Shown: positions 1 through 64,000 of the stretch, in pieces | How the letters are laid out: every line of letters begins with the position of its first letter | How positions within the stretch are numbered: the stretch's first letter is position 1 | Notes under the pieces: generated by a model | Told to the model about the DNA's origin: nothing | The model's database searches: none | What the model saw: the letters and a program-made list of their open reading frames with translations, nothing else | Assembly (NCBI RefSeq): GCF_000695685.1 | Contig: NZ_JFFR01000025.1 | Location: 124,001 to 188,000 of the forward strand | DNA length: 64,000 nt | DNA from: Vibrio fortis | GTDB lineage: Bacteria > Pseudomonadota > Gammaproteobacteria > Enterobacterales > Vibrionaceae | Direction: 5' to 3' | Made by a program: the position numbers and the translations under genes

Positions 1-241
1 CACTAGATTTGTTCTCTAAGGTCGATGAAAAACCTTGAACAATGTCGTCTCGATAAAGAGTAACGTCACAGAAATTGTCGTTATCTTTTCCAAATGTTAT
101 TGAAACGGCAGGTTGTTCATTCATCGTGTATGCAAAGTCTGAAACTGTAATCTGATTAACGCTGAATTCAGGTTCTGACTCAGAGCAGCCTACAAGGGTC
201 AGTGCTGATAATGCTGTTAATGTTAATAATGATTTCGTCAT
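1..241 (-). CDS. Partial lipoprotein, Glo-position phage gene
   Basis: Leftward reading frame of 80 codons, open at the window edge, starting at an ATG (239-241) preceded by an AGGAG ribosome site. The N-terminus is a classic lipoprotein signal: MTKS, a hydrophobic run, then the lipobox LVGC with the acylated Cys at residue 19, followed by acidic residues. The mature part seen so far is hydrophilic and has no motif I recognise. In phage K139 a small exported lipoprotein gene, glo, linked to superinfection exclusion, lies between int and cI; this gene has that position and architecture. The functional link is inference from position. The C-terminus is missing. Confidence 0.75.
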   Translation of the reverse strand, partial: MTKSLLTLTALSALTLVGCSESEPEFSVNQITVSDFAYTMNEQPAVSITFGKDNDNFCDVTLYRDDIVQGFSSTLENKSS

Positions 242-354
242 GAGTTGCTCCTAGCCTATAAATAAAGCTAGATATTAACTTAAAAACATTGGCTTAGATA
301 AGCATTGATGAAACATGATGCGCATTTGTGAGCCGAAGCAAGTGGATGTTTGCT

Positions 355-954
355 TTACTCTTTAATCATGCTCATTGTTACTCGACCAAGCACATTTATG
401 TCTTCTTCTGTTGCTTCAATAGTCGAGTTCCCAAAGCTTATTGCGAGCTTCTTACCAGGTAATCTTTGAACTTGGTTTATAGAGTGAGCGCCGTCTATTT
501 CTATCAGGTAACGACCAGAAGTAGCGTGGGTTTCTTCTGAGTTAATAAAGCATCGTTGACCATCGTGCTCGACGATAATGGTTTTACTTGCTTTCAACCC
601 ATAACCATCAAGAGTAAGTGAGTCGATTGAAAGAGAGCCTCTTTCTTCAAGCTTCCCATTGAGAATGATGTTAATTGAAATGGAGTCCGCTGGGGATTGC
701 TCGTCATCGAATGGTTTACCTTCACCAAGGGCAAGGTACCTAACAGAAGCCCCAGACTTTAGGTGCTCCCTCACAATCAACTCGAATCCTGTCCGATCAT
801 GGTGATGCCAAGTCGAAAACGTAGAACTAGGTACGCCATAGTAGTCACTCATAAGCTCATAAGTCTTACAACCAGTCACTTCTTTTAGCTTTTCGGTAAA
901 TTCCCGCCCCTTCAAGTACTCAAATGGAGGAACTTTTGCTTTTAATCTACTCAT
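355..954 (-). CDS. Phage CI-type repressor (186/K139 family)
   Basis: 199-residue repressor, close to the length of coliphage 186 CI. The first 80 residues form a helix-turn-helix domain of the phage CI repressor family (KLKEVTGCKTYELMSDYYGVPSSTFSTW region). The C-terminal half (about 95-199) is a beta-rich oligomerisation domain like the S24/LexA fold, but I see no Ala-Gly cleavage site with a clear Ser-Lys dyad. Members of this type are usually released by an antirepressor rather than RecA-stimulated self-cleavage. It is transcribed divergently from the Cox-like gene, and the 190-bp gap should hold the lysis/lysogeny switch promoters and operators. Confidence 0.85.
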   Translation of the reverse strand: MSRLKAKVPPFEYLKGREFTEKLKEVTGCKTYELMSDYYGVPSSTFSTWHHHDRTGFELIVREHLKSGASVRYLALGEGKPFDDEQSPADSISINIILNGKLEERGSLSIDSLTLDGYGLKASKTIIVEHDGQRCFINSEETHATSGRYLIEIDGAHSINQVQRLPGKKLAISFGNSTIEATEEDINVLGRVTMSMIKE

Positions 955-1144
955 ATAGCAAACCTGCTTTTACTTAAATGACAAACAATCCTAAAAATAC
1001 CTTCATATGAGATCTAAAGCTGGCTTTTAAATTTAAATCTTGCAAATGAAAGAATTTGATCGTAAGTTTATCCCATACAAGATGATGGCTAACCAATCTC
1101 ACTCAATCGCCATCAAATACACTCAAACAAGTAGGATACCACTT
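955..1144. promoter_or_regulatory. CI/Cox divergent switch region
   Basis: 190-bp gap between the leftward repressor and the rightward Cox-like start. AT-rich, with the palindromic TTTAAATTTAAA at 1025-1036. It must contain the lysogenic and early lytic promoters, but I could not define -35/-10 pairs or operators with confidence. The Cox reading frame could extend upstream to a TTG at 1040, which has no ribosome site. Confidence 0.5.
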
Positions 1145-1345
1145 ATGGCAACTATTCAAATAGCGGTAGACGCACCTTTTTGTACTAAAAAAGAGTTTAT
1201 CCGTCGCACTGGCTGGTCTTCATCTTCCTTAGACCGCGCTATCACTGCAGGTGAAATCCCAGTTCTAGAGAAGAAAGGCAGAAGCGGCAGCGTTCTTATC
1301 AACTTGGTCAAGCTTTACCAACGTGCAGCGGAGCAACAAGTATGA
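1145..1345 (+). CDS. Cox/Apl-like excisionase-repressor
   Basis: 66-residue small basic DNA-binding protein in the position of P2 Cox and 186 Apl: first gene of the rightward early operon, facing the repressor. The segment CTKKEFIRRTGWSSSSLDRAI followed by a basic wing-like GRSG looks like a winged helix of the excisionase/MerR type, expected to repress the lysogenic promoter and direct excision. The start is set at ATG 1145, which has TAGGAT nine bases upstream; the longer frame from TTG 1040 has no ribosome site. The stop overlaps the next start (ATGA). Confidence 0.65.
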   Translation: MATIQIAVDAPFCTKKEFIRRTGWSSSSLDRAITAGEIPVLEKKGRSGSVLINLVKLYQRAAEQQV

Positions 1346-1488
1346 GCTCTGCTATCCCACCTAAAACCAAACTCACTCAGCAAAATGCAATGAGTGAGTC
1401 TTGGGAAGAAAACTACCCAAACAAATGTCCGCTTTGGCTGAATATCATCGGCTGGTCATTCGTTTTCGTTCCTTTCTTCTTTAAATGA
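1342..1488 (+). CDS. 48-residue small phage membrane protein
   Basis: Begins in an ATGA overlap with the Cox-like gene and ends nine bases before the CII-like start, so it is almost certainly translated. The protein starts MSSAIPPKTKLTQQ, has an acidic middle, and ends in a hydrophobic segment (WLNIIGWSFVFVPFFFK) that could span or insert in the membrane. No family recognised. Translational coupling to its neighbours is the main evidence for coding. Confidence 0.6.
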   Translation: MSSAIPPKTKLTQQNAMSESWEENYPNKCPLWLNIIGWSFVFVPFFFK

Positions 1489-1497
1489 GTATTGGTT

Positions 1498-2037
1498 ATG
1501 GACGCAAATAACTCAATGTGTGTATTACGCGAACGCAAACAACAAACTTTTGATGCGGCTTGTTGTGATTTTGTCGTCAATCACGATGTTGAAGCGATAG
1601 CTCGTAAGTTAGAGCTAAGTGGCACGATGCTTCGCAACAAGCTGAATCCGAACCAACCGCATGTACTTAAGCCAGTTGAGTTAGCGTTAATCAGCCGCGT
1701 TTCTGGTGACTACTCAATCGTAAACACGTTATTTGCCAATGATGGTGTTGTAACCATTCCACTTCCAAAAGACGAAGACGAACTCAACTTGCTTGAAAGG
1801 GTTCTTCAGCTAAACGCCCACTCTGGTGAGCTTTCTAGCGATGCGTTAGCCATGTGCACCGCAGAGCGTTTACCGCGATCTACTAAACGCAAAACCTTAG
1901 CCAAGGCGCAAGCCGCTTTGGGCAATCTGGTTTTGCTTATCAATGACCTTGAACACCGCACCACAGGCCTGCAGCCACTAATGCAATTTGGCACAGATTT
2001 TCTGGCTAATGGTGCACCTATTCCAGGCTTAGCCTAA
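1498..2037 (+). CDS. Phage CII-like regulatory protein (CP76 family)
   Basis: 179-residue protein matching the 186/K139 CII regulatory family in length and features: an N-terminal helix-turn-helix stretch (EAIARKLELSGTMLRNKLNPNQPH), then 'LKPVELALISRVSGD', characteristic of the family, and an alpha-helical C-terminal half. In 186, CII activates the establishment promoter for CI. The start is ATG 1498; an upstream in-frame TTG at 1492 is less likely. It is the third gene of the early operon, which matches the K139 order cI, cox, cII. Confidence 0.8.
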   Translation: MDANNSMCVLRERKQQTFDAACCDFVVNHDVEAIARKLELSGTMLRNKLNPNQPHVLKPVELALISRVSGDYSIVNTLFANDGVVTIPLPKDEDELNLLERVLQLNAHSGELSSDALAMCTAERLPRSTKRKTLAKAQAALGNLVLLINDLEHRTTGLQPLMQFGTDFLANGAPIPGLA

Positions 2038-2071
2038 ACAGCCTGAGTCCGATTAAGAGGATATGAACGCC

Positions 2072-2407
2072 ATGAGTCAGTTAGCCAGACAACAAGAAAC
2101 GCAGCCCCAAGTACCGAGCGCAGCAGATAGCATTGCCGCGTGTAAGTCGCTTTTCGATAAAAGTGCAAAGCGTAGAAAGCTACGCGATATGTATAACGAA
2201 ATGAGTGATCGTAGCCGTGGCTTAATTCTGATTGCAGGTGGTATGCCACCAAAAGATTACAGCCGTGAGTTTGATTCATTCGATGACCTTGAGTTGCAAA
2301 AAGTCCGTTCTGGAATGCAGCTACTTAAAGAGATGGTGATGAAGTTCGACCGCAAAGTGGGTGATGTTCGCCGTCTAAAACATTCCGATATCAGCAAAGT
2401 TAATTAA
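2072..2407 (+). CDS. Early phage protein, DUF5347-like
   Basis: 111-residue protein directly after the CII-like gene. It contains 'RRKLRDMYNEMSDRSRGLILIAGGMPPKDYSREFDSFDDLE', reminiscent of small conserved phage proteins (DUF5347) found after cII in P2-like phages; I hold that assignment loosely. No catalytic motif is visible; it is mostly charged and helical. Two starts are possible: ATG 2063, only two bases from AAGAGG, and ATG 2072, eleven bases from it; the second has workable spacing. A strong terminator follows, so this ends the first early unit. Confidence 0.6.
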   Translation: MSQLARQQETQPQVPSAADSIAACKSLFDKSAKRRKLRDMYNEMSDRSRGLILIAGGMPPKDYSREFDSFDDLELQKVRSGMQLLKEMVMKFDRKVGDVRRLKHSDISKVN

Positions 2408-2425
2408 CAGCCTAGCCAGCCATTT

Positions 2426-2450
2426 GCCCCTGTAACAGGGGGCTTTTTTT
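2426..2450 (+). terminator. Terminator after the CII block
   Basis: GC-rich hairpin GCCCC-TGTAACA-GGGGGC followed by seven Ts. It lies between the CII-proximal genes and the next early genes, so it may act as an attenuator within the early operon rather than a full stop. Confidence 0.8.
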
Positions 2451-2474
2451 CGTCTTAGCGTAGGAGCATAGAAG

Positions 2475-2978
2475 ATGAACGAAAACAAATCTGAACTTGA
2501 GCAAGCAAAAGAACTTCACCAAGAAGCCATGGAGTTCTTAACCAAAGCTCGACAAATTCACGACAGCACATTGAGCCATCAACGTAAATTAGCATTTGCG
2601 TTGAGCTCTGTTCTGCCAAAGAACTTCGGCATTATTGAGCATGATGATTTACCACCTGAAGTATTAGCTAATAAGAGTCGCCAACTAGTAGATGTAATTG
2701 CCAATCGTGATCTTATGGATGTGATTAATACCATCATGAATATGGCAATCACCAACAAAGACTTAATTCATACCTCTGTCGACTACGCAGCTTCTGTAGA
2801 TTGTGTTTGTGTTCGCGCAAGCTCATTGAAGCCAGAAGGCGGCTTAACAGTTAATGAAAATATTTTCTTGCAGAGCGACAACGCTCTAGCAGAGCTGTTG
2901 GCAATTGAAGATAAACTGATCGACATAATTGCTGATGCGCATGAAGCCTCTGAAACTATCGCGGGGGTGGAAGCATGA
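2475..2978 (+). CDS. Unknown early phage protein
   Basis: 167 residues, acidic and mainly helical, starting after TAGGAG with good spacing. The N-terminal 45 residues (ELEQAKELHQEAMEFLTKARQIHD) look like a coiled coil. No enzyme motif or known family seen. The stop overlaps the following start, so it heads a tightly packed set of small early genes running to 4614. Confidence 0.6.
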   Translation: MNENKSELEQAKELHQEAMEFLTKARQIHDSTLSHQRKLAFALSSVLPKNFGIIEHDDLPPEVLANKSRQLVDVIANRDLMDVINTIMNMAITNKDLIHTSVDYAASVDCVCVRASSLKPEGGLTVNENIFLQSDNALAELLAIEDKLIDIIADAHEASETIAGVEA

Positions 2979-3382
2979 GCAATATCTACGTCCACCTATT
3001 CAATACATCATTTGAACAGATTGCTGCACGTTTTGAAAAAAGCAGCACCGCACAGCAGGAAGAGATTGTTATCCAGTTAGATGCGATTGCTAAAAAGCTG
3101 ACACCTGTTCAAACCCATCGCCCACTAGAAGAAGTTTTAGCTGACATCAAAGAAGCCATGCAAGGTGATCGGGCTCGTGTCTTCTTCGCTCATACCTATG
3201 TGAGCTGGTATCGCTCTTATCAAAACGAGAATGCGAAACCTCAGCTACACCATTGGTCGCAGCTAGACATGAAAAATCGCAGCTTGTTTATTGAAATGCT
3301 TGCTCTGCGTGATCTTGGTCGTTGGGACGATGAAGCACTTTTTCAATTCGAACAGTACTGCTTGTCAGTTATTGAGGGGTAA
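2975..3382 (+). CDS. Unknown early phage protein
   Basis: 135 residues, start overlapping the previous stop (ATGA) with GGTGGAAG upstream. Helical and rich in aromatic residues (HTYVSWYRSYQNE, HHWSQLDMKNRSLFIEMLALRDLGRW). No recognised domain. Its position between CII and the replication gene matches the variable early genes of P2-like phages (P2 B to orf83 region). Confidence 0.55.
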   Translation: MSNIYVHLFNTSFEQIAARFEKSSTAQQEEIVIQLDAIAKKLTPVQTHRPLEEVLADIKEAMQGDRARVFFAHTYVSWYRSYQNENAKPQLHHWSQLDMKNRSLFIEMLALRDLGRWDDEALFQFEQYCLSVIEG

Positions 3383-3385
3383 GGC

Positions 3386-3787
3386 ATGAGCATGATCACC
3401 GTATTTCGCAAAGATTTAGAGTATGGCCTTCGTGGTGAAGGCTTTACCACTCGCAAAATTGAACAGTTCATCCGTGTGTTCAAAGGCGTTGATTCAAGCC
3501 AAGGCGCAATGCTTCAGCTTGATTCTACTCGCGCTATGTTGGTCAACGTGAATGGTACTGAGCAAGGGTTATGTCTTGAAGACTTTATTACTGCTTGGTG
3601 GGTTTTCTGGGTTGTTGTATTCAACCAATCAACTGATAACGCAATGCATCATCAAGCTTTAGGCGCAATTCGCGCACTTTTCTTTGTTTCTGCTTGCACC
3701 AAAAGCACTAGCCAAAACGCAACCATGCAAATGTGGTGGAGAGACTGTGAGCCGCTACATGGTCATCCAACAGTGGAGGCGATGTGA
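3386..3787 (+). CDS. Unknown early phage protein with Trp-rich hydrophobic patch
   Basis: 133 residues. The ATG at 3386 sits six bases after GAGGGG. The middle has an unusual run of large hydrophobic residues (DFITAWWVFWVVVFNQ) that could be a membrane segment or buried helix, followed by three scattered cysteines. No family recognised. The reading frame ends at the TGA overlapping the next gene's start. Confidence 0.55.
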   Translation: MSMITVFRKDLEYGLRGEGFTTRKIEQFIRVFKGVDSSQGAMLQLDSTRAMLVNVNGTEQGLCLEDFITAWWVFWVVVFNQSTDNAMHHQALGAIRALFFVSACTKSTSQNATMQMWWRDCEPLHGHPTVEAM

Positions 3788-4026
3788 TGCTGCATGAATT
3801 TGTAAGCCACGGAGAAAAACTGAAAGTCACAAATGCAGGATGGGTAAATTCAGCCAGAGCAGTTTATGTCACCTTTACGGGCAACGATGGTTGGGGTGTT
3901 TCAATTACGATTCCAGAGTCAAAGCTCAGTGAGTTTTTAGATGATCCAATTGCCCAGTACGCATTCATTTGGAAGGCCAAAAGGTACCTAGGAATGGAGG
4001 AACCATCATGCAATACGCAGCAGTAA
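3787..4026 (+). CDS. Unknown early phage protein
   Basis: 79 residues, ATG 3787 seven bases after GGAGG; the preceding in-frame GTG at 3784 is less likely. Mixed alpha/beta composition with no motif I recognise. It overlaps the next gene by 19 bases in a different frame, typical of compacted phage early operons. Confidence 0.5.
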   Translation: MLHEFVSHGEKLKVTNAGWVNSARAVYVTFTGNDGWGVSITIPESKLSEFLDDPIAQYAFIWKAKRYLGMEEPSCNTQQ

Positions 4027-4235
4027 TGCTTTGCTCTGGTGGCGGTGTTATCCGCCATGAAGAAACACAAGAAGTCGCCAATGTTTTGGTTGGCGACTTT
4101 GAATCAATGGAAGTGGCAATTGAACAAGCTTGCCAAGACCTAAGTTGCACTCACCTACACAAAGGGGTGATCAGCAAGGGAAAGGGGAAAGGTGGTTTTA
4201 TGTTGGTTACAACTCAAGAACTGGAGGAAGTATGA
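4008..4235 (+). CDS. Unknown early phage protein
   Basis: 75 residues. The start is ATG 4008, eight bases after GGAGG; a longer frame from 3969 has no ribosome site. The sequence reads like a small alpha/beta protein (MQYAAVMLCSGGGVI, then an acidic helix) ending with a basic GKGKGG loop. No family recognised. The stop overlaps the next ATG. Confidence 0.55.
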   Translation: MQYAAVMLCSGGGVIRHEETQEVANVLVGDFESMEVAIEQACQDLSCTHLHKGVISKGKGKGGFMLVTTQELEEV

Positions 4236-4468
4236 GTGATCCAAAACACGTCCTTTGCCAAGACTGCTTAAAGCTGAAGCCGTACACATACGCCCGTCAT
4301 TGCAGTGAAGAGCTGTGTGAATGCGGTGGGGATTTCTGCGGTTGCCCACATTGCCAAATCACAATCGAAGGTTTGCTAGTTGGTGAAACTAAGGCAGCAA
4401 TTCTTGGTACGCAATGTGACATTCACGGTTGGACGCCTGAAGGTATTAAGTCAGAGGAAGCAGTATGA
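4232..4468 (+). CDS. Cysteine-rich, probably zinc-binding early protein
   Basis: 78 residues with eight cysteines in the first 47: CQDC near the start, then C-x4-CECGGDFCGCPHC. The arrangement suggests one or two treble-clef or ribbon-like zinc sites. ATG 4232 follows GGAGG and overlaps the previous stop; upstream extension to 4130 is not supported. Small zinc proteins of early phage operons often act as regulators or modify host proteins; its target here is unknown. Confidence 0.6.
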   Translation: MSDPKHVLCQDCLKLKPYTYARHCSEELCECGGDFCGCPHCQITIEGLLVGETKAAILGTQCDIHGWTPEGIKSEEAV

Positions 4469-4614
4469 GTAACTTAAACCCATATTTGAAAACGTATATT
4501 CGTAAGCAGATTAAGGATGGAGATTTACCCTCAATCTCAGCTGTAAAAATCGCTATAAAAGAGGGTAAGAAAGTCGTTGAATCATTTTCTAAACATGGCT
4601 CGGATCGCGTCTAG
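4465..4614 (+). CDS. 49-residue early phage protein
   Basis: Short frame beginning in an ATGA overlap with the Cys-rich gene, with GAGGAAG upstream. The product is basic with a predicted helix (LKTYIRKQIKDGDLPSISAVKIAIKEGKKVVESF). It overlaps the 3' end of the leftward 4582-4962 gene by 33 bases. Coding support is the ribosome site and coupling only. Confidence 0.5.
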   Translation: MSNLNPYLKTYIRKQIKDGDLPSISAVKIAIKEGKKVVESFSKHGSDRV

Positions 4615-4962
4615 CTTCTGTTCATATTCAGGGTCACTTTCGGGATATATCTCAATGAATTCTTCTTCGGGAATAAAGAAAACATGATCAAATCCTTCAA
4701 TTGAGTCGGAGGCTTTGTTTATGCAGATTAGTCCGTTTTCTTCTAAAAAGTTGGTAATTGAGATGAACTCGTTTAATCCATTTGCAGTGATGGTTCGGTA
4801 AGGGCGTAGCGGTTTGAGGTATTTCTTTGGTTCGATAGGTGGAAGGATGGCAACGGTCATTTCCTTCCCACCAAAACTATTTGAATTGTCTTCGATGTGC
4901 TCAAGCAACATTCCATCAAAGTAATTGAGATTGAATGAATCATTAAGTAACTCAGTTTTCAT
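4582..4962 (-). CDS. Leftward accessory gene inside the early operon
   Basis: 126-residue acidic protein (PEEEFIEIYPESDPEYEQ near the end) on the strand opposite its neighbours, between the small early genes and the replication gene. It starts at an ATG (4960-4962). More AT-rich than the flanking genes. No signal peptide, membrane segment or recognised domain. Its strand, composition and position suggest an independently expressed cargo (moron) gene that can be read in the lysogen. Function unknown. Confidence 0.6.
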   Translation of the reverse strand: MKTELLNDSFNLNYFDGMLLEHIEDNSNSFGGKEMTVAILPPIEPKKYLKPLRPYRTITANGLNEFISITNFLEENGLICINKASDSIEGFDHVFFIPEEEFIEIYPESDPEYEQKLDAIRAMFRK

Positions 4963-5003
4963 TTTAAGCCTTAGTAAAATTATGAAATTAGTAGATTAGC
5001 ACA

Positions 5004-7514
5004 ATGAAAAACACAGCTAAACCAACCTTCACCGAGTCGCAAAAACGTGCAGCCTCCATCGCTTGTCAGCAATGGGGGCATTTGCACGTTTATCCGCAAA
5101 AACCTAAAGCGGTAGAGTCTTTGGCAGAACGCCCTGTGTTTGATCGTGAACCGGAGGGTATGAGTGTTACGGAACGCAAACTATTTGAAGCGAACCCAGA
5201 AGACTTCGAGTGGGCACGAGAAAGAATTAAAGACCTACCGGATTACCTAACCAAGTACTTCGTGACTCGTTACATTTCAGTTTTCGAAAAGAAAAGCAGA
5301 AGAGAAGCGAACATCTTTTTGCGTGAGCGCATGGGGCCAGCTGCAGAGCGTGCGCTTATGGTTTTGCGCAAATACAAAAAACTACCGACAACCCAAAAGG
5401 TTTCTTTGCTTAGTGAAGAGTTTAGCGACACTGAGCAAAGTGACTTTGCCAACAATAAGCAAGCGTACTTTGATTTTGACAAGGTAGAACAAAATCGCAA
5501 GCCAGTAAAAAATCGATTACTCGCAGAGCTTGAGCCATCTGAAATCAAAGAGATGGCTTTTAAAATCTCTGTCATTGTTGATCGCTTTTTTCGATTGGAA
5601 AGCGACAAATATCACGCAAAGACCGAGCTTGGTACCACCATGGCGGTGGTGTTCACCTATGAGCAAGTAGCTAAGTTCGTGACCGATACTTTTGGTGTTA
5701 AGCCTCCTCGCAAGTACAAAGACCAATCCGAACTATCTGCCCTACAAGACATCTCAAGGCTGATCAGCGAGAAGTGGTGGTGTGGCCGTCTTAATAAAAT
5801 CCGCAAAATTATGCGTGAGCACCTAGCCATTGCAATGGGACAAGTATCTTCTAAGGCTTCACCGTATGCGTCTTGGGATTGTGTTCGTGAACACCAAGAA
5901 CAGCAAACGGCCAACTATGAATACATCAAACAGTGTCAGCTATTAGATGAAGAAACAGGTGAAGAAGCTGATTTGTGGGATATGGTCAAAAAGAGTGTGG
6001 CTAACCCTGCGATACGTCGTCATGAATTAATGGTGCGTTGTCGTGGCTGTGAAGACATTGGTAACGAGCTTGGTTTACAAGGTTTGTTCTTAACGCTGAC
6101 CACGCCAGCTAAATATCACAACTCATACAAGAAAGGCGGTTTCATTGGTCACTGGAACGGCGCAAGCCCACGTGATGCACAAACGTACTTAAACAATGTA
6201 TGGCAACGAATCCGTGCCAAGTTAGGCCGCAAAGACATCCGTTGGTTTGGGGTTCGCGTTGCAGAGCCGCATCACGATGGCACACCACACTGGCACTTGC
6301 TTATCTGGGTTAAGCCAGAGGACAAAGAGTTAGTTACAGAAATATTTGTCGATTACGCAACGAAAGAAGACAAGCATGAGCTATTTGATAAACAAGGCAA
6401 GTTTGATCACTCGGCTCGTTGTGATGTAGGTGAAATTGACCCAGAGTTAGGCACCGCAACAGGATACATCGCTAAATACATTTCCAAAAACATCGACGGT
6501 TTCGCTATGGACGATGAAGTGTCCGACGAAACTGGCAAGTCAGTTAAAGACATGGCGAAGAATGTGAGTGCTTGGAAAAGCCGTTGGAACATTCGCCAGT
6601 TCCAGTTCTTCGGTGGTGCTCCGGTTACGACTTACCGTGAATTACGCCGCTTTGCTAACCAGAACAAAAAAGCGTTTATGGAATACCTCTTCATGCAAGA
6701 GCGCGTCGACCTACTCACTATTTACTCGATGTTACAGCGTGATTTGGTTGGGCCTATCAAGCCGAGCAAGCTGATCACCAATGAAGAGTTGATGAAGGTG
6801 ATTGGTGATAGCTACCAAGCACGCACTAAGTCAGAAGATGCAAGCATCACAGACACTTTAAAAGCTGCCGACCATGGTAACTGGCAAGGTTACATCATGG
6901 GGCAAGGTGGCCCATTCGTTAAACGTGAAGATTTGCTGATCGTGAACTCTTATGAGGTTTTGCCGTTTGCTTCACCACATGGGGAAGACGTTCGCAAAAT
7001 TGAAGGTTTCGCGACACCAGAAGAAACCATCAAAACACGCACCAAAGTTTGGACAATCCAGAAGAAGTCCAAGGTTAACGATGATGTTGAAGCGGGGGCT
7101 CTTGCTCTTTCTGGAGCCTCTGGCTCCTCTCGGAGTTCTGTCAATAACTGTACGGAGCCCGAGAAAGTACAGGTCTGCGATCAGCTAACCAGGTTATTAG
7201 CTCCAAATGAAATATTGGCGAATAGCCCACCAAATATTGATGAGTTTGCCTTAACTGCATTGCTAAAAGGCAGCTCACTAAAAGTAGATAACGAGACAAG
7301 TCTTCAAATCCGCCCTGCGGAGGTAGACGAACACGGCAATAAACGCCCAGCACAGCTTGTCGAAGTCAGCCGTGCACCTGCAGATGATCTGAAATGGATG
7401 GATTTTGAAGGGTGGGACCAACTATTTGCTCAACCTGAGCAAGTAAAAGATGAATACCAACAACCAGACCTTTCGTTCTTCCCTGAGTTGGAAAGCGACT
7501 GGCCGCTTAATTAA
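5004..7514 (+). CDS. P2 gpA-type replication initiation endonuclease
   Basis: 836-residue rolling-circle initiator of the HUH superfamily. The metal-binding motif is at His429-Trp-His431 (TPHWHLLIW), and the catalytic tyrosine pair is Y488 and Y492 in YIAKYISKN, the two-tyrosine arrangement known from P2 gpA. It would nick the phage origin, join to the 5' end and drive single-strand displacement with host Rep. The family is usually near 750-800 residues; the extra length is a low-complexity tail after about residue 690. It is the last gene of the early operon and meets the leftward 7511-8080 gene tail to tail with four bases shared. Confidence 0.92.
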   Translation: MKNTAKPTFTESQKRAASIACQQWGHLHVYPQKPKAVESLAERPVFDREPEGMSVTERKLFEANPEDFEWARERIKDLPDYLTKYFVTRYISVFEKKSRREANIFLRERMGPAAERALMVLRKYKKLPTTQKVSLLSEEFSDTEQSDFANNKQAYFDFDKVEQNRKPVKNRLLAELEPSEIKEMAFKISVIVDRFFRLESDKYHAKTELGTTMAVVFTYEQVAKFVTDTFGVKPPRKYKDQSELSALQDISRLISEKWWCGRLNKIRKIMREHLAIAMGQVSSKASPYASWDCVREHQEQQTANYEYIKQCQLLDEETGEEADLWDMVKKSVANPAIRRHELMVRCRGCEDIGNELGLQGLFLTLTTPAKYHNSYKKGGFIGHWNGASPRDAQTYLNNVWQRIRAKLGRKDIRWFGVRVAEPHHDGTPHWHLLIWVKPEDKELVTEIFVDYATKEDKHELFDKQGKFDHSARCDVGEIDPELGTATGYIAKYISKNIDGFAMDDEVSDETGKSVKDMAKNVSAWKSRWNIRQFQFFGGAPVTTYRELRRFANQNKKAFMEYLFMQERVDLLTIYSMLQRDLVGPIKPSKLITNEELMKVIGDSYQARTKSEDASITDTLKAADHGNWQGYIMGQGGPFVKREDLLIVNSYEVLPFASPHGEDVRKIEGFATPEETIKTRTKVWTIQKKSKVNDDVEAGALALSGASGSSRSSVNNCTEPEKVQVCDQLTRLLAPNEILANSPPNIDEFALTALLKGSSLKVDNETSLQIRPAEVDEHGNKRPAQLVEVSRAPADDLKWMDFEGWDQLFAQPEQVKDEYQQPDLSFFPELESDWPLN

Positions 7515-8080
7515 AGCTGAGTAATGGATTCAGAAGGGTCGCCTTGAGTGAGCTCTATTTGTTTTAGCAATTGTTCGTATTCAGCTTTGTCGAGAATCTT
7601 TTTCTGAGAGATTTCTTCAATCATCGGTACGAAACCTTGCTTGCTGCTCCACAGTATAAAAGTAAATACACCTAAAACTAAAATCACTAACATCGATGCT
7701 GTAATACTTTGCCAAACTCCATACATGAAGTTAGTTGATTTAGCATTCCTGAGCTTTCGTTCGTAGTCCTTCCTTTTTTGCTCTAGTTGCTCGTTGTAGC
7801 CAACTTCGAGTTCATCAATTTTCTCAGACTCAGAAAGGTTGGCATATTCATCTAAGATGTTAGCTGCGGCTTCTTCATAGAACGAGAGCTGAGCATCAGA
7901 CGTGGAAATAGCCATGAATGATTCAAGTTTGTCACCAGGTAATGGTTCTTGCTCGCTATCAGTATGAGATTTTATGAAATCAATTTTTTGGCGTTTATAC
8001 ACCGAGTAGGCGACGATGCCTAAGATATCGTTTTCATTCTTTACGAGTTTTTCGTAAATCAAATTGTATTGCTTAGACAT
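7511..8080 (-). CDS. Single-span membrane/coiled-coil accessory protein
   Basis: 189 residues: an acidic helical N-terminal region, a coiled-coil stretch around 85-115 (ELEVGYNEQLEQKRKDYERKLRNA), one transmembrane segment (SMLVILVLGVFTFILW, about 128-146) and a short helical tail. The start is ATG 8080, behind CGGAAA and 11 bases after the stop of the upstream small gene; a TTG at 8095 is an alternative. It lies between the replication gene and the portal block, the position where P2 has tin and old, a known phage-exclusion cargo site. No known exclusion family recognised; the role is inferred from position. Confidence 0.65.
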   Translation of the reverse strand: MSKQYNLIYEKLVKNENDILGIVAYSVYKRQKIDFIKSHTDSEQEPLPGDKLESFMAISTSDAQLSFYEEAAANILDEYANLSESEKIDELEVGYNEQLEQKRKDYERKLRNAKSTNFMYGVWQSITASMLVILVLGVFTFILWSSKQGFVPMIEEISQKKILDKAEYEQLLKQIELTQGDPSESITQL

Positions 8081-8091
8081 GTTTTCCGTAA

Positions 8092-8268
8092 TCAAGCTAA
8101 ATCTTTGGAGCGATTGATAGATGCTTGCATCATCATTGCACGAATCTCACCTACCGAACGCTTACGACGACGGATTGGAGTTTGAATGTAGATCGTTTCT
8201 GTCTCTTTTCGACCATATCTCATTATTTCAGCTGCTTTCATAGCGGCTGATAGGTGTCTTTTACTCAT
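8092..8268 (-). CDS. 58-residue basic accessory protein
   Basis: Short leftward gene with a strong GAGGAAG ribosome site and ATG at 8268. The product is strongly basic with a PIRRRKRSV patch and methionine-rich helix (EIRAMMMQASINRSKD), suggesting nucleic-acid binding. It is the first gene of a two-gene unit with the 189-residue membrane protein (gap 11 bases). A promoter with -35 TTGATG and -10 GATAAT lies about 50 bases upstream. No family recognised. Confidence 0.6.
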   Translation of the reverse strand: MSKRHLSAAMKAAEIMRYGRKETETIYIQTPIRRRKRSVGEIRAMMMQASINRSKDLA

Positions 8269-8318
8269 AACTTCCTCTCGGATAAGTTGTTACGAAATCA
8301 CGTATCAACAACCTGTAT

Positions 8319-8371
8319 ATTATCAGAAAACCTCTAGATATCCATCAATATACATCAATATACGTCAATGG
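8319..8371 (-). promoter_or_regulatory. Leftward promoter with 10-bp iterated operator
   Basis: On the minus strand TTGATG (8343-8348) and GATAAT (8319-8324) are 18 bases apart, in front of the 58-residue gene. The -35 overlaps tandem 10-bp units CATCAATATA at 8343-8352 and 8353-8362, followed by a related CGTCAATGG. One-helical-turn spacing suggests side-by-side binding of a repressor, possibly the XRE protein encoded at 8600-8932. Confidence 0.5.
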
Positions 8372-8599
8372 TGGCCTTTGCGTTTGGTTCCTCAATAGCA
8401 TTCATCGAGCCTTGTAGAGGCATGATTTAAGTACTTTATTCAATACTTGTCTTTGATGGAGGCTTGCCCAGAACCACTGGCGCTAACATACCTTCCAATT
8501 GTTGGCAATGTCGCAACCCCGACATACCCAACTCAATTTTTTTCGTGCAATCTACATTTTTAGGGGTTGCGCGTTTAGCAACTCATCATAACGTAGGTA
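8372..8599. other. Non-coding gap, possible cos/packaging region
   Basis: No gene seen. Main structure: a 9-bp inverted repeat CGCAACCCC (8512-8520) and GGGGTTGCG (8563-8571) around a 42-base spacer containing a T-run. P2 has its cohesive end site between the accessory genes after A and the portal gene, so this gap is a candidate for cos, but I cannot recognise a nick site or overhang. Confidence 0.3.
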
Positions 8600-8932
8600 T
8601 CAAGCTCGTTTCTTTTCCAGCTCCTGGTGAATCGAATGGATGAGGTCTAGCAGTTCATTGCGAATGCTGACCGGAAGCGAATGAATTAATTCACGGCGAG
8701 ATTCTGTAACCGCTTCGTGCAATGCAACATGAGAGAAAGGTATTTTGAGCGCCGCGCATAGTAACCGCATTTGGCGAATATCTATAGGTCGTTCGCCTTG
8801 TTCCAAACGTTGCAACATGCGGTACTCGATGCCAGATAAACGAGCCAGTACCTTTTGGGTTTTCCGTTGTCGTAGTCGCTCTTGTATGAAAAACAACATG
8901 ATAGGGTCGGTGTATCGATTGTTAGTTGGCAT
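8600..8932 (-). CDS. XRE-family helix-turn-helix regulator
   Basis: 110 residues. Residues 13-70 form a Cro/CI-type helix-turn-helix (IQERLRQRKTQKVLARLSGIEYRMLQRLEQGERPIDIRQ), and the C-terminal 40 residues are a charged helix likely used for dimerisation. GGAG precedes the ATG. An inverted repeat CGCCA-AATA-TGGCG lies 18 bases upstream of the start and is a plausible autoregulatory operator. It may control the accessory pair at 7511-8268 or the divergent SOS-driven gene. It is not the main CI repressor, which is at 355-954. Confidence 0.75.
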   Translation of the reverse strand: MPTNNRYTDPIMLFFIQERLRQRKTQKVLARLSGIEYRMLQRLEQGERPIDIRQMRLLCAALKIPFSHVALHEAVTESRRELIHSLPVSIRNELLDLIHSIHQELEKKRA

Positions 8933-8949
8933 AAGGCTCCGTTATCACT

Positions 8950-8963
8950 CGCCAAATATGGCG
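8950..8963. repeat. Inverted repeat upstream of XRE gene
   Basis: CGCCA-AATA-TGGCG, 14 bases, 18 bases before the XRE start codon. A second perfect palindrome, AACCATGGTT, lies at 8984-8993. Both are candidate operators in the divergent region. Confidence 0.45.
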
Positions 8964-9112
8964 GATTCGGTAGATGGATGTGCCAACCATGGTTAGTGAG
9001 TTATGAGCCTTGATGCGGATCACAACGCTACAGCATTAGAGTAATTAGAGTTCGCTGCGGCTAGATAGATAAATCGTCTTATCAGTATAGGCGAGAAATT
9101 CAATAAATAAAT

Positions 9113-9147
9113 TTGTTACCATAAAACTACTGTATTAATATACAGTA
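9113..9147 (+). promoter_or_regulatory. SOS promoter with LexA box
   Basis: The 20-base site at 9128-9147 reads TACTGTAT-TAAT-ATACAGTA: two perfect 8-base arms matching the LexA consensus CTGT-N8-ACAG and its AT-rich core. It overlaps the -10 (TAATAT, 9136-9141) of a promoter with -35 TTGTTA (9113-9118) and a 17-base spacer. LexA bound here would occlude RNA polymerase, so the downstream gene should be silent in the lysogen and induced by DNA damage. Confidence 0.85.
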
Positions 9148-9168
9148 AATCGTCAGTTAGGAGGCTAA

Positions 9169-9393
9169 ATGTCTGAACTACATCAAAAAGCAGAGGAGTT
9201 GGTTTTGTGTGCGCTCGCAGACGATACATGCTGCGACTGCGATCAAGCCAACGAAGTCGGACTGTTTTTGTTGTCGCTGATCCTCGGACATAAAAAAGGG
9301 CAGCTAATTGCTGCCCCTGTGGAAGAGTTAAGTGCTAAAACAAGGCAAGTTGTTGCTTCAAGTGGTCGCGCTTGTCAGGAGATAAAACCTTGA
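9169..9393 (+). CDS. SOS-induced small protein, candidate CI antirepressor (Tum analogue)
   Basis: 74 residues, ATG eight bases after a strong TTAGGAGG. It follows a near-perfect LexA box. The protein has a CCDCDQ cluster near residue 20 and a hydrophobic helix (EVGLFLLSLILGHK). I see no sequence similarity to 186 Tum, but the logic is the same: in 186 a LexA-controlled gene near the late end makes an antirepressor that inactivates a non-cleavable CI. The last 59 bases overlap the convergent zinc-finger gene, and that gene's terminator hairpin lies inside this frame. The antirepressor role is inference. Confidence 0.6.
   Translation: MSELHQKAEELVLCALADDTCCDCDQANEVGLFLLSLILGHKKGQLIAAPVEELSAKTRQVVASSGRACQEIKP
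9292..9316 (-). terminator. Terminator of the Ogr-like gene, inside the SOS gene
   Basis: Minus-strand hairpin GGGCAGC-AATTA-GCTGCCC followed by six Ts, 19 bases after the zinc-finger gene's stop. It lies within the coding sequence of the convergent SOS-driven gene (codons 42-50), so one sequence serves both. Confidence 0.8.
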
Positions 9394-9787
9394 TTAGGCA
9401 ATCTGCCAAATCGTTGGTCGTTTTTGATGATGGGCTCAGCGTGTGGCTAAAATATAACGACATAACAAATTGATGTTCACATGCTGGATTTTTACATTCG
9501 CAATAAAGGTCTGCACAATCGTTGGATAGGCGGTTAGTTTTCTTGATTACCGCCCGTTCTCCACAACCACAAAAAACACGGCTACCAAATATAGAAGGGT
9601 TGCTAGCCGCGCCAATTCCCATATGAAGCTTTGACGGTTTTAAAGAGTGTCTATACCCGATAGCACTGACGAAGGTGTGCCCACACTCTGGGTTAGAACA
9701 GGAACAAGACAAATCTGCGCAATTGGCATCTTTAGCGATGCTTCTACTTACAATCGCGCGTTCACCACATTTGCAATAAACTCGCAT
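9335..9787 (-). CDS. Ogr/Delta-type late gene activator, double zinc finger
   Basis: 150 residues with two tandem copies of the Ogr zinc-finger module: CKCGERA...CADLSCSCSNPECGHTFV and CGCGERA...CADLYCECKNPACEHQFV. P2 Ogr has one module (72 residues); satellite P4 Delta has two fused, as here. These proteins bind upstream of late promoters and recruit RNA polymerase through its alpha subunit. ATG 9787 begins MRVYCKCG; a TTG extension to 9820 is less likely. It is read leftward, downstream of the terminase-portal unit. In P2, ogr is at the other end of the late genes, so its location here is a rearrangement relative to P2. Confidence 0.82.
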   Translation of the reverse strand: MRVYCKCGERAIVSRSIAKDANCADLSCSCSNPECGHTFVSAIGYRHSLKPSKLHMGIGAASNPSIFGSRVFCGCGERAVIKKTNRLSNDCADLYCECKNPACEHQFVMSLYFSHTLSPSSKTTNDLADCLIKVLSPDKRDHLKQQLALF

Positions 9788-9852
9788 ACATTGACCTAAC
9801 TTAACTGACTGACAGAACAATATTACGTCAATGCCTGTGTTTTTGTACAGTT

Positions 9853-10881
9853 TTATGCAGTTGTTCCCGTATCGGTATCAAACTTTAAATGGAGCCGTTT
9901 GGGGATTTCTGGGTCGCTGTTTACTTCATCCATAATCAGTTCACAAACTGGAATGATTTCATCTTTGGCGTATTCACTGCCAATCTTAATTGGGTCGCCT
10001 AAACTGGTGGTACCTTGAGGGATGATCCCTGCTTTACCTACTGGGAAGCGATGGCCCACTAGAATATCTTGGGCGGTAATATTCTTAATTCGCTCAAATT
10101 CGTCCTTAGTGGCAATGTCGCCCACGGGGATTAGCTGAATCCCTTTCTCTTTGCCGTTTGGAATGTTCACAAACATACTGCGGAAATTACCCACGCCCTT
10201 GGAGCTGGCAATGGTTTCCTTCATCTTCTTTTCGTCTTCTTCACTTAGGTTCGGGTCAGAAGCGTAGAAGATAAAGCCCATGTGAGCCCCGTTCTTGTAG
10301 TAACGGCGACGAAATAGAGTGGCGTCTTTATTTAGCAAGCTGCTCTGAATACTGCCCAAGTAATCGGGTAACCCATAAACTTGTTGCTGCGGGTCGTACT
10401 GAGGTAAGAAGATCACATCTTCTTTGCGGTATTCTCGCTGTTGGTTGTCTCGTTCAAGAATGACAATGTTGCCGTTTTTGCGCCTACGTAAATACATGCC
10501 AGGTAACGGGTGCAAACGTACTACACGTTTAAAGCCATCACGGATTTTTAAGAAAGCGCCATCACCAAAGGTGAAGTAGTCGCGGCAAAAAGCTTGAATA
10601 TGCCTGCGGCGAGTTGAGCCACCTTGTTGGAATCGACCAACCACATAGTTGGCCCGGGCAATCAACAAAGAGCCATGATAGGCGTTGGCTCTGGCAATGT
10701 CGGCTAATCCAGTGCGCGAAATTGGCGGTTCCCAATAGTTATCGGAATCGTTGTAAAACAAATCTGAGTAGGAAGTCATCCAACTATTAGAGTCGATAGC
10801 TTCGGGTGCGGAGTCGATGTGGTAGACCGACTCGGGTGCTTGTTCTTCTTGTTTGACTAAAGTTTCTGTTTGCTCGGTCAT
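9853..10881 (-). CDS. Portal protein (P2 gpQ family)
   Basis: 342 residues, almost the P2 gpQ length (344). The sequence has the family's '[22 protein letters not shown]'-like N-terminal region and '[33 protein letters not shown]' in the centre, typical of P2-type portals. The dodecameric portal sits at one capsid vertex and is the DNA channel for packaging. The start is ATG 10881, overlapping the terminase stop (ATGA), which implies translational coupling. Confidence 0.93.
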
Positions 10882-12656
10882 GCTGCAGTTGCCCAAGTTG
10901 ATTTAGTTGGTGTTGAGTGGTCTAACGGCTCATTAATAATGGCGTGAGAAATTGCCCAAAATGCATCGGCGTGGCCTGTGGTTTGGCTGCGCTCCGCTTT
11001 GAATGTCATGGCGTTGCCGCTGGCGGTTGGTACTCGCTTAATCGCCATGAATGCCATAGCAATGTCTTTGTGTTCGGCATCAAATTGAAGTCGTTTGGCT
11101 TCTACTATGTCGATCATCTTCATCACAAGGCGGTTTTTGTTTTCGTTGCTGTAGTGAATAGCGTGAGACTCACGCGGGTATTTCTTAGAAATTAAGTCCC
11201 AAACACCGCCACCAATGCCCGTGGTATCGACGCCAATGTAAGTGACTTTGTAACGTTGAAATACTTTTTCGATTTCTGAAACGTGATACTGGAAGTTGAG
11301 TCCTTTCCAATAGTGCTTTTCCAATACACGGAATTTTTCACCCGCTACGGCAGGCGGTGCCACAACCACCAAGCAGGCATTGTCTCGGGTTCGGGATGGG
11401 TCATAACCTAACCAAACCTCTCTACGGGCAAAGGGTTGTTTATTGTTTGGTTTGAAGTCCTGCCAGTGGGCCGCGTCTACCATGCCTTTTTCAAGGTCAG
11501 AGAACTTGAAGACAGAAAGCGAACCATCAACAAACACACACATAAACAGGTTGTTGAAGTCGTCTTGGCTGTATTCTTCTCGAAGTTCGTCAATGTCGAA
11601 TAGGTCACAACCACCATTAGCGGCATCTTCAATGGTGACAACATAACGCCACTGCTTATCGTCGCAGAGTCGGCCACCATCGCGATATTCTTCAAAAGTT
11701 GGGAATTCAATCTTGGCGCGAGACTCTTTGCCTTTTCGCCATTGGTCGCCCGTCCAAAATGGGTAAGCCTGGTGCATTTTTGAAGACGGTGTAGAAAAGT
11801 AGGTTTTACGCCACTTCTTATGCGTAGCCATTGCTGAAGCAAGTTTGTTCAGCTCATCAAACTTAGGTATCCAGAAATATTCATCAACATAAACATGGCC
11901 GTGGTAGCTCTGGGCTGTTTTGCTATTGGTTGATAGGAAACGTAGTTCTGCGCCGTTAGAAAGAATGATCGGGTTGCCGGTTAACTCGATGTCTAAGAAC
12001 TCTTTGCCAATGGCAATAATGTAGCTGCGGAAAACTTCCGCTTGAGCGCGAGAAGCAGAAAGGAATATTTGGTTATCGCCCGTTAGAATTGCATCTTCTA
12101 ACGCTTCACCGCTGAAATAGTAAGTCGCACCGATTTGGCGTGATTTAAGGATGTTGCGAATACGCTGCTTAATATTGTTACGCATGACATGCTGATATTC
12201 GAACAGCGATTCATGCCAGCGTTTAAAGTCTTCTTCGGCTAGGTGCTCAATGCTGTTTTTCTTTCGGCTCTTTTTGCGATTGCTGTTACCACCACGGCCT
12301 TGGTTGGCTGGTTCAGTATCATTAGCCTTCGAGCTGCCTTGCGAAAGCATGCGTTCCGCTTTGGCTTTTGCATCGGCATTCGCTTTTAGCAGCTTAACGT
12401 GATGGTCTATGAGTTTATCCATCTCTTTAAGCTGCTGATCGCTTTTCTCGTCTTTATCAATTAACACGGCCAAACGGCGGTTAATCATTTCCTCTACAGA
12501 AAGTTCGTTCAACAACAAAGCCCAGCCGAATTTCTCCGCCCAGGTATAAATGATGCGGTCACTATTTAGGTTAAGTTGCGCCGCTATTTCCTTTGGAGGT
12601 AATCCGCGTAAATAAAGCTTTTTCGCGGCCTCTTTTATTTCGTCTGAATATGCCAT
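10878..12656 (-). CDS. Terminase large (ATPase) subunit (P2 gpP family)
   Basis: 592 residues from ATG 12656, matching P2 gpP (590). N-terminal helix-turn-helix ([29 protein letters not shown]), then an ATPase domain starting near '[16 protein letters not shown]' (adenine/Walker region) with '[12 protein letters not shown]' as the Walker B-like acidic motif, and a nuclease domain in the C-terminal third ([18 protein letters not shown]). It translocates DNA into the prohead. The frame could extend to a TTG at 12725, but that has no ribosome site and no counterpart in the family. Confidence 0.93.
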
Positions 12657-12708
12657 AGCTGCATCATACGCCCCGAAAACGCTCAAATGGCTAAGTGAAA
12701 TTCGGATG

Positions 12709-12735
12709 AATTCGGATTTAGCCAAAATCCGAATT
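12709..12735. promoter_or_regulatory. 11-bp inverted repeat in the divergent late promoter region
   Basis: Perfect palindrome arms AATTCGGATTT (12709-12719) and AAATCCGAATT (12725-12735), with a further direct copy of AATTCGGAT at 12699-12707. It sits midway between the leftward terminase and rightward scaffold starts, where P2-like phages place their divergent late promoters and Ogr sites. It does not match the P2 Ogr consensus TGT-N12-ACA. A second weaker repeat, AGTGG-N6-CCACT, is at 12748-12763. Confidence 0.5.
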
Positions 12736-12832
12736 TATAGGAATTGAAGTGGCTGAAACCACTCATTCAAAGGCGTATTGTTTGCCGTACATAAGATTCA
12801 TTTGACGTAATTTAATTAGGCAAACAACAAGC

Positions 12833-13702
12833 ATGAGTAAAACCAGTGATTGGAAAATTGTTGCTACAGAAGGCGCAACCGTAGACGGTCGCCAGATTAC
12901 AGCAGCATGGATTAAAGACATGGCATCGTTGTATTCAACTTCTGAATACACAGCAATGATTTGGCCTGAGCATGCTCGTTCTCATTGGAACGTGTTTGAA
13001 GGTAAGAACTGGGGTGTTGTCGAAGAGCTCAAAGCTGAGAAGAAAGACGGCAAGCTGCGTTTGTTCGCCAAGATTACGCCTAACCAATATTTGCTAGATG
13101 CTAACCAAGACGGCCAGAAGCTATTCACATCTATTGAACCGAATCCAGATTACAAGGGCGAAGGGCGCTGTTACCTAATGGGCCTAGCTGTGACTGACTC
13201 CCCAGCATCTACAGGAACAGACCGCCTTGAGTTCTCACGTAAGCAAGGTGAAGTCACCAAGATTGAGTGTAGCGACCTTGAGGAATTAGACGTGTCAGAG
13301 TGCTTCACGACAAATCCCATATCTAAGTTTTTCTCGGACTTGGCAAAGCATTTCCAAACTGGTGGGGAACTGCCAGCAATTAAACCTGTAGAGCCTGAAC
13401 CAGAGGACATTGACGTGACTCCAGAGCAACTAGAAGCGCTATTTGATAAGAAATTTGGCGCACTTAAAGGCGAACTCGTAGAAGAGTTTGGCTTGCAAAA
13501 ACCAGAACCAAAGCCAGCGCCGGAAGTAAAACCGGAAGGTGCAACAGTAGAGCAATTCTCTGCAACGCTAGACGAAAAGCTTAAACCGCTTGTTGAAAAA
13601 GTGACTGGCTTAGAAACGAAATTCAACGAACTTTCGCAAGAAGTACCAGGCCAAGAGCCAGGTGACTCGGGTGCAAGTGACACAATGCAAGGGGTATTTT
13701 AA
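12833..13702 (+). CDS. Capsid scaffolding protein/protease (P2 gpO family)
   Basis: 289 residues, close to P2 gpO (284). The N-terminal half is the serine protease: Asp near residue 18, His in WPEHARSHW and Ser in VTDSPASTG form the expected triad. The C-terminal half is an acidic, proline-rich linker then a coiled-coil scaffold (TLDEKLKPLVEKVTGLETKFNELSQEV). It assembles the prohead, then cleaves itself and the capsid protein. First gene of the rightward late operon; its stop overlaps the next start (TAATG). Confidence 0.92.
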   Translation: MSKTSDWKIVATEGATVDGRQITAAWIKDMASLYSTSEYTAMIWPEHARSHWNVFEGKNWGVVEELKAEKKDGKLRLFAKITPNQYLLDANQDGQKLFTSIEPNPDYKGEGRCYLMGLAVTDSPASTGTDRLEFSRKQGEVTKIECSDLEELDVSECFTTNPISKFFSDLAKHFQTGGELPAIKPVEPEPEDIDVTPEQLEALFDKKFGALKGELVEEFGLQKPEPKPAPEVKPEGATVEQFSATLDEKLKPLVEKVTGLETKFNELSQEVPGQEPGDSGASDTMQGVF

Positions 13703-14706
13703 TGCTAAATGCTGTTTCAACTAAGTATCTGGCCGAATTTAGCCTTTCAGTAGCCAAAGCTGCTGGGCTAGAAGTCCCTTACGGTACTTTCAATATCACA
13801 CCACCAATGGAAACGGCATTGCGCCAAGCGATTCTAGAATCGCATGAATTCCTTGGCATGATCTCGTTGTTGCCAGTTCAACAAATTAAAGGCCAAGTAG
13901 TTGATGTTGGTAACGATGGTCTTTCCACTGGTCGTACGTCATCAGGTCGCTTTAGCCGTGAAATGGGTCAAAGTGGTAATACGTACGAACTGACAAAAAC
14001 AGATTCTGGTGCTCACATTCTGTGGGAAACAATGACGCAATGGGCTAACTCTGGCAAGAAAGGCGAGTGGCTTAAACTAATGCTAAATGCGATTTCACGC
14101 ATCTTCGCTTTAGATATTCTGCGTGTCGGTTTTAACGGTACCTCTATTGCCACACCAACAGACCCAGATGCTAACCCGCTAGGTCAAGACGTTAACAAAG
14201 GTTGGTTAACCATTGTTAAAGAGAAGAAAGCTAGCCAAGTATTAGCATCTGCAAAACTGGACCCAACAGGTGCAGCGGCTGACTCATACAAGAACCTAGA
14301 CTCGTTGGCACAAGACCTTATCAACACAACCATTGCGCCAGAACACCGCCAAGACCCTGATCTTGTTGTGCTGGTCGGTTCGGATTTAGTAGCAGCCGAA
14401 CAGCACCGCTTACTTGATGCGGCAAATTCGCCAACAGAGCATAAAGCTGCTCAAGCGCTAGCTAAAACCATTGCGGGTAAAAAGGCATATACACCGCCGT
14501 TCTTCCCTGCTGATCAGCTTTGGGTTACGAACACTAAGAACCTTCAAGTTCTTACGCAAGCCAATACTCAACAGCGTCGCCAGAAAAACAACGATGACGA
14601 ATTGCGCTTCGAGGCTAACCATATTCGCATGGAAGGCTACGCAGTGGGCAACCTTAAAAAGTTCGCTGCAATTGAATCGGTCACCGTTGTAGAACCTGCA
14701 GTTTAA
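13702..14706 (+). CDS. Major capsid protein (P2 gpN family)
   Basis: 334 residues (P2 gpN 357). The N-terminal region predicts a cleaved scaffold-binding segment, and the core carries the family's pattern 'ALRQAILESHEFLGMISLLPVQQIKGQVVDVG' and 'GRTSSGRFSRE'. HK97-fold capsid subunit, processed by the adjacent protease. AAGGGG ribosome site with good spacing. High confidence from position and sequence. Confidence 0.93.
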   Translation: MLNAVSTKYLAEFSLSVAKAAGLEVPYGTFNITPPMETALRQAILESHEFLGMISLLPVQQIKGQVVDVGNDGLSTGRTSSGRFSREMGQSGNTYELTKTDSGAHILWETMTQWANSGKKGEWLKLMLNAISRIFALDILRVGFNGTSIATPTDPDANPLGQDVNKGWLTIVKEKKASQVLASAKLDPTGAAADSYKNLDSLAQDLINTTIAPEHRQDPDLVVLVGSDLVAAEQHRLLDAANSPTEHKAAQALAKTIAGKKAYTPPFFPADQLWVTNTKNLQVLTQANTQQRRQKNNDDELRFEANHIRMEGYAVGNLKKFAAIESVTVVEPAV

Positions 14707-14717
14707 TGGAGTGAAAA

Positions 14718-15434
14718 ATGGTTAGCCCATTAGCAAAACAGCGGAAGCAATTACTTGAAATGCAAGCTAACCAGTCTGCGCCAGAAACCGTTTCTGGTGT
14801 AGACACCGACAGCCTGCACATCAAACTGATTGAGTTTGAAGAAGACCGCAAGTATTTGCGTTCCTTCAATGCGATTGCTGATCGTGTAGAGCATAAGCGC
14901 AATATCTTGGTACCGAAATACAAGCCGTATGTTCAAGCCTACTTAGAAAGTGGTGAGCAGTTCGAAAACCCAATCTTCACCAATATGGTGATCTGGCTAT
15001 TTGATATTAAAGAGCTGGATACCGCAATTGAGTGGTGCATAAAGGCAATCGAACGTGACTTGCCAACGCCAGAGAACTTCCGCCGTGACTGGCCGACATT
15101 CTGTGCTGATGAAGTACTGGCTTGGGCCGAAAGCGAGTCTGAACGTGGTAACTCTATTGAACCTTACTTCTCCAATGTGTTTGAGAAGATCGAAAAAGAT
15201 TGGCGTTTACACGAAAAGGTTCACGCCAAGTGGTTCAAGTTTGCAGGCTTATACCTGATTCGAAATGAAGAAGGCCAACCGCAAGCGACAGCAATCGGCA
15301 ACTTGGAAACGTTGGAAAAGGCTTTGGCTCTGCTTCAACACGCCCACGATAAGCACAGCAAAGTGGGTGTGGGTACCCAAATCAAGAAAATTGAACAACG
15401 AATTCGTGCCATTAAAGACGGCAAGAATCTTTAA
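14718..15434 (+). CDS. Terminase small subunit/endonuclease (P2 gpM family)
   Basis: 238 residues (P2 gpM 247), preceded by GGAG. Helical N-terminus with 'SPLAKQRKQLLEMQA', a central region 'YKPYVQAYLESGEQFENPIFTNMVIWLFDIKELDTAI' and C-terminal helical repeats resembling tetratricopeptide-like helices. It pairs with the large subunit to cut DNA at cos. A 123-base gap follows before the head completion gene. Confidence 0.9.
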   Translation: MVSPLAKQRKQLLEMQANQSAPETVSGVDTDSLHIKLIEFEEDRKYLRSFNAIADRVEHKRNILVPKYKPYVQAYLESGEQFENPIFTNMVIWLFDIKELDTAIEWCIKAIERDLPTPENFRRDWPTFCADEVLAWAESESERGNSIEPYFSNVFEKIEKDWRLHEKVHAKWFKFAGLYLIRNEEGQPQATAIGNLETLEKALALLQHAHDKHSKVGVGTQIKKIEQRIRAIKDGKNL

Positions 15435-15557
15435 AGACTCCTACGCCACCGCGCCTCGGCTGGTGAGGTAAGAGAAGCCAATAAGCTAACTCGATACCGT
15501 CGACCCAGTGGCTAGAGGTGCACTTATTTACTTACGTTGAAAAACAAGGGAATCGTG

Positions 15558-15977
15558 ATGAGCTTTGGTGGAAAAGTTAACAGTGCAGCCAATACCGCCA
15601 TATCTGGTGAAGGTTGGCCGGATTTATCAACCGATGAATTCCGCCAATTGCGCCGTATTCCTCACACCTTTGACAACGATTCTATGGCCGCAGCTGTGAG
15701 TATTGCGGCTCTGAATATCCAACAACGACTTGCAAGCCTGTTGGTTGACGATATTCCGCCACAGTTAAGCTCAGCCAAAACAGCTGCATATAAACGCGCG
15801 GTTTATGGTTTGGCTCATGCTGACCTATTGCCAGAGTTCGCCACGCAAGACCGCCGCAAAGAAGGTGAGAGCGTAGCGACAGATGAACCAGAACAAGAGT
15901 CACGTTTTGTCACCCAAAGCAATCAAGACGTGCGCTTGTTACTTGGTCGTAGTGCAAATGGGATTGCTTCGATATGA
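15558..15977 (+). CDS. Head completion/stabilisation protein (P2 gpL family)
   Basis: 139 residues from ATG 15558, six bases after AAGGGA; the longer frame from TTG 15537 is not needed. Contains the family's 'WPDLSTDEFRQLRRIP' opening and 'YKRAVYGLAHADLLPEFAT'. It binds the portal after packaging and creates the tail attachment site. The stop overlaps the next ATG. Confidence 0.88.
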   Translation: MSFGGKVNSAANTAISGEGWPDLSTDEFRQLRRIPHTFDNDSMAAAVSIAALNIQQRLASLLVDDIPPQLSSAKTAAYKRAVYGLAHADLLPEFATQDRRKEGESVATDEPEQESRFVTQSNQDVRLLLGRSANGIASI

Positions 15978-16468
15978 GCGAAACAGCTTACAACAAAACT
16001 AAGCTGGAGCACTTAACGGATTACATCGTTAGCCACCTAAACAGCAATGTGCTTGATAACAAAATTGATGCTTGGCAAGAGAACGGCTCGATAGTGCCAA
16101 GCGGGGAAGACCGTGGAAACGATGGCTATATCGCCTGTTATTGGAAATACAACGCGGTGGTGTCGGTTGAGGAGTTTCCTCACCAGTTATTAGATCCACG
16201 TTGTTTGTTAGCTCTGGTTGCCTGTTGGTTAAGTGACCATGAAGAAGACCGAAACGAACAGGAACTAGAAGACCCAACGCTATCGGTGGATGTGATCAGT
16301 AATGAAGTTGCTGATGTGAGCATAGAGCTTGAGCTGATGGAGCCTATCGAGTTGGTACCAGATTCAGAAGCCGGAATGATTACCTGGCGCGGAATTAAAT
16401 ACCGAGTTCAAGCCGTAGAGATTTACACCGCAGAAGAAGCGGAGTTGGTGAATGAAACCGACGATTAG
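15974..16468 (+). CDS. Tail completion protein (P2 gpR family)
   Basis: 164 residues (P2 gpR 155). 'KLEHLTDYIVSHL' and 'WQENGSIVPSGEDRGNDGYIACYWKYNAVVSVEEFPH' fit the gpR family, which completes the upper end of the tail tube. Overlaps the next gene by 17 bases. Confidence 0.82.
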   Translation: MSETAYNKTKLEHLTDYIVSHLNSNVLDNKIDAWQENGSIVPSGEDRGNDGYIACYWKYNAVVSVEEFPHQLLDPRCLLALVACWLSDHEEDRNEQELEDPTLSVDVISNEVADVSIELELMEPIELVPDSEAGMITWRGIKYRVQAVEIYTAEEAELVNETDD

Positions 16469-17108
16469 TGCGAATAAAAGGGATGTGCTCAACATGCAAG
16501 AAAAGCTTGCCATGTTAGCACTACCACCCAAAAAGCGAGTTTGGATACTGAAAACCCTTGGTCGCTGGGAAAAAGCCAATACACGCAAACGCATTCAGCA
16601 ACAGAAAGATATTCACGGGCAAGCATTACAGCCCAAAAAAGGGAAGAAGCGCGGCAAAGTGATGCGCCGTATGGCGAAAGGGTTAACCCCTTATGTACGA
16701 AACGCCAACATGCTCGACCTAACTTGGAGCAACAAGCTCACCGCAAGAATTGCAGCCAGGCATCACGTTGGTCAAAAGCAAAAAATGACCAAGCGCCAAA
16801 TGCAAAAGCGATGGGGAACACCAGACTATTCCGCGCCTTGCTCGAAAGGGCAAGCGCGAAAGCTAAGGGAACTGGGTTACACGGTACCGAGAAAAAGCGG
16901 CAAAGGACGGAAAAAGCCAAGCCTTCGTCTATTGATGGAAACCGTTACCCATGGGCAAGCAGGGCAAATTATCCGGGAGCTGAGCAATCAGCCCAATGTC
17001 ACCGCTTGGGATATCCCATTAGCAGAACGCCAGATATTAGGCAGTAACGAACGCGAAGTAACCCGCCAACTCATAAAGATCTTTGAGCAGGCCAAGACGC
17101 GAACATAA
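16452..17108 (+). CDS. Tail completion/virion morphogenesis protein (P2 gpS family)
   Basis: 218 residues, strongly basic, longer than P2 gpS (150). 'NMQEKLAMLALPPKKRVWILKTLGRWEKANTRKRI' and the 'RMAKGLTPYVRNANMLDLTWSNKLTARIAARHHVGQ' segment are family-typical. Acts with gpR at the head-tail junction. The extra length is in the C-terminal half (HGQAGQIIRELSNQPN onward). Confidence 0.85.
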   Translation: MKPTISANKRDVLNMQEKLAMLALPPKKRVWILKTLGRWEKANTRKRIQQQKDIHGQALQPKKGKKRGKVMRRMAKGLTPYVRNANMLDLTWSNKLTARIAARHHVGQKQKMTKRQMQKRWGTPDYSAPCSKGQARKLRELGYTVPRKSGKGRKKPSLRLLMETVTHGQAGQIIRELSNQPNVTAWDIPLAERQILGSNEREVTRQLIKIFEQAKTRT

Positions 17109-17123
17109 GCGAGGAAATAACCA

Positions 17124-18245
17124 ATGGCAACCGGAAAGGTAGAGGTAAACAACCTCAATTTAGGGCAAGGCGGGATTCCAGAGATTGAACGCCACCTGCT
17201 CTACATCGGGCGAACGGATAAAGCCGAACTGCAAGGCAAAGTTACCCGTGTAAACAACATGACCAACCTTGATGAAGTGGTCGCTGATGATGCGCTAGGC
17301 GCAAACGTCAAAGCTGCGCAGCTCAATGGTAAACAAAACTGGACGGGTGCCATCTTCGGTTTGGCAGATGGTGACTCTTGGGAAGACGCTGTAGATACTG
17401 CCAATCTTACCGACTCTTTCGAAGGTATTTGTATTGTTGACGTTGTGGCCGACAAAGCCGAGTTCACAACGGTGCAAGACAAAGCAACAGAGCTAACGAG
17501 CAAACTTGGTCGTTGGGTGTTCTTCCTTGCTGCGTGTGCTGGTATTGATGCAGATACCCAAACGTGGTCGGACTATGAAACAGCCATGCTAGCCCTAGTG
17601 AAAGATGTGGCAGCAAATATGGTCACGCCAGTGCCAATGCTTAACGGCAATAATGTCGGTGTGCTTGGTGGTCGCTTATGTGATCGCGCTGTCACCGTAG
17701 CCGATAGCCCAATGCGAGTCGCAACGGGAAGTCTATTAGGTCTTGGTGAAATGCCAGTGGATAGCGCAGGTAAACCACTTGAAATGAGCACTATTTCAGC
17801 GCTAGCCGATGCGCGTTATTCACTGCCCCAGTGGTACGCCGATATGGAAGGCGTTTACTGGACAGATGCCACCACGCTGGAAGCGAAAGGCGGAGACTAT
17901 CAATACCTTGAATATGTTCGCCCCGTTCACAAACTGAATCGCCGCGTTCGAATTAAAGCGATTCGTCGTATTGCTGACCGCATTCTTAATTCAACACCAC
18001 CAAGTATCGAGCTCAACCGCACTTACTTCAGTAAAGACATGCGCGACATGTCGAAGACCACTGAGATTGGCGGCATTCCGTTCCCTGGTGAAATCATGCC
18101 ACCACGCGATGAAGATGTGTCAATTCAGTGGATGACTAAAACCAAAGTAAACATTGGCTTAATGGTTCGCCCTCATAACTGCCCGAAACACATTGTGGTC
18201 AACATTGGGCTTGATCTCTCTAACCCTGCAGATTCGGAGGCATAA
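17124..18245 (+). CDS. Tail sheath protein (DUF2586 family)
   Basis: 373 residues, K139-type contractile sheath of the DUF2586 family rather than the P2 FI type. Visible features: an N-terminal domain with 'EIERHLLYIGRT', a central Rossmann-like part and a C-terminal 'VSIQWMTKTKVNIGLMVRPHNCPKHIVVNIGLDL', which in sheath proteins forms the strand-swapped interlocking arm. Follows GAGG; the tube gene begins three bases downstream. Confidence 0.85.
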   Translation: MATGKVEVNNLNLGQGGIPEIERHLLYIGRTDKAELQGKVTRVNNMTNLDEVVADDALGANVKAAQLNGKQNWTGAIFGLADGDSWEDAVDTANLTDSFEGICIVDVVADKAEFTTVQDKATELTSKLGRWVFFLAACAGIDADTQTWSDYETAMLALVKDVAANMVTPVPMLNGNNVGVLGGRLCDRAVTVADSPMRVATGSLLGLGEMPVDSAGKPLEMSTISALADARYSLPQWYADMEGVYWTDATTLEAKGGDYQYLEYVRPVHKLNRRVRIKAIRRIADRILNSTPPSIELNRTYFSKDMRDMSKTTEIGGIPFPGEIMPPRDEDVSIQWMTKTKVNIGLMVRPHNCPKHIVVNIGLDLSNPADSEA

Positions 18246-18248
18246 CCA

Positions 18249-18704
18249 ATGAGCATGCGTATTTCTGGCAAGAACATGCACTTTTCAATGGGCGACTACA
18301 AGTTGAAAGCGCAAAAAGTCACCTTATCTATTACCGACAATTCCGCCGTGAATAAAACCTCTGGTGTGCCAGATGGTTATGTCGATGGTGATGTAGAAGC
18401 AAGTGGTGAAATGGAGCTCACAACGCAGCAGTTTAACCAGTTGAGCAAAGCCGCAAAACAAGCCGGTTCTTGGCGTGGTCTGCCTGCCTTTGACGCTCTG
18501 TTCTACGGCAAGATTGATAAAGATGAGCTGAAAGTAGAAGCCTTTGGTTGTCGAATCAAAATTTCTGATTTGCTCGATGTGGATTCTAACGGTGGTAGCG
18601 CACTGGTTCACAAACTGCCGTTTGAAGTAACAAGCCCAGATTTTGTGAATATTAACGGTGTTCCATACTTGCGCTCAGATGAAACCGAAGACTTGGTGCA
18701 GTAA
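18249..18704 (+). CDS. Tail tube protein (DUF2597 family)
   Basis: 151 residues, GGAGG ribosome site. Beta-rich (MRISGKNMHFSMGDYKLKAQKVTLSITDN, then alternating strands), consistent with a Hcp/gp19-like tube monomer. It follows the sheath gene directly, the usual order. Family call DUF2597 is from memory of K139-like phages. Confidence 0.8.
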   Translation: MSMRISGKNMHFSMGDYKLKAQKVTLSITDNSAVNKTSGVPDGYVDGDVEASGEMELTTQQFNQLSKAAKQAGSWRGLPAFDALFYGKIDKDELKVEAFGCRIKISDLLDVDSNGGSALVHKLPFEVTSPDFVNINGVPYLRSDETEDLVQ

Positions 18705-18716
18705 GAAGGGGGCGTG

Positions 18717-18935
18717 ATGTCTGATGTTATCGACCATGCCAGTGGCCTTGAAACCCAATTCACAGAAGTGGCGCTTGCCAACCAACTGGCAAGGGCTAAG
18801 CGAATTGAACAACGGGAAAGCGCACAGGAATGCGGCGAATGTGGCGACCCAATACCCGAAGAACGCCGCCAAAAAGTACCAGGGTGCCAATATTGCACCC
18901 AGTGCCAAAGCGACATGGAGAGAATGACGCGATGA
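18717..18935 (+). CDS. TraR/DksA-type C4 zinc-finger protein
   Basis: 72 residues. ATG 18717 after AAGGGGGC; an in-frame GTG lies just before it. C-terminal CGECGDPIPEERR...CQYCTQCQ is the TraR/DksA/YbiI zinc finger. Small members bind the RNA polymerase secondary channel, as F-plasmid TraR does, and alter promoter use. Common in the late region of P2-like phages just before lysis genes. Overlaps the endolysin start. Confidence 0.85.
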   Translation: MSDVIDHASGLETQFTEVALANQLARAKRIEQRESAQECGECGDPIPEERRQKVPGCQYCTQCQSDMERMTR

Positions 18936-19441
18936 AACTAGGAAAGCTCTTTGTTGAGCATGTGATTAAGCCTGTTCTTGACCATTTAGATATGGCAACA
19001 GGCGGACACGGAAAAATGAACACGCAAGCCGCTATCAATCTGATTTTGATGATTGTGGCTCATGAGTCTGGAAAGTTGACCTATTCAAAACAGGTTCGTG
19101 GTCCTGCTCTTGGTTTTACCCAGATGGAGCCAGCGACATTCCGATGGTTGATTGAGTGGTTAGGCAAATCGCGCCCTCACTTGCTGGATGCTTTATCTAT
19201 GTTTGGGCCTGTTGGTGCTGATCCTATTTGTGAAAGCGATGCGGATTATATGGTGATTTCCCCTCAGTTTGCGGTTGCTACTGCACGGTTGAACTTGATT
19301 CGGTTCCCAGAAGCTCTGCCCGAAGCGGATGATTTGGAAGGGCTTGCGCGATACGCCAAAAAGTATTGGAACACTCACGTAGGTAAGGCTACTGAAGCGG
19401 ATTACCTCAACGCATACAAATCCATGGTTGGAGAAGATTAA
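18932..19441 (+). CDS. Putative lytic transglycosylase-like endolysin
   Basis: 169 residues, starting in an ATGA overlap with the TraR-like gene. 'INLILMIVAHESGKLTYSKQVRGPALGFTQMEPATFRWL' matches the lysozyme-like layout of soluble lytic transglycosylases: catalytic Glu45 in HESG followed by a GFTQMEPATF motif like the GLMQLMPAT box. No signal peptide, so a holin would be required. The next genes supply hydrophobic small proteins. A frame upstream to 18830 is an artefact of overlap. Confidence 0.7.
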   Translation: MKLGKLFVEHVIKPVLDHLDMATGGHGKMNTQAAINLILMIVAHESGKLTYSKQVRGPALGFTQMEPATFRWLIEWLGKSRPHLLDALSMFGPVGADPICESDADYMVISPQFAVATARLNLIRFPEALPEADDLEGLARYAKKYWNTHVGKATEADYLNAYKSMVGED

Positions 19442-19671
19442 TGAGCTTTTTAACTGGAATTATCGGCAAAACCTTACTCGAAGTTTTGAAAGGCCTGTTC
19501 TTTCAAATCGGTTGGAAAATCATTCTTGAACGCTTTGCGACTCGCTTGGTGGTGTGGGGCTTGGAAACACTAAAAGGCTTAAGCACAAATGATGTTCTTC
19601 AAGAAACAGTTGACGACATCATTGCAGCACTTCAGGGCAAACGCTTGAAGGAAATCCCACAGAAGGAATAG
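19441..19671 (+). CDS. Small hydrophobic lysis-cassette protein, possible holin
   Basis: 76 residues with a long hydrophobic/amphipathic N-terminal part (MSFLTGIIGKTLLEVLKGLFFQIGWKIILERF) and a charged tail. It overlaps the endolysin stop by one base and is followed three bases later by another membrane protein. Position fits a holin or pinholin; sequence alone does not decide. Confidence 0.55.
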   Translation: MSFLTGIIGKTLLEVLKGLFFQIGWKIILERFATRLVVWGLETLKGLSTNDVLQETVDDIIAALQGKRLKEIPQKE

Positions 19672-19673
19672 CG

Positions 19674-19961
19674 ATGGACTCATCATGGTTATCGGTGGGA
19701 GTGGCGATTATTGCGTTGGTCATCACCATTATCAATCTGGTATTTGGCAGAACGGATAAAGGGCAAACCACAGCCCGAGACCATGACCGCCGTATCCATG
19801 ATTGTGAACTGGCAATAGAGCGACAACGCGGTGATGTAGCAGAAAAGTACGCCACCAAACACGAACTGCGGGAAGCCGTAGACGACTTGAAAGAATCAAT
19901 TAACGGACGGTTCGACCGTCTAGATGCAAAGTTAGATAAAACAGAGCGAGAAGCAGCATGA
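19674..19961 (+). CDS. N-anchored coiled-coil protein, possible holin regulator or Rz-like
   Basis: 95 residues: an N-terminal transmembrane segment (WLSVGVAIIALVITIINLVF, 4-24) followed by a charged coiled coil (DHDRRIHDCELAIERQRGDVAEKYATKHELREAVDDLKESINGRFDRLDAKLDKTERE). That architecture fits i-spanins (Rz) or DUF2730-type proteins. Last of three lysis-region genes; overlaps the tail chaperone start by four bases. Confidence 0.55.
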   Translation: MDSSWLSVGVAIIALVITIINLVFGRTDKGQTTARDHDRRIHDCELAIERQRGDVAEKYATKHELREAVDDLKESINGRFDRLDAKLDKTEREAA

Positions 19962-20221
19962 CACAAACAATCATTTTAAACGTTGGTGAAGACGAACTTG
20001 AATTCAAACCAACGCCAGCCGAGTACGATGAAGCACAGAATACCACCATGCAAGGTGATATCAGCAGTGCTGCACACAACTTCTTGATGAGCTGTGTTAG
20101 CGAAGGTTCAAAAGAAGCCTTGCGAAAAATTACTAAGCAGAACGCGGGTGCTGCAACGCAGATTTATGGCGCACTTCTAAAGGAGTACACGCCTAAGCTT
20201 TCCATCTCGGTAAAAAAATAG
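19958..20221 (+). CDS. Tail assembly chaperone (short form)
   Basis: 87 residues, 'IILNVGEDELEFKPTPAEYDEAQNTTMQGDISSAAHNFLMSCV', matching the phage tail assembly chaperone family (DUF2765). Lies just before the tape measure, where contractile and siphophages keep G/GT- or E/E'-type chaperones. It ends in VKK-stop with the final lysine codons forming a slippery A-AAA-AAA, so a second, longer product is expected. Confidence 0.82.
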   Translation: MTQTIILNVGEDELEFKPTPAEYDEAQNTTMQGDISSAAHNFLMSCVSEGSKEALRKITKQNAGAATQIYGALLKEYTPKLSISVKK

Positions 20222-20257
20222 ATGGGCTTGTCGCTGCCATTGATAGTAGCGACAGGC
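20212..20257 (+). promoter_or_regulatory. Programmed -1 frameshift site: A_AAA_AAA plus hairpin
   Basis: Seven As at 20212-20218 lie in the zero frame as A-AAA-AAA, the canonical X-XXY-YYZ heptamer, immediately before the TAG stop (20219-20221). After seven bases a hairpin begins: GCTTGTCGCT (20226-20235) pairs with AGCGACAGGC (20248-20257), ten pairs with one G-U, loop of 12. Slip site, spacing and stem are all in the range known to drive -1 frameshifting. Confidence 0.85.
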
Positions 20258-20406
20258 AAAAAATGTATGCGTGGCGGCGAAAGTGGCTACCTAATGAACC
20301 GGATACTGATCAGAACCTAGCTTATGCGATTTGGTTAGAGAAGAACCATTGGGAAAACATGCAAGCCGTCACCGCTAGCGGTGTAGCCAAAGCCTTTGGC
20401 GGTTAA
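20218..20406 (+). CDS. Frameshift extension of the tail chaperone (long form C-terminus)
   Basis: The -1 frame entered at 20218 is open for 62 codons to a TAA at 20404-20406, giving a 149-residue fusion. The extension reads IDGLVAAIDSSDRQKMYAWRRKWLP..., with aromatic and charged residues, and ends 41 bases before the tape measure start. This matches P2 E+E' and lambda G-GT. An internal ATG at 20263 has only a weak AGG upstream, so independent initiation is less likely. Confidence 0.78.
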   Translation: MDGLVAAIDSSDRQKMYAWRRKWLPNEPDTDQNLAYAIWLEKNHWENMQAVTASGVAKAFGG

Positions 20407-20446
20407 CCACTAAGCCTCAGTTCGCAAAGTAAGTAGAGAATTGTTG

Positions 20447-22429
20447 ATGTTACCAGAAGCACTCAGATTTCAAGTTGGACTCATTGACCAGATTTCAAAA
20501 CCTCTGGGCAATATTCAACGACAAATGACCGATGTCACCAACACCTATCGTCAAGGTACTCATACCATGATGGCGGGTGCGGCAGGCATGGTGGGTGCTG
20601 GCTTCGCATTACAACAAGCCTTGATGCCAGCCATTGAAATGGACCGAAAGCTAGGTGAAGTTAAATCACTTGGTGTTGCTGATGATCAGCTGCAAACCCT
20701 AGCTCAAACAGCGATGAAGTTTTCCGTCGAATATGGCAAGTCGGCCACTGAGTTTGTGGATTCAAGTTACAAAATTCAATCAGCGATTTCGTCTCTGAAA
20801 GGCAATGAACTTTCAGAGCTTACCCATATTTCTGGCGTTCTGGCAGCTGCAACAAAAGCAGATACTGAGACCATCACAGGTTACATGGGGCAGATGCACA
20901 AAATCTTTAACGATGATGCTGTGCAAATGGGTAATGTCGCATGGGCGCAAAAACTCGCAGGTCAAACAGCAACTGTTGTGAAAATGTTCAATACGGAAGG
21001 TAAGGAAATGGCTGCAGCCTTTCAGAACTTTCAGAGCATCGGTACGAAAAACAATATTGCGATGGAAGAGCAGTTTGCAGTGTTGGGTACGTTGCAAGCT
21101 ATAACTCAGTCGGGTTCTAGGGCTGGTACACAATACTCTTCTTTCCTTCAAGGTGTAGCTAAAGCTCAGGGCAAGCTTGGTCATAAAGTTGCCTTTCAAA
21201 ATCAAGATGGAAGCATGAAGTCTGTAATAGACATCATGGGGCAACTGAAAACTCTGTATGGGGACACACTCGAACTTTCAGAACAGGCTGAGCTAAAAGA
21301 AGCATTTGGAGGTCAGCAAGCAGTTAATTTCATTATGAATATGATGAATGAAACTGATGGACTAAATAAGTCAATCAAGCAATTGCAAGACGTATCGGGG
21401 CTGAAAGAAGCGAGAGACATGGCGCACACCATGACCGACCAGTGGGAACGACTCGAACAAGGCGTGTTTGCAGTGCGGACGGCTTTTGGTGCAGCGTTGC
21501 TGCCTGCTCTATTACCAGTGGTTTCAAACCTAGCCGATGGCGCGATGGAAATTATTCGATGGACTGAGCTTTTTCCCAACATCACGAAATATGTGGGATA
21601 TGCCGCTGTTGCCATGTTGGGGTTGGTTGCAGCAGGTGGCCTACTTACTGTAGTTGCGGGAGCGTTAAGTATCTTAATGAGCCCAATCACGCTGATAGTT
21701 ACGGGAATTGGTTTAGCTATTGGTGCTGTTGTGGGGTTGATCGTTTATTGGGACAAAGTAAAGGCTGCGTTCGGAGACACCGCGATGTTTAAGGCGTTGG
21801 AAAATGGAATTGCAATGCTGCGAGGTTCCTTTGGCTTTTTATATCAAGCAATTGAACCTCTATTTCCATTATTTAAGTGGGTAGGCGTTGCGCTTTTTGA
21901 AGTGATAAAAGTTTTAGCAGAGGTCGGAATTGGAGTGTTCTCTAACTTGATCACCGGAGGAATCCAATTTGTTTCCTATGTTCTTACCGCAATCGTGTCA
22001 GGTGTATCTCTCGTTATAGGTGTGTTCAGTAAGTTATTCCAATTCCTATCTGCCGGTTGGCAATGGGTGGTGAGTGGCTTCACCGATACCAGTGGATTTG
22101 CTTTCATTGGGCAAATGGCCGACTCGATGCGCAACATCTTTGGAAGCGTATTTAGCTGGTTCACTGATCAGTTAGCGGGTATTTGGGAAAACTTGAAAGG
22201 GCTCGTTGATTGGCTACCAGGTTTCGGCAGTGATGATGAAACGGCACCGGTGAAATCTAAGTCAGTCCAAAGCGCGACACCTTACGCACAAGTTCAACCA
22301 GGTGGCGCGGCCAAGAATATTGCTAGTTACCAAAACAGTTCAACTAGTTACGGCGAAATTAATATGTATGTTCAGCAGATGAACAATCCACAGGACATGC
22401 ATACAGAACTTGAATTTGCGGCAGGCTAA
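20447..22429 (+). CDS. Tail tape measure protein
   Basis: 660 residues from ATG 20447 (TTG codons at 20441/20444 also in frame). N-terminal helical region with the TP901-type core 'AAGMVGAGFALQQALMPAIEMDRKLGEVKSLG', followed by 'KSATEFVDSSYKIQSAISSLKGNELSELTHISGVLAAATKAD'. Hydrophobic membrane-prone segments at about 385-440 and 480-545, typical of tape measures that help DNA pass the inner membrane. Its length sets tail length. Ends TAATG overlapping the next gene. Confidence 0.9.
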   Translation: MLPEALRFQVGLIDQISKPLGNIQRQMTDVTNTYRQGTHTMMAGAAGMVGAGFALQQALMPAIEMDRKLGEVKSLGVADDQLQTLAQTAMKFSVEYGKSATEFVDSSYKIQSAISSLKGNELSELTHISGVLAAATKADTETITGYMGQMHKIFNDDAVQMGNVAWAQKLAGQTATVVKMFNTEGKEMAAAFQNFQSIGTKNNIAMEEQFAVLGTLQAITQSGSRAGTQYSSFLQGVAKAQGKLGHKVAFQNQDGSMKSVIDIMGQLKTLYGDTLELSEQAELKEAFGGQQAVNFIMNMMNETDGLNKSIKQLQDVSGLKEARDMAHTMTDQWERLEQGVFAVRTAFGAALLPALLPVVSNLADGAMEIIRWTELFPNITKYVGYAAVAMLGLVAAGGLLTVVAGALSILMSPITLIVTGIGLAIGAVVGLIVYWDKVKAAFGDTAMFKALENGIAMLRGSFGFLYQAIEPLFPLFKWVGVALFEVIKVLAEVGIGVFSNLITGGIQFVSYVLTAIVSGVSLVIGVFSKLFQFLSAGWQWVVSGFTDTSGFAFIGQMADSMRNIFGSVFSWFTDQLAGIWENLKGLVDWLPGFGSDDETAPVKSKSVQSATPYAQVQPGGAAKNIASYQNSSTSYGEINMYVQQMNNPQDMHTELEFAAG

Positions 22430-22776
22430 TGGCGGATTATATCTATCAAGACATCCTAATTGAAAACGGTGACGTGGTACTCGATGCAGGCCGAAACCCT
22501 GTATTGATTCAAGACCGAGCAGTGATCGCCCAAGACATTAAACACGCCATCATTGAAAGCAATTTAGCGGTTGATCTCATTGCAGAGCGCAGCCCATCAA
22601 AGAAAGCGGATATTCGCACCAAGTTGGAATTGTTGGTTGAAGAAGATGTTCGCCTAGTGCCGGGTACTGTGAGATTAGAAGAACCGACAGAAGGCACGAT
22701 TTATGTTTTCGCCACGACTGCAGACTTTGGCGATGTAACTCTTGATATAAAAACTTCGGAGACAACCAATGTCTGA
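22429..22776 (+). CDS. DUF2590 baseplate protein (gp25/W-like)
   Basis: 115 residues, 'YIYQDILIENGDVVLDAGRNPVLIQDRAVIAQDIKHAIIESNLAVDLIAERS' matches the DUF2590 proteins of K139-like phages, positional equivalent of P2 gpW (T4 gp25-like wedge). Between tape measure and baseplate J; overlaps J by eight bases. Confidence 0.78.
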   Translation: MADYIYQDILIENGDVVLDAGRNPVLIQDRAVIAQDIKHAIIESNLAVDLIAERSPSKKADIRTKLELLVEEDVRLVPGTVRLEEPTEGTIYVFATTADFGDVTLDIKTSETTNV

Positions 22777-23956
22777 TATTCCTAAGCCAGATTACGCCGA
22801 ACTGGTAAAGCAATCCGGTATCCCTACCGATGCAGCCAGTTGGAAAAAAGTGCTGAAAGAGGAAATGGAAAAGGAAGAGTGCATTATCTCTAACGACTCG
22901 CTTTTCTCACCGTTCTGGCGCTTGATTGAATCGGCAGTGGTACAAGTGACCTTGTGGCTCATCAATACATTATTGGTGGGCTACGTTCTACCGAACATGT
23001 TTGTTGCAACCGCTGTAGACCAATGGCTAGACCTGCTTGCATGGCAGTGCAAACTCACTCGTAAAGAAGCAACTAAAGCCAAAGGTTTGATCGCCTTCCA
23101 ACGTGCAGCAGCGAAAGGGCCAGCGTTAGTCATTCCAAAAGATACGTGGATTCAGACCGAACCCATTAACGGCAATATCTACCGCGTTCGTGTGCTAGCT
23201 GATACCACATTGCCAGAAAATGAAACCATGGTAATGGTCGATGTTGACGCGGAAAGTGAAGGTGCTGCCTACAACCTTGGTGAAGGTTACTACCATATTT
23301 TGCCTACTGCGATACCAGGTATTGCAGCAGCGACGAACCCAGCCGAATGGCTAACCGCTGCAGGTGCCGACAAAGAAAGCAACGATGAGCTTCGCTTACG
23401 TATTCGCAACCAGTGGAGCGCGGTTGCTAAATGGCACATTGATGCGGCTTATCGTTCATTGCTGACCAGTCGCGCAGGCATTAACGAAGATAACGTGTAT
23501 TTCGAGCATAACGCTCCACGTGGGCCTGGTACCGCGAACGCTTACATTCTGCTTGATACGGGTGAACCATCACCGGAAATGCTCACCGACTTAAACACCT
23601 ATATTCGCAACCAAGGGCAACACGGCCATGGTGATGATCTACAGGTGATGGCGATGCCAGAAACGCAAGCCGATATTGTTTGCCATGTGTGGCCGCTTCG
23701 CTCACTCACGATGGATGAGCGCACCCAGTTAAAAGCGGCTGTTGAAAAGTTCATTGGCGCGGCATTCCGCGAGAACACCGATTATTCGCCAACAGTTACT
23801 AATCCAGTGTTGCGATTTAGCTTCTCCAAATTAGGCCAAGAGCTACACGGCCAGTTTGCACAGATTGAATCACTCGAATTCGATAACGCCGACATCATTA
23901 ACAACCTAACGGTGCCACGCATTCAGACGTTGGAGGTATCCATTGAAAATACCTGA
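22769..23956 (+). CDS. Baseplate wedge protein J-like
   Basis: 395 residues of the baseplate J family (T4 gp6/P2 gpJ). Recognisable core: 'ATAVDQWLDLLAWQCKLTRKEATKAKGLIAFQRAA', 'PKDTWIQTEPINGNIYRVRVLADTTLPENE' and 'GADKESNDELRLRIRNQWSAVAKWHIDAAYRSLLTSRAG', including the ESDEELR-like signature (ESNDELRLR). Forms the wedge that opens the baseplate. GGAG precedes the start; overlaps gene I. Confidence 0.9.
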   Translation: MSDIPKPDYAELVKQSGIPTDAASWKKVLKEEMEKEECIISNDSLFSPFWRLIESAVVQVTLWLINTLLVGYVLPNMFVATAVDQWLDLLAWQCKLTRKEATKAKGLIAFQRAAAKGPALVIPKDTWIQTEPINGNIYRVRVLADTTLPENETMVMVDVDAESEGAAYNLGEGYYHILPTAIPGIAAATNPAEWLTAAGADKESNDELRLRIRNQWSAVAKWHIDAAYRSLLTSRAGINEDNVYFEHNAPRGPGTANAYILLDTGEPSPEMLTDLNTYIRNQGQHGHGDDLQVMAMPETQADIVCHVWPLRSLTMDERTQLKAAVEKFIGAAFRENTDYSPTVTNPVLRFSFSKLGQELHGQFAQIESLEFDNADIINNLTVPRIQTLEVSIENT

Positions 23957-24545
23957 GATAAACCTGCGTTACTGGATGGGTAGAGGCGAACTCGCCAAGT
24001 TCGCCCGAGCGCTACGCAACTATTGGGAACATGTGAAAGCTGCATTTGAAATGCCGTTGCAACAACATGACCCACTGACCGCCCCAATTGCTTTGGTCAA
24101 CATTCTGGCTTGGCAGCGTGGAGTGGAAAAGCTAGGCCAAGAGCCCGAATACCTGTTTCGAATTCGTGTGGCTCATGCTTATGGGTTTTCTCGTGATGCT
24201 GGCTCAGTGTCCGGATGGGAGGAGATGTTTGAAAAACTCGGCTATCCGCACATTACCCAAGATGAAAGGTTAGTGAACGTCGATTGGGATGTGATCAGCC
24301 TGAAGATTCGAGATGGTGACTTAACCAAGGTACCGAAATTATTAGACACGGTGGTTCGCCAGTATGGGCGTACTTGTCGTCGTTACCAATACACCAGTTA
24401 TGTCGAAATGCCGTTGGCTGCGCGAAGTAAGAACATCGAGGCGCAATACTCAACGTCACACGTTAAGACACGGATAAACGTTGGCATGTTACCGAACATG
24501 TTCAATGTCGATTGTGAATATTACCAAGCCACTGCGAAAGGCTAA
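23943..24545 (+). CDS. Tail protein I-like
   Basis: 200 residues of the P2 gpI tail family; 'NYWEHVKAAFEMPLQQHDPLTAPIALVNILAWQRGVEKLGQEPEYLFRIRVAHAYGFSRDAGSVSGWEEMFEKLGYP' fits. It starts at TTG 23943 with GGAGG six bases upstream, overlapping the end of J, so TTG is a genuine weak start that could tune dosage. Connects wedge to fibre. Confidence 0.82.
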   Translation: MKIPEINLRYWMGRGELAKFARALRNYWEHVKAAFEMPLQQHDPLTAPIALVNILAWQRGVEKLGQEPEYLFRIRVAHAYGFSRDAGSVSGWEEMFEKLGYPHITQDERLVNVDWDVISLKIRDGDLTKVPKLLDTVVRQYGRTCRRYQYTSYVEMPLAARSKNIEAQYSTSHVKTRINVGMLPNMFNVDCEYYQATAKG

Positions 24546-24558
24546 GGAATTATAAAAA

Positions 24559-26976
24559 ATGGCAAACGTAACAGATAAGTCTATTTTAACCGCCGCAGGT
24601 AAGGCGCTATTGGCACAGCTTAACGCAGAAGAAAAAGCGCTTGTTATCGACAAGATGATTTTTGCCAACGTACCAAACCGCCCAGAATACCCACAGTCTG
24701 ATGATGTGGTACCAAGCAATGATGTAGTTCATGAAGCTGCAGTTGAACAGCGCGGTCGCCTTTCTGTTGACTCGGTGATCTACAGCACCACACTCACCAG
24801 TCAAGAAGGGCCGTTTGAGTTTAACTGGACGGGCGCTTACTGTTCTGAATATGGCGTATTGGTCACGATTGATCATCACGCGCTAACACCTAAGACGGTA
24901 GACGAACCAGGTGTTTCAGGTAATACGTTAGTGCGTTCAGTAGTTCTTGAATACAAAGACATTGCTGAAATCACCAACATTACGGTAGATGCATCAACTT
25001 GGCAGTACAACGCAACGCCACGTATGAAGAAAATGGACGATGATGTAGCCCAAGCCATCATCGACCAAAACGGCAAAGATTGGTTTATCGAAGACGGTTT
25101 CTTGGTAACGCCTCAAGCTAGTGCATTCAACATCAAAGCGGGTGCCGGCTATGTGTCGGGAAACCGTGTCGCCCTTGAATTTGATCGCAGCATTCAAGTA
25201 CCTAATAAGCCATCTTTCATTTATATCGATGCGCACCGCGAAGGAACGCCAACAGGTGAGCAAGTTACGTTGTTCAACTTTGTTGTGTCTGCAGAAGAGA
25301 AAGACGACTACACCGACGCCAATGGGGTGAAGCACTTTGTTTGCAAGATAGCGCAGGTGTTGGGTGATGGTTCTGTGAGTGATTTGAGACCTGAGGGAGA
25401 TAGCAAACGATATGCTAATACTACTTCGAACGATGGAGATTCCCAGTTGGGAGGTAATATATGGCCAATTTCACCGACAGATAAAGCTGAAGATGGCGAT
25501 GACTTAACAGGTTACTCATATATTCGGTTGTTTGGTGGTAACTTCCCTGTTATTACACAATTTGCATTGGTAAAAAAAGATGGCTCGAAAACGCCATTAA
25601 CGGGTGTTTTATCAAATATTAATCTTAGCACAGCTCCATATAGCGCCACTGTTGGCGATGATGATGTCTATTTAGCAATACGGAAATATTGGGAGATGCC
25701 AATATCTGGTATTGATGTTAGAGCGTTTGGAGCTGAGTGGAATGATTCAACAGATGATAGTGATGCTGTGCAGGCATGGGTAAATTATCTAGGAATTAGT
25801 CATGCATCTGGACAGTTCCCAGAGAACACTGGGCAATTTTCAGGAGTTTTGATTAACACTAAGTACCAAGGGCTTACAATCAAAGGCGTTGGAAAGCAAA
25901 GAAGCTCAGTAGGTACTGGGGCTACCATACTAAAGAATAATAAAACAACACCTATGTTTATTATTGCTGGTTCTGGAACAGCAACAGGGCTAGATATAAC
26001 GAACTTTTCATTTAGACAGGTTGATGAATATGCAGGTGCATTCTTCTCATCAACCAACAGCGTGTCAGAATGTAAAATTTATGAGATCGATTGGAATTTA
26101 AAAAATAAAAATACTGGGTTTATTAATATAACTGCAAGGTCAATAAATAATTGCTCATTTAGGCACTATTATGGAACAGCAGCTGTTGGGCAGAAGATAC
26201 CCCCTTGTAAGTTCATATCTGAACCTGGAGGTTCACAGTTCAACAATGAATGGTCTGATTGGTTTGTAAATTCCAACAATGAAGCACTAGTTCCAATGTT
26301 AGTAGTATCTGATGGGAGTGGTGGGGCAACAAGCGGAGCTCATGATTTTAAACGGTTGATCTTTGAGGTTTGCGGTAATGGTGGTGCAATATTATGTGAG
26401 TCAATAAAAAATAGTACGTTTACACTAATTTTTTGTGACGATACTGTTTCTAAGAAAGCACACCTCATTCACCTTAAAACAAATGATGCACCAGGTTCTC
26501 AGCCTTCCTATTTCAATACATTTATCGGTTGTATCTCAAAACAATCAGATGGAACATTCCAAGATTTGTGTATTGAGGGGCCAGGTACTGGGAGTCAAAC
26601 AACACTCATTAACTGTGAGCTTGGTAATATTAAAATATCAGGTTTGCCTGCGACGATTATTGGCGGCAATATCATTAATGATAATAGTGTCCAAAAGTCT
26701 GTGAAAATAAAGAGTGGAAAGATAACACATTCATCTGGTATCAGCATTCCAGAGATACAAGTTGGCGTTAGTGGTGTAATAAACCCAGGTCAAGCAATTA
26801 CCGTTAATTTCCCACTGCCGTTTACGAACATACCAAAAGTAACTGCAATACATGTGGGGGCCACGTCAAGAGATGGGTCTTTGACAATATCGTCAGAAAC
26901 AAAAACTAGCTTCAGTGTTCATAATAGCTCATCTGTTCCAACGATAGCTAATTGGCAAGCAGTAGCACAACTATAA
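24559..26976 (+). CDS. Tail fibre/tailspike with swapped receptor-binding region
   Basis: 805 residues. Residues 1 to about 160 are the P2-type tail-collar fibre N-terminus (DUF3751: MANVTDKSILTAAGKALLAQ...), and up to about 280 the sequence is phage-like in base composition. From about 25,400 on, codons become clearly more AT-rich. 'IDVRAFGAEWNDSTDDSDAVQAWVNYL' near residue 385 is the lead-in of pectate-lyase-like beta-helix tailspikes, which often cleave O-antigen or capsule, followed by beta-helix-like repeats. The last 70 residues form a separate small domain. It probably sets host range. Confidence 0.85.
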   Translation: MANVTDKSILTAAGKALLAQLNAEEKALVIDKMIFANVPNRPEYPQSDDVVPSNDVVHEAAVEQRGRLSVDSVIYSTTLTSQEGPFEFNWTGAYCSEYGVLVTIDHHALTPKTVDEPGVSGNTLVRSVVLEYKDIAEITNITVDASTWQYNATPRMKKMDDDVAQAIIDQNGKDWFIEDGFLVTPQASAFNIKAGAGYVSGNRVALEFDRSIQVPNKPSFIYIDAHREGTPTGEQVTLFNFVVSAEEKDDYTDANGVKHFVCKIAQVLGDGSVSDLRPEGDSKRYANTTSNDGDSQLGGNIWPISPTDKAEDGDDLTGYSYIRLFGGNFPVITQFALVKKDGSKTPLTGVLSNINLSTAPYSATVGDDDVYLAIRKYWEMPISGIDVRAFGAEWNDSTDDSDAVQAWVNYLGISHASGQFPENTGQFSGVLINTKYQGLTIKGVGKQRSSVGTGATILKNNKTTPMFIIAGSGTATGLDITNFSFRQVDEYAGAFFSSTNSVSECKIYEIDWNLKNKNTGFINITARSINNCSFRHYYGTAAVGQKIPPCKFISEPGGSQFNNEWSDWFVNSNNEALVPMLVVSDGSGGATSGAHDFKRLIFEVCGNGGAILCESIKNSTFTLIFCDDTVSKKAHLIHLKTNDAPGSQPSYFNTFIGCISKQSDGTFQDLCIEGPGTGSQTTLINCELGNIKISGLPATIIGGNIINDNSVQKSVKIKSGKITHSSGISIPEIQVGVSGVINPGQAITVNFPLPFTNIPKVTAIHVGATSRDGSLTISSETKTSFSVHNSSSVPTIANWQAVAQL

Positions 26977-26987
26977 TGAGGTTTTAA

Positions 26988-27239
26988 ATGGCTATTTTAA
27001 ATGACAAGAAAGAAACAAAAGGAATCGTTCTACCTTACAAAAAGATCGGTGCTATTAGTGGTAATAAAGATGGTGTTCAAATATCAATTCTAGAATCTGC
27101 AGGAAGAGAGTTTGACTGCCTAAATGGATATCCTGTTCAAATGTCACAAGAGCAATCAATAGCTCTTGGTACTGCACTCACAGAAGTTGTTTACAATTTC
27201 TTGAAAAGTGAAGCCCTAATAGAAGGTGATGATTGCTAG
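26988..27239 (+). CDS. Small protein linked to the fibre module
   Basis: 83 residues, GAGG ribosome site, 12 bases after the fibre stop. It shares the AT-rich composition of the fibre's C-terminal part, so the two were probably acquired together. Beta-strand-rich start (GIVLPYKKIGAISGNKDGVQISILESAG) and helical end. Fibre genes are often followed by an assembly chaperone; this is in the right place but shows no chaperone family features I know. Confidence 0.55.
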   Translation: MAILNDKKETKGIVLPYKKIGAISGNKDGVQISILESAGREFDCLNGYPVQMSQEQSIALGTALTEVVYNFLKSEALIEGDDC

Positions 27240-27270
27240 AATTTAATTTGACAATTACGGGTAAAGAAAA

Positions 27271-27807
27271 ATGTTAACCCTAAACGGCACTCAGCTCCCA
27301 TTAAAGAACCTACGCATTAGCGTTCGTCAGCAATTGGCCGGACAGGATATGTCCGGCCAGACCTCGGCTACCGACCAAGCGGAAACAGGCAGCAAAGGTA
27401 AAATTCTGACCGTGAAAGGCGTGATTCCATTCACTAAGAAACAACTATTAACCAACCTGTTCAGCATGGCAGAAGCTCAAGAAAACGATGCTCGCCAAAT
27501 CTACCGCATTAGCAATAAAACGGCAGAAGCCTTGAAAATTCGCCAAGTGAAATTCCAAGGTGCAGTTCGTGCCGATGAGCAAGATTCTCATCGGCAATGG
27601 AGCGTTTCATTCGAACTTGTTGAGCACTTATCGGTACCAGAGCGAGTGGAACAACGCCAACCGGATAAACCTGCCGCACAGCAAAAAGTGCAAGGTGTGA
27701 ATACTCCGGTTGAAGCTGGACAAAGTGGTGATGTCCCGCCAGATACAGAAGTTGAACTTACTGGTGTGATGAAGGTGCTCAAAGCTGTCGATAATGCCTT
27801 GGCTTAG
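27271..27807 (+). CDS. Baseplate-associated protein, U/circularisation-like
   Basis: 178 residues between fibre module and hub. 'KGKILTVKGVIPFTKKQLLTNLFSMAEAQENDARQIYRISNKTAEALKIRQVKFQGAVRADEQDSHRQWSVSFELVEH' looks like the small beta-rich proteins that link tube and hub (Mu gp43/P2 gpU-like), but I am not sure. The C-terminal 50 residues are a low-complexity linker. A perfect 10-bp inverted repeat lies within codons 22-30. Confidence 0.55.
   Translation: MLTLNGTQLPLKNLRISVRQQLAGQDMSGQTSATDQAETGSKGKILTVKGVIPFTKKQLLTNLFSMAEAQENDARQIYRISNKTAEALKIRQVKFQGAVRADEQDSHRQWSVSFELVEHLSVPERVEQRQPDKPAAQQKVQGVNTPVEAGQSGDVPPDTEVELTGVMKVLKAVDNALA
27335..27359. repeat. Perfect 10-bp inverted repeat inside coding sequence
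   Basis: TGGCCGGACA (27335-27344), loop GGATA, TGTCCGGCCA (27350-27359). The stem is 80% GC in a gene of ordinary composition. There is no T-run, so it is not an intrinsic terminator. It lies 64 bases after the start codon, where an RNA hairpin could slow translation. Confidence 0.7.
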
Positions 27808-27816
27808 TGGTGACGT

Positions 27817-28506
27817 ATGACAACAAACAACAAGTTTCTTTGCCGCGCTTACCTTGGTAAAGACAAAGCCAAGGTGAAAAGCCATCGCATAGTCTTTAGT
27901 GAAAACACACCAGGTCGTTGTGAACTCTCAGTTGAAGGAAGTCCGGAGCTAAGTACTATCATCGCTGTGGATTTAGGTTGGGGCGATGATATTACGCGAG
28001 TCTTTCTTGGTTACATCGAACGAGTTCAGCCAGCCGAAAAAGGTTGGTCGAAAGTATTCTGCCGCGAATTAGCGGCGATACTCTACAAGCCACTTAACAT
28101 CATTATGCGCCACCCAACACTTATGCAGCTGCTTAGCGAAGTCACCAATAAAACGGGTCTTCAATTTGTGGTACCAGAAAAAGCCTACAGCAAAACGGCC
28201 ATTCCTTGTTTTTATAGCGATGGCAACGGCTATCGAGTCATAGACGAATTAGCTCAAGCGTTCAGCATTGATGGCTTGTTCTGGCAGCAACAAGGCAACG
28301 GGCAAATTTACGTAGGCAGCTGGAAAGATTCGTTCTGGGCAGATAAGCCCGTCACCATACCTAATGAACTAATGACAAACCACACAGCCAACAAGTCAGT
28401 AAAGATACCGGCTATTCCAAAATTGAAGCCAGGTGTTGTCGTGAATGGACTTCGATTAATTGGTGTAGAGTTTGAAGGAACGGAGGCAAAGCTAACATGG
28501 ATGTGA
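27817..28506 (+). CDS. Baseplate hub protein (P2 gpD-like)
   Basis: 229 residues, shorter than P2 gpD (387). Two beta-rich domains with 'RVFLGYIERVQPAEKGWSKVFCRELAAILYKPLNIIMRHPTLMQLLSEVTNKTGLQFVVPEKAYSKTAIPCFYSDGNGYRVIDEL', typical of hub proteins of the gp27/gpD fold, then an 'IDGLFWQQQGNGQIYVGSW' strand pair. Forms the trimeric ring under the tube onto which the spike docks. Overlaps the spike gene by ten bases. Confidence 0.75.
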   Translation: MTTNNKFLCRAYLGKDKAKVKSHRIVFSENTPGRCELSVEGSPELSTIIAVDLGWGDDITRVFLGYIERVQPAEKGWSKVFCRELAAILYKPLNIIMRHPTLMQLLSEVTNKTGLQFVVPEKAYSKTAIPCFYSDGNGYRVIDELAQAFSIDGLFWQQQGNGQIYVGSWKDSFWADKPVTIPNELMTNHTANKSVKIPAIPKLKPGVVVNGLRLIGVEFEGTEAKLTWM

Positions 28507-29192
28507 ATGTTATTAGGCGCATTATCTTCCGGTTGTTCCCAGAGTTTACAGGCCAGTGGCACTTGCCAAGGTGGGGAAAGGTTGTCGCATTGCCAGAACT
28601 ACCAGAAGAGGGTGACTTATCTGATCGCTTTTATCCTCATTATGCCGTGGATGTTCAGCTACTTGATGAAAAGGGCATGGAATACGAAGACAAACCACCA
28701 CTGCAGGCGGTACCACTTCCGGTGCCTGGTCTTGGTGATCATGCTGGCCGTCTGGAACCACCTGCAATTGGTAGCATTGTAGAGTTAGGCTTTATGTTTG
28801 GGCAACCGGACAAGCCTTTTGTTCGTTGCGTTCTTCCACTTGGCTTCAAGTTACCTGGTATCAAAGAAGGTGAAAGCCGATACCAACAACGTGAAGGTGT
28901 TTACCACCTGGTAGACCAAGACGGAAACTTTGAGCGAAAGACAGATAAAGACGACAAGCTAGAATGTCTTAACCAACGCATCAAAGTACTGGAAAACCGT
29001 TTAGCCGAAATTGAAGGTGACCACACGGAAACCGTCAAAGGTAATAAGGCAACCACGGCTAAGAATATCACCGAGAATGCGGACTCAATAAAGATGAATG
29101 GTGGTAAAGGAGTATGCACAGGTGCAAGCATTTGCCCGTTTATGGGTAAACCACATGTAGACGTATCAACCACCGTATTTGCAGGTAAGTAA
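28497..29192 (+). CDS. Baseplate spike protein (gpV-like)
   Basis: 231 residues. Residues 40-130 form an OB-fold domain with 'PPAIGSIVELGFMFGQPDKPFVRCVLPLG', typical of gpV/gp5 spikes; a coiled coil (LECLNQRIKVLENRLAEIEG) leads to a beta-helical needle region. The end contains 'GKGVCTGASICPFMGKPHVDVSTTVFAGK', a short cap with two cysteines that could coordinate metal. Pierces the outer membrane. Confidence 0.82.
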   Translation: MDVNVIRRIIFRLFPEFTGQWHLPRWGKVVALPELPEEGDLSDRFYPHYAVDVQLLDEKGMEYEDKPPLQAVPLPVPGLGDHAGRLEPPAIGSIVELGFMFGQPDKPFVRCVLPLGFKLPGIKEGESRYQQREGVYHLVDQDGNFERKTDKDDKLECLNQRIKVLENRLAEIEGDHTETVKGNKATTAKNITENADSIKMNGGKGVCTGASICPFMGKPHVDVSTTVFAGK

Positions 29193-29193
29193 G

Positions 29194-29391
29194 ATGGCAC
29201 TAAGCAAAGCATCACTGAAAGAGAAGTTAGAAAACGAATTGAAAGCACAGGGCTTTGTTCTTGAAGGTGAATTCGCTATGGCAGGGAAGATGGCAGAAGC
29301 CATTGCTAACGCAGTAGTGGACGAGATTACTCAGAATGCCCAAGTGCCAGTAACAAGCGGCAGCTCAGCTGGAAACTACAAAGTCACCTAA
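29194..29391 (+). CDS. Last late-operon protein, unknown
   Basis: 65 residues from ATG 29194, one base after the spike stop. 'SLKEKLENELKAQGFVLEGEFAMAGKMAEAIANAVVDEITQNAQVPVTSGSSAGNYKVT' resembles small conserved proteins at the end of K139-like late operons. Helical with a disordered tail. Followed by the operon terminator. Confidence 0.6.
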   Translation: MALSKASLKEKLENELKAQGFVLEGEFAMAGKMAEAIANAVVDEITQNAQVPVTSGSSAGNYKVT

Positions 29392-29412
29392 ACACATACC
29401 ATATCATCACCA

Positions 29413-29436
29413 AGCGCCCACCACGGGCGCTTTTCT
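29413..29436 (+). terminator. Late operon terminator
   Basis: AGCGCCC-ACCAC-GGGCGCT hairpin followed by TTTTCTT, 21 bases after the last late gene. Confidence 0.85.
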
Positions 29437-29439
29437 TAT

Positions 29440-30166
29440 ATCTAAAGCCCAATGGCATAGCTACAGCCTAACGCCACGGAAAGGAGTAATCAGGTGACGG
29501 AATCCGCACTCCTCCTCCCCACCTACGACGTTTTCGATCTGGTTTTTTCGCAATTTTGATTTGGTGAAAATCTACAGGGTTAGGTGAAGCGTAGAGCACG
29601 TGCTAAAGCCTTTTGCTGTAAGGACTTTGAGTGAGGTGAAATGCTGCTGAAAAGGGCCTATATTGCGTCAAATAGAATTTCAACAATTGCGTTTTTTTTA
29701 GATAAATTGCAATAATGACGATCTGTAAGGATCTTGGTTTTGTTCGTAACTTATTGAATATTAATGTGTTGTGGTGTTTTTTGTCAGACTTTTAACGATC
29801 TAGTGTATAAAGTGAAAGATCTCTTTTCTTGGCGGTGAAGCTAGGCAAAGCAAGGCTTGACGCCAATCTGATAGTAATTAGATTTTTTCGAAACTGTTCA
29901 GGTGCTTAAGCTAGGAAGGAATACGGATAAGAGAGTAGAGTAATGACAGAAAACGTGATTTTGCCAAGCACCTATAAGGTTATAAGAACGATCTAACCCA
30001 CTCTCTCTCTGTTGCTAACCTATTGATTTATAGTTGAAGCCTAAAAAGAAAGAAGGCATTATTTGATCATAAAATACGGACAGTCGCTGTATAGAAAGAG
30101 TTAGCTAACTAGTCATAACTATGTGCGTTTGAAGAATTTATCGATTAATTAGGTCAGGAGTAGAAA
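29440..30166. other. 727-bp AT-rich stretch without a convincing gene
   Basis: Only very short frames with ribosome sites are present (a GTG frame of 22 codons at 29493 and an ATG frame of 17 codons at 29943). A stem TTGGCG (29829-29834)/CGCCAA (29861-29866) with an inner AAGC/GCTT pair is the clearest structure and could belong to a small RNA. The palindrome GTTAGCTAAC occurs at 30100-30109. Confidence 0.5.
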
Positions 30167-30781
30167 ATGTTAAGTGGAGTAGTAGTGGAACATGCTGGAG
30201 AGAAAGCGGTATTAGAAACTCCTCATGAGTTATATTACAAATTTTCAATAATGGCTTTTGAAAAGCTTCAGGCGTACGCACCAAAAATAAAGCCACTCTT
30301 TAACAAAGGTAAAGAACTAACTGATAATGAGTTGAATATCCTTTATGAAAATAGGTTAAGTATGAACAATTTAGTAGTTTATGGTGCATTATCACTAGAG
30401 GCATATATAAACTTCTATGCGATTAGGTATAATATCCCTTTCCATAATGACTTTGAGAAAAACCTTTCGACACTAAATAAGTGGAAGATTTATCCTCACC
30501 TAAAAACAAACAAAAGTCTTGATGGCTCAGCAATTAAGAAAATAAAAGAAATTTTCAAACTTAGAGATGAAATTGTTCACCCAAAGCCTAACAGAATAAT
30601 GATTGGTGATAATAAGCCTTACAATGGCAAAAGTGTTCAGTCAAAGATAGAGCTGCTTGATAAAGGACAATATATTGTAGACCTTAACTCAGTCTATAAA
30701 GCAATGTTTAAAATTGATTTAGATGAAAAGAAAAGCTATGAGGAAGCACCTTGGATGCTGGAACTTCAAAGGTTAACTTGA
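30167..30781 (+). CDS. HEPN-like accessory protein (RxxxxH motif)
   Basis: 204 residues, AGGAG ribosome site, very AT-rich relative to phage and host genes. All-helical appearance. 'IKKIKEIFKLRDEIVHPKP' contains R133-DEIV-H138, the RxxxxH motif of HEPN domains, many of which are RNases in toxin-antitoxin, abortive-infection and CRISPR-linked systems. The upstream half ('NNLVVYGALSLEAYINFYAIRYN') matches the N-terminal helices of HEPN/apea-type proteins. No antitoxin or partner gene is adjacent. GTTAGCTAAC occurs on both sides of the gene. Prophage cargo at the right end is the likely context; defence function is inference. Confidence 0.65.
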   Translation: MLSGVVVEHAGEKAVLETPHELYYKFSIMAFEKLQAYAPKIKPLFNKGKELTDNELNILYENRLSMNNLVVYGALSLEAYINFYAIRYNIPFHNDFEKNLSTLNKWKIYPHLKTNKSLDGSAIKKIKEIFKLRDEIVHPKPNRIMIGDNKPYNGKSVQSKIELLDKGQYIVDLNSVYKAMFKIDLDEKKSYEEAPWMLELQRLT

Positions 30782-30785
30782 GTAC

Positions 30786-31105
30786 GTTAGCTAACAAGTG
30801 TTTAAGGTTTCAAGATACTTTCTCTAATCCGGAGTAAGTATCTTAGAGTAATCGCCCTAAACGACCTTTGTCCGGAAATGAGTTTCAAACTTTGATGTCC
30901 GGCAACAATAAAACGGAGTGCTTTTACTGGGATTAATCTTACTCATTTAAATATGTGTATCGATGTGTGGACATTTTTGGGACATTCTTGCCTTTTGGTT
31001 TTGTTAAGTTTATGAAGTTTAACGCATTTCAGGCTGGCGTTTGGTGAGACCACATCATCAATCACCCAAATCGCGCTTAGTGTGGATTAGTCGCGAATAA
31101 AAGAA
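30786..31105. other. Non-coding right end, probable attachment region
   Basis: No gene. It begins with CGTTAGCTAACAAGTGTTTAAG, which looks like the opening of a Vibrio integron attC, but the matching closing arm is absent. It contains GTCCGG twice (30870s and 30897s) and TGTGGACATTTTTGGGACATT at about 30965-30985. The right attachment site should lie here, but it cannot be fixed without the left end. Confidence 0.4.
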
Positions 31106-31110
31106 TGAAA

Positions 31111-31138
31111 AAAAGGCTCACATCTCTGTGAGCCTTTT
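31111..31138 (-). terminator. Terminator of the BCCT transporter gene
   Basis: 12-bp perfect stem AAAAGGCTCACA/TGTGAGCCTTTT with a 4-base loop; the T-run is on the minus strand. This is the first clearly chromosomal element after the prophage. Confidence 0.85.
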
Positions 31139-31184
31139 GCTTAGTTAGGAGGGTCCAAGCAAGTGGACATCGTCATGGCTAAGG

Positions 31185-33071
31185 TCAATTAAGTGGTAGT
31201 TCTGCAACCACTTGATTGAACGCACTACGAGCTTTCTGTGCTTGTTCGGACAACTCAAGTTTCTTCGCTTGTGCTGCGGTTAGATTGCTCTCAGCAAGCT
31301 CCAATGCTTGCTGCAACTCTTCCGGCAATTCATGCGTTTCCATCTGAGAGCCTTGTTCAAGAACATATGCTCGAATCTCTTTTTTCACATCTGCCAGCGC
31401 TTTGTAGACGGAGCGTTCTAGCTCGGCTGCGTCTTGAGCTGCATCTTTTACTTTCTCAAACTGAGCCAGTGCCATACCTTCAGCGGACCATGGGTCCATG
31501 TCTGGCAGTTCTTCGATGTTGATTGTTGGCTCGATGTAGTCGTTTTGATGGCGTAGGTCGAGACTGGTCGCACGAACGGCAGAAACCATCAACATAACCG
31601 AAATCCCTAGTAGCGGCAGACCACCCACGATAGCTGCAGTTTGAAGTGTGCTTAAACCGCCCAAGAACATCAAAATCGTTGGCAGAAATGACAGTGTAAA
31701 TGCCCAGAACATGCGGTTCCAACGCATAGGCTCTTCTGTCACGTTGTTCTGTACTACCGACGCCAAGATGTATGAGATAGAGTCAAAAGTCGTTGCTGTG
31801 AAGATAATACACAACAGCGTAAATACCGCGATAACCAGTGTGCTCATCGGCAGTTGGTCAAGCATCGAGAAGATCGCTTTGGTTGCGCCATACTCGTTGA
31901 GTACCGCCACCACATCTAAGTCTCCAGACAGTTGCAATGACAGACCGTAGTTACCCAAAATCATGAAGAATAGGAAACAGCCCAAAGATCCAAAGAAGAT
32001 CGAACCTGTCACCATCTGTTTAATTGTGCGACCACGGGAGATACGTGCAACGAACAAACCCATACTCGGGGCGAATACTAACCACCATGCCCAGTAGAAG
32101 ATGGTCCAATCTTGCGGGAAATGGGTATTTTCAAATGTACCGTAGCCCCCAAAAGGTTCAGCCCAAGTTGCCATTACAAAGAAATTAGAGAGTAAGCGAC
32201 CAATTGAATCTAGGCCGGTTTCCAACATAAAGATGGTTGGACCCGCAACAAGCACAAACGCCAATAAACCCATAGCACCCCAGAAGTTGATGTTGCTGAG
32301 GATCTTGATGCCTTTCTCTAGGCCCGCGTAGGAAGAGTAGGCAAAAATCGCGGTACAGATCAGCAATACGCCCGCCTGGGTTAGGGTGTTCTTTGGCAAA
32401 CCGAATAGGTGATTCAAACCTTCGGTGATAAGAGGAGCGGCTAGACCAAGCGTGGTTGCTGCGCCGCCTAAAAGACCAAAGATGAACAGTACGTCAACAA
32501 TCTTGCCCGGCGTGCCTTTACTGCGATGCTCACCAAGAACTGGCATGAGCGCGCTAGAGATCTTCAATACAGGCTGTTTACGCACATAGAAGAAGTAGGC
32601 GATCGGCAAAGCTGGGATCAAATAGATAGACCATGCGATTGGTCCCCAGTGGAATAGCCCATAGGTCGCCGCCCAGCGAACTGCTTCTTCGCTGCCAGGT
32701 TCGAGTTGAAATGGTGGTGATTGGTAGTAGTAGGCCCATTCGATACAGCCCCAGTAAAGAATACTGGCACCGATGCCGCCACAAAATAGCATCGCGGCCC
32801 AAGAAGCAGTGGCAAACTCTGGCTCTTCATCGGCTTCACCTAGCTTGATCTGTCCCATGTCACTGAATACGACATAAACCATGAAAGCACAGGCTGCTAA
32901 GCCAAGAGTTAGATAGAGGAAACCGAGCTTGTCGGTCATGAAGGTTTTCGCGATCGCAATCCATTCTGCCCCTTGTGCAGGGAACATGATCAGCGGAAAC
33001 ACAATCGTGAGTAGCAGTGCAATGGCACCGAAAAAGGTGGGCTTATCAATAAGCGCAAAGGAGTTTTTCAC
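31185..33071 (-). CDS. BCCT-family betaine/choline/carnitine transporter
   Basis: 628 residues, about 12 transmembrane helices. The BCCT signature is clear: 'GIGASILYWGCIEWAYYY' and 'FYWAWWLVFAPSMGLFVARISRGRTIKQ'. Imports trimethylammonium compounds such as choline, betaine or carnitine, used for osmoprotection or catabolism. The last about 120 residues are a charged, coiled-coil cytoplasmic tail, longer than in BetP-type minimal transporters, which may sense osmotic or ionic conditions. The exact substrate cannot be read from sequence. Single gene with its own terminator. Confidence 0.9.
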   Translation of the reverse strand: MKNSFALIDKPTFFGAIALLLTIVFPLIMFPAQGAEWIAIAKTFMTDKLGFLYLTLGLAACAFMVYVVFSDMGQIKLGEADEEPEFATASWAAMLFCGGIGASILYWGCIEWAYYYQSPPFQLEPGSEEAVRWAATYGLFHWGPIAWSIYLIPALPIAYFFYVRKQPVLKISSALMPVLGEHRSKGTPGKIVDVLFIFGLLGGAATTLGLAAPLITEGLNHLFGLPKNTLTQAGVLLICTAIFAYSSYAGLEKGIKILSNINFWGAMGLLAFVLVAGPTIFMLETGLDSIGRLLSNFFVMATWAEPFGGYGTFENTHFPQDWTIFYWAWWLVFAPSMGLFVARISRGRTIKQMVTGSIFFGSLGCFLFFMILGNYGLSLQLSGDLDVVAVLNEYGATKAIFSMLDQLPMSTLVIAVFTLLCIIFTATTFDSISYILASVVQNNVTEEPMRWNRMFWAFTLSFLPTILMFLGGLSTLQTAAIVGGLPLLGISVMLMVSAVRATSLDLRHQNDYIEPTINIEELPDMDPWSAEGMALAQFEKVKDAAQDAAELERSVYKALADVKKEIRAYVLEQGSQMETHELPEELQQALELAESNLTAAQAKKLELSEQAQKARSAFNQVVAELPLN

Positions 33072-33196
33072 GAGCTTTATTCCATAATAATGAGACCAGA
33101 ATTATGGTGTGAAGTCGTTTTTTAGAACAAATCAGGAATGTTGTCGTAACGATAAATTTGTAAAGTGATGCTAGTAAAGAGTGGTTCGGTGACTCG

Positions 33197-33550
33197 CTAG
33201 ACTAAGGCAAGCAGAATGCCGCCAATGGTTACCGCTGCGGACAGATATTGCCCCGCCGAGTATGAGCCATCTTCCTCTTCTTCAATTTTGTCTGGATGAT
33301 CCATTCCGAGTGCGCCATGCGCAAAAGATTCAACCTTGTCACCAACGGTTTCGTTTTCAGCTTCGATTTTCTTCGCTTCTTTATCTATCTGTTGCAGGGC
33401 GACTAGTAGCGCTTTTCCTTCATCAGACAGCTTAACGGTATTTTGCTCAACCTTAAGCTGCGCAGGCTCTGAAGATACAGGCGTACCTTTTGCGGGCTGA
33501 ATCTTTGCCGGGCTATAAGTTTGAGTAGCATTGTTGGTAACAGGCGTCAT
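33197..33550 (-). CDS. Conserved Vibrio protein with C-terminal membrane anchor
   Basis: 117 residues: a disordered Pro/Gln/Thr-rich N-terminus, a coiled-coil centre (LLVALQQIDKEAKKIEAENETVGDKVESFAHGALGMDHPDKIEEEEDGSY) and a C-terminal hydrophobic segment (YLSAAVTIGGILLALV) that could anchor it in the inner membrane. No catalytic motif. Function unknown. Confidence 0.65.
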   Translation of the reverse strand: MTPVTNNATQTYSPAKIQPAKGTPVSSEPAQLKVEQNTVKLSDEGKALLVALQQIDKEAKKIEAENETVGDKVESFAHGALGMDHPDKIEEEEDGSYSAGQYLSAAVTIGGILLALV

Positions 33551-33721
33551 AACACTCTCCGTAGTTGCACCTTAAATAGAGTATCGGCCGAGCAGTGAAA
33601 AACTTGTGTAATTAATCACCGAGGTGATGTTTTGCTACTCTATTTAGGCTTGCCTAATTAATAAGCAATAGTTGTGCCGATACTCAGTTAGGTTGAACTA
33701 CGTGGTTGTGTTATTCGTAGG

Positions 33722-34678
33722 CTATTTGCACTCTAAGCCTTTTCCTCGATGAGAAAGTTTCTTGTACGCTTTCATACGATTTTCTTGTTTAACGTAGCGC
33801 GTTGGTGGAGACAAAACTTGCAGTTGGTAGTCTTCGCTAGAATCACTCAATGATTCGACAGGAGTGATGACCACCACATTCAGATCGGCATTGCGACGTA
33901 AAATAGAGGCGGCAGTACCTAAGCCTTGTTCTGTATGAAATTTGCCTGCGACGTGAATGACTTGTTTATCTGGATTTTCATCTAGGTATGTCACAATCGA
34001 ATCTGCCATGGTTTCATCCCAGGTCACTTGAGCGGCAAATTGTTTTTCGGTTTGCTCAGGTGTGCCATGGTGCATGGAAGCCATGAATTTTTCTTTATAC
34101 GGGCTGTCACTAGTATTGACGTCGTCAGCTATCCATTGGCGCTCTTCAGGAGTCAATTTTTCTAGGTAATCCATTCCATTACGGCCGATACACTGCACAA
34201 CAGGCTTTGGTGCATTGGCGGCGATGATATCGATACCTTGTGATTTCGCTAGCTCCACTAGTGGGCGATAGTCACTTTGATAATTTGGCCATGCAGCCGC
34301 GCCTGACATGAGAACTTGTTCGCCGATCTCTCCCGCAAGATAGTCGTCGATAACACTCTGGTGCTGCCTTGTGAATTGTTCCATAGATAGGGCAACGTCT
34401 TTGCTGTCTGCTAAGCGTGCCTTAAGAAAGTCAGTTTGGAATCTGTGTACAGCAGAGTGTGTATGCCATTCACCAATTAGAACCACATCGGCATCAATCA
34501 ATGCACTCGGGAGTTGGTTAAGCGCAATCGGCTCCCCTTCTGCAGAAGCGAATTGGTAGTCGTAATAGGTAGTAACTGGGGATAAAACGGCTTTGTTGTC
34601 GCCTTGAGCCTGCTGAGAAGGCTGATTTGCACAAGCAGTGAGAAGGGCGGTTAGGCCAATAAGTAAAATACGTTGCAT
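33722..34678 (-). CDS. ChaN-family haem-binding lipoprotein
   Basis: 318 residues with a lipobox LLTAC (Cys16). The ChaN/PF04187 fold is shown by 'LIDADVVLIGEWHTHSAVHRFQTDFLKARL', 'LSMEQFTRQHQSVIDDYLAGE' and 'VIHVAGKFHTEQGLG'; ChaN-like proteins bind haem or iron cofactors in the periplasm. A Fur-box-like sequence lies about 60-77 bases upstream, which fits an iron-uptake role. Encoded downstream of rlmA on the same strand, but with its own regulated region. Confidence 0.8.
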   Translation of the reverse strand: MQRILLIGLTALLTACANQPSQQAQGDNKAVLSPVTTYYDYQFASAEGEPIALNQLPSALIDADVVLIGEWHTHSAVHRFQTDFLKARLADSKDVALSMEQFTRQHQSVIDDYLAGEIGEQVLMSGAAAWPNYQSDYRPLVELAKSQGIDIIAANAPKPVVQCIGRNGMDYLEKLTPEERQWIADDVNTSDSPYKEKFMASMHHGTPEQTEKQFAAQVTWDETMADSIVTYLDENPDKQVIHVAGKFHTEQGLGTAASILRRNADLNVVVITPVESLSDSSEDYQLQVLSPPTRYVKQENRMKAYKKLSHRGKGLECK

Positions 34679-34736
34679 TGAATAACTCCTTGAAGAGTAA
34701 GCATACTAAATGAGGCTCACAGAGAATTCAATGCAA

Positions 34737-34755
34737 ACGATAATTAATATCAACT
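34737..34755 (-). promoter_or_regulatory. Fur-box-like site upstream of the ChaN gene
   Basis: AACGATAATTAATATCAAC matches 15 of 19 positions of the Fur consensus AATGATAATTATTATCATT, by eye. It overlaps the last codon of rlmA. Confidence 0.5.
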
Positions 34756-35569
34756 AGCTCTGTTTACGATAAACTCTTAGCATGAAATCGGCCTCGCACT
34801 GGTAGCTATCGCTTTGCATCAACTCTTGCTTAAATGATTCTGTTGCCTTCCAAGCGAACGGGGTCATTTGAAGCAGGTCAAAGGCATCCGAACCTGAAAG
34901 CTCCATCATGTAGTTTAGGTGCTGTTGGCTCTCTAGGGTAAATCCTTCGATGGTTTCTGGTGTTTCGTCATGCAGTCGCACGCCATCATAGATCGCATCA
35001 CGCAGTTGATACAGGTGGCGGCCAGCAGGCGTCACTGTAATTACCACACCTTGCTCTTTCAATGTTCGTTGTAACTCTTCTGCCTTACAAGGCGCATAGA
35101 TGCGTAGAACGGCGTCTAAGCTGCTGTTAGCGAAAGGTAGTCTATGGCTCGATGCCACTGAAAAGTTAACCGCTGGGTAGCGCTTAGCCGCATAACGGAT
35201 AGCAACCTTAGAGATGTCTAAGCCGTAAATGCTTGGATCACGTTGCGCGAGCTTAAGAGCGATTTCATTGGTGTAGTAGCCTTCACCACAGCCAATATCC
35301 AATAGATTCGGCTTTTCCTCTGGTAATACATATTCACACAGAGCAACCACAGCTTGGCGCATTGGGTTGTAGTGGTCACCTTCTAAGAATCGGCGACGAG
35401 CTTGCATCATCTCTTTATTGTCACCTGGATCTTTTGAGCGCTTGTGGTGGGCTGGCATCAAGTTGACGTAACCCTCTTTGGCAAGATCAAATTGGTGGTT
35501 GTTCTCACACTTGAAAGTTCGATCAACTTGAGTGAGAGATTGGTGACATAAAGGGCACTGGTAGTTCAT
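34754..35569 (-). CDS. rlmA: 23S rRNA (guanine-745-N1) methyltransferase
   Basis: 271 residues matching E. coli RlmA (RrmA): an N-terminal zinc finger with C5-x2-C8 and C21-x4-H26 ('YQCPLCHQSL', 'FKCENNHQFD'), 'EGYVNLMPAHHKRSKDPGDNKEMMQARRRFL', and a SAM-binding Rossmann domain with motif I 'LLDIGCGEGYYT'. Methylates G745 of 23S rRNA in helix 35. Single gene between the MCP gene and the ChaN lipoprotein. Confidence 0.9.
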   Translation of the reverse strand: MNYQCPLCHQSLTQVDRTFKCENNHQFDLAKEGYVNLMPAHHKRSKDPGDNKEMMQARRRFLEGDHYNPMRQAVVALCEYVLPEEKPNLLDIGCGEGYYTNEIALKLAQRDPSIYGLDISKVAIRYAAKRYPAVNFSVASSHRLPFANSSLDAVLRIYAPCKAEELQRTLKEQGVVITVTPAGRHLYQLRDAIYDGVRLHDETPETIEGFTLESQQHLNYMMELSGSDAFDLLQMTPFAWKATESFKQELMQSDSYQCEADFMLRVYRKQS

Positions 35570-35630
35570 GACGCTCTCTGTGCGGCTAGTAAAGTGGGCA
35601 GCGAGTTTATCAAAAATGTCGCACTAGGCG

Positions 35631-35660
35631 AAATAAAAAGAGCCGCGTAATGCGGCTCTT
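35631..35660 (-). terminator. Terminator of the chemoreceptor gene
   Basis: Minus-strand hairpin AAGAGCCGC-ATTAC-GCGGCTCTT followed by a T-rich run, just after the MCP stop. Confidence 0.8.
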
Positions 35661-35667
35661 GATTGGG

Positions 35668-37704
35668 TTAATGGAAGAAGTCGACCTGTTGTTTTAGGTC
35701 TTGAGCTTGCTGCTGGAGCGCGGTAGCACTTTGCGATGTTTGTGCGCTGGTTTGGCGACTCTCTCTGTTTAGTTCGCTGATTGAGTGCGCATTAGCTGCT
35801 ATCTCTTGGGTAACGTGTGCTTGCTCTTCAGAAGTCGCAGCAATGGCATCCGCTTGAGAAGCGATGGAATGGATCTGGTCAGCAATCGACTCCAAGGCAG
35901 TACCCGCTTCCTGCGCTTTGTCTAAGACAGAGTTAGCACTTGTTTGGCTCTCATTCATCATGCGTACAGCGTTGTCCGTTGAACTCTTAAGAACCGTAAT
36001 AATGTCTACAACGTCTTTAACTGAAGTTTGTGTACGATGTGCTAGCGTTCTCACTTCATCAGCAACCACAGCAAAACCTCGACCTTGCTCGCCAGCACGC
36101 GCAGCTTCAATTGCAGCGTTAAGTGCCAGTAGGTTAGTTTGCTCGGCGATCTCATCAATCATCTTAGTAACGGTTTGAATGCTTTCGCTGTCTGTGTTTA
36201 CTTTTTCGATTGCTGCCGCTGATTGGTCAAGTTGATCGTTAAGCTGAGCAACATCAATGCAGACGTTCTCAACAATTTCTAAGCCTGATTGACCATCGGT
36301 ATTCGCAGAACGTACGTTTTCAGCGATGTTTTCGACTTGTTGGGCAACAGATTGCGCCGATGATGCCATCTCTTCAATAGCAGTCACCACTTGCTCAACT
36401 TGTTCTTGTTGGCGCTCAGATTGAGTAAGGTTAAGTGACGCATCACTCGCTACACTGCTAGAGTTGCTTTCAACCTTATCGCTCGCTCCACGGATCTCAC
36501 CGACTAGATTGTTGAGCTGGTGAGCCATGTTAGATAGCCCATTACTCAAGTTAACGATCTCGTTATTGGTATTTCCAGCTGTGCGTGGAATATCGATACT
36601 TACTTCACCTTTAGCAAGGCGGTTCATGTATTGATTTAAGGTCGTCAGTGGGTTGAGTGTGCGGCTCAAGAACACAGTTAGAATCAAGAAGGTGATAGAA
36701 CCAACAACCAAGGATACGATAGCGATCAGTTTAAGCAATTCTTGACTGCCTTTGGTGACTTCACTGATGAAAGTGCCACCAAGCAGTTTCCAGTTCCAGC
36801 CAGCGACTTCCGTGTAAACTAGATACTTTTCACCGATGCTACCTTGGTACTCAAATGGGTACTTGATGAGGCCACTCGGTTGTTCAAATAGCTGGTAAAA
36901 CGGTTTGTTACCTTCGTAATCCTTCACATCAATAATCGAAGGATCACTTTCAGTATGCTTCGGGTGTAATAGGTAGTGGCCCAAATGATCGGGGTTGTTA
37001 TCAAGCACGATAGTATAGCCAGTATCACCCCAGTGCACGGTTTTCAAAGCGGCAAACAAATCTTGAGTTGCACGCTCTACTGCAAGACCGATGAAAGAGA
37101 TGCCCATGACTTCACCTTGAGCATCCTTGATTGGTGCGTAATAGGTAATGTAGCGCTGACCATAGAGCTTGATCTGTGCATAGTAAGGCTGACCACTAAT
37201 CAGTTTTTGATAACCTGGGTGGCTCTGGTCAAGCGTTGTGCCAATCACACGCTCACCTTGCGGGTTCTTTAGCGAGGTCGCAACACGAATGAACTTATCG
37301 CCAAGTGGCGCAAATAGCGTGGCAACGGCACCTGTATCACGAGTAAAGCTATCAACGAGTTTAGTGTCGCCGATTAAGCTTTCGCTGTACTGTGTAATGT
37401 TTGGTACCTGATGACCTTGGAAGTCGACCGTGTAGTTTTCTACATATACGCCTGCTAGGTAGCCGTTACGAAAAGTGGACTCTAGGACCTCAGCTGTGTG
37501 CAAATAAGCATTGAATTGGCCTTCGATGGTCTTAGCCATAGATTCAATTTTAGATTGGTGCTCTTTGAGAGTACTTTCTAACAGCACATTTGAGGCGTTT
37601 TGATAAACCAGTGCAGCAATACTGGAAAATGCGATGACTAGACACAGTGTTGTGACTAGCTTTAATTGAAGCCCAACACTTTGATTCTTGTATTTATTCC
37701 ACAT
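35668..37704 (-). CDS. Methyl-accepting chemotaxis protein with Cache sensor
   Basis: 678 residues. TM1 at about 13-36, a large periplasmic Cache (dCache/Cache3-2 type) domain at about 40-320 with '[44 protein letters not shown]', TM2 at about 322-345, a HAMP domain, then the signalling domain with the conserved hairpin '[38 protein letters not shown]'. It carries methylation helices either side but no C-terminal pentapeptide tether. Ligand unknown. Vibrio genomes hold dozens of such receptors. Confidence 0.93.
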
Positions 37705-37957
37705 GACGTGCCTTTATTGTTCATTTTGTAAATATATATTTTGCATGCTAGCTATTTATAAAACCAATTAATTTGATATTTATTAATTTAACTATCAAAA
37801 AAATAAACAAAGCGAGCGAGTTGCTCATGATTTGACCGGGTGTGTGAGGAATAAATTACAAAAAAAAAGGCCAGAGATTCCGGCCTTGAAGAGATTATTG
37901 AATCGAGCGGCTTATTGGACAGAGATAGCCTGTCAGCTCAAATACTTAACTGTTGAG
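37705..37957. other. 253-bp gap: MCP upstream region and yeaD terminator
   Basis: AT-rich upstream region of the leftward MCP gene (37705-37850) and the hairpin at 37861-37887. No gene. Confidence 0.6.
37861..37887 (-). terminator. Terminator of the yeaD gene
   Basis: Minus-strand AAGGCC...GGCCTT stem followed by eight Ts. Confidence 0.8.
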
Positions 37958-38842
37958 TTATTTTGCTGCGATAGTTGTGAGCAGCTGGTGGCTTTCGCCT
38001 GGTTGCAGCTCTTTACCTTGCTCGATGCTTGGAGCGTGAAGGGTTGATTCAACACATAACATGGTTAGGTAGCCATCATCTTGCATGTCACCCATACCTG
38101 CAGCGCCTTCTGCCCATGGATTCCATAGAACTGCACTGTTGTGGCCTTGGTTTTCAACAGTCAGTGTGCGCGCAAGTTTCGCATCAGCGACTGAAATAAC
38201 GGCTTCTGGCTGCGTGTAAACACGATCGATAGTATCAGTGAGTACAAGCTCATCACCGCCTTGGCACACTTTGCCATCTTGTAGGCTATCAATGTACTCA
38301 GGGCCCATGCCTGTCGTTTTAGCTTGGTGAATATCGCCCACATTAAGGTATGTGTGCAGTGCACCAGAACACTTCCAAGGTTGAGAGTCAGTATTTGTCA
38401 CCTCTAGCGTTACTTTCAACTCATCACCGATTTCGACGTTAAGACGAGCGTCAAAGCGGTGTGGCCATACTGCAAGCGTGTTGTCATTAGTGCTTAAACC
38501 TAGGCTTACGATAACACCGACTTCACTTTCACGGTGCTCAATGAGTTGCCACTCGCTGTTGCGCGCGAAACCATGTGCAGGTGCAGCAATACGGCCAAAC
38601 CATGGCCAACATACTGGGATACCGCCACGTAGGGCTGTTTTACCGTCAAACTTTGCTTGTTGGCTCATCCAAATTAGGTCTTGTTGGCCTTTTGGTTGGT
38701 AAGAAACCACGTGTGCACCAAACAGAGAGATCGCAGCGTTCGCTTTCTCGTGAATAACACGAACCAGTTTTACGTCTTCGTGTTCAACAATCGTTACGTT
38801 GTCTGAAAGCACGGTTACAGCAGGGAGAGTTGATAAATCCAT
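37958..38842 (-). CDS. yeaD: D-hexose-6-phosphate mutarotase (YeaD type)
   Basis: 294 residues, aldose-1-epimerase superfamily. 'GAHVVSYQPKGQQDLIWMSQQAKFDGKTALRGGIPVCWPWFG' and 'CSGALHTYLNVGDI' with the catalytic His, and 'NPWAEGAAGMGDMQDDGYLTMLCVES', match YeaD, which interconverts anomers of glucose-6-phosphate. ATG 38842 chosen; a frame reaching 38875 lacks support. Lies downstream of gapA on the same strand, as in E. coli, with a terminator hairpin between them. Confidence 0.9.
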   Translation of the reverse strand: MDLSTLPAVTVLSDNVTIVEHEDVKLVRVIHEKANAAISLFGAHVVSYQPKGQQDLIWMSQQAKFDGKTALRGGIPVCWPWFGRIAAPAHGFARNSEWQLIEHRESEVGVIVSLGLSTNDNTLAVWPHRFDARLNVEIGDELKVTLEVTNTDSQPWKCSGALHTYLNVGDIHQAKTTGMGPEYIDSLQDGKVCQGGDELVLTDTIDRVYTQPEAVISVADAKLARTLTVENQGHNSAVLWNPWAEGAAGMGDMQDDGYLTMLCVESTLHAPSIEQGKELQPGESHQLLTTIAAK

Positions 38843-39008
38843 TACATAATCCTTCTTAAGGGAAATTGAATTCAAATTCGAGTTGAGCGGACTCGGGGAA
38901 AGAGTAGGGGAGCTCTCGTATTTGAATTGAATCTCATACCTAACAAATGTGCCGCTTGTTAAACATCATCTTTGACAAGGGCTTTGGTGTTTCATAAATC
39001 GCAGGTAC

Positions 39009-39040
39009 AAAAAAGGCGACTCTAGAGCCGCCTTTTCTTT
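39009..39040 (-). terminator. gapA terminator
   Basis: AAAAGGCGACTC/GAGCCGCCTTTT hairpin with a T-run on the minus strand, between gapA and yeaD; yeaD would be reached by readthrough or its own promoter. Confidence 0.8.
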
Positions 39041-39088
39041 TCAGTCTTTTCTCAAAGACAGTCTAGCTAAACGCTATCTAAGTAGTAA

Positions 39089-40442
<1,354 letters not shown>

Positions 40443-40841
40443 ATGACGAAGCCCGATGAATACTGGCGTGAGCGCCTGACTGATGAAGAATATCAGGTGT
40501 GTCGTCTACGTGGAACAGAGCCTCCTTTTACTGGCAAGCTGTTACACAATCATAAGACAGGGGTTTACAGCTGTACCTGTTGTGAAGCCCCACTGTTTGT
40601 GTCTGAGAATAAATACGACTCCGGCTGTGGTTGGCCAAGTTTCGATGCCCCTATAAATGATAAGGCAATCCGTTATTTAGAAGATCTAAGTCACGGTATG
40701 AAACGTATAGAGATCCGTTGTGCGGCCTGTGATAGCCACCTAGGTCACGTTTTTCCGGATGGTCCTAAAACCACTGGAGAGCGTTTTTGTGTAAATTCTG
40801 TGTCGTTAATTTTCAACAAAAATGACAAAACTACAGAATAA
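40443..40841 (+). CDS. msrB: Peptide-methionine (R)-S-oxide reductase
   Basis: 132 residues. Four zinc cysteines in two CxxC pairs (CTCC, CAAC), GCGWPSF, and catalytic Cys116 in RFCVNSVSL. Reduces methionine-R-sulfoxide in proteins. ATG 40443 after GGGGAGAAA; the frame from 40404 is leader. Divergent from gapA, the same pairing as in E. coli. Terminates at the hairpin shared with the convergent lipoprotein gene. Confidence 0.96.
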
Positions 40842-40930
40842 GGGACATCTATTGTCAAAACCTTTCATATGGCGTGGTGTCGTTACAAAGTAAGTTGACG
40901 AATTGCGAGTCGCTTCTCTCAAAGGCATAA

Positions 40931-40961
40931 AAAAACAGCTACCAAAATGGGTAGCTGTTTT
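40931..40961. terminator. Bidirectional terminator, msrB and DUF2989 gene
   Basis: 13-bp stem AAAAACAGCTACC/GGTAGCTGTTTTT between convergent genes; runs of A and T on both sides serve both directions. Confidence 0.85.
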
Positions 40962-40998
40962 TGTTTGTGCCTCTGGTTTGTATTGTTGAACTGTGTAG

Positions 40999-41811
40999 TT
41001 ATCGTTTAGGTACAAGCGATGGTTGGTACCTTCCATCTTCAATGGCTTCAACGATGTAGTCAGCGTCATCCTCTAGCTTGTCATAAACATCACTTGGGAA
41101 GTGGTACAGCACTTTCAGTTCAGGCTCCGATGCAATCGGCACATTAAACTCTTTGGCGACCATCGCCCATAGATACGCTCTTTCCATGTTACCTAGGCTG
41201 TGATTAATGCTCGCTAGGGATTTAAAGATCTCAGTGTTGACGGTTGAGCCGTTTGAAAGCGTAAGTGCGTTATTGAGTAGCTTGACGGTTTTCTTGTGAT
41301 CACGCGTGGTATAGAAGGTAGCTAATGCGTATTGCATTTCCGCTGTGTTGAGTGCATCACTGCCTTCTAGCTGTAAGAAGCTACGACGCGCATCAATATT
41401 GCCGGTTTGCGACCATAAGAAGTAGAGGGTTTCCGGCTTATTGGAACCTAAAAGCTCTTTTACGATTCGTTCTTCTTCTTCGATGCTGTGCATCAGTGCT
41501 GAGAAGCGGCGCTGCTTGAGTAAGGTCTGATCGATGGTTTCTATTTGAGAAGCCAGCTCAAGACACTTCTTGTACTCAGCGATTAAGCCATATTCTACGA
41601 TCTTGTTGTGCTCGGTAGGCTGCTTCAATACGTCGAAGCGGTGCCAGATGAGATCGGTACGTGCAACTCGGCATTGACCATCATTCATATTGAGGTCAGC
41701 ACAACGCAGTTCTGAGTGAGCTTCACATAGCTGTTCTGTATTTTTGTTTCCCTCAAAGCACCCAGTTAGGGCCAAAGGGGCAGCGGCGAGTAGCCATTTA
41801 AAAATTCTCAT
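40999..41811 (-). CDS. DUF2989 lipoprotein
   Basis: 270 residues with a lipoprotein signal (LALTGC, Cys18). Helical repeat architecture of tetratricopeptide type ('AEMQYALATFYTTRDHKKTVKLLNNALTL', 'LASINHSLGNMERAYLWAMVAKEF') with three further cysteines near the N-terminus (CEAH...CADLNMNDGQC). Conserved in Vibrionaceae and relatives next to gapA/msrB; function unknown, probably envelope-located. Confidence 0.8.
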   Translation of the reverse strand: MRIFKWLLAAAPLALTGCFEGNKNTEQLCEAHSELRCADLNMNDGQCRVARTDLIWHRFDVLKQPTEHNKIVEYGLIAEYKKCLELASQIETIDQTLLKQRRFSALMHSIEEEERIVKELLGSNKPETLYFLWSQTGNIDARRSFLQLEGSDALNTAEMQYALATFYTTRDHKKTVKLLNNALTLSNGSTVNTEIFKSLASINHSLGNMERAYLWAMVAKEFNVPIASEPELKVLYHFPSDVYDKLEDDADYIVEAIEDGRYQPSLVPKR

Positions 41812-41915
41812 ATACCTTCACTTGTGATCGAATACACTTATTTCCAGTGCTCCGCTTGACTCCATTCCACGACAGGTTATTTTCTGGTGAAAATTGTTAA
41901 TACTAAGGCTTTACC

Positions 41916-42197
41916 ATGGATGCAGAACAACTTCTTAACGCAATGACCCCAGAGGTCTATGAGCGCCTAACGTATGCAGTAGAGACGGGAAAATGGCCCG
42001 AGGGTACGGCATTGACGCAAGAGCAGCGTGACTCTTGTATGCAAGCTGTCATGCTTTACCAGTCAAAGCATAATGTTGAAGCACAGCATATGACAGTTGC
42101 AGCGGGTGGTGACATTAGCTTTAAGTCGAAAGCTGAACTTAAGAAACAATTTACTTCAGATCAAGAAGATATTGTTAGAGTAAATCCTAATCACTAA
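41916..42197 (+). CDS. yeaC: YeaC family protein (DUF1315)
   Basis: 93 residues, 'LLNAMTPEVYERLTYAVETGKWPEGTALTQEQRDSCMQAVMLYQSKHN', which is the YeaC/DUF1315 signature. Small acidic cytoplasmic protein of unknown role. Sits next to msrB-gapA in E. coli as well, so part of a conserved block. Confidence 0.88.
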   Translation: MDAEQLLNAMTPEVYERLTYAVETGKWPEGTALTQEQRDSCMQAVMLYQSKHNVEAQHMTVAAGGDISFKSKAELKKQFTSDQEDIVRVNPNH

Positions 42198-42239
42198 GTC
42201 ATACTTGTGACAATATCACATAGTTTAAGATTTAAAGTG

Positions 42240-42270
42240 AAAAGGGGTGGCATTGAGCCGCCCCTTTTTA
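42240..42270. terminator. Bidirectional terminator, yeaC and ansA
   Basis: AAAGGGGTGGC/GCCGCCCCTTT stem with A and T tracts on either side, between convergent genes. Confidence 0.85.
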
Positions 42271-42320
42271 TTGTCTTCACTTTGATTTTTAGCGTGTTGT
42301 CTATCCGAAAATACCTTCGG

Positions 42321-43337
42321 TTATAGACTCATTTCACCACGCAAAACTTGCTGCATTTTTTCTTTTACTTGCTCGTAGCTTAGGTCTTGGCTAAGTAAAA
42401 AGTGCAGTTTCGCCAGTGCCGCTTCAGGGGTCATATCGTAACCACTCACTACACCGGCATCGGCAAGAGCACAGCCTGTCGCGTAACCACCCATGTTCAC
42501 TTTACCAGCAAGACATTGAGTTAGGTTAACCACGATGACGCCACGCTCTGAGGCATCTTTTAGATGTTGCAGCAGCTCTGGGTTTTGTGGCGCATTGCCC
42601 ACACCAAATGTCAGCAAGATCATCGCATTTACTGGCTGAAGAAGGGTGTTTCGAATCACTTCGTGAGAAATACCTGGGTACATTGTGATCACACCAATTG
42701 GTTGAGGTGTAATGTTGTGTACCTTGAATTCGCCTTCTGGCTTCTGATCAACCACAACATTGTTGCTTAGTTGGATATTGATACCCGCTTCAAGTAGTGG
42801 ATTTAGGTTTGGTGAGGTAAATGCGTTGAAGCCATCTGCGTGTGATTTAGTACTGCGGTTACCACGCATCAATTTGTTATTGAAGAACAGTGTGACTTCG
42901 TTGATCGGGTAGTTGGCCGCAATGTGCAGTGCATTCAGCAGGTTTGCTTGACCATCTGAACGTAGCTCTGCAAGTGGGATCTGTGAGCCTGTCACAATCA
43001 CTGGTTTGCCAAGGTTCTCTAGCATGAAAGAGAGTGCCGAGGCCGTGTAAGCCATGGTGTCTGTGCCGTGCAAAATAACAAAGCCGTCGTACTTATCGTA
43101 GTTAGCGCGTATGTCATCAGCAATGGTCTGCCAATCTAGTGGCGTCATGTCTGAAGAGTCCATCAGCGGAGAGTATTCATGAATCGTATACTCAGGCATC
43201 TCTGGGCGGTGGAATTCAGGCATGCTTGCTAGCTGCTTGTCCATAAAACCCGCCACTGGTACATAGCCGTGGTCATGCGATTTCTGCATACCGATGGTGC
43301 CGCCAGTGTACGCAATGTAGATATGTTTTCTTTCCAT
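42321..43337 (-). CDS. ansA: Type I (cytoplasmic) L-asparaginase
   Basis: 338 residues, AnsA length. Catalytic threonines in 'YTGGTIGMQ' near residue 13 and 'VILHGTDTMAYTASALSFM' near 90. Hydrolyses asparagine to aspartate and ammonia; low-affinity cytoplasmic form, no signal peptide. ATG 43337 chosen from alignment to the family; the frame extends to 43418 without reason. Follows sppA on the same strand, as in E. coli, with a terminator hairpin between. Confidence 0.95.
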   Translation of the reverse strand: MERKHIYIAYTGGTIGMQKSHDHGYVPVAGFMDKQLASMPEFHRPEMPEYTIHEYSPLMDSSDMTPLDWQTIADDIRANYDKYDGFVILHGTDTMAYTASALSFMLENLGKPVIVTGSQIPLAELRSDGQANLLNALHIAANYPINEVTLFFNNKLMRGNRSTKSHADGFNAFTSPNLNPLLEAGINIQLSNNVVVDQKPEGEFKVHNITPQPIGVITMYPGISHEVIRNTLLQPVNAMILLTFGVGNAPQNPELLQHLKDASERGVIVVNLTQCLAGKVNMGGYATGCALADAGVVSGYDMTPEAALAKLHFLLSQDLSYEQVKEKMQQVLRGEMSL

Positions 43338-43397
43338 AGCGATTGTTACTTTTTGTTTATAGGGAACAGGGACGCGATTATAGCGGATAATCTGCCA

Positions 43398-43432
43398 ATA
43401 AAAAGAGGCACCCCACACAGAGGTACCTCTTA
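43398..43432 (-). terminator. sppA terminator
   Basis: Minus-strand hairpin AAGAGGTACC...GGTGCCTCTT with T-run, in the sppA-ansA gap. Confidence 0.7.
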
Positions 43433-43454
43433 ATAGAACAGTAAGGAGAGACGT

Positions 43455-45305
43455 TTATTGTACTTGGCAATTCAAGCAGAATGCGTATCGGCCTTGAGGG
43501 TCATTAAAGTTACTTAAAAGCTGGCTATCTTGCTCCAATTGTTGAGTAACTGGCTGTAAACCACTTGGGATAAGACTCTGAATATCAAGTCCTAAAGACA
43601 CATGAACTTGGTTCATGAACTCTTGAATAAATTGCTCGGTTGCTGAAAGCGGCTCTTCAACCCAATAAACGTTGTACTCTTCAAGCTCTGCCAGCGTTGC
43701 AGCAGCAGCGATAGCGTCGTCAAAGTCACCGATTTCATCAATCAGTCCGTACTGTAGAGCATCTTGCCCTGTCCATACTCGACCTTGAGCTACTTTATCG
43801 ACACTGTCTACATCCATACCGCGACTAGAGCCAACTAGACCGATAAAGCGCTTGTAGCCGTGCTCGATTCCCATTTGGAACGCATCTTTAGCGCCGTCGG
43901 TAAGGCCTGTTGTTACGCCCAAGCCAGAAAACGGCGATGTACCGACACCATCAGTATAAACGCCGATGTCATTCAAGCCTTTTTCAAAGGTCGTAATCAC
44001 GCTGAAGATACCGATAGAACCAGTAAGAGTCGTTGGCTGTGCCATGATCTTATCTGCACTCATCGAAATCCAGTAACCACCAGAAGCCGCTAGGCTAGAC
44101 ATTGATACCACAACCGGCTTGCCTACTTCTTTCAGAGCAACGATTTCATTTCGAATTACTTCAGACGCGAATGCACTGCCGCCCGGGCTGTCGACACGTA
44201 GAACGACAGCTTTAACTTGGTCGTCATTACGAGCTTGGCGAAGTAGCGCTGCGGTAGTGTCGCCACCGACCGTACCGCGAGGTTGCTTACCATCCATGAT
44301 CGCACCGCTTGCAATCACAACGGCAATATCATCCGTTGAAGTTGGCAGAGCTGGTAGCATGGTTGCTCGGTAGTCGTAGTAGCTCAGCGCGTTGTAGCTG
44401 TCTTTGCCATCGCTACCAAAGGTGTCAGCAAGCTCCAAGCGAACCTCTTGTCGTGTCGATAGTTGGTCAACTAGGCCGAGTTTTTTAGCGAGCTGAGCGA
44501 TGTCACCGTCTACAGATTCAAGCTCAGATAGGAAAGTTTCCATGCTTGGGTTTAGGGTTGCAGACTCGATCTGACGATTATTTGATACATCATCAACATA
44601 AGCTCCCCAAAGCTGACCTAACCAACGAGACGCAGATTGTTTCGCTTCTTGCGACATGTCGTTGCGTGTAAATGGCTCGATTGCTGACTTGTACGTACCT
44701 ACGCGGAATACATGCGTGTTTACGTCTAGCTTTTCTAGCAGTGTTTTGTAGTAAAGCGAGTAAGCGCTGTAGCCTTTGAGGAGAACGCCGCCATCTGGAG
44801 ACATGAAGATCTTATTGGCGTAACTTGCCAGGTAGTATTGGCTTTGGTTGTAGAAATCGCCAATAGCGTAAATCGGCTTGCCTGTTGCCTTGAACTCGTT
44901 CAGCGCTTTTGCAATGTAGCGAAGCTTAGTGAGATTGGTTTCTGGCAACTCACCCAGTGCTAACACGATGCCGGTGATGTTCTCGTCATCTTTCGCGTAA
45001 CGAATGGTATCAACGATATCGAAAAGCACGTTTTCCTTTGGTAAGTCCTTACCTAACAACGAGCCGGTGACTGAATCCATTGGGTTGATGTAGCGGCTCT
45101 GCTCGACAATTGGACCAGACAGGTTAAGCACTAATGCCGATTGCTGTGGAACCGTAGGTTGTGTGTTGTCCGTTTGGAAATACACAAAGTAGATGAGGGC
45201 AATACTCAATAAAAAGAACAGATTGATCACTGCAACACGCACGAAGGTGATCAGTTTCCATATCCCTTTAAAGATCATACCGATAAATTTGGCTATTTTT
45301 TTCAT
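43455..45305 (-). CDS. sppA: Signal peptide peptidase SppA (67 kDa type)
   Basis: 616 residues, the long tandem-domain form. N-terminal membrane anchor (residues 18-42), N-domain with catalytic Lys206 (GTYKSAIEPF) and C-domain with Ser408 (SLAASGGYW), the Lys-Ser dyad of E. coli SppA (K209/S409). Degrades cleaved signal peptides at the inner membrane. ATG 45305 after GGAGAAATA. Probably its own promoter. Confidence 0.96.
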   Translation of the reverse strand: MKKIAKFIGMIFKGIWKLITFVRVAVINLFFLLSIALIYFVYFQTDNTQPTVPQQSALVLNLSGPIVEQSRYINPMDSVTGSLLGKDLPKENVLFDIVDTIRYAKDDENITGIVLALGELPETNLTKLRYIAKALNEFKATGKPIYAIGDFYNQSQYYLASYANKIFMSPDGGVLLKGYSAYSLYYKTLLEKLDVNTHVFRVGTYKSAIEPFTRNDMSQEAKQSASRWLGQLWGAYVDDVSNNRQIESATLNPSMETFLSELESVDGDIAQLAKKLGLVDQLSTRQEVRLELADTFGSDGKDSYNALSYYDYRATMLPALPTSTDDIAVVIASGAIMDGKQPRGTVGGDTTAALLRQARNDDQVKAVVLRVDSPGGSAFASEVIRNEIVALKEVGKPVVVSMSSLAASGGYWISMSADKIMAQPTTLTGSIGIFSVITTFEKGLNDIGVYTDGVGTSPFSGLGVTTGLTDGAKDAFQMGIEHGYKRFIGLVGSSRGMDVDSVDKVAQGRVWTGQDALQYGLIDEIGDFDDAIAAAATLAELEEYNVYWVEEPLSATEQFIQEFMNQVHVSLGLDIQSLIPSGLQPVTQQLEQDSQLLSNFNDPQGRYAFCLNCQVQ

Positions 45306-47594
<2,289 letters not shown>

Positions 47595-47633
47595 GCTATA
47601 TCCGAGCACAAATAGTGTGAAAATTCATCAAAG

Positions 47634-47661
47634 CCCTTAGAGAATCTCTGAGGGATTTTTT
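47634..47661 (+). terminator. fadH terminator
   Basis: CCCTTAGA...TCTGAGGG stem followed by six Ts. Confidence 0.8.
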
Positions 47662-47743
47662 GTTACAGATGTTGCGACTTATTATCGTTTGTAATCTATG
47701 CTACAGTTCAAAGATACAAATAAGAAAATAGTAAGGACTTCAA

Positions 47744-48292
47744 ATGGATGCTTTGGATCTATTGCTCAATAGACGCTCTATCGCCAAGCTATCTGAGCCA
47801 GCCCCTGAAGGTGTTGCCCTAGAGAACATTATTAAAGCGGGATTGCGTGCCCCTGACCATGCTGCTTTAACCCCTTGGCGCTTTGTGATCGCACAAGGTG
47901 AAGGGCTACAGAAACTCTCTGATATTCTGGTTCGTGCAGCAGAAGCGGATAACAGTGAAGACGCTGTTGTAGAGAAAGTGAAAAAAGCGCCTTTTCGTGC
48001 ACCTATGGTGATTACCGTTATCGCAAAAGTGACTGAGCACGAAAAAGTACCGGCGTTAGAGCAGCACCTGTCTGCAGGTTGTGCCGCTCAAGCTATGCAA
48101 ATGGCGGCTGTCGCGCAGGGTTTCCAAGGCTTCTGGCGCTCAGGTAAGTGGATGTTCCACCCTGAGGTACATCAAGCATTTGGGCTCGAAGGCGAAGATG
48201 AAATTGTCGGCTTCTTGTACCTAGGGACACCAGGCTGTACGCCAATGAAAGTGCCAGAGCGCAACCTATCTCAGTTTGTTGAGTTCCTATAA
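47744..48292 (+). CDS. ydjA: Nitroreductase family protein
   Basis: 182 residues, minimal nitroreductase fold. FMN-binding 'LNRRSIAKL', 'RAPDHAALTPWRFVIAQGEG' and 'GFLYLGTPGCTPMKVPERN' match E. coli YdjA. Reduces nitro compounds or quinones using NAD(P)H; physiological substrate not known. In E. coli the order is topB-selD-ydjA; here ydjA and topB are adjacent without selD. Confidence 0.9.
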   Translation: MDALDLLLNRRSIAKLSEPAPEGVALENIIKAGLRAPDHAALTPWRFVIAQGEGLQKLSDILVRAAEADNSEDAVVEKVKKAPFRAPMVITVIAKVTEHEKVPALEQHLSAGCAAQAMQMAAVAQGFQGFWRSGKWMFHPEVHQAFGLEGEDEIVGFLYLGTPGCTPMKVPERNLSQFVEFL

Positions 48293-48301
48293 CCACTCAC
48301 T

Positions 48302-48321
48302 TACTGTATAAAAAAACAGTT
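48302..48321 (+). promoter_or_regulatory. LexA-box-like site upstream of topB
   Basis: TACTGTATAAAAAAACAGTT keeps CTGT-N8-ACAG with the right outer bases, 16 of 20 positions of the LexA consensus by eye. It lies 66 bases before the topB start and ten bases after ydjA. Confidence 0.55.
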
Positions 48322-48333
48322 TATCTTGATTTA

Positions 48334-48363
48334 TTAGAGCCACATTAGATAATGTGGCTCTAA
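48334..48363 (+). terminator. Perfect 13-bp hairpin between ydjA and topB
   Basis: TTAGAGCCACATT, loop AGAT, AATGTGGCTCTAA. Only TTGTTTG follows, so it may be a weak ydjA terminator or a leader structure of the topB mRNA, 23 bases before its start codon. Confidence 0.6.
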
Positions 48364-48386
48364 TTGTTTGTTGTCTCTGGAAAATC

Positions 48387-50342
48387 ATGTCTCGCTTAAT
48401 CATTGCTGAAAAACCCAGCTTAGGTCGTGCTATTGCCGCTGCTTTGCCTAACCCACAAAAAAAGGGGGAAGGATTCATCCAGTGCGGAAATGGTGATGTA
48501 GTGACGTGGTGTATTGGCCACCTTTTAGAGCAGGTCGAGCCCGATGCTTATGAAGAGCGATATAAGAAATGGAACTTAGTCGATCTACCCATCGTGCCTG
48601 AACAGTGGCAACTCAGGCCAAGAAAGAGCTCCAGCAAACAGCTAACTGTCATCCGTAAACTACTCAAGGATGCCAAGCAGATCGTGCATGCAGGAGACCC
48701 TGATAGAGAAGGGCAACTGTTAGTGGATGAGGTTATCGACTACTGTAAAGTTTCCAAAACTCGCAAAGAGTCGATTCAGCGACTACTAATCAGCGACCTA
48801 AACTTACCGGCGGTAAAGCGTGCGCTAGGACAGATGCGCAGCAACAAAGAGTTTATCCCTCTGTCTGTGTCTGCTTTGGCGCGCTCAAGGGCTGACTGGC
48901 TCTATGGTATGAATATGACTCGTGCCTATACCTTACTCGGACAAAAGGCGGGATACCAAGGCGTGTTGTCGGTCGGACGAGTACAGACACCGGTGCTTGG
49001 ATTGGTCGTGAGACGCGATGAAGAGATTGAAAACTTTATCCCCAAAGACTATTTCACACTGCATGCTTTGATTCCTTATCAAAGTGGTAGTGATAGCTTC
49101 GATATTCGGGCTCGCTGGAAGCCGAGCGAAGCGTGCAAACCTTGGCAGGACGAAGAGGGGCGAGTTCTTAATCGCAAACTGGTGGAGAACGTCGCCAGTC
49201 GCATTCAGAATCAACCCGCTAAAGTGGTGGAGTCAGAGCAGAAGCAGACCAAACAAGCGGCTCCGCTTCCATACTCGCTCTCTGCGTTACAAATCGATGC
49301 TGCGAAACGTTTTGGCATGAGCGCACAACAAGTGTTGGATACCTGTCAGTCTCTGTATGAAAAACATAAGCTAATCACGTATCCGCGTTCAGATAGCCGC
49401 TACTTGCCAAAAGATCACTACTCACAAAGGCAGTCTGTTGTTGATGCTATCGCCAACAATGCCAAAGAGCTTGAGCAAGGTGCTCAGGGGGCTGATTTGT
49501 CACTGCGTTCTAAAGCTTGGAATGACAGTAAGGTTGATGCGCACCACGCGATTATTCCAACCCCGAAAAAGTCTTCAGTGAACGGCCTTTCTGGTAATGA
49601 AATGAAGATCTACCAGCAGATTGCTCGACAATATTTAATGCAGTTCTACGCACACGCCGTCTATGCAGAGGCTAAGCTGGTATTTGATATCGCTGGAGGC
49701 GTATTTATTGCTAAAGGCCGACAGCTGGTGTCCCCAGGCTGGAAAGTTCTGATGGGCAAAACGGACTCGGCTGATAAGAGTGATGGTGCTGATACGGTAC
49801 CGCCTTTGCCTGAAGGAACCGTATTGACTTGTCGCGAGGGCGTGATTGGGGATAAGAAAACAGAGCCACCAAAACACTTTACTGAAGCAACGCTTCTACA
49901 GGCGATGACAGGTATTGCACGTTTTGTTGCTAATAAAGAACTGAAATCGATTTTGAAAGAGACCGATGGATTAGGTACCGAAGCAACCCGCGCAGGCATC
50001 CTTGATACGCTATTCAAAAGGCAATTGTTGACGCGTCAGGGTAAAAGCATTCATAGCAGTCCTGCTGGCCGAGGCTTGATTCATGCTCTACCTGAAGATT
50101 CGACCTTCCCTGATATGACCGCACACTGGGAACACCAACTGCAAGGAATGGCGGAACGAAATCAAGCTTACCAGCCTTTCATGTCTGATCTTGAAAATAA
50201 AATATCTGGGCTTATGCATCAGGTGAAAACATCTGAAGTACCAGAATCACTGCGTCATCTGCCGAAAGTTGAAAGGCCGGCTTATAAAAAACGTAAGGCT
50301 GGTGGGCGTAAGAAGTTTACCAAGAAGCGAGCATCGAGCTAG
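48387..50342 (+). CDS. topB: DNA topoisomerase III
   Basis: 651 residues, close to E. coli TopB (653). Toprim domain at the N-terminus ('MSRLIIAEKPSLGRAIAAALP', 'HAGDPDREGQLLVDEVIDY'), and catalytic Tyr332 in 'LITYPRSDSRYLP'. Type IA enzyme that decatenates replication intermediates, often with RecQ. Basic C-terminal tail. ATG 48387; longer frame to 48354 is not supported. A LexA-like site upstream suggests damage control. Overlaps the convergent DUF3080 gene by four bases. Confidence 0.95.
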   Translation: MSRLIIAEKPSLGRAIAAALPNPQKKGEGFIQCGNGDVVTWCIGHLLEQVEPDAYEERYKKWNLVDLPIVPEQWQLRPRKSSSKQLTVIRKLLKDAKQIVHAGDPDREGQLLVDEVIDYCKVSKTRKESIQRLLISDLNLPAVKRALGQMRSNKEFIPLSVSALARSRADWLYGMNMTRAYTLLGQKAGYQGVLSVGRVQTPVLGLVVRRDEEIENFIPKDYFTLHALIPYQSGSDSFDIRARWKPSEACKPWQDEEGRVLNRKLVENVASRIQNQPAKVVESEQKQTKQAAPLPYSLSALQIDAAKRFGMSAQQVLDTCQSLYEKHKLITYPRSDSRYLPKDHYSQRQSVVDAIANNAKELEQGAQGADLSLRSKAWNDSKVDAHHAIIPTPKKSSVNGLSGNEMKIYQQIARQYLMQFYAHAVYAEAKLVFDIAGGVFIAKGRQLVSPGWKVLMGKTDSADKSDGADTVPPLPEGTVLTCREGVIGDKKTEPPKHFTEATLLQAMTGIARFVANKELKSILKETDGLGTEATRAGILDTLFKRQLLTRQGKSIHSSPAGRGLIHALPEDSTFPDMTAHWEHQLQGMAERNQAYQPFMSDLENKISGLMHQVKTSEVPESLRHLPKVERPAYKKRKAGGRKKFTKKRASS

Positions 50343-51331
50343 CGTCCGACTTTGCGGCCACAGCGCTCAAAAAGGGCTTTCCAATAGTCTACGTGCTCAC
50401 GGATGGAGACTCTGAATGCTTGATGAGTTTCTGCTAACGGAAAAGTGTAAGAGTGCAACTGTGGTTGTGCCTCGAACAATGAAAGGTGTGGGGTTAGTTG
50501 TTGGTAGTAACCATCTAACTGGGCCATATAGGGCTGAACCAGTCCAATAAACTGTTGCTCGAAGACATTATTGAGATGGCGAAATTTGGTAGTATCGCGC
50601 TGCTTTCCACAGATGATCTTGTGATCGTACGTTTTGAGCTGTTGGGTTATCTGATTTAACTCGAACGTAGCGGCGCTCAAAGAGTAGTGAAGATCGCCGA
50701 GCACGACCTGTTTCTCAAGTGTCTCTTGTACTTCGGTTACTGACCCTAAGTTGAGTCTAGTATTGAAGAATTGGTCAAGATAGCCCAAAGCGTCACTGAC
50801 ACGTTGAACTTTTAGGCCAACATCTTCGCTAAGCCATTGGCTACCACGCAATTGAGATTGCATTGCGTCACTGGCGTAGAGAAGGTTCCATCGGTGCTGT
50901 GCGAGTTGGTCACGCTTTTGTTGATCAATTTTGAGAAGTTGCTGATGAACGTCAGACGAGATACCTTGATGATTCAAGCACTCGGATAATCCGTTGAGAA
51001 ACGCAACTTGGTAGTCAAAGTTGCGAAACTGGTCCGCGACTTTACCAAGTACAGAATTACGCTCCGCAATCAAATTGAACAGCCCGCACTCTCTCAGTTG
51101 ATAGCTATCTAAAAGCCCCATCGAAATCGGTTCAATGTTGATATTCAGCTCGCGTTTTCTTGGCAGTGCTTCAAACTCCCACTCTTCTGAGATTCGGTCT
51201 TCATCTTGAACCCGAGCGACGCGACTGTGGTACTCATCAAATAAGTCGCCTTGTTTATCCCAACACCCACTGAGAAGCAGGCATACAGCGGCTAGAAGAG
51301 CTGATTTATAGTGGGTTGAAGGGATTCTCAT
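50339..51331 (-). CDS. DUF3080 lipoprotein
   Basis: 330 residues with a lipobox (LLLSGC, Cys23). Mostly helical; 'DEYHSRVARVQDE' and 'LREC...NLIAERNSVLGKVADQFRNFDYQVAFLNGLSECL' are typical of DUF3080 envelope proteins. Function unknown. Transcribed 18 bases after the short-chain dehydrogenase on the same strand, so probably co-transcribed with it and under the same iron control. Confidence 0.82.
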   Translation of the reverse strand: MRIPSTHYKSALLAAVCLLLSGCWDKQGDLFDEYHSRVARVQDEDRISEEWEFEALPRKRELNINIEPISMGLLDSYQLRECGLFNLIAERNSVLGKVADQFRNFDYQVAFLNGLSECLNHQGISSDVHQQLLKIDQQKRDQLAQHRWNLLYASDAMQSQLRGSQWLSEDVGLKVQRVSDALGYLDQFFNTRLNLGSVTEVQETLEKQVVLGDLHYSLSAATFELNQITQQLKTYDHKIICGKQRDTTKFRHLNNVFEQQFIGLVQPYMAQLDGYYQQLTPHLSLFEAQPQLHSYTFPLAETHQAFRVSIREHVDYWKALFERCGRKVGR

Positions 51332-51349
51332 CTTAGCACCTAGGACTAT

Positions 51350-52036
51350 CTACCAAGCGATAGCGGAGCCATCATAGTTAAGGAAGTGACCACTTAAATC
51401 AAGCTCGCTTTGCTCGATAACTTGAATGAGTCCTTTTGCCGAAGTATCGGTATCGATAAGCGCATTTGGTCCGCCCATCTCAGTTTGTACCCAACCTGGG
51501 TGCAACGCCAATACAGTAAAGTCTTGAGAGGTCAGATCGTTGCTTAAGCTTTTCACAACTGAGTTAAGAGCCGCTTTGGAAGAACGATAAATGTAGCCAC
51601 CTCCAGAGGTGTTCTCTGTCATACTGCCCACTCTGGAAGAGAGACAAGCGATTTTCTTAACTGCACTTTGCGAAAGATTTGGCAACATGGCTTCAACGAG
51701 TTTGAGAGGGGCTATGCTGTTAACCTCAAAAACGCGACGCCATTCGTCAACATCGGTATTGCCCAAACCGTAGCCTTTAGGTCCATAGTAACCAGCATTG
51801 TTAATCAAGATATCGATATGGCTGATTTGGTCTGCAAGTGCTGACACTGCAGGGTAATCTGTGACATCAAGTGGGACGCAGGTGAGTTGTGGGTATTGCT
51901 TATTCATAGCAATTAATGATGCCGCTGTTTTTTGATCGCGATAGGTCGCGTAAACCGTGTGTCCTAACTCTAAATATTGTTTCGTTAGGCTGAGTCCGAT
52001 ACCGCGATTTGCGCCAGTAATGAAGATGGTGCTCAT
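51350..52036 (-). CDS. Short-chain dehydrogenase/reductase
   Basis: 228 residues, classical SDR. TGANRGIG (residues 7-14) binds NAD(P), NNAG in 'DILINNAGYYG', catalytic YxxxK in 'YIYRSSKAALN'. AGGA ribosome site before ATG 52036. Substrate unknown. The only upstream promoter region is the Fur palindrome, via the 41-residue membrane protein gene. Confidence 0.88.
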   Translation of the reverse strand: MSTIFITGANRGIGLSLTKQYLELGHTVYATYRDQKTAASLIAMNKQYPQLTCVPLDVTDYPAVSALADQISHIDILINNAGYYGPKGYGLGNTDVDEWRRVFEVNSIAPLKLVEAMLPNLSQSAVKKIACLSSRVGSMTENTSGGGYIYRSSKAALNSVVKSLSNDLTSQDFTVLALHPGWVQTEMGGPNALIDTDTSAKGLIQVIEQSELDLSGHFLNYDGSAIAW

Positions 52037-52061
52037 GAGAAGTCCTTGTAGAGAGATTAAA

Positions 52062-52187
52062 TTAAGTTTGATGGCTTCCCAGCAGAAAATCAACGACCCA
52101 CCAACTAGTTAGCAACATAGTCACGAATATCATTACTGCAACCAGAGAGCCGCAGATCACTCCACTGAATAACATTAAGTTTTTCAA
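52062..52187 (-). CDS. 41-residue membrane protein, TTG start
   Basis: Frame MKNLMLFSGVICGSLVAVMI..., one transmembrane helix rich in Val, Met and Leu, ending LLGSHQT. The start TTG at 52187 has GGAGG seven bases before it. It ends 25 bases before the SDR start. The Fur palindrome is just upstream. Not a family I know; small-protein coding evidence is the ribosome site and hydrophobic sequence. Confidence 0.6.
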   Translation of the reverse strand: MKNLMLFSGVICGSLVAVMIFVTMLLTSWWVVDFLLGSHQT

Positions 52188-52204
52188 AAGGGTGCCTCCA
52201 TTCA

Positions 52205-52231
52205 AATAAATGATAACTATTATCATTTATT
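52205..52231. promoter_or_regulatory. 27-bp Fur palindrome
   Basis: Arms AATAAATGATAA and TTATCATTTATT around CTA. The central 19 bases match the Fur consensus at 18 of 19 positions. It is 18 bases upstream of the 41-residue gene on the minus strand, and 49 bases upstream of the rightward deacetylase-family gene, so it could control either or both. Confidence 0.85.
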
Positions 52232-52280
52232 GCAGTTGTCGCCAAGACTCAGGCTGTTATGATCTTGAGACTCCGTCAAA

Positions 52281-53213
52281 ATGAAGCGCTTTATGATCCC
52301 GTTAATTTACCATCCCATATACTCGCAGCTCCCTTTACCAGAAGGGCACCGCTATCCAATTAACAAATATCGACTTCTCTATCAGGCTGTCGAGGCCAAA
52401 CGAGCAGAATGTTCTACTTGGCATCAAGCGTTTGAGTTGTTTGAACCGCAAGCTGTATCAATAGAGCAGGTCAAACACGTTCATAGTGAAGAGTATGTTG
52501 ATTTGCTCACCAGTGGTCAGCTAGCTGCACCTAAGATGCGCCGTATAGGTTTTCCTTGGAGTGAGCAGCTTATTGAGCGGACACTTTGCTCTGCTGGTGG
52601 AACGGCTCTAGCTGCTGAAATGGCGATTGAACATGGTATCGCCATTCATTTGAGTGGTGGTTACCATCATGCTCACCATGATTTTGGGAGTGGTTTTTGT
52701 CTGTTTAACGATTTGGTTGTGGCAGCGAAGCATGCGCTGACTTTTGAACATATCGAAACAGTTTTGATTGTTGACAGCGACGTACATCATGGCGATGGTA
52801 CTGCAACTCTATGTCAGAATGAGCCAGATATTGCGACGCTCTCCTTTCATTGCGATAAGAATTTCCCGGCGCGCAAGCCGTCATCTGATTTTGATGTCCC
52901 TCTATCGCGCGAAACCGAAGACGCAGAATTTTTAGCAAGCTTCGAACAAGTGACACAAATGGCTTTGATGCACTATCAGCCAGATTTGATTATCTACGAT
53001 GCGGGTGTTGATATTCATGTAGATGACGAGCTTGGATACCTTAACGTATCGACTGACGGGATCTTTAAACGCGATTGCTTGATGTTTGAAATGGCGAAAA
53101 GTAACGATATTCCTATCGCGTGTGTCGTCGGGGGCGGATATCGTTCACAGCATCAAGATTTAGTGCCGATTCATATGCAGCTGTTGAACGCGGCATATAA
53201 GGTCATGAGTTAA
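52281..53213 (+). CDS. Histone deacetylase-family amidohydrolase
   Basis: 310 residues of the HDAC/AcuC/AphA superfamily. Zinc-binding and catalytic residues are present: 'HLSGGYHHAHHDFGSGFCLFNDLVVAAK' (catalytic HH), 'VDSDVHHGDGTATL' (Asp and His ligands) and 'YDAGVDIHVDDELGYLNVS'. Bacterial members deacetylate acetylpolyamines or other small amides. The start may be ATG 52281 or ATG 52293 (MIPLIYHP); neither has a good ribosome site. Confidence 0.9.
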   Translation: MKRFMIPLIYHPIYSQLPLPEGHRYPINKYRLLYQAVEAKRAECSTWHQAFELFEPQAVSIEQVKHVHSEEYVDLLTSGQLAAPKMRRIGFPWSEQLIERTLCSAGGTALAAEMAIEHGIAIHLSGGYHHAHHDFGSGFCLFNDLVVAAKHALTFEHIETVLIVDSDVHHGDGTATLCQNEPDIATLSFHCDKNFPARKPSSDFDVPLSRETEDAEFLASFEQVTQMALMHYQPDLIIYDAGVDIHVDDELGYLNVSTDGIFKRDCLMFEMAKSNDIPIACVVGGGYRSQHQDLVPIHMQLLNAAYKVMS

Positions 53214-53232
53214 GTTTTACGACGACAGAAAT

Positions 53233-53265
53233 TAAAAAAGCCGCTGATTTCTCAGCGGCTTTTTC
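53233..53265. terminator. Bidirectional terminator, first copy
   Basis: 13-bp stem AAAAAGCCGCTGA/TCAGCGGCTTTTT between the deacetylase-family gene and the leftward tRNA-Ser. Confidence 0.9.
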
Positions 53266-53270
53266 GAATG

Positions 53271-53361
53271 TGGTGGAGGGATAGGGATTTGAACCCTAGA
53301 ACCGCTATTAACGGTTGCCGGTTTTCAAGACCGGTGCTTTCGACCACTCAGCCATCCCTCC
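53271..53361 (-). tRNA. tRNA-Ser (anticodon UGA), copy 1
   Basis: 91 bases including encoded CCA. Acceptor GGAGGGA pairs with TCCCTCC; anticodon loop CTTGAAA with TGA; long variable arm typical of serine tRNAs; GGTTCAAATCC T-arm. Downstream of promoter -35 TTTACA (53395-53400)/-10 TATTAT (53372-53377), 17-base spacer, on the minus strand. Nearly identical to copy 2. Confidence 0.97.
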
Positions 53362-53371
53362 GATGGCGTGC

Positions 53372-53400
53372 ATAATATAAAGCATGCTGATGCTTGTAAA
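53372..53400 (-). promoter_or_regulatory. Promoter of tRNA-Ser copy 1
   Basis: Minus strand TTTACA-N17-TATTAT, ten bases from the tRNA 5' end; the same elements and spacing recur at copy 2. Confidence 0.7.
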
Positions 53401-53566
53401 CCCCTACAAAGAGCGTTTGCTTTCTTTATGACCGCTTTAACTGTTTTTTTTATTTGAGTGCTGAAAACTTGATCAAATAAGTATGTTGGTTTGAAGGTTT
53501 GCGAGTGAATACTTTTACCGCGAGCTTATTGAGTCTCGAAGTTTAGGGAGAGGGTCGTAAATATTA

Positions 53567-53600
53567 GTGAAGATAACTTTAGAGTGAAGATAACTTTAGA
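53567..53600. repeat. 17-bp tandem duplication between tRNA genes
   Basis: GTGAAGATAACTTTAGA occurs twice in direct contact (53567-53583, 53584-53600), followed by GTG. Confidence 0.85.
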
Positions 53601-53611
53601 GTGCAGAAACG

Positions 53612-53641
53612 AAAAAAGCCGCTGATTTCTCAGCGGCTTTT
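53612..53641 (-). terminator. Terminator of tRNA-Ser copy 2
   Basis: Same GCCGCTGA/TCAGCGGC hairpin as the first copy, part of the duplicated tRNA-plus-terminator unit. Confidence 0.85.
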
Positions 53642-53647
53642 AGAATG

Positions 53648-53738
53648 TGGTGGAGAGATAGGGATTTGAACCCTAGAACCGCTATTAACGGTTGCCGGTT
53701 TTCAAGACCGGTGCTTTCGACCACTCAGCCATCTCTCC
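53648..53738 (-). tRNA. tRNA-Ser (anticodon UGA), copy 2
   Basis: 91 bases. Identical to copy 1 except the acceptor stem, GGAGAGA pairing with TCTCTCC. The two differences compensate each other (a G-C pair became A-U). Its promoter is TTTACA (53772-53777)/TATTAT (53749-53754). Confidence 0.97.
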
Positions 53739-53748
53739 AGTGCGGTGA

Positions 53749-53777
53749 ATAATATAAGGCATCCTTGGGCTTGTAAA
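53749..53777 (-). promoter_or_regulatory. Promoter of tRNA-Ser copy 2
   Basis: Minus strand TTTACA-N17-TATTAT, ten bases before the tRNA. Confidence 0.7.
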
Positions 53778-53886
53778 CCCTTAATTTTCATTATTTTGTT
53801 TGAATGCTCGTTTTATAAACATTAATGATAATAAAAAAGGAAGACCACGCTTCCTTTTTTGGGTTAAACCTATATTTCACTGAGTT

Positions 53887-55689
53887 TTAGTCGTTCTTAG
53901 TATAGAAACGTTGTAGCTCAGTCAGACCTTGCATCAACACAGGTAAGCGAGGACTCACGTCTTTCAAACGCTTGTAGTCTTTGTCGTAAAGCTTGTAGTT
54001 ACCAAACTTGTCGATAACCGTTGTCTGTTGTGTCGTAACCAGCGCAAGTTCACGAGAATCACCGGCTAAGATCCACTTACGCTTGCTCTCGTCGAATAGG
54101 TTACGGCCGCTACTGAAATCGTTCGGGTTAGAAGAAACGCCCAATAAATCTTGAAGCAAAGTGACAGATAGATCTAAATGACTAGAGCGGTGAGTGTACT
54201 CTGACGCCGTTTTACCTGGCCAATGCATAAACATAGGCACTTGAAGTTGGTAACGACTGTAGTTTGAGTTTGCACCCCAGCTGTTTGTTTTAGTCTCGTT
54301 AAACTCAGTACCGTGGTTTGAAGTGATGATCACAACGGTATTCTCAGTCAGTGACAATTCTTCAAGAGTTTGGTAAATCGTTTGTAGTTCATTGTCTGCC
54401 GCCATCGCTGATTTTTGATAGTCGGCAGTGAATCGCTCAACAGCACTGCGAGTTTCATTGCTGTCATTTTGGTAGTTGGTGAAATTATCCAGCGTTGTAA
54501 GTTCAATAAAGCTAAACCAAGGTGCGCCAGCTTCTGGAGATTGTACCCATTCAGACCAAGCATTAATGGCACTTTGATCATCGTAAGTCGCTGCACTCTC
54601 TTCTACATTTCTGCCTCGGAAGATGATTTCAGAGAACATTGCATCTTCAAAGTGATCGCCACTGAAGGCAGAGATACTGTAGTTGTGGTGTTCTAGAACG
54701 TCGAGTAATACCGCGTTCGAACCTTGTGATTTAATGCTGCTTGAGTAGCTGCTTGGTAGCCCATAGAACAGGCCGAAAATGCCATACATATCATTACTAG
54801 AGCTGTAATGATTGGTGAAGTTAATTCCTTCTTTGGCATACGCAAAGCTGTTTGGCATTACGTCGCTGTTCAGAGCATCAGCGCGCAGGTTATTTACGCT
54901 GACTAACAGAATGTTAAGGTCAGCACTGCGGCGGTTATATTGAATCTCTTCCAGTGGATAGCTAACAAGATCAACGTTGTCAGCATTCGCTTCGCGTCGC
55001 TCTAAGTACTCTTCACGGTCAAGTAAGCCGTGTTTCTCCATGAAGCTTTTCGCTGTCATAGGATAAGAGAGCGGGAAGTTCGCCTTTTGGCTGGTAATTG
55101 GGTTATAGAAGTACGCATCTGCCCAGATGTAGGTAAGATGGCTACTAATAAAACTTAAGAAAAACACGGCGGCAATAGGTCGGCCGACATGTTTGTGTGA
55201 AAGCTTGCGCTGCTTGCGCCATACCCACTCAGAAAGACCGAGTTGAAGCATGAAGATCAGCGGCATAACGATGAATAGATGCTGTAAGTCTGAACTAAAC
55301 GCAGTCTCTTCTTCGCTAAATAGTACCTCCCAAACGACAGGCGTCAGGTGGAGGTTAATGCTTTGATAGGTTTGAGTATCTATCAATAGAACAGTTAATC
55401 CGATTGTTGCGAAGCAAACGGCAACAAGTCGGAGTAACTTTCTTGACGGTAATATAAAGGTGAGTGGGAACAACACCAATAGGTAGAGAGCGAATACCAA
55501 AAAGCCAAAGTGGCCAACCCAAGAAACGGCCAGATAGAACTGTCCTAATAGAGTTTCGGGCCAAGCTGATTGAGTGATATAACGAGTACCGATCAACATC
55601 GCAGCAATGATGTTGAAAAATGCAAACCAGTGACCCCAACCAACTAGTCGAGATACACGATCGCTATATGAGTTTGCGCTGTCTACCAT
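53887..55689 (-). CDS. yejM: YejM/LapC/PbgA inner-membrane LPS regulator
   Basis: 600 residues. Five transmembrane helices in the first about 190 residues (DUF3413) and a periplasmic sulfatase-like domain from about 255 ('LNILLVSVNNLRADALNSDVMPNSFAYAKEGINFTNHYSSSNDMYGIFGLFYGLP'). In E. coli this protein senses LPS and blocks LapB-FtsH proteolysis of LpxC. Catalytic Cys/Ser of sulfatases is replaced, as in known YejM. Follows yejL on the same strand. Confidence 0.93.
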   Translation of the reverse strand: MVDSANSYSDRVSRLVGWGHWFAFFNIIAAMLIGTRYITQSAWPETLLGQFYLAVSWVGHFGFLVFALYLLVLFPLTFILPSRKLLRLVAVCFATIGLTVLLIDTQTYQSINLHLTPVVWEVLFSEEETAFSSDLQHLFIVMPLIFMLQLGLSEWVWRKQRKLSHKHVGRPIAAVFFLSFISSHLTYIWADAYFYNPITSQKANFPLSYPMTAKSFMEKHGLLDREEYLERREANADNVDLVSYPLEEIQYNRRSADLNILLVSVNNLRADALNSDVMPNSFAYAKEGINFTNHYSSSNDMYGIFGLFYGLPSSYSSSIKSQGSNAVLLDVLEHHNYSISAFSGDHFEDAMFSEIIFRGRNVEESAATYDDQSAINAWSEWVQSPEAGAPWFSFIELTTLDNFTNYQNDSNETRSAVERFTADYQKSAMAADNELQTIYQTLEELSLTENTVVIITSNHGTEFNETKTNSWGANSNYSRYQLQVPMFMHWPGKTASEYTHRSSHLDLSVTLLQDLLGVSSNPNDFSSGRNLFDESKRKWILAGDSRELALVTTQQTTVIDKFGNYKLYDKDYKRLKDVSPRLPVLMQGLTELQRFYTKND

Positions 55690-55717
55690 TTATTATTCTT
55701 TTATCCGTCAGTCTATC

Positions 55718-55945
55718 TTAGTGAGACTTCTTTTCGTCAAGCGAAGAGATTAGTGCCTCGGCAAATTTTTCAGCAATTCCTTTGCGTTGTGAAGCAGCAA
55801 CGTTCTGATTTAAGACATTGGTTGCGATATTTCCGGCGATCATCAGTGAAAGTTCTGGTGAAGCTTTGTGCTTAGACAGTACAGCACCTACTTCAGCTAG
55901 GATGTTTTCAACTTGTTCATCTGTGTATTTAGATATAATCGGCAT
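55718..55945 (-). CDS. yejL: YejL family protein (DUF1414)
   Basis: 75 residues, '[63 protein letters not shown]', the DUF1414 signature. Small cytoplasmic helical protein, function unknown. Upstream of yejM by 28 bases and divergent from yejK, exactly as in E. coli. Confidence 0.92.
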
Positions 55946-56029
55946 AAGGACTCTAATAATGATAGTAAAAGCGGCTTATGATAACCTACAATTCACGACA
56001 ACTGAAACCTGAACGATAATATTTTCACT

Positions 56030-57034
56030 ATGAGCCTTCATCTTTCCAACGTAATTTTACACCAGCTGAGCAAGAACGATCAGGATGAACTGATTGTTAA
56101 CTTCCGTGCTGAGTCTCTCGACAACGATGCTTCATCTGAAAGCTTAGTGGCTGAACTGCATCGCGTTTTTAACTCAAAACCTGGCAAAGGGTTTGGTGCA
56201 TTTAAGTCCGACAGCGAATTTCAACAGTGGTTGCATGAACTTCGTAAAGGCGAGACAAATTTCTACGATTTCTCACAAAAAAGTGCTCAACGTCTGAAAG
56301 AAGAGCTTTCAAAATACCCATTTGCTGATGAAGGTACGTTGGTTTTAGCAGAATATCAGTCGTTGGCGACAGATTACCTATTCATCGGTCTGCTGCCATC
56401 AAACCAAAGCCTTAAAGTCACCGAAGGCCTTGATATCAGCGCAACAGACTACCTAGATATCTCGAAGATGGACATTGCGGCTCGTCTTGATCTATCGACA
56501 TACGAAACGGATAAAGAGTCGAATCGCTACCTTGCATACATTAAAGGTCGTGTTGGCCGTAAAGTGGCAGACTTCTTTCTAGACTTTTTACAAGCTGAAG
56601 TAGGTTTGGATGCAAAGCAACAAAACCAAGTACTGATGCAAGCAGTAGAAGACTTTGTTTCCGACTCTAAGCTTGAGAAAGAAGAAGCGATCAGCTACAA
56701 GAAACAGGTAGCTGATTACTGCAACGAACAGTTGAAAGCGGGGGATGAGGTTCAGGTTCGTGAGCTTTCTGGAGAGCTTCCTCCAAGCACAGACGGTACC
56801 AGCTTTTTAGATTACACCAGCGAACAGGGGTATGATCTTGAAGAGAGTTTCCCTGCTGATCGCGCGACAATGCGTAAACTGACCAAGTTTGTTGGCGCTG
56901 GTGGCGGCTTGAACGTGAGTTTTGACAGCCTGCTGCTTGGCGAGCGTATTTTTTACGATCCGGAAACAGACACACTGACGATCAAAGGTACACCACCAAA
57001 CTTACGTGATCAGTTGACTAGAAATAAGTCATAG
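56030..57034 (+). CDS. yejK: Nucleoid-associated protein YejK (NdpA)
   Basis: 334 residues, matching E. coli YejK/NdpA (335). 'LSNVILHQLSKNDQDELIVNFRAESLDND' opening and 'YKKQVADYCNEQL...VQVRELSGELP' near 240. Nucleoid-associated, binds DNA and topoisomerase IV/gyrase. Divergent from yejL; the conserved neighbourhood supports the call. Confidence 0.93.
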   Translation: MSLHLSNVILHQLSKNDQDELIVNFRAESLDNDASSESLVAELHRVFNSKPGKGFGAFKSDSEFQQWLHELRKGETNFYDFSQKSAQRLKEELSKYPFADEGTLVLAEYQSLATDYLFIGLLPSNQSLKVTEGLDISATDYLDISKMDIAARLDLSTYETDKESNRYLAYIKGRVGRKVADFFLDFLQAEVGLDAKQQNQVLMQAVEDFVSDSKLEKEEAISYKKQVADYCNEQLKAGDEVQVRELSGELPPSTDGTSFLDYTSEQGYDLEESFPADRATMRKLTKFVGAGGGLNVSFDSLLLGERIFYDPETDTLTIKGTPPNLRDQLTRNKS

Positions 57035-57047
57035 AGTTAAGTTAACA

Positions 57048-57076
57048 ATGAGTGGCAGCAGGACGCTGCTACTCAT
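57048..57076 (+). terminator. Hairpin after yejK
   Basis: 12-bp stem ATGAGTGGCAGC/GCTGCTACTCAT, loop AGGAC; the following sequence is only mildly T-rich, so termination strength is uncertain. Confidence 0.55.
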
Positions 57077-57148
57077 ACTTGTTTGGGGTTATGTTGCCCT
57101 AATCGATATCTGTCTCGTCGAATCATTGGATCACAACAAGGAATGTCG

Positions 57149-58624
57149 ATGGAATTATCTGTGACCCCACAACCCACGATTAAGCGTTCAACGAAAATCA
57201 TCGCTTTGGTTTTGATTGCCTGGCTTATTCCTACTTTGATGCTACTCAGCCTAAGCCGTGCCTATAACCAGTCATTAGAACAGATTGAAGAACTCGGCAT
57301 TCGTGTTACTGAACTTAGGCAGTCACTCTACTTTTCAGAGCCGCTTCGTGTCTCAAGGATTAACGACATGGCACTCGATGCTCAACTCGTTTATTCGCTA
57401 AGACTGCAAGTTGAATCCGATTACAAAAATGCTTGGATTCGCCCAGACGTGAATCAACTGCTCTATGTTGTTGACCAGTTTCTAGAGAAATTTAACGAGT
57501 TTACTCCGATAGAGAGCCAAGTTCAGTATCTGGTCGATGATATAAAGGCGTTGCGCGGCGATCCAAATACTTCAGCGCAAATGCTGCCACTGCTAAACCA
57601 ATTTGGCACCGTGGTGTTCCAAGCTATGTACTCTGAAAATCATACATCTTCATCGATTTATCGCGCTTTCGATGCGATTTTAGAACAGTCCTATCAATTA
57701 GAGGAAGATGAACAAGATGCGCTGCAACAACTGCTCGCGGACGCATCGTCATTGCTAGGAAATTACGCTCAGCTCAATTACTTGGTTGATAGAATCAAGA
57801 AGAACTCAGTCAGCGAGCAGATCATCGCTCTAGAAAACCAATACCACTCTGGTCAGTTTTATATGCTGATATCATTGGCTTTTTTAAGTGCTCTCGCTTT
57901 TTGTTGTCTGGCTTTTGCACGGCTTAAATCGCACGCAACAGTTGTAAATGATCATGAACAACCTCTGCATTCAGACAGCGAACCTACAGAAAGCCAATCC
58001 ACAGCGAATGACAATCAGGTAAGCTCTTCGTTTACTTCAGAGTCTCTAGATCAAAAAGATCACTTTGAAAGTCACTCGATCTCCGTTGAAAACCAGAACA
58101 TGCCAGTACCTGAAAAAACGATTGTTGAAGTACCATCAAATAGTATGAATTCTGTCAGCGCGGATGCTTCAACTACTAATAACTCACCATCTGATTTGGC
58201 TGCGGATTCAGCTACTGTAGACATGAACAACGTGGTTCCACTGCAGCAGAAAGAAGAGAGCAATGCATCCGTTGATTTGGACGACGACAAGCCTGTCATT
58301 GATATTGATGAGATGCTTGAAACTCTAGATGGCGATCATGAGTCGGTGGTTTTGCTACTGAACGTGTTTGTAGAAGATCATGCCAATGACTTCAATAAGT
58401 TCATGGAGCTTAAAACTGACGATGAAGTGACGGCTGCTCGCGTTGTACACAGCTTAAAAGGTGTCGCAGGGAGTATTAAAGCATCAAGGCTTGCTGCCAT
58501 TTCGACGAGTGTTGAAGCTAAGATGAAGCAGTCCAAGCCAATAGAAGATAGCGATCTACAAGAACTGGAATTAGCTATCGGCGCGACTGTCGAAGCAGCG
58601 AGAGACCATTTAGCAAAACACTGA
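57149..58624 (+). CDS. Membrane-anchored HPt phosphotransfer protein
   Basis: 491 residues. TM1 at about 16-38, a helical periplasmic region of about 190 residues (IEELGIRVTELRQSLYFSEPLRVSRIND...), TM2 around 240-260 (FYMLISLAFLSALAFCCLAFA), a long Ser/Asn/Glu-rich linker and a C-terminal HPt domain with phospho-acceptor His434 in 'ARVVHSLKGVAGSIKA'. No kinase or receiver domain in the protein or next to it, so it is an orphan relay element. The first about 260 residues resemble sensor-like periplasmic helical bundles. ATG 57149 has AAGGA six bases upstream. Confidence 0.8.
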   Translation: MELSVTPQPTIKRSTKIIALVLIAWLIPTLMLLSLSRAYNQSLEQIEELGIRVTELRQSLYFSEPLRVSRINDMALDAQLVYSLRLQVESDYKNAWIRPDVNQLLYVVDQFLEKFNEFTPIESQVQYLVDDIKALRGDPNTSAQMLPLLNQFGTVVFQAMYSENHTSSSIYRAFDAILEQSYQLEEDEQDALQQLLADASSLLGNYAQLNYLVDRIKKNSVSEQIIALENQYHSGQFYMLISLAFLSALAFCCLAFARLKSHATVVNDHEQPLHSDSEPTESQSTANDNQVSSSFTSESLDQKDHFESHSISVENQNMPVPEKTIVEVPSNSMNSVSADASTTNNSPSDLAADSATVDMNNVVPLQQKEESNASVDLDDDKPVIDIDEMLETLDGDHESVVLLLNVFVEDHANDFNKFMELKTDDEVTAARVVHSLKGVAGSIKASRLAAISTSVEAKMKQSKPIEDSDLQELELAIGATVEAARDHLAKH

Positions 58625-58637
58625 TAAACCAACCTCT

Positions 58638-58678
58638 ATAAAAAAGAGCAACGACACTAGGTGTGGTTGCTCTTTTTT
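58638..58678. terminator. Bidirectional terminator, HPt gene and nhaC
   Basis: AAAAAAGAGCAAC/GTTGCTCTTTTTT stem between convergent genes. Confidence 0.85.
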
Positions 58679-58699
58679 CTATTTGAGTACTATAGAGAT

Positions 58700-60136
58700 T
58701 TAAGCTTGCTGCTTGTTTAACTCTAGCGCTTCTTCAGCTTCAACTGCAGGTGCTGTAGGTTCACATTTATCAACGAACCAACCCATGTAAGAGGTTACGA
58801 TGGTTACGATGATACAGATAAAGCTCAGCCACATGAACGGAGCATAAGATAGGGTCGCAACGCCCAGAATACTCGCCATGTAGATGCCGTTATCACTCCA
58901 AGGAACCATACCTGATGTAAGGGTGCCGCCAAACTCAGCGTTACGTGATAGGTTCTTACGTTGGTAATCTAGACGGTCGTAGTTCTTCGCACAGATTTTT
59001 GGAGTAAGAATTAGAGATACGTACATTGCAGAACCAAATACGTTACCCATGAAAGCCGTACCAATCGTGCTGGTGGCTAGTGAGCCTGCGCTGTTTACGC
59101 GGCGCTCAAACACTTTTGCGATTGTCTCAAGTACGCCCACCTTATCAAGCAAACCACCAAAGCCTAAACCAAACACAATGACGGCTACTGAACCAAGCAT
59201 TGAAGACATGCCACCGCGGTTCAAGATTGAATCAATAAACTCAACACCAGAAGAGATAGAGAACGGAGCCCAAGCCGTGTTAAACGCCGTTAGGAAATCG
59301 ATCTCTTGAATCATCACTGCCCAGATAATACCAAGCAGAGAACCAAAGCTGATCACCGGGAATGAAGGCATGCGGAACGCGAGCAGGCCTAATACGATTA
59401 GAACAGGAACGAAAGAGTAAGGGGTAATGTAAAACTGTACTTCCATCGCTTTGATAACAGATTCAACTTGGCTCATGTCTACGTTACCTGCGTAGTGGAA
59501 GCCAAACGCTGTAAACATAATACCCGTGATGATGTAACTGATCAGAGCAACTGGCAGCATACCTTTAATATGCTCGACCACTTCTACGTTAGACATTGAG
59601 GAAGCAAGGATTACTGAGTCAGACAGTGGAGACATCTTGTCACCAAAGTAACAACCTGAAAGTACTGCACCTGCAGTAATTGGAGCAGGAACACCTAGAC
59701 CTTGACCAATACCCATCATCGCAATACCTGCAGTACCCGCAGCGCCCCACGAAGTGCCAGTTGCGAGTGCAGTTAATGAACAGATGATCATTGTTGCTAG
59801 CAGGAAGATCGATGGGTGAATCGCTTTCAAACCGTAGTAGATAATGGTCGGAACAATACCGCCAGAGATCCATGTACCAACTAAAGCACCTACCGCTAAA
59901 AGTATTAAAACAGCACCTAAGCCATTGGAGATCCCATTGAGCGCTGCTTTTTCTAAGTCTTTGTATTGATGGCCTAGTCGAATACCTAAAACCATGATGA
60001 TAAACCAACCGATGTACAGCGCGAGTTGGATAGGAAGATCAAGCTTCGCTGTAAAAGAAAACGCGAGGGACAAAAATAGCCCTAACGAAATGAAAACCTG
60101 CATCAAGTTCGGTAGGCGAGTTTTACTCTGCTGCAT
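58700..60136 (-). CDS. nhaC: NhaC-family Na+/H+ antiporter
   Basis: 478 residues, about 12 transmembrane helices. 'LGHQYKDLEKAALNGISNGLGAVLILLAVGALVGTWISGGIVPTIIYYGL' and 'TGTSWGAAGTAGIAMMGIGQGLGVPAPITAGAVLSGCYFGDKMSPLSDSVILASSMSNVEV' are typical NhaC motifs. Exchanges sodium for protons, relevant to a marine organism. Substrate could be other cation-coupled solutes; NhaC is the best family call. Confidence 0.9.
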   Translation of the reverse strand: MQQSKTRLPNLMQVFISLGLFLSLAFSFTAKLDLPIQLALYIGWFIIMVLGIRLGHQYKDLEKAALNGISNGLGAVLILLAVGALVGTWISGGIVPTIIYYGLKAIHPSIFLLATMIICSLTALATGTSWGAAGTAGIAMMGIGQGLGVPAPITAGAVLSGCYFGDKMSPLSDSVILASSMSNVEVVEHIKGMLPVALISYIITGIMFTAFGFHYAGNVDMSQVESVIKAMEVQFYITPYSFVPVLIVLGLLAFRMPSFPVISFGSLLGIIWAVMIQEIDFLTAFNTAWAPFSISSGVEFIDSILNRGGMSSMLGSVAVIVFGLGFGGLLDKVGVLETIAKVFERRVNSAGSLATSTIGTAFMGNVFGSAMYVSLILTPKICAKNYDRLDYQRKNLSRNAEFGGTLTSGMVPWSDNGIYMASILGVATLSYAPFMWLSFICIIVTIVTSYMGWFVDKCEPTAPAVEAEEALELNKQQA

Positions 60137-60179
60137 AAAAGCCTCTTATTATTTCGAGCATTATAGTGCTTCGTTATAG

Positions 60180-60643
60180 TGTGGGGTACGAATTGGACAC
60201 TACATTAATTGGATGATTATATCGAAAAATAAGCCAATAGTTGTGATATTTGACTATTTATAGTCTTATTTTTAGTATCAAAACCTAAATATTTGTTAAT
60301 TTAATGATTTGATAATGTTGATTTTTGTTGCACGTTGTTTTCGCCTTGTGAATGATTGTTTTGTTTATTGGCGATGTTGTAGTTATAAGTGCTGATTGGA
60401 ATTTGTTCGCATTGGTTTTAATTTGAGCTGAATGGCAGTTTAAAAGCCTTCAAAAGGAGATTTGGCGTGTGTTTTCTGTACTTTAGTTAGGTTAAACCAA
60501 GATCAGATAACTCGCAGATTTATCCCGTTCACTGAAAAGAAACGAAAAAGTTACACTTTTTGACAAAAAGCGCTTGAGTTCTGTTACTGAAAAACTTATA
60601 GATGGAGGAAAGCAATTTAATTTTTATACATGGAGAGTTCGAG
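60180..60643. other. nhaC-asd divergent region
   Basis: 464 bases, AT-rich, no gene. It holds the asd promoter at 60560-60588. I looked for a lysine riboswitch, expected upstream of some lysine-pathway genes, and saw none. Confidence 0.6.
60560..60588 (+). promoter_or_regulatory. asd promoter
   Basis: TTGACA (60560-60565), 17-base spacer, GTTACT (60583-60588). Perfect -35, weak -10. Confidence 0.55.
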
Positions 60644-61762
60644 ATGAGAGTAGGTCTAGTTGGTTGGCGTGGTATGGTCGGTTCTGTACTAATGCAACGT
60701 ATGGTTGAAGAGCGTGACTTCGACCTGATTGAACCTGTTTATTACAGTACATCTCAAATCGGTATCCCAGCCCCTGTTCTTGGTGGTAAAGATGCGGGTT
60801 TACTGCAAGACGCATTTGACATTGATAGCTTAAAACAGCTTGATGCTGTGATCACATGTCAAGGCGGCGACTACACATCAAAAGTTTACCCAGCACTGCG
60901 TCAAGCAGGTTGGAAAGGTTACTGGATTGATGCAGCTTCAACTCTACGTATGGATGCTGACTCTATCATTACTCTTGATCCTGTTAACTTGGCGCAAATC
61001 CAACAAGGCATTCACGGCGGCACCAACACGTTTGTTGGCGGTAACTGTACTGTGAGCCTGATGCTTATGGCACTGGGTGGTCTTTACGAAAAAGGCATGG
61101 TTGAGTGGATGAGCGCAATGACGTACCAAGCCGCTTCTGGTGCAGGTGCGAAGAACATGCGTGAGCTTATCTCACAAATGGGCGTGATCAACGACAGTGT
61201 AAGCTCTGAACTTGCTAACCCAGCGAGCTCCATTCTTGATATCGACAAGAAAGTAGCGGACACAATTCGTTCAGAATCTTTCCCTACTGACCAATTCGGT
61301 GCGCCTCTTGCTGGCTCGCTAATCCCATGGATCGATGTGAAGCGTGAAAACGGTCAGAGCAAAGAAGAGTGGAAAGCGGGCGTTGAAGCGAACAAGATCT
61401 TAGGCCTAGATGGTCAACCGATTCCAATCGATGGTACTTGTGTACGTATCGGTGCAATGCGTTGTCACGCTCAAGCGCTGACTATCAAGCTTAAGCAAGA
61501 CGTTCCAATGGACGAAATCGAAGAGATCATTGCAACGCACAATGATTGGGTTAAAGTGATCCCTAACGACCGTGATATCACAGCTCAAGAGCTAACGCCG
61601 GCGAAAGTAACAGGTACTATGTCTGTGCCAGTAGGTCGTCTACGTAAGATGTCTATGGGTAACGACTTCCTAAATGCATTCACAGTAGGTGACCAACTAC
61701 TATGGGGTGCAGCAGAACCTCTACGTCGTACTCTACGCATCATCCTTGCTGAGAAGGCGTAA
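60644..61762 (+). CDS. asd: Aspartate-semialdehyde dehydrogenase
   Basis: 372 residues (E. coli Asd 367). NADP-binding '[18 protein letters not shown]', catalytic Cys135 in '[15 protein letters not shown]', and '[19 protein letters not shown]'. Makes aspartate semialdehyde for lysine, diaminopimelate, threonine and methionine synthesis. ATG 60644 by homology; frame to 60602 is leader. Confidence 0.97.
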
Positions 61763-61800
61763 TCGGTAAGATTACTTAAGCTCTAAGAGTCAAGAAATTG

Positions 61801-61833
61801 AAAAGGGTTGACGATATACGTCAACCCTTTTTA
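61801..61833 (+). terminator. asd terminator
   Basis: AAAAGGGTTGACG/CGTCAACCCTTTT hairpin with T-run. Confidence 0.9.
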
Positions 61834-61880
61834 GTTTTTGATATCTCGTTGTTCGGCACCAAACCTGCTCTTAAATCCCT

Positions 61881-62052
61881 TCGCATCTTGCTATCCGAAT
61901 CTAGTATCTGTTCCTAAATCTTTTCGCATCTTGCTATCCGAATCTAGTATCTGTTCCTAAATCTTTTCGCATCTCGCTACCCGAATCTAGTATCTGCTCC
62001 TAAATCTTTTCGCATCTCGCCACCCGAATCCCGTATCTGCTCCTAAAACTAT
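61881..62052. repeat. 43-bp tandem repeat array (minisatellite)
   Basis: Four units starting with TCGCATCTTGCTATCCGAAT at 61881, 61924, 61967 and 62010, period 43 bases, with a decayed fifth partial unit to about 62070. Units 1-2 are almost identical; later ones carry substitutions. It lies immediately 3' of the potassium channel stop codon (read leftward) and after the asd terminator. No spacers, so not CRISPR. Confidence 0.9.
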
Positions 62053-62071
62053 TCGAATCTCGCATCTGCTC

Positions 62072-62914
62072 TTAGTTATCCTCAACCACAACTCGCTTAT
62101 CAGGATCAGCCAACTCGCTGCCACAATGCTTACAATGGAGAGCATCTGAATCGTGGCCTGAGCGATTGCAGTTTGGACACTTCACTAGCTCTTTATGTGC
62201 ATTCATTTCATTACTCAGTTCAGCGGTAATAATGCCTGTTGGTACTGCCAGAATTGAGTAACCCAAAAGCATGGTCAGTGACGCAATAGCTTTTCCGAGT
62301 ACCGTCTGAGGAACGATATCGCCATAGCCAACGGTTGTGATGGTTACGATCGCCCAATAAATGCTTTGTGGAATGCTGGTGAAGCCATTATCCGGCCCTT
62401 CGATAACAAAGATGAGCGAGCCAAAAATGGTTACCAAGATACCCACGGTACTAAAGAAGATCAGAATCTTACGCCTTGCATGTAATAGCGAGCGCAAGAG
62501 GATGTTGGAGTCCTGCAGATAGCGAACCAACTTTAGGATGCGGAAAATGCGCATCACACGAAGCAGCCTGATCACGCCCATAAACGATGCCCCCGGAAAG
62601 AGTATCGCTAGATAGGTTGGTAAAATCGCAAGCAGGTCGACCACACCATAGAAGCTGGTGGCGTAGGATTTAGGTTTTGGTGAGCAATACAGCCTCAATA
62701 GATACTCAATTGTAAACAGTGCCGTAAAGGTGTACTCAATATAGCGTAGCTCTTGTGACCACGCCGTCATTACGTTAGGCAGTGACTCGAGAATCAAAAC
62801 CACTAAAGACGCAATAATGGCAATGATCAACGAGATATCAAAGATACGCCCCGCTCGGGTATGTGTACCAAAAATGATGACATAGAGATGATGCTTAAGA
62901 GAGTGTCGAGGCAT
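62072..62914 (-). CDS. Voltage-gated potassium channel with C-terminal zinc ribbon
   Basis: 280 residues, Kv-like: S1-S4 with voltage-sensor arginines 'RLLRVMRIFRILKLVRYLQ', pore helix and selectivity filter TVGYGD. After S6 comes a short tail with 'KCPNCNRSGHDSDALHCKHCGSEL', two CxxC pairs that form a zinc ribbon. Conducts K+; physiological role not clear. Its stop is directly followed by the 43-bp repeats. Confidence 0.92.
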   Translation of the reverse strand: MPRHSLKHHLYVIIFGTHTRAGRIFDISLIIAIIASLVVLILESLPNVMTAWSQELRYIEYTFTALFTIEYLLRLYCSPKPKSYATSFYGVVDLLAILPTYLAILFPGASFMGVIRLLRVMRIFRILKLVRYLQDSNILLRSLLHARRKILIFFSTVGILVTIFGSLIFVIEGPDNGFTSIPQSIYWAIVTITTVGYGDIVPQTVLGKAIASLTMLLGYSILAVPTGIITAELSNEMNAHKELVKCPNCNRSGHDSDALHCKHCGSELADPDKRVVVEDN

Positions 62915-62965
62915 GGTTGTAAAAATGTGCTTATTGTAATGACTTGGTAAACATCATACTCGGTT

Positions 62966-63007
62966 GAAATAAATGAGGCGAGTGAAAGCCTGTGCTTTAC
63001 TCGCCTC
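62966..63007 (-). terminator. ychE terminator
   Basis: Stem GAGGCGAGT-AAAGC/GCTTT-ACTCGCCTC with AT-rich tail on the minus strand, 38 bases after the ychE stop. Confidence 0.7.
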
Positions 63008-63044
63008 GATAGCGTTTTTTAGCGTCGGTTAAACGTTTTCTTTA

Positions 63045-63683
63045 TTACGCTAAACCTGGGAATAAGTTGCGAAGACCGTTAGCAATGAACTCGATACCCA
63101 GTGCACCAAGAATCAGACCCATGATACGCGTGATCACGTTGATGCCTGTTTGGCCTAGGAAGCGCACAATCACGGGTGCAGAACGGAACAGTAGCCATGA
63201 ACAGGTTGCAAAAGCGACGATGCTGATGCCAATACCTACAGTATCAATGGCCGCTGGGTAGCGAGAACCGTAAACAATGGTTGAACTGATCGCACCTGGA
63301 CCTGCCATGAGCGGCATCGCAAGAGGTACTACACCAATTTGCTCTCTGCTCACGTATTCTGACTTCTCTTGTTTGTTCTGCTTATCTTCACCCAATTTAC
63401 CGCTCATCATTGAAAACGCGATGCTAAGAAGCAGTAAACCACCGGCTACTCGGAACGAGTCCAAAGAGATGCTGAACATGTCTAATAGCATTTGTCCTGC
63501 GACTAACGACACAATCAATATAACCGCTACAGCGACGTTAGCCTGTAATGCAGTTCGATTCCTCTCTTCAGGCGGCATATGTGCCGTGAGAGAAACGAAT
63601 ACAGGCATGATACCAATAGGGTTTACAGCAGCGACAAGCCCAAGGAAGAATTGCAGAAATATTGCGAGTTCTAAACCTTGCAT
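63045..63683 (-). CDS. ychE: MarC-family membrane protein YchE
   Basis: 212 residues, six transmembrane helices. Very close to E. coli YchE: 'MMSGKLGEDKQNKQEKSE', 'IGVVPLAMPLMAGPGAISSTIVYGSRY' and 'RFLGQTGINVITRIMGLILGALGIEFI'. MarC/YchE proteins are proposed small-molecule transporters (NAAT); the substrate is not settled. In E. coli ychE is next to adhE, so the divergent gene beyond the window is probably adhE. Confidence 0.92.
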   Translation of the reverse strand: MQGLELAIFLQFFLGLVAAVNPIGIMPVFVSLTAHMPPEERNRTALQANVAVAVILIVSLVAGQMLLDMFSISLDSFRVAGGLLLLSIAFSMMSGKLGEDKQNKQEKSEYVSREQIGVVPLAMPLMAGPGAISSTIVYGSRYPAAIDTVGIGISIVAFATCSWLLFRSAPVIVRFLGQTGINVITRIMGLILGALGIEFIANGLRNLFPGLA

Positions 63684-63699
63684 GAGAGCGATCTCCAGT

Positions 63700-64000
63700 T
63701 AGCGTTAATAGTAAAGTGACTTTGATCTGACCTATATCAGAGTGCGTAATGTAAGGGACAAATTCAAAGAGTGCGAATGAAAAAAACTAACCTGAAAAGG
63801 GGGCTGTTTTTTAGAAAAACTAATTGAGTGATAGATGTGTAATTTGAATGTTGCGGGATGTTGTTTGGTGTTTCATGTTGTAACTTGATTTGATCTAAAT
63901 GTTATCTCGCGCACGCTTTTAATAAAAATTATGACAGTTTCTCCCCCGTTGCAACGGGATGGATATACTCTCAGTAGCACAATTTTTGCCGTGTACATGT
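63700..64000. other. Upstream region at the window end
   Basis: 301 bases with no gene; AT-rich, likely a long leader or promoter region for the gene beyond the window. No clear -35/-10 pair assigned. Confidence 0.5.

What the first reader, a model, noticed from the sequence alone, without database searches (positions are those of the whole stretch)
9113..9393. Candidate SOS-induced antirepressor switch for a P2-like prophage
A near-ideal LexA box (8-base perfect arms) overlaps the -10 of a promoter for a 74-residue gene with a strong ribosome site. The prophage's CI repressor shows no clear self-cleavage machinery. Together this is the coliphage 186 logic (LexA-controlled tum inactivating CI), but the protein does not look like Tum. 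It may be a new antirepressor family.
Basis: partly seen in the sequence, partly recalled or inferred. Interest (0 to 1): 0.78.

Follow-up and report, generated by a model that had tools for sequence, protein, structure and literature searches.

The report
SOS-triggered prophage switch protein, Vibrio
A 74-residue gene in a P2-like Vibrio prophage sits behind a DNA-damage switch (LexA site) that most related prophages examined keep at the same spot; it most likely wakes the sleeping phage by disabling its repressor, as the Tum protein does in coliphage 186, although this has not been tested at the bench.

Summary
A LexA box (9128-9147, 18/20, eight-base arms) lies just before a 74-aa ORF (9169-9393) with a strong ribosome site; no other site in the window comes within three mismatches, and none occurred in 100 shuffles. 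CI is of the 186 type (PF16452), with no peptidase domain found. The idea is strengthened: of 80 portal-ranked viral contigs, 75 (77 evaluable) have a LexA box driving a 52-88 aa ORF before ogr. The ORFs form one divergent family (partly PHROG 5581, unknown function; K139 orf12 included). In 186, PSP3, Fels-2, ENT90, two Yersinia phages and ESSI-2 the region after gene A holds tum or its free N-terminal half, TumA. SOS74 lacks Tum's DinI half; its family shows a weak, co-linear profile match to TumA (E 0.0028; 0 of 303 decoys score higher). Relatives in two other genomes follow C4 antisense RNAs (10 of 13 loci). Against a dedicated CI partner: SOS proteins 17-19% identical occur with CIs 99% identical. 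Best reading: a LexA-controlled, TumA-like antirepressor that tolerates different CIs. A second, weaker LexA-like site precedes ogr. Nothing was tested in vivo.

The parts
9113..9118 (+). -35-like hexamer TTGTTA
   Evidence: Read from sequence; promoter scan at 9/12 did not list it
9136..9141 (+). -10-like hexamer TAATAT, inside the LexA box
   Evidence: Read from sequence; inferred by analogy with 186 p95, whose -10 overlaps its LexA site
9128..9147 (+). LexA box TACTGTATTAATATACAGTA
   Evidence: identical in 14 of 15 homologous phage/viral loci read upstream
9159..9164 (+). ribosome-binding site AGGAGG
9169..9393 (+). SOS74: 74-aa predicted LexA-controlled antirepressor (TumA-like)
355..954 (-). 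CI repressor, PF07022 + PF16452, 186 type; presumed target
5004..7514 (+). replication protein A, left border of the slot
   Evidence: named from its relatives
9335..9820 (-). ogr/B late-gene activator with two Ogr_Delta zinc fingers; ATG probably 9787; overlaps SOS74 antisense
9833..9852 (-). second LexA-like site (13/20), 46 bp upstream of the probable ogr ATG
   Evidence: 66 of 83 ogr loci have one at >=13/20, 0.25 expected
8600..8932 (-). divergent HTH_3 regulator, variable neighbour, not part of the core unit
9853..10896 (-). portal protein Q, right border of the slot

Best explanation
The gene is the SOS trigger of this P2-like prophage. LexA keeps it off in the lysogen (shown: box; inferred: repression). 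DNA damage leads to LexA cleavage and synthesis of a small helical protein. It binds CI, probably a conserved surface of its C-terminal domain, stops it holding the early promoter without cleaving it, and the prophage is induced (all inferred, by analogy with Tum/TumA). The core (about residues 1-46, a predicted helical hairpin) is probably a remote relative of the N-terminal antirepressor half of Tum; the DinI half is missing. Because the same CI occurs with very different SOS proteins and the reverse, its action is probably broad rather than CI-specific.
For: Box and ORF. Conservation of place: 75 of 80 contigs (77 evaluable) have box plus small ORF before ogr; gene A was found in 59 of the 73 with a box >=14/20, always before the box. 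Of the 30 loci returned for the strongest whole-genome matches 29 have the box. Geometry as in 186: LexA site 29044-29063, tum start 18 bp after it, 21 bp here. Free TumA after A in PSP3, Fels-2, ENT90, YenM_324, YenM_06.16-2 and ESSI-2 with boxes of 17-19/20. PSP3's upstream half has the antirepressor activity (PMC3121763, Discussion read, which cites a personal communication). Repressor type: 14 of 16 phages tested with a PF16452 repressor have a LexA-driven small ORF in the slot, 0 of 4 with an S24 repressor. Profile match to TumA E 0.0028; 0 of 200 permutations and 0 of 303 decoys as high. C4 antisense RNA before related chromosomal ORFs in 10 of 13 loci.
Against: No expression, binding or induction data. 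TumA homology is weak: HH probability 10.9% after the sets had been enlarged twice; family A alone is not significant (E 0.39). SOS protein and CI do not co-vary well (Pearson 0.51, Spearman 0.27, 55 loci), whereas SOS and ogr do (0.86); CIs 99% identical pair with SOS proteins 17-19% identical. HP1 and F108 have PF16452 repressors but no LexA-driven ORF in the slot and no family match. Of 20 weaker whole-genome matches that I picked, 10 have neither LexA box nor C4 RNA. No fold match. In P1 the C4-regulated region also holds icd, a division inhibitor (PMC8201110, passages).
Confidence: 0.7

Rival explanations
1. SOS-induced host-takeover protein, such as a cell-division or growth inhibitor (like P1 Icd or 186 Fil), that helps the burst but does not inactivate CI.
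For: Does not need to match CI, so it explains the decoupling; related ORFs lie directly after C4 RNA, and P1 has icd in its C4-regulated region (passages of PMC8201110).
Against: Leaves a CI without peptidase domain with no known SOS route; the same place in 186 and PSP3 holds the antirepressor; association with repressor type.
Confidence: 0.16
2. Regulator of another target: LexA/RecA tuning, the neighbouring HTH protein, or the ogr late-gene switch.
For: Strong co-variation with ogr (0.86) and a LexA-like site at ogr too.
Against: Co-variation with an overlapping neighbour is expected from linkage; an HTH110 homolog was found in only 22 of 59 loci; no DinI domain.
Confidence: 0.08
3. TF-smORF module as in Vibrio plasmid-like phages: the divergent HTH protein, not LexA, is the main driver of the small gene.
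For: Divergent HTH_3 gene next to the small ORF; published modules work this way and inactivate cI (PMC10432266, abstract and passages).
Against: The LexA box is kept while the HTH gene varies or is not found; in 13 of 59 loci the box lies within 300 bp of the A stop. The published modules are SOS independent.
Confidence: 0.05

Closest known systems
Tum of coliphage 186
   Same: Place after A, LexA box over the promoter, start 18 (186) or 21 (here) bp after the box, PF16452 CI; two N-terminal helices predicted in both, the Tum model being poor
   Different: No DinI half; sequence match only at profile level and weak
TumA of PSP3 / Fels-2 and free TumA of ENT90, YenM_324, YenM_06.16-2, ESSI-2
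   Same: Free small ORF, LexA box 17-19/20, place after A; PF16452 CI in the four tested, Fels-2, ENT90, YenM_324, ESSI-2
   Different: Core sequence differs: TumA like ERVEMIARLTAEGTCQERDREIALNLIAEIA, SOS74 like AEELVLCALADDTCCDCDQANEVGLFLLSLILGHKKGQL
PHROG 5581 (unknown function), K139 orf12
   Same: Same place and box; the K139 orf12 sequence matches PHROG 5581 at E 2.9e-47; profile link between family A and the PHROG-5581-like set E 4e-6, probability 87%
   Different: 13-32% identical to SOS74; no function assigned in PHROGs
Gifsy GfoA/GftA and N15 AntC antirepressors
   Same: LexA-controlled antirepressors; the Gifsy ones are small, bind the repressor, and some act across prophages (PMC3121763, Discussion)
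   Different: Other phage types, repressors and gene order; sequences not compared here
TF-smORF modules of Vibrio plasmid-like phages
   Same: Small ORF next to a divergent regulator; smORF72 inactivates cI72 without proteolysis (PMC10432266, abstract and passages)
   Different: SOS independent, driven by the regulator; cI72 is itself cleaved after DNA damage

Membership tests
Tum / TumA antirepressors of 186-like phages | LexA box over the promoter, directly before the gene | tested here: met
   9128-9147, 18/20; 186 box also 18/20
Tum / TumA antirepressors of 186-like phages | Place after replication gene A, before cos/portal | tested here: met
Tum / TumA antirepressors of 186-like phages | 186-type CI (PF16452) without peptidase domain | tested here: met
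Tum / TumA antirepressors of 186-like phages | Sequence homology to the N-terminal (TumA) half | tested here: inconclusive
   E 0.0028, probability 10.9%, above all 303 decoys and 200 permutations; E 0.017 with fewer sequences, family A alone E 0.39; one family-B-like cluster alone ranked 64th of 304
Tum of 186 (full length) | C-terminal DinI domain (PF06183) | tested here: not met
   No Pfam hit for SOS74; Tum itself hits DinI at 1.8e-17
Tum / TumA antirepressors of 186-like phages | Binds CI and blocks DNA binding | not testable with these tools
   needs bench work
TF-smORF module | Neighbouring regulator activates the small ORF, SOS independent | tested here: inconclusive
   HTH gene present here but a homolog in only 22 of 59 loci; the LexA box argues for SOS control; activation not testable here
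PHROG 5581 | Profile match | tested here: not met
   SOS74 itself gives no PHROG 5581 hit at E <= 1; a family-A relative gives E 0.069

The most novel reading that the evidence does not exclude
One small helical antirepressor domain underlies TumA of 186-like phages, the LexA-driven small ORFs of Vibrio P2-like phages and the C4-RNA-linked chromosomal copies. It is exchanged between phages with different repressors because it recognises a conserved CI surface, so one prophage's SOS protein can wake co-resident prophages; and LexA also gates the late activator ogr directly, so DNA damage opens the early switch and the late genes together.
Probability: 0.28. Interest if true: 0.75.

Novelty: new variant of a known kind. 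Interest (0 to 1): 0.56.

Why it matters
It gives a testable function to a small-protein family of unknown function that includes phage K139 orf12; relatives of it, LexA-linked or not, occur in 76 of 296 genomes sampled from this bacterial family. It would explain how Vibrio P2-like prophages whose repressor lacks the usual peptidase answer DNA damage, and it raises the question of how one small protein can serve unlike repressors. In the held library my searches listed no paper whose title or abstract start describes this Vibrio gene as SOS-controlled or as an antirepressor; I opened few of the listed papers, and most subscription papers are not held.

Tried and rejected
Pfam, NCBIfam and PDB sequence searches of the 74-aa protein gave nothing; PHROGs one match at E 0.31. 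Foldseek against viral models and PDB gave no match at E <= 0.001. Genome-contig scan: 121 stretches matched a pattern, none confirmed. Class-wide profile searches: 2 of 369 genomes for the SOS family (own, plus one E 0.008 inside a 466-aa frame, judged chance) and 1 of 369 for TumA (E 0.003, no LexA box, judged chance). Single Tum against the family profiles: not convincing (E 0.14 and 0.023, probability 0.4 and 2.1%). Co-evolution with CI as proof of partnership: rejected, the data go the other way. CI as the binder of the ogr site: 0 of 59 CI-cox regions carry the motif, which argues against it. HTH110 as essential partner: rejected. The Tum model was poor (pLDDT 62.9), so the helix comparison is only suggestive. 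In one search the 55 loci are those with SOS, CI, ogr, portal and CII all found and CI > 185 aa; the rest were dropped. The decoys are clusters of short ORFs of the same phage loci, real and spurious, each less diverse than the merged family profile, so the control is not strictly matched.

Full report
Setting. Its first part is a P2-like prophage whose close named relatives are Vibrio phages ZF14_PE001 (92% identical 74-aa protein) and yong1 (69%). I call the 74-aa gene SOS74.

Observation. The box at 9128-9147 is the only site within three mismatches of the (recalled) LexA consensus in 64 kb, with none in 100 shuffles. It scores 18/20, equal to the highest among the 15 host loci read (I recognised the genes behind two of the host boxes, an imuA-like and a sulA-like ORF, from memory, not by a search). 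A -35-like TTGTTA and an inner TAATAT fit a promoter over the box, but a consensus scan did not list them. SOS74 starts 21 bp after the box behind AGGAGG. In 15 homologous phage or viral-contig loci read upstream, 14 have the identical box; in L007 it is interrupted (L010 starts at the gene and was left out). dN/dS of window against nine other family-A copies is 0.15-0.30 in codons 1-46 for seven pairs and not computable for two.

The slot. I ranked viral contigs by portal identity to the window; of 215 relatives the best 80 were kept. With a cut of 14/20, 73 of 80 have a box before ogr and an ORF of 52-88 aa starting 14-65 bp after it. Gene A was found in 59 of these 73, always before the box; in L086, L088 and L090 the box is 0.9-2.1 kb from ogr. 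Two more contigs (L099, L105) have a box with one core mismatch and the gene. L041, L049 and L094 are cut by contig ends, L062 has the gene with an interrupted box, L080 has no box and no family match. So 75 of 77 evaluable loci have box and gene. Many of these contigs are near copies of one another, and some are the contigs again, so the number is not one of independent cases. In whole genomes, 76 of 296 of the same family match the family profile. Of the 30 loci returned for the strongest matches, 29 have a box of at least 13/20 (the 30th, L328, has a broken frame). Of 20 weaker matches that I picked, 6 have a box, 4 have a C4 RNA instead and 10 have neither, so the superfamily is wider than the LexA-linked prophage genes. 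A draw of 369 genomes from the class gave only the own genome and one chance-like hit. The host family is unnamed in these data; Vibrionaceae is my inference from the named phages.

One family. The ORFs fall into groups: A (SOS74), B (PHROG 5581, with K139 orf12), C, D and E. Profile comparisons link them: A with B+C E 4e-6, A with D+E E 3e-8, B+C with D+E E 1e-5 (probabilities 87, 95 and 81%); a group-C protein hits PHROG 5581 at 4e-10. AlphaFold2 gives SOS74 three helices (3-18, 25-42, 51-65; mean pLDDT 81.5). The third lies in the variable tail, partly in the stretch that overlaps ogr.

Comparison with Tum. In 186 the record places p95, its putative LexA site (29044-29063) and tum (29082) after gene A. 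Tum's second half is DinI. PSP3 has the halves as tumA and tumB; Fels-2 has a 62-aa ORF then a DinI gene; ENT90 and YenM_06.16-2 have a short TumA-like gene, YenM_324 an unannotated one, and so does ESSI-2. Of 171 Tum or TumA loci kept from three viral-contig searches, 163 have a box (>=14/20) within 120 bp upstream. [quoted passage not shown] PMC10612066 (passages) reports a homolog of the 186 antirepressor in Pseudoalteromonas P2-like phages. SOS74 has no DinI part. Its family profile against TumA gives E 0.0028 over 36 co-linear columns, HH probability 10.9%; 0 of 200 column permutations (max 18.0) and 0 of 303 decoy families (max 17.4) reach its score of 19.2, and reversed profiles score 11.9 and 13.6. 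This came after the sets had been enlarged twice; smaller sets were weaker (E 0.017; family A alone 0.39; E 0.011 and 0.0048), and one family-B-like cluster alone ranked 64th of 304. I take this as suggestive remote homology, not proof.

Repressors. Of 20 P2-like phages whose repressors I examined, 16 have PF16452 (window, 186, K139, Fels-2, ENT90, YenM_324, ESSI-2, HP1, F108, L045, L047, L087, L091, L099, L104, L105); 14 of these come with a LexA-driven small ORF in the slot, HP1 and F108 do not. The four with an S24 peptidase (phiO18P, A051, PY3, and C5a as a separate protein) have none. HP2 and SW5 have no box in the slot either; their repressors were not tested. The set was chosen by hand. 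By hand from these counts Fisher's p is about 0.003, without correction for relatedness.

Evidence against a dedicated CI partner. Over 55 loci SOS and CI identities correlate at 0.51 (Spearman 0.27), SOS and ogr at 0.86 (0.74). L031 or ZF14 against L081, and L034, L039 or L076 against L040, have CIs 99% identical with SOS proteins 17-19% identical. L045 and L054 have SOS proteins over 90% identical and CIs 48% identical. If the target is CI, the contact must be a conserved part; 31 CI positions are kept in at least 90% of 58 CIs, 14 of them between 147 and 174 of the C-terminal domain. If not CI, the rivals gain.

C4 RNA. Chromosomal relatives of the core (A against this group: probability 98.9%, E 1.6e-17) in two other genomes have no LexA box near them, but 6 of 9 loci and 4 of 4 further ones have a C4 antisense RNA upstream, about 50 bp in the cases I measured; some also have isrK. 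P1 antirepressor expression is regulated by C4 RNA and Icd, and Icd blocks cell division (PMC8201110, passages); isrK precedes a 45-residue ORF and an anti-repressor-like gene in Gifsy-1 (PMC4825925, passages). The window has no C4 RNA at the gathering threshold. This is a second regulatory hallmark of antirepressor loci on the same protein family, but it also keeps the division-inhibitor rival alive.

Second site. Upstream of ogr, 66 of 83 loci have a LexA-like motif at 13/20 or better, 0.25 expected from mononucleotide shuffles, and 0 of 59 CI-cox regions have it. In the window it is 9833-9852, 46 bp before the probable ogr ATG. Its core (CTGTGTTTTTRTACAG) is further from the consensus, so LexA binding is a proposal. 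Sites of 15/20 stand 46 bp before ogr in Pseudoalteromonas phages C5a and PY3, and sites of 14/20 and 13/20 stand 75 and 68 bp before the annotated ogr start in Aeromonas phage phiO18P and Pasteurella phage F108; ESSI-2 and SW5 have none. It thus occurs with PF16452 and with S24 repressors, also where no SOS gene was found. In 186 the B promoter is repressed by CI.

Verdict. An SOS trigger in the Tum position is well supported; antirepressor action on CI is the most likely mechanism (0.7); homology to TumA is probable but unproven. The kind is known; the family as an SOS-linked set and its looseness toward CI were not in the papers I saw.

Noticed in passing
window 9833-9852: LexA-like site 46 bp before the probable ogr/B start; 66 of 83 related loci have one, and so do phages C5a, PY3, phiO18P and F108: possible direct SOS control of the late-gene activator.
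   Followed up: partly
L021-L029, L365-L368 (genomes G083, G037): Dispersed units of C4 antisense RNA (sometimes isrK) plus a 50-60 aa relative of SOS74, some in tandem 1-2 kb apart, one next to tmRNA; C4 found in 10 of 13 loci, no LexA box.
   Followed up: partly
L351-L356: A conserved 57-60 aa relative (MLLEDQDFFVESVEFVLDAVAQDQ...) in six genomes with neither LexA box nor C4 RNA.
   Followed up: no
window 7511-8268: Two minus-strand ORFs (194 and 58 aa) between A and the HTH gene; of 16 related loci searched only L004 has them (100%); the 194-aa one matches PHROG 22648 of unknown function: likely cargo.
   Followed up: no
window 48304-48319: LexA-like CTGTATAAAAAAACAG about 35 bp before a 662-aa topoisomerase-like ORF (48354+; name recalled) outside the prophage part read here.
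   Followed up: no
L007 / L062: One prophage (the same contig in both loci) has the SOS gene intact but its LexA box interrupted by extra bases; expression may be altered there.
   Followed up: no
L072, L074, L336, L337: Two LexA-like boxes in tandem before the SOS gene.
   Followed up: no
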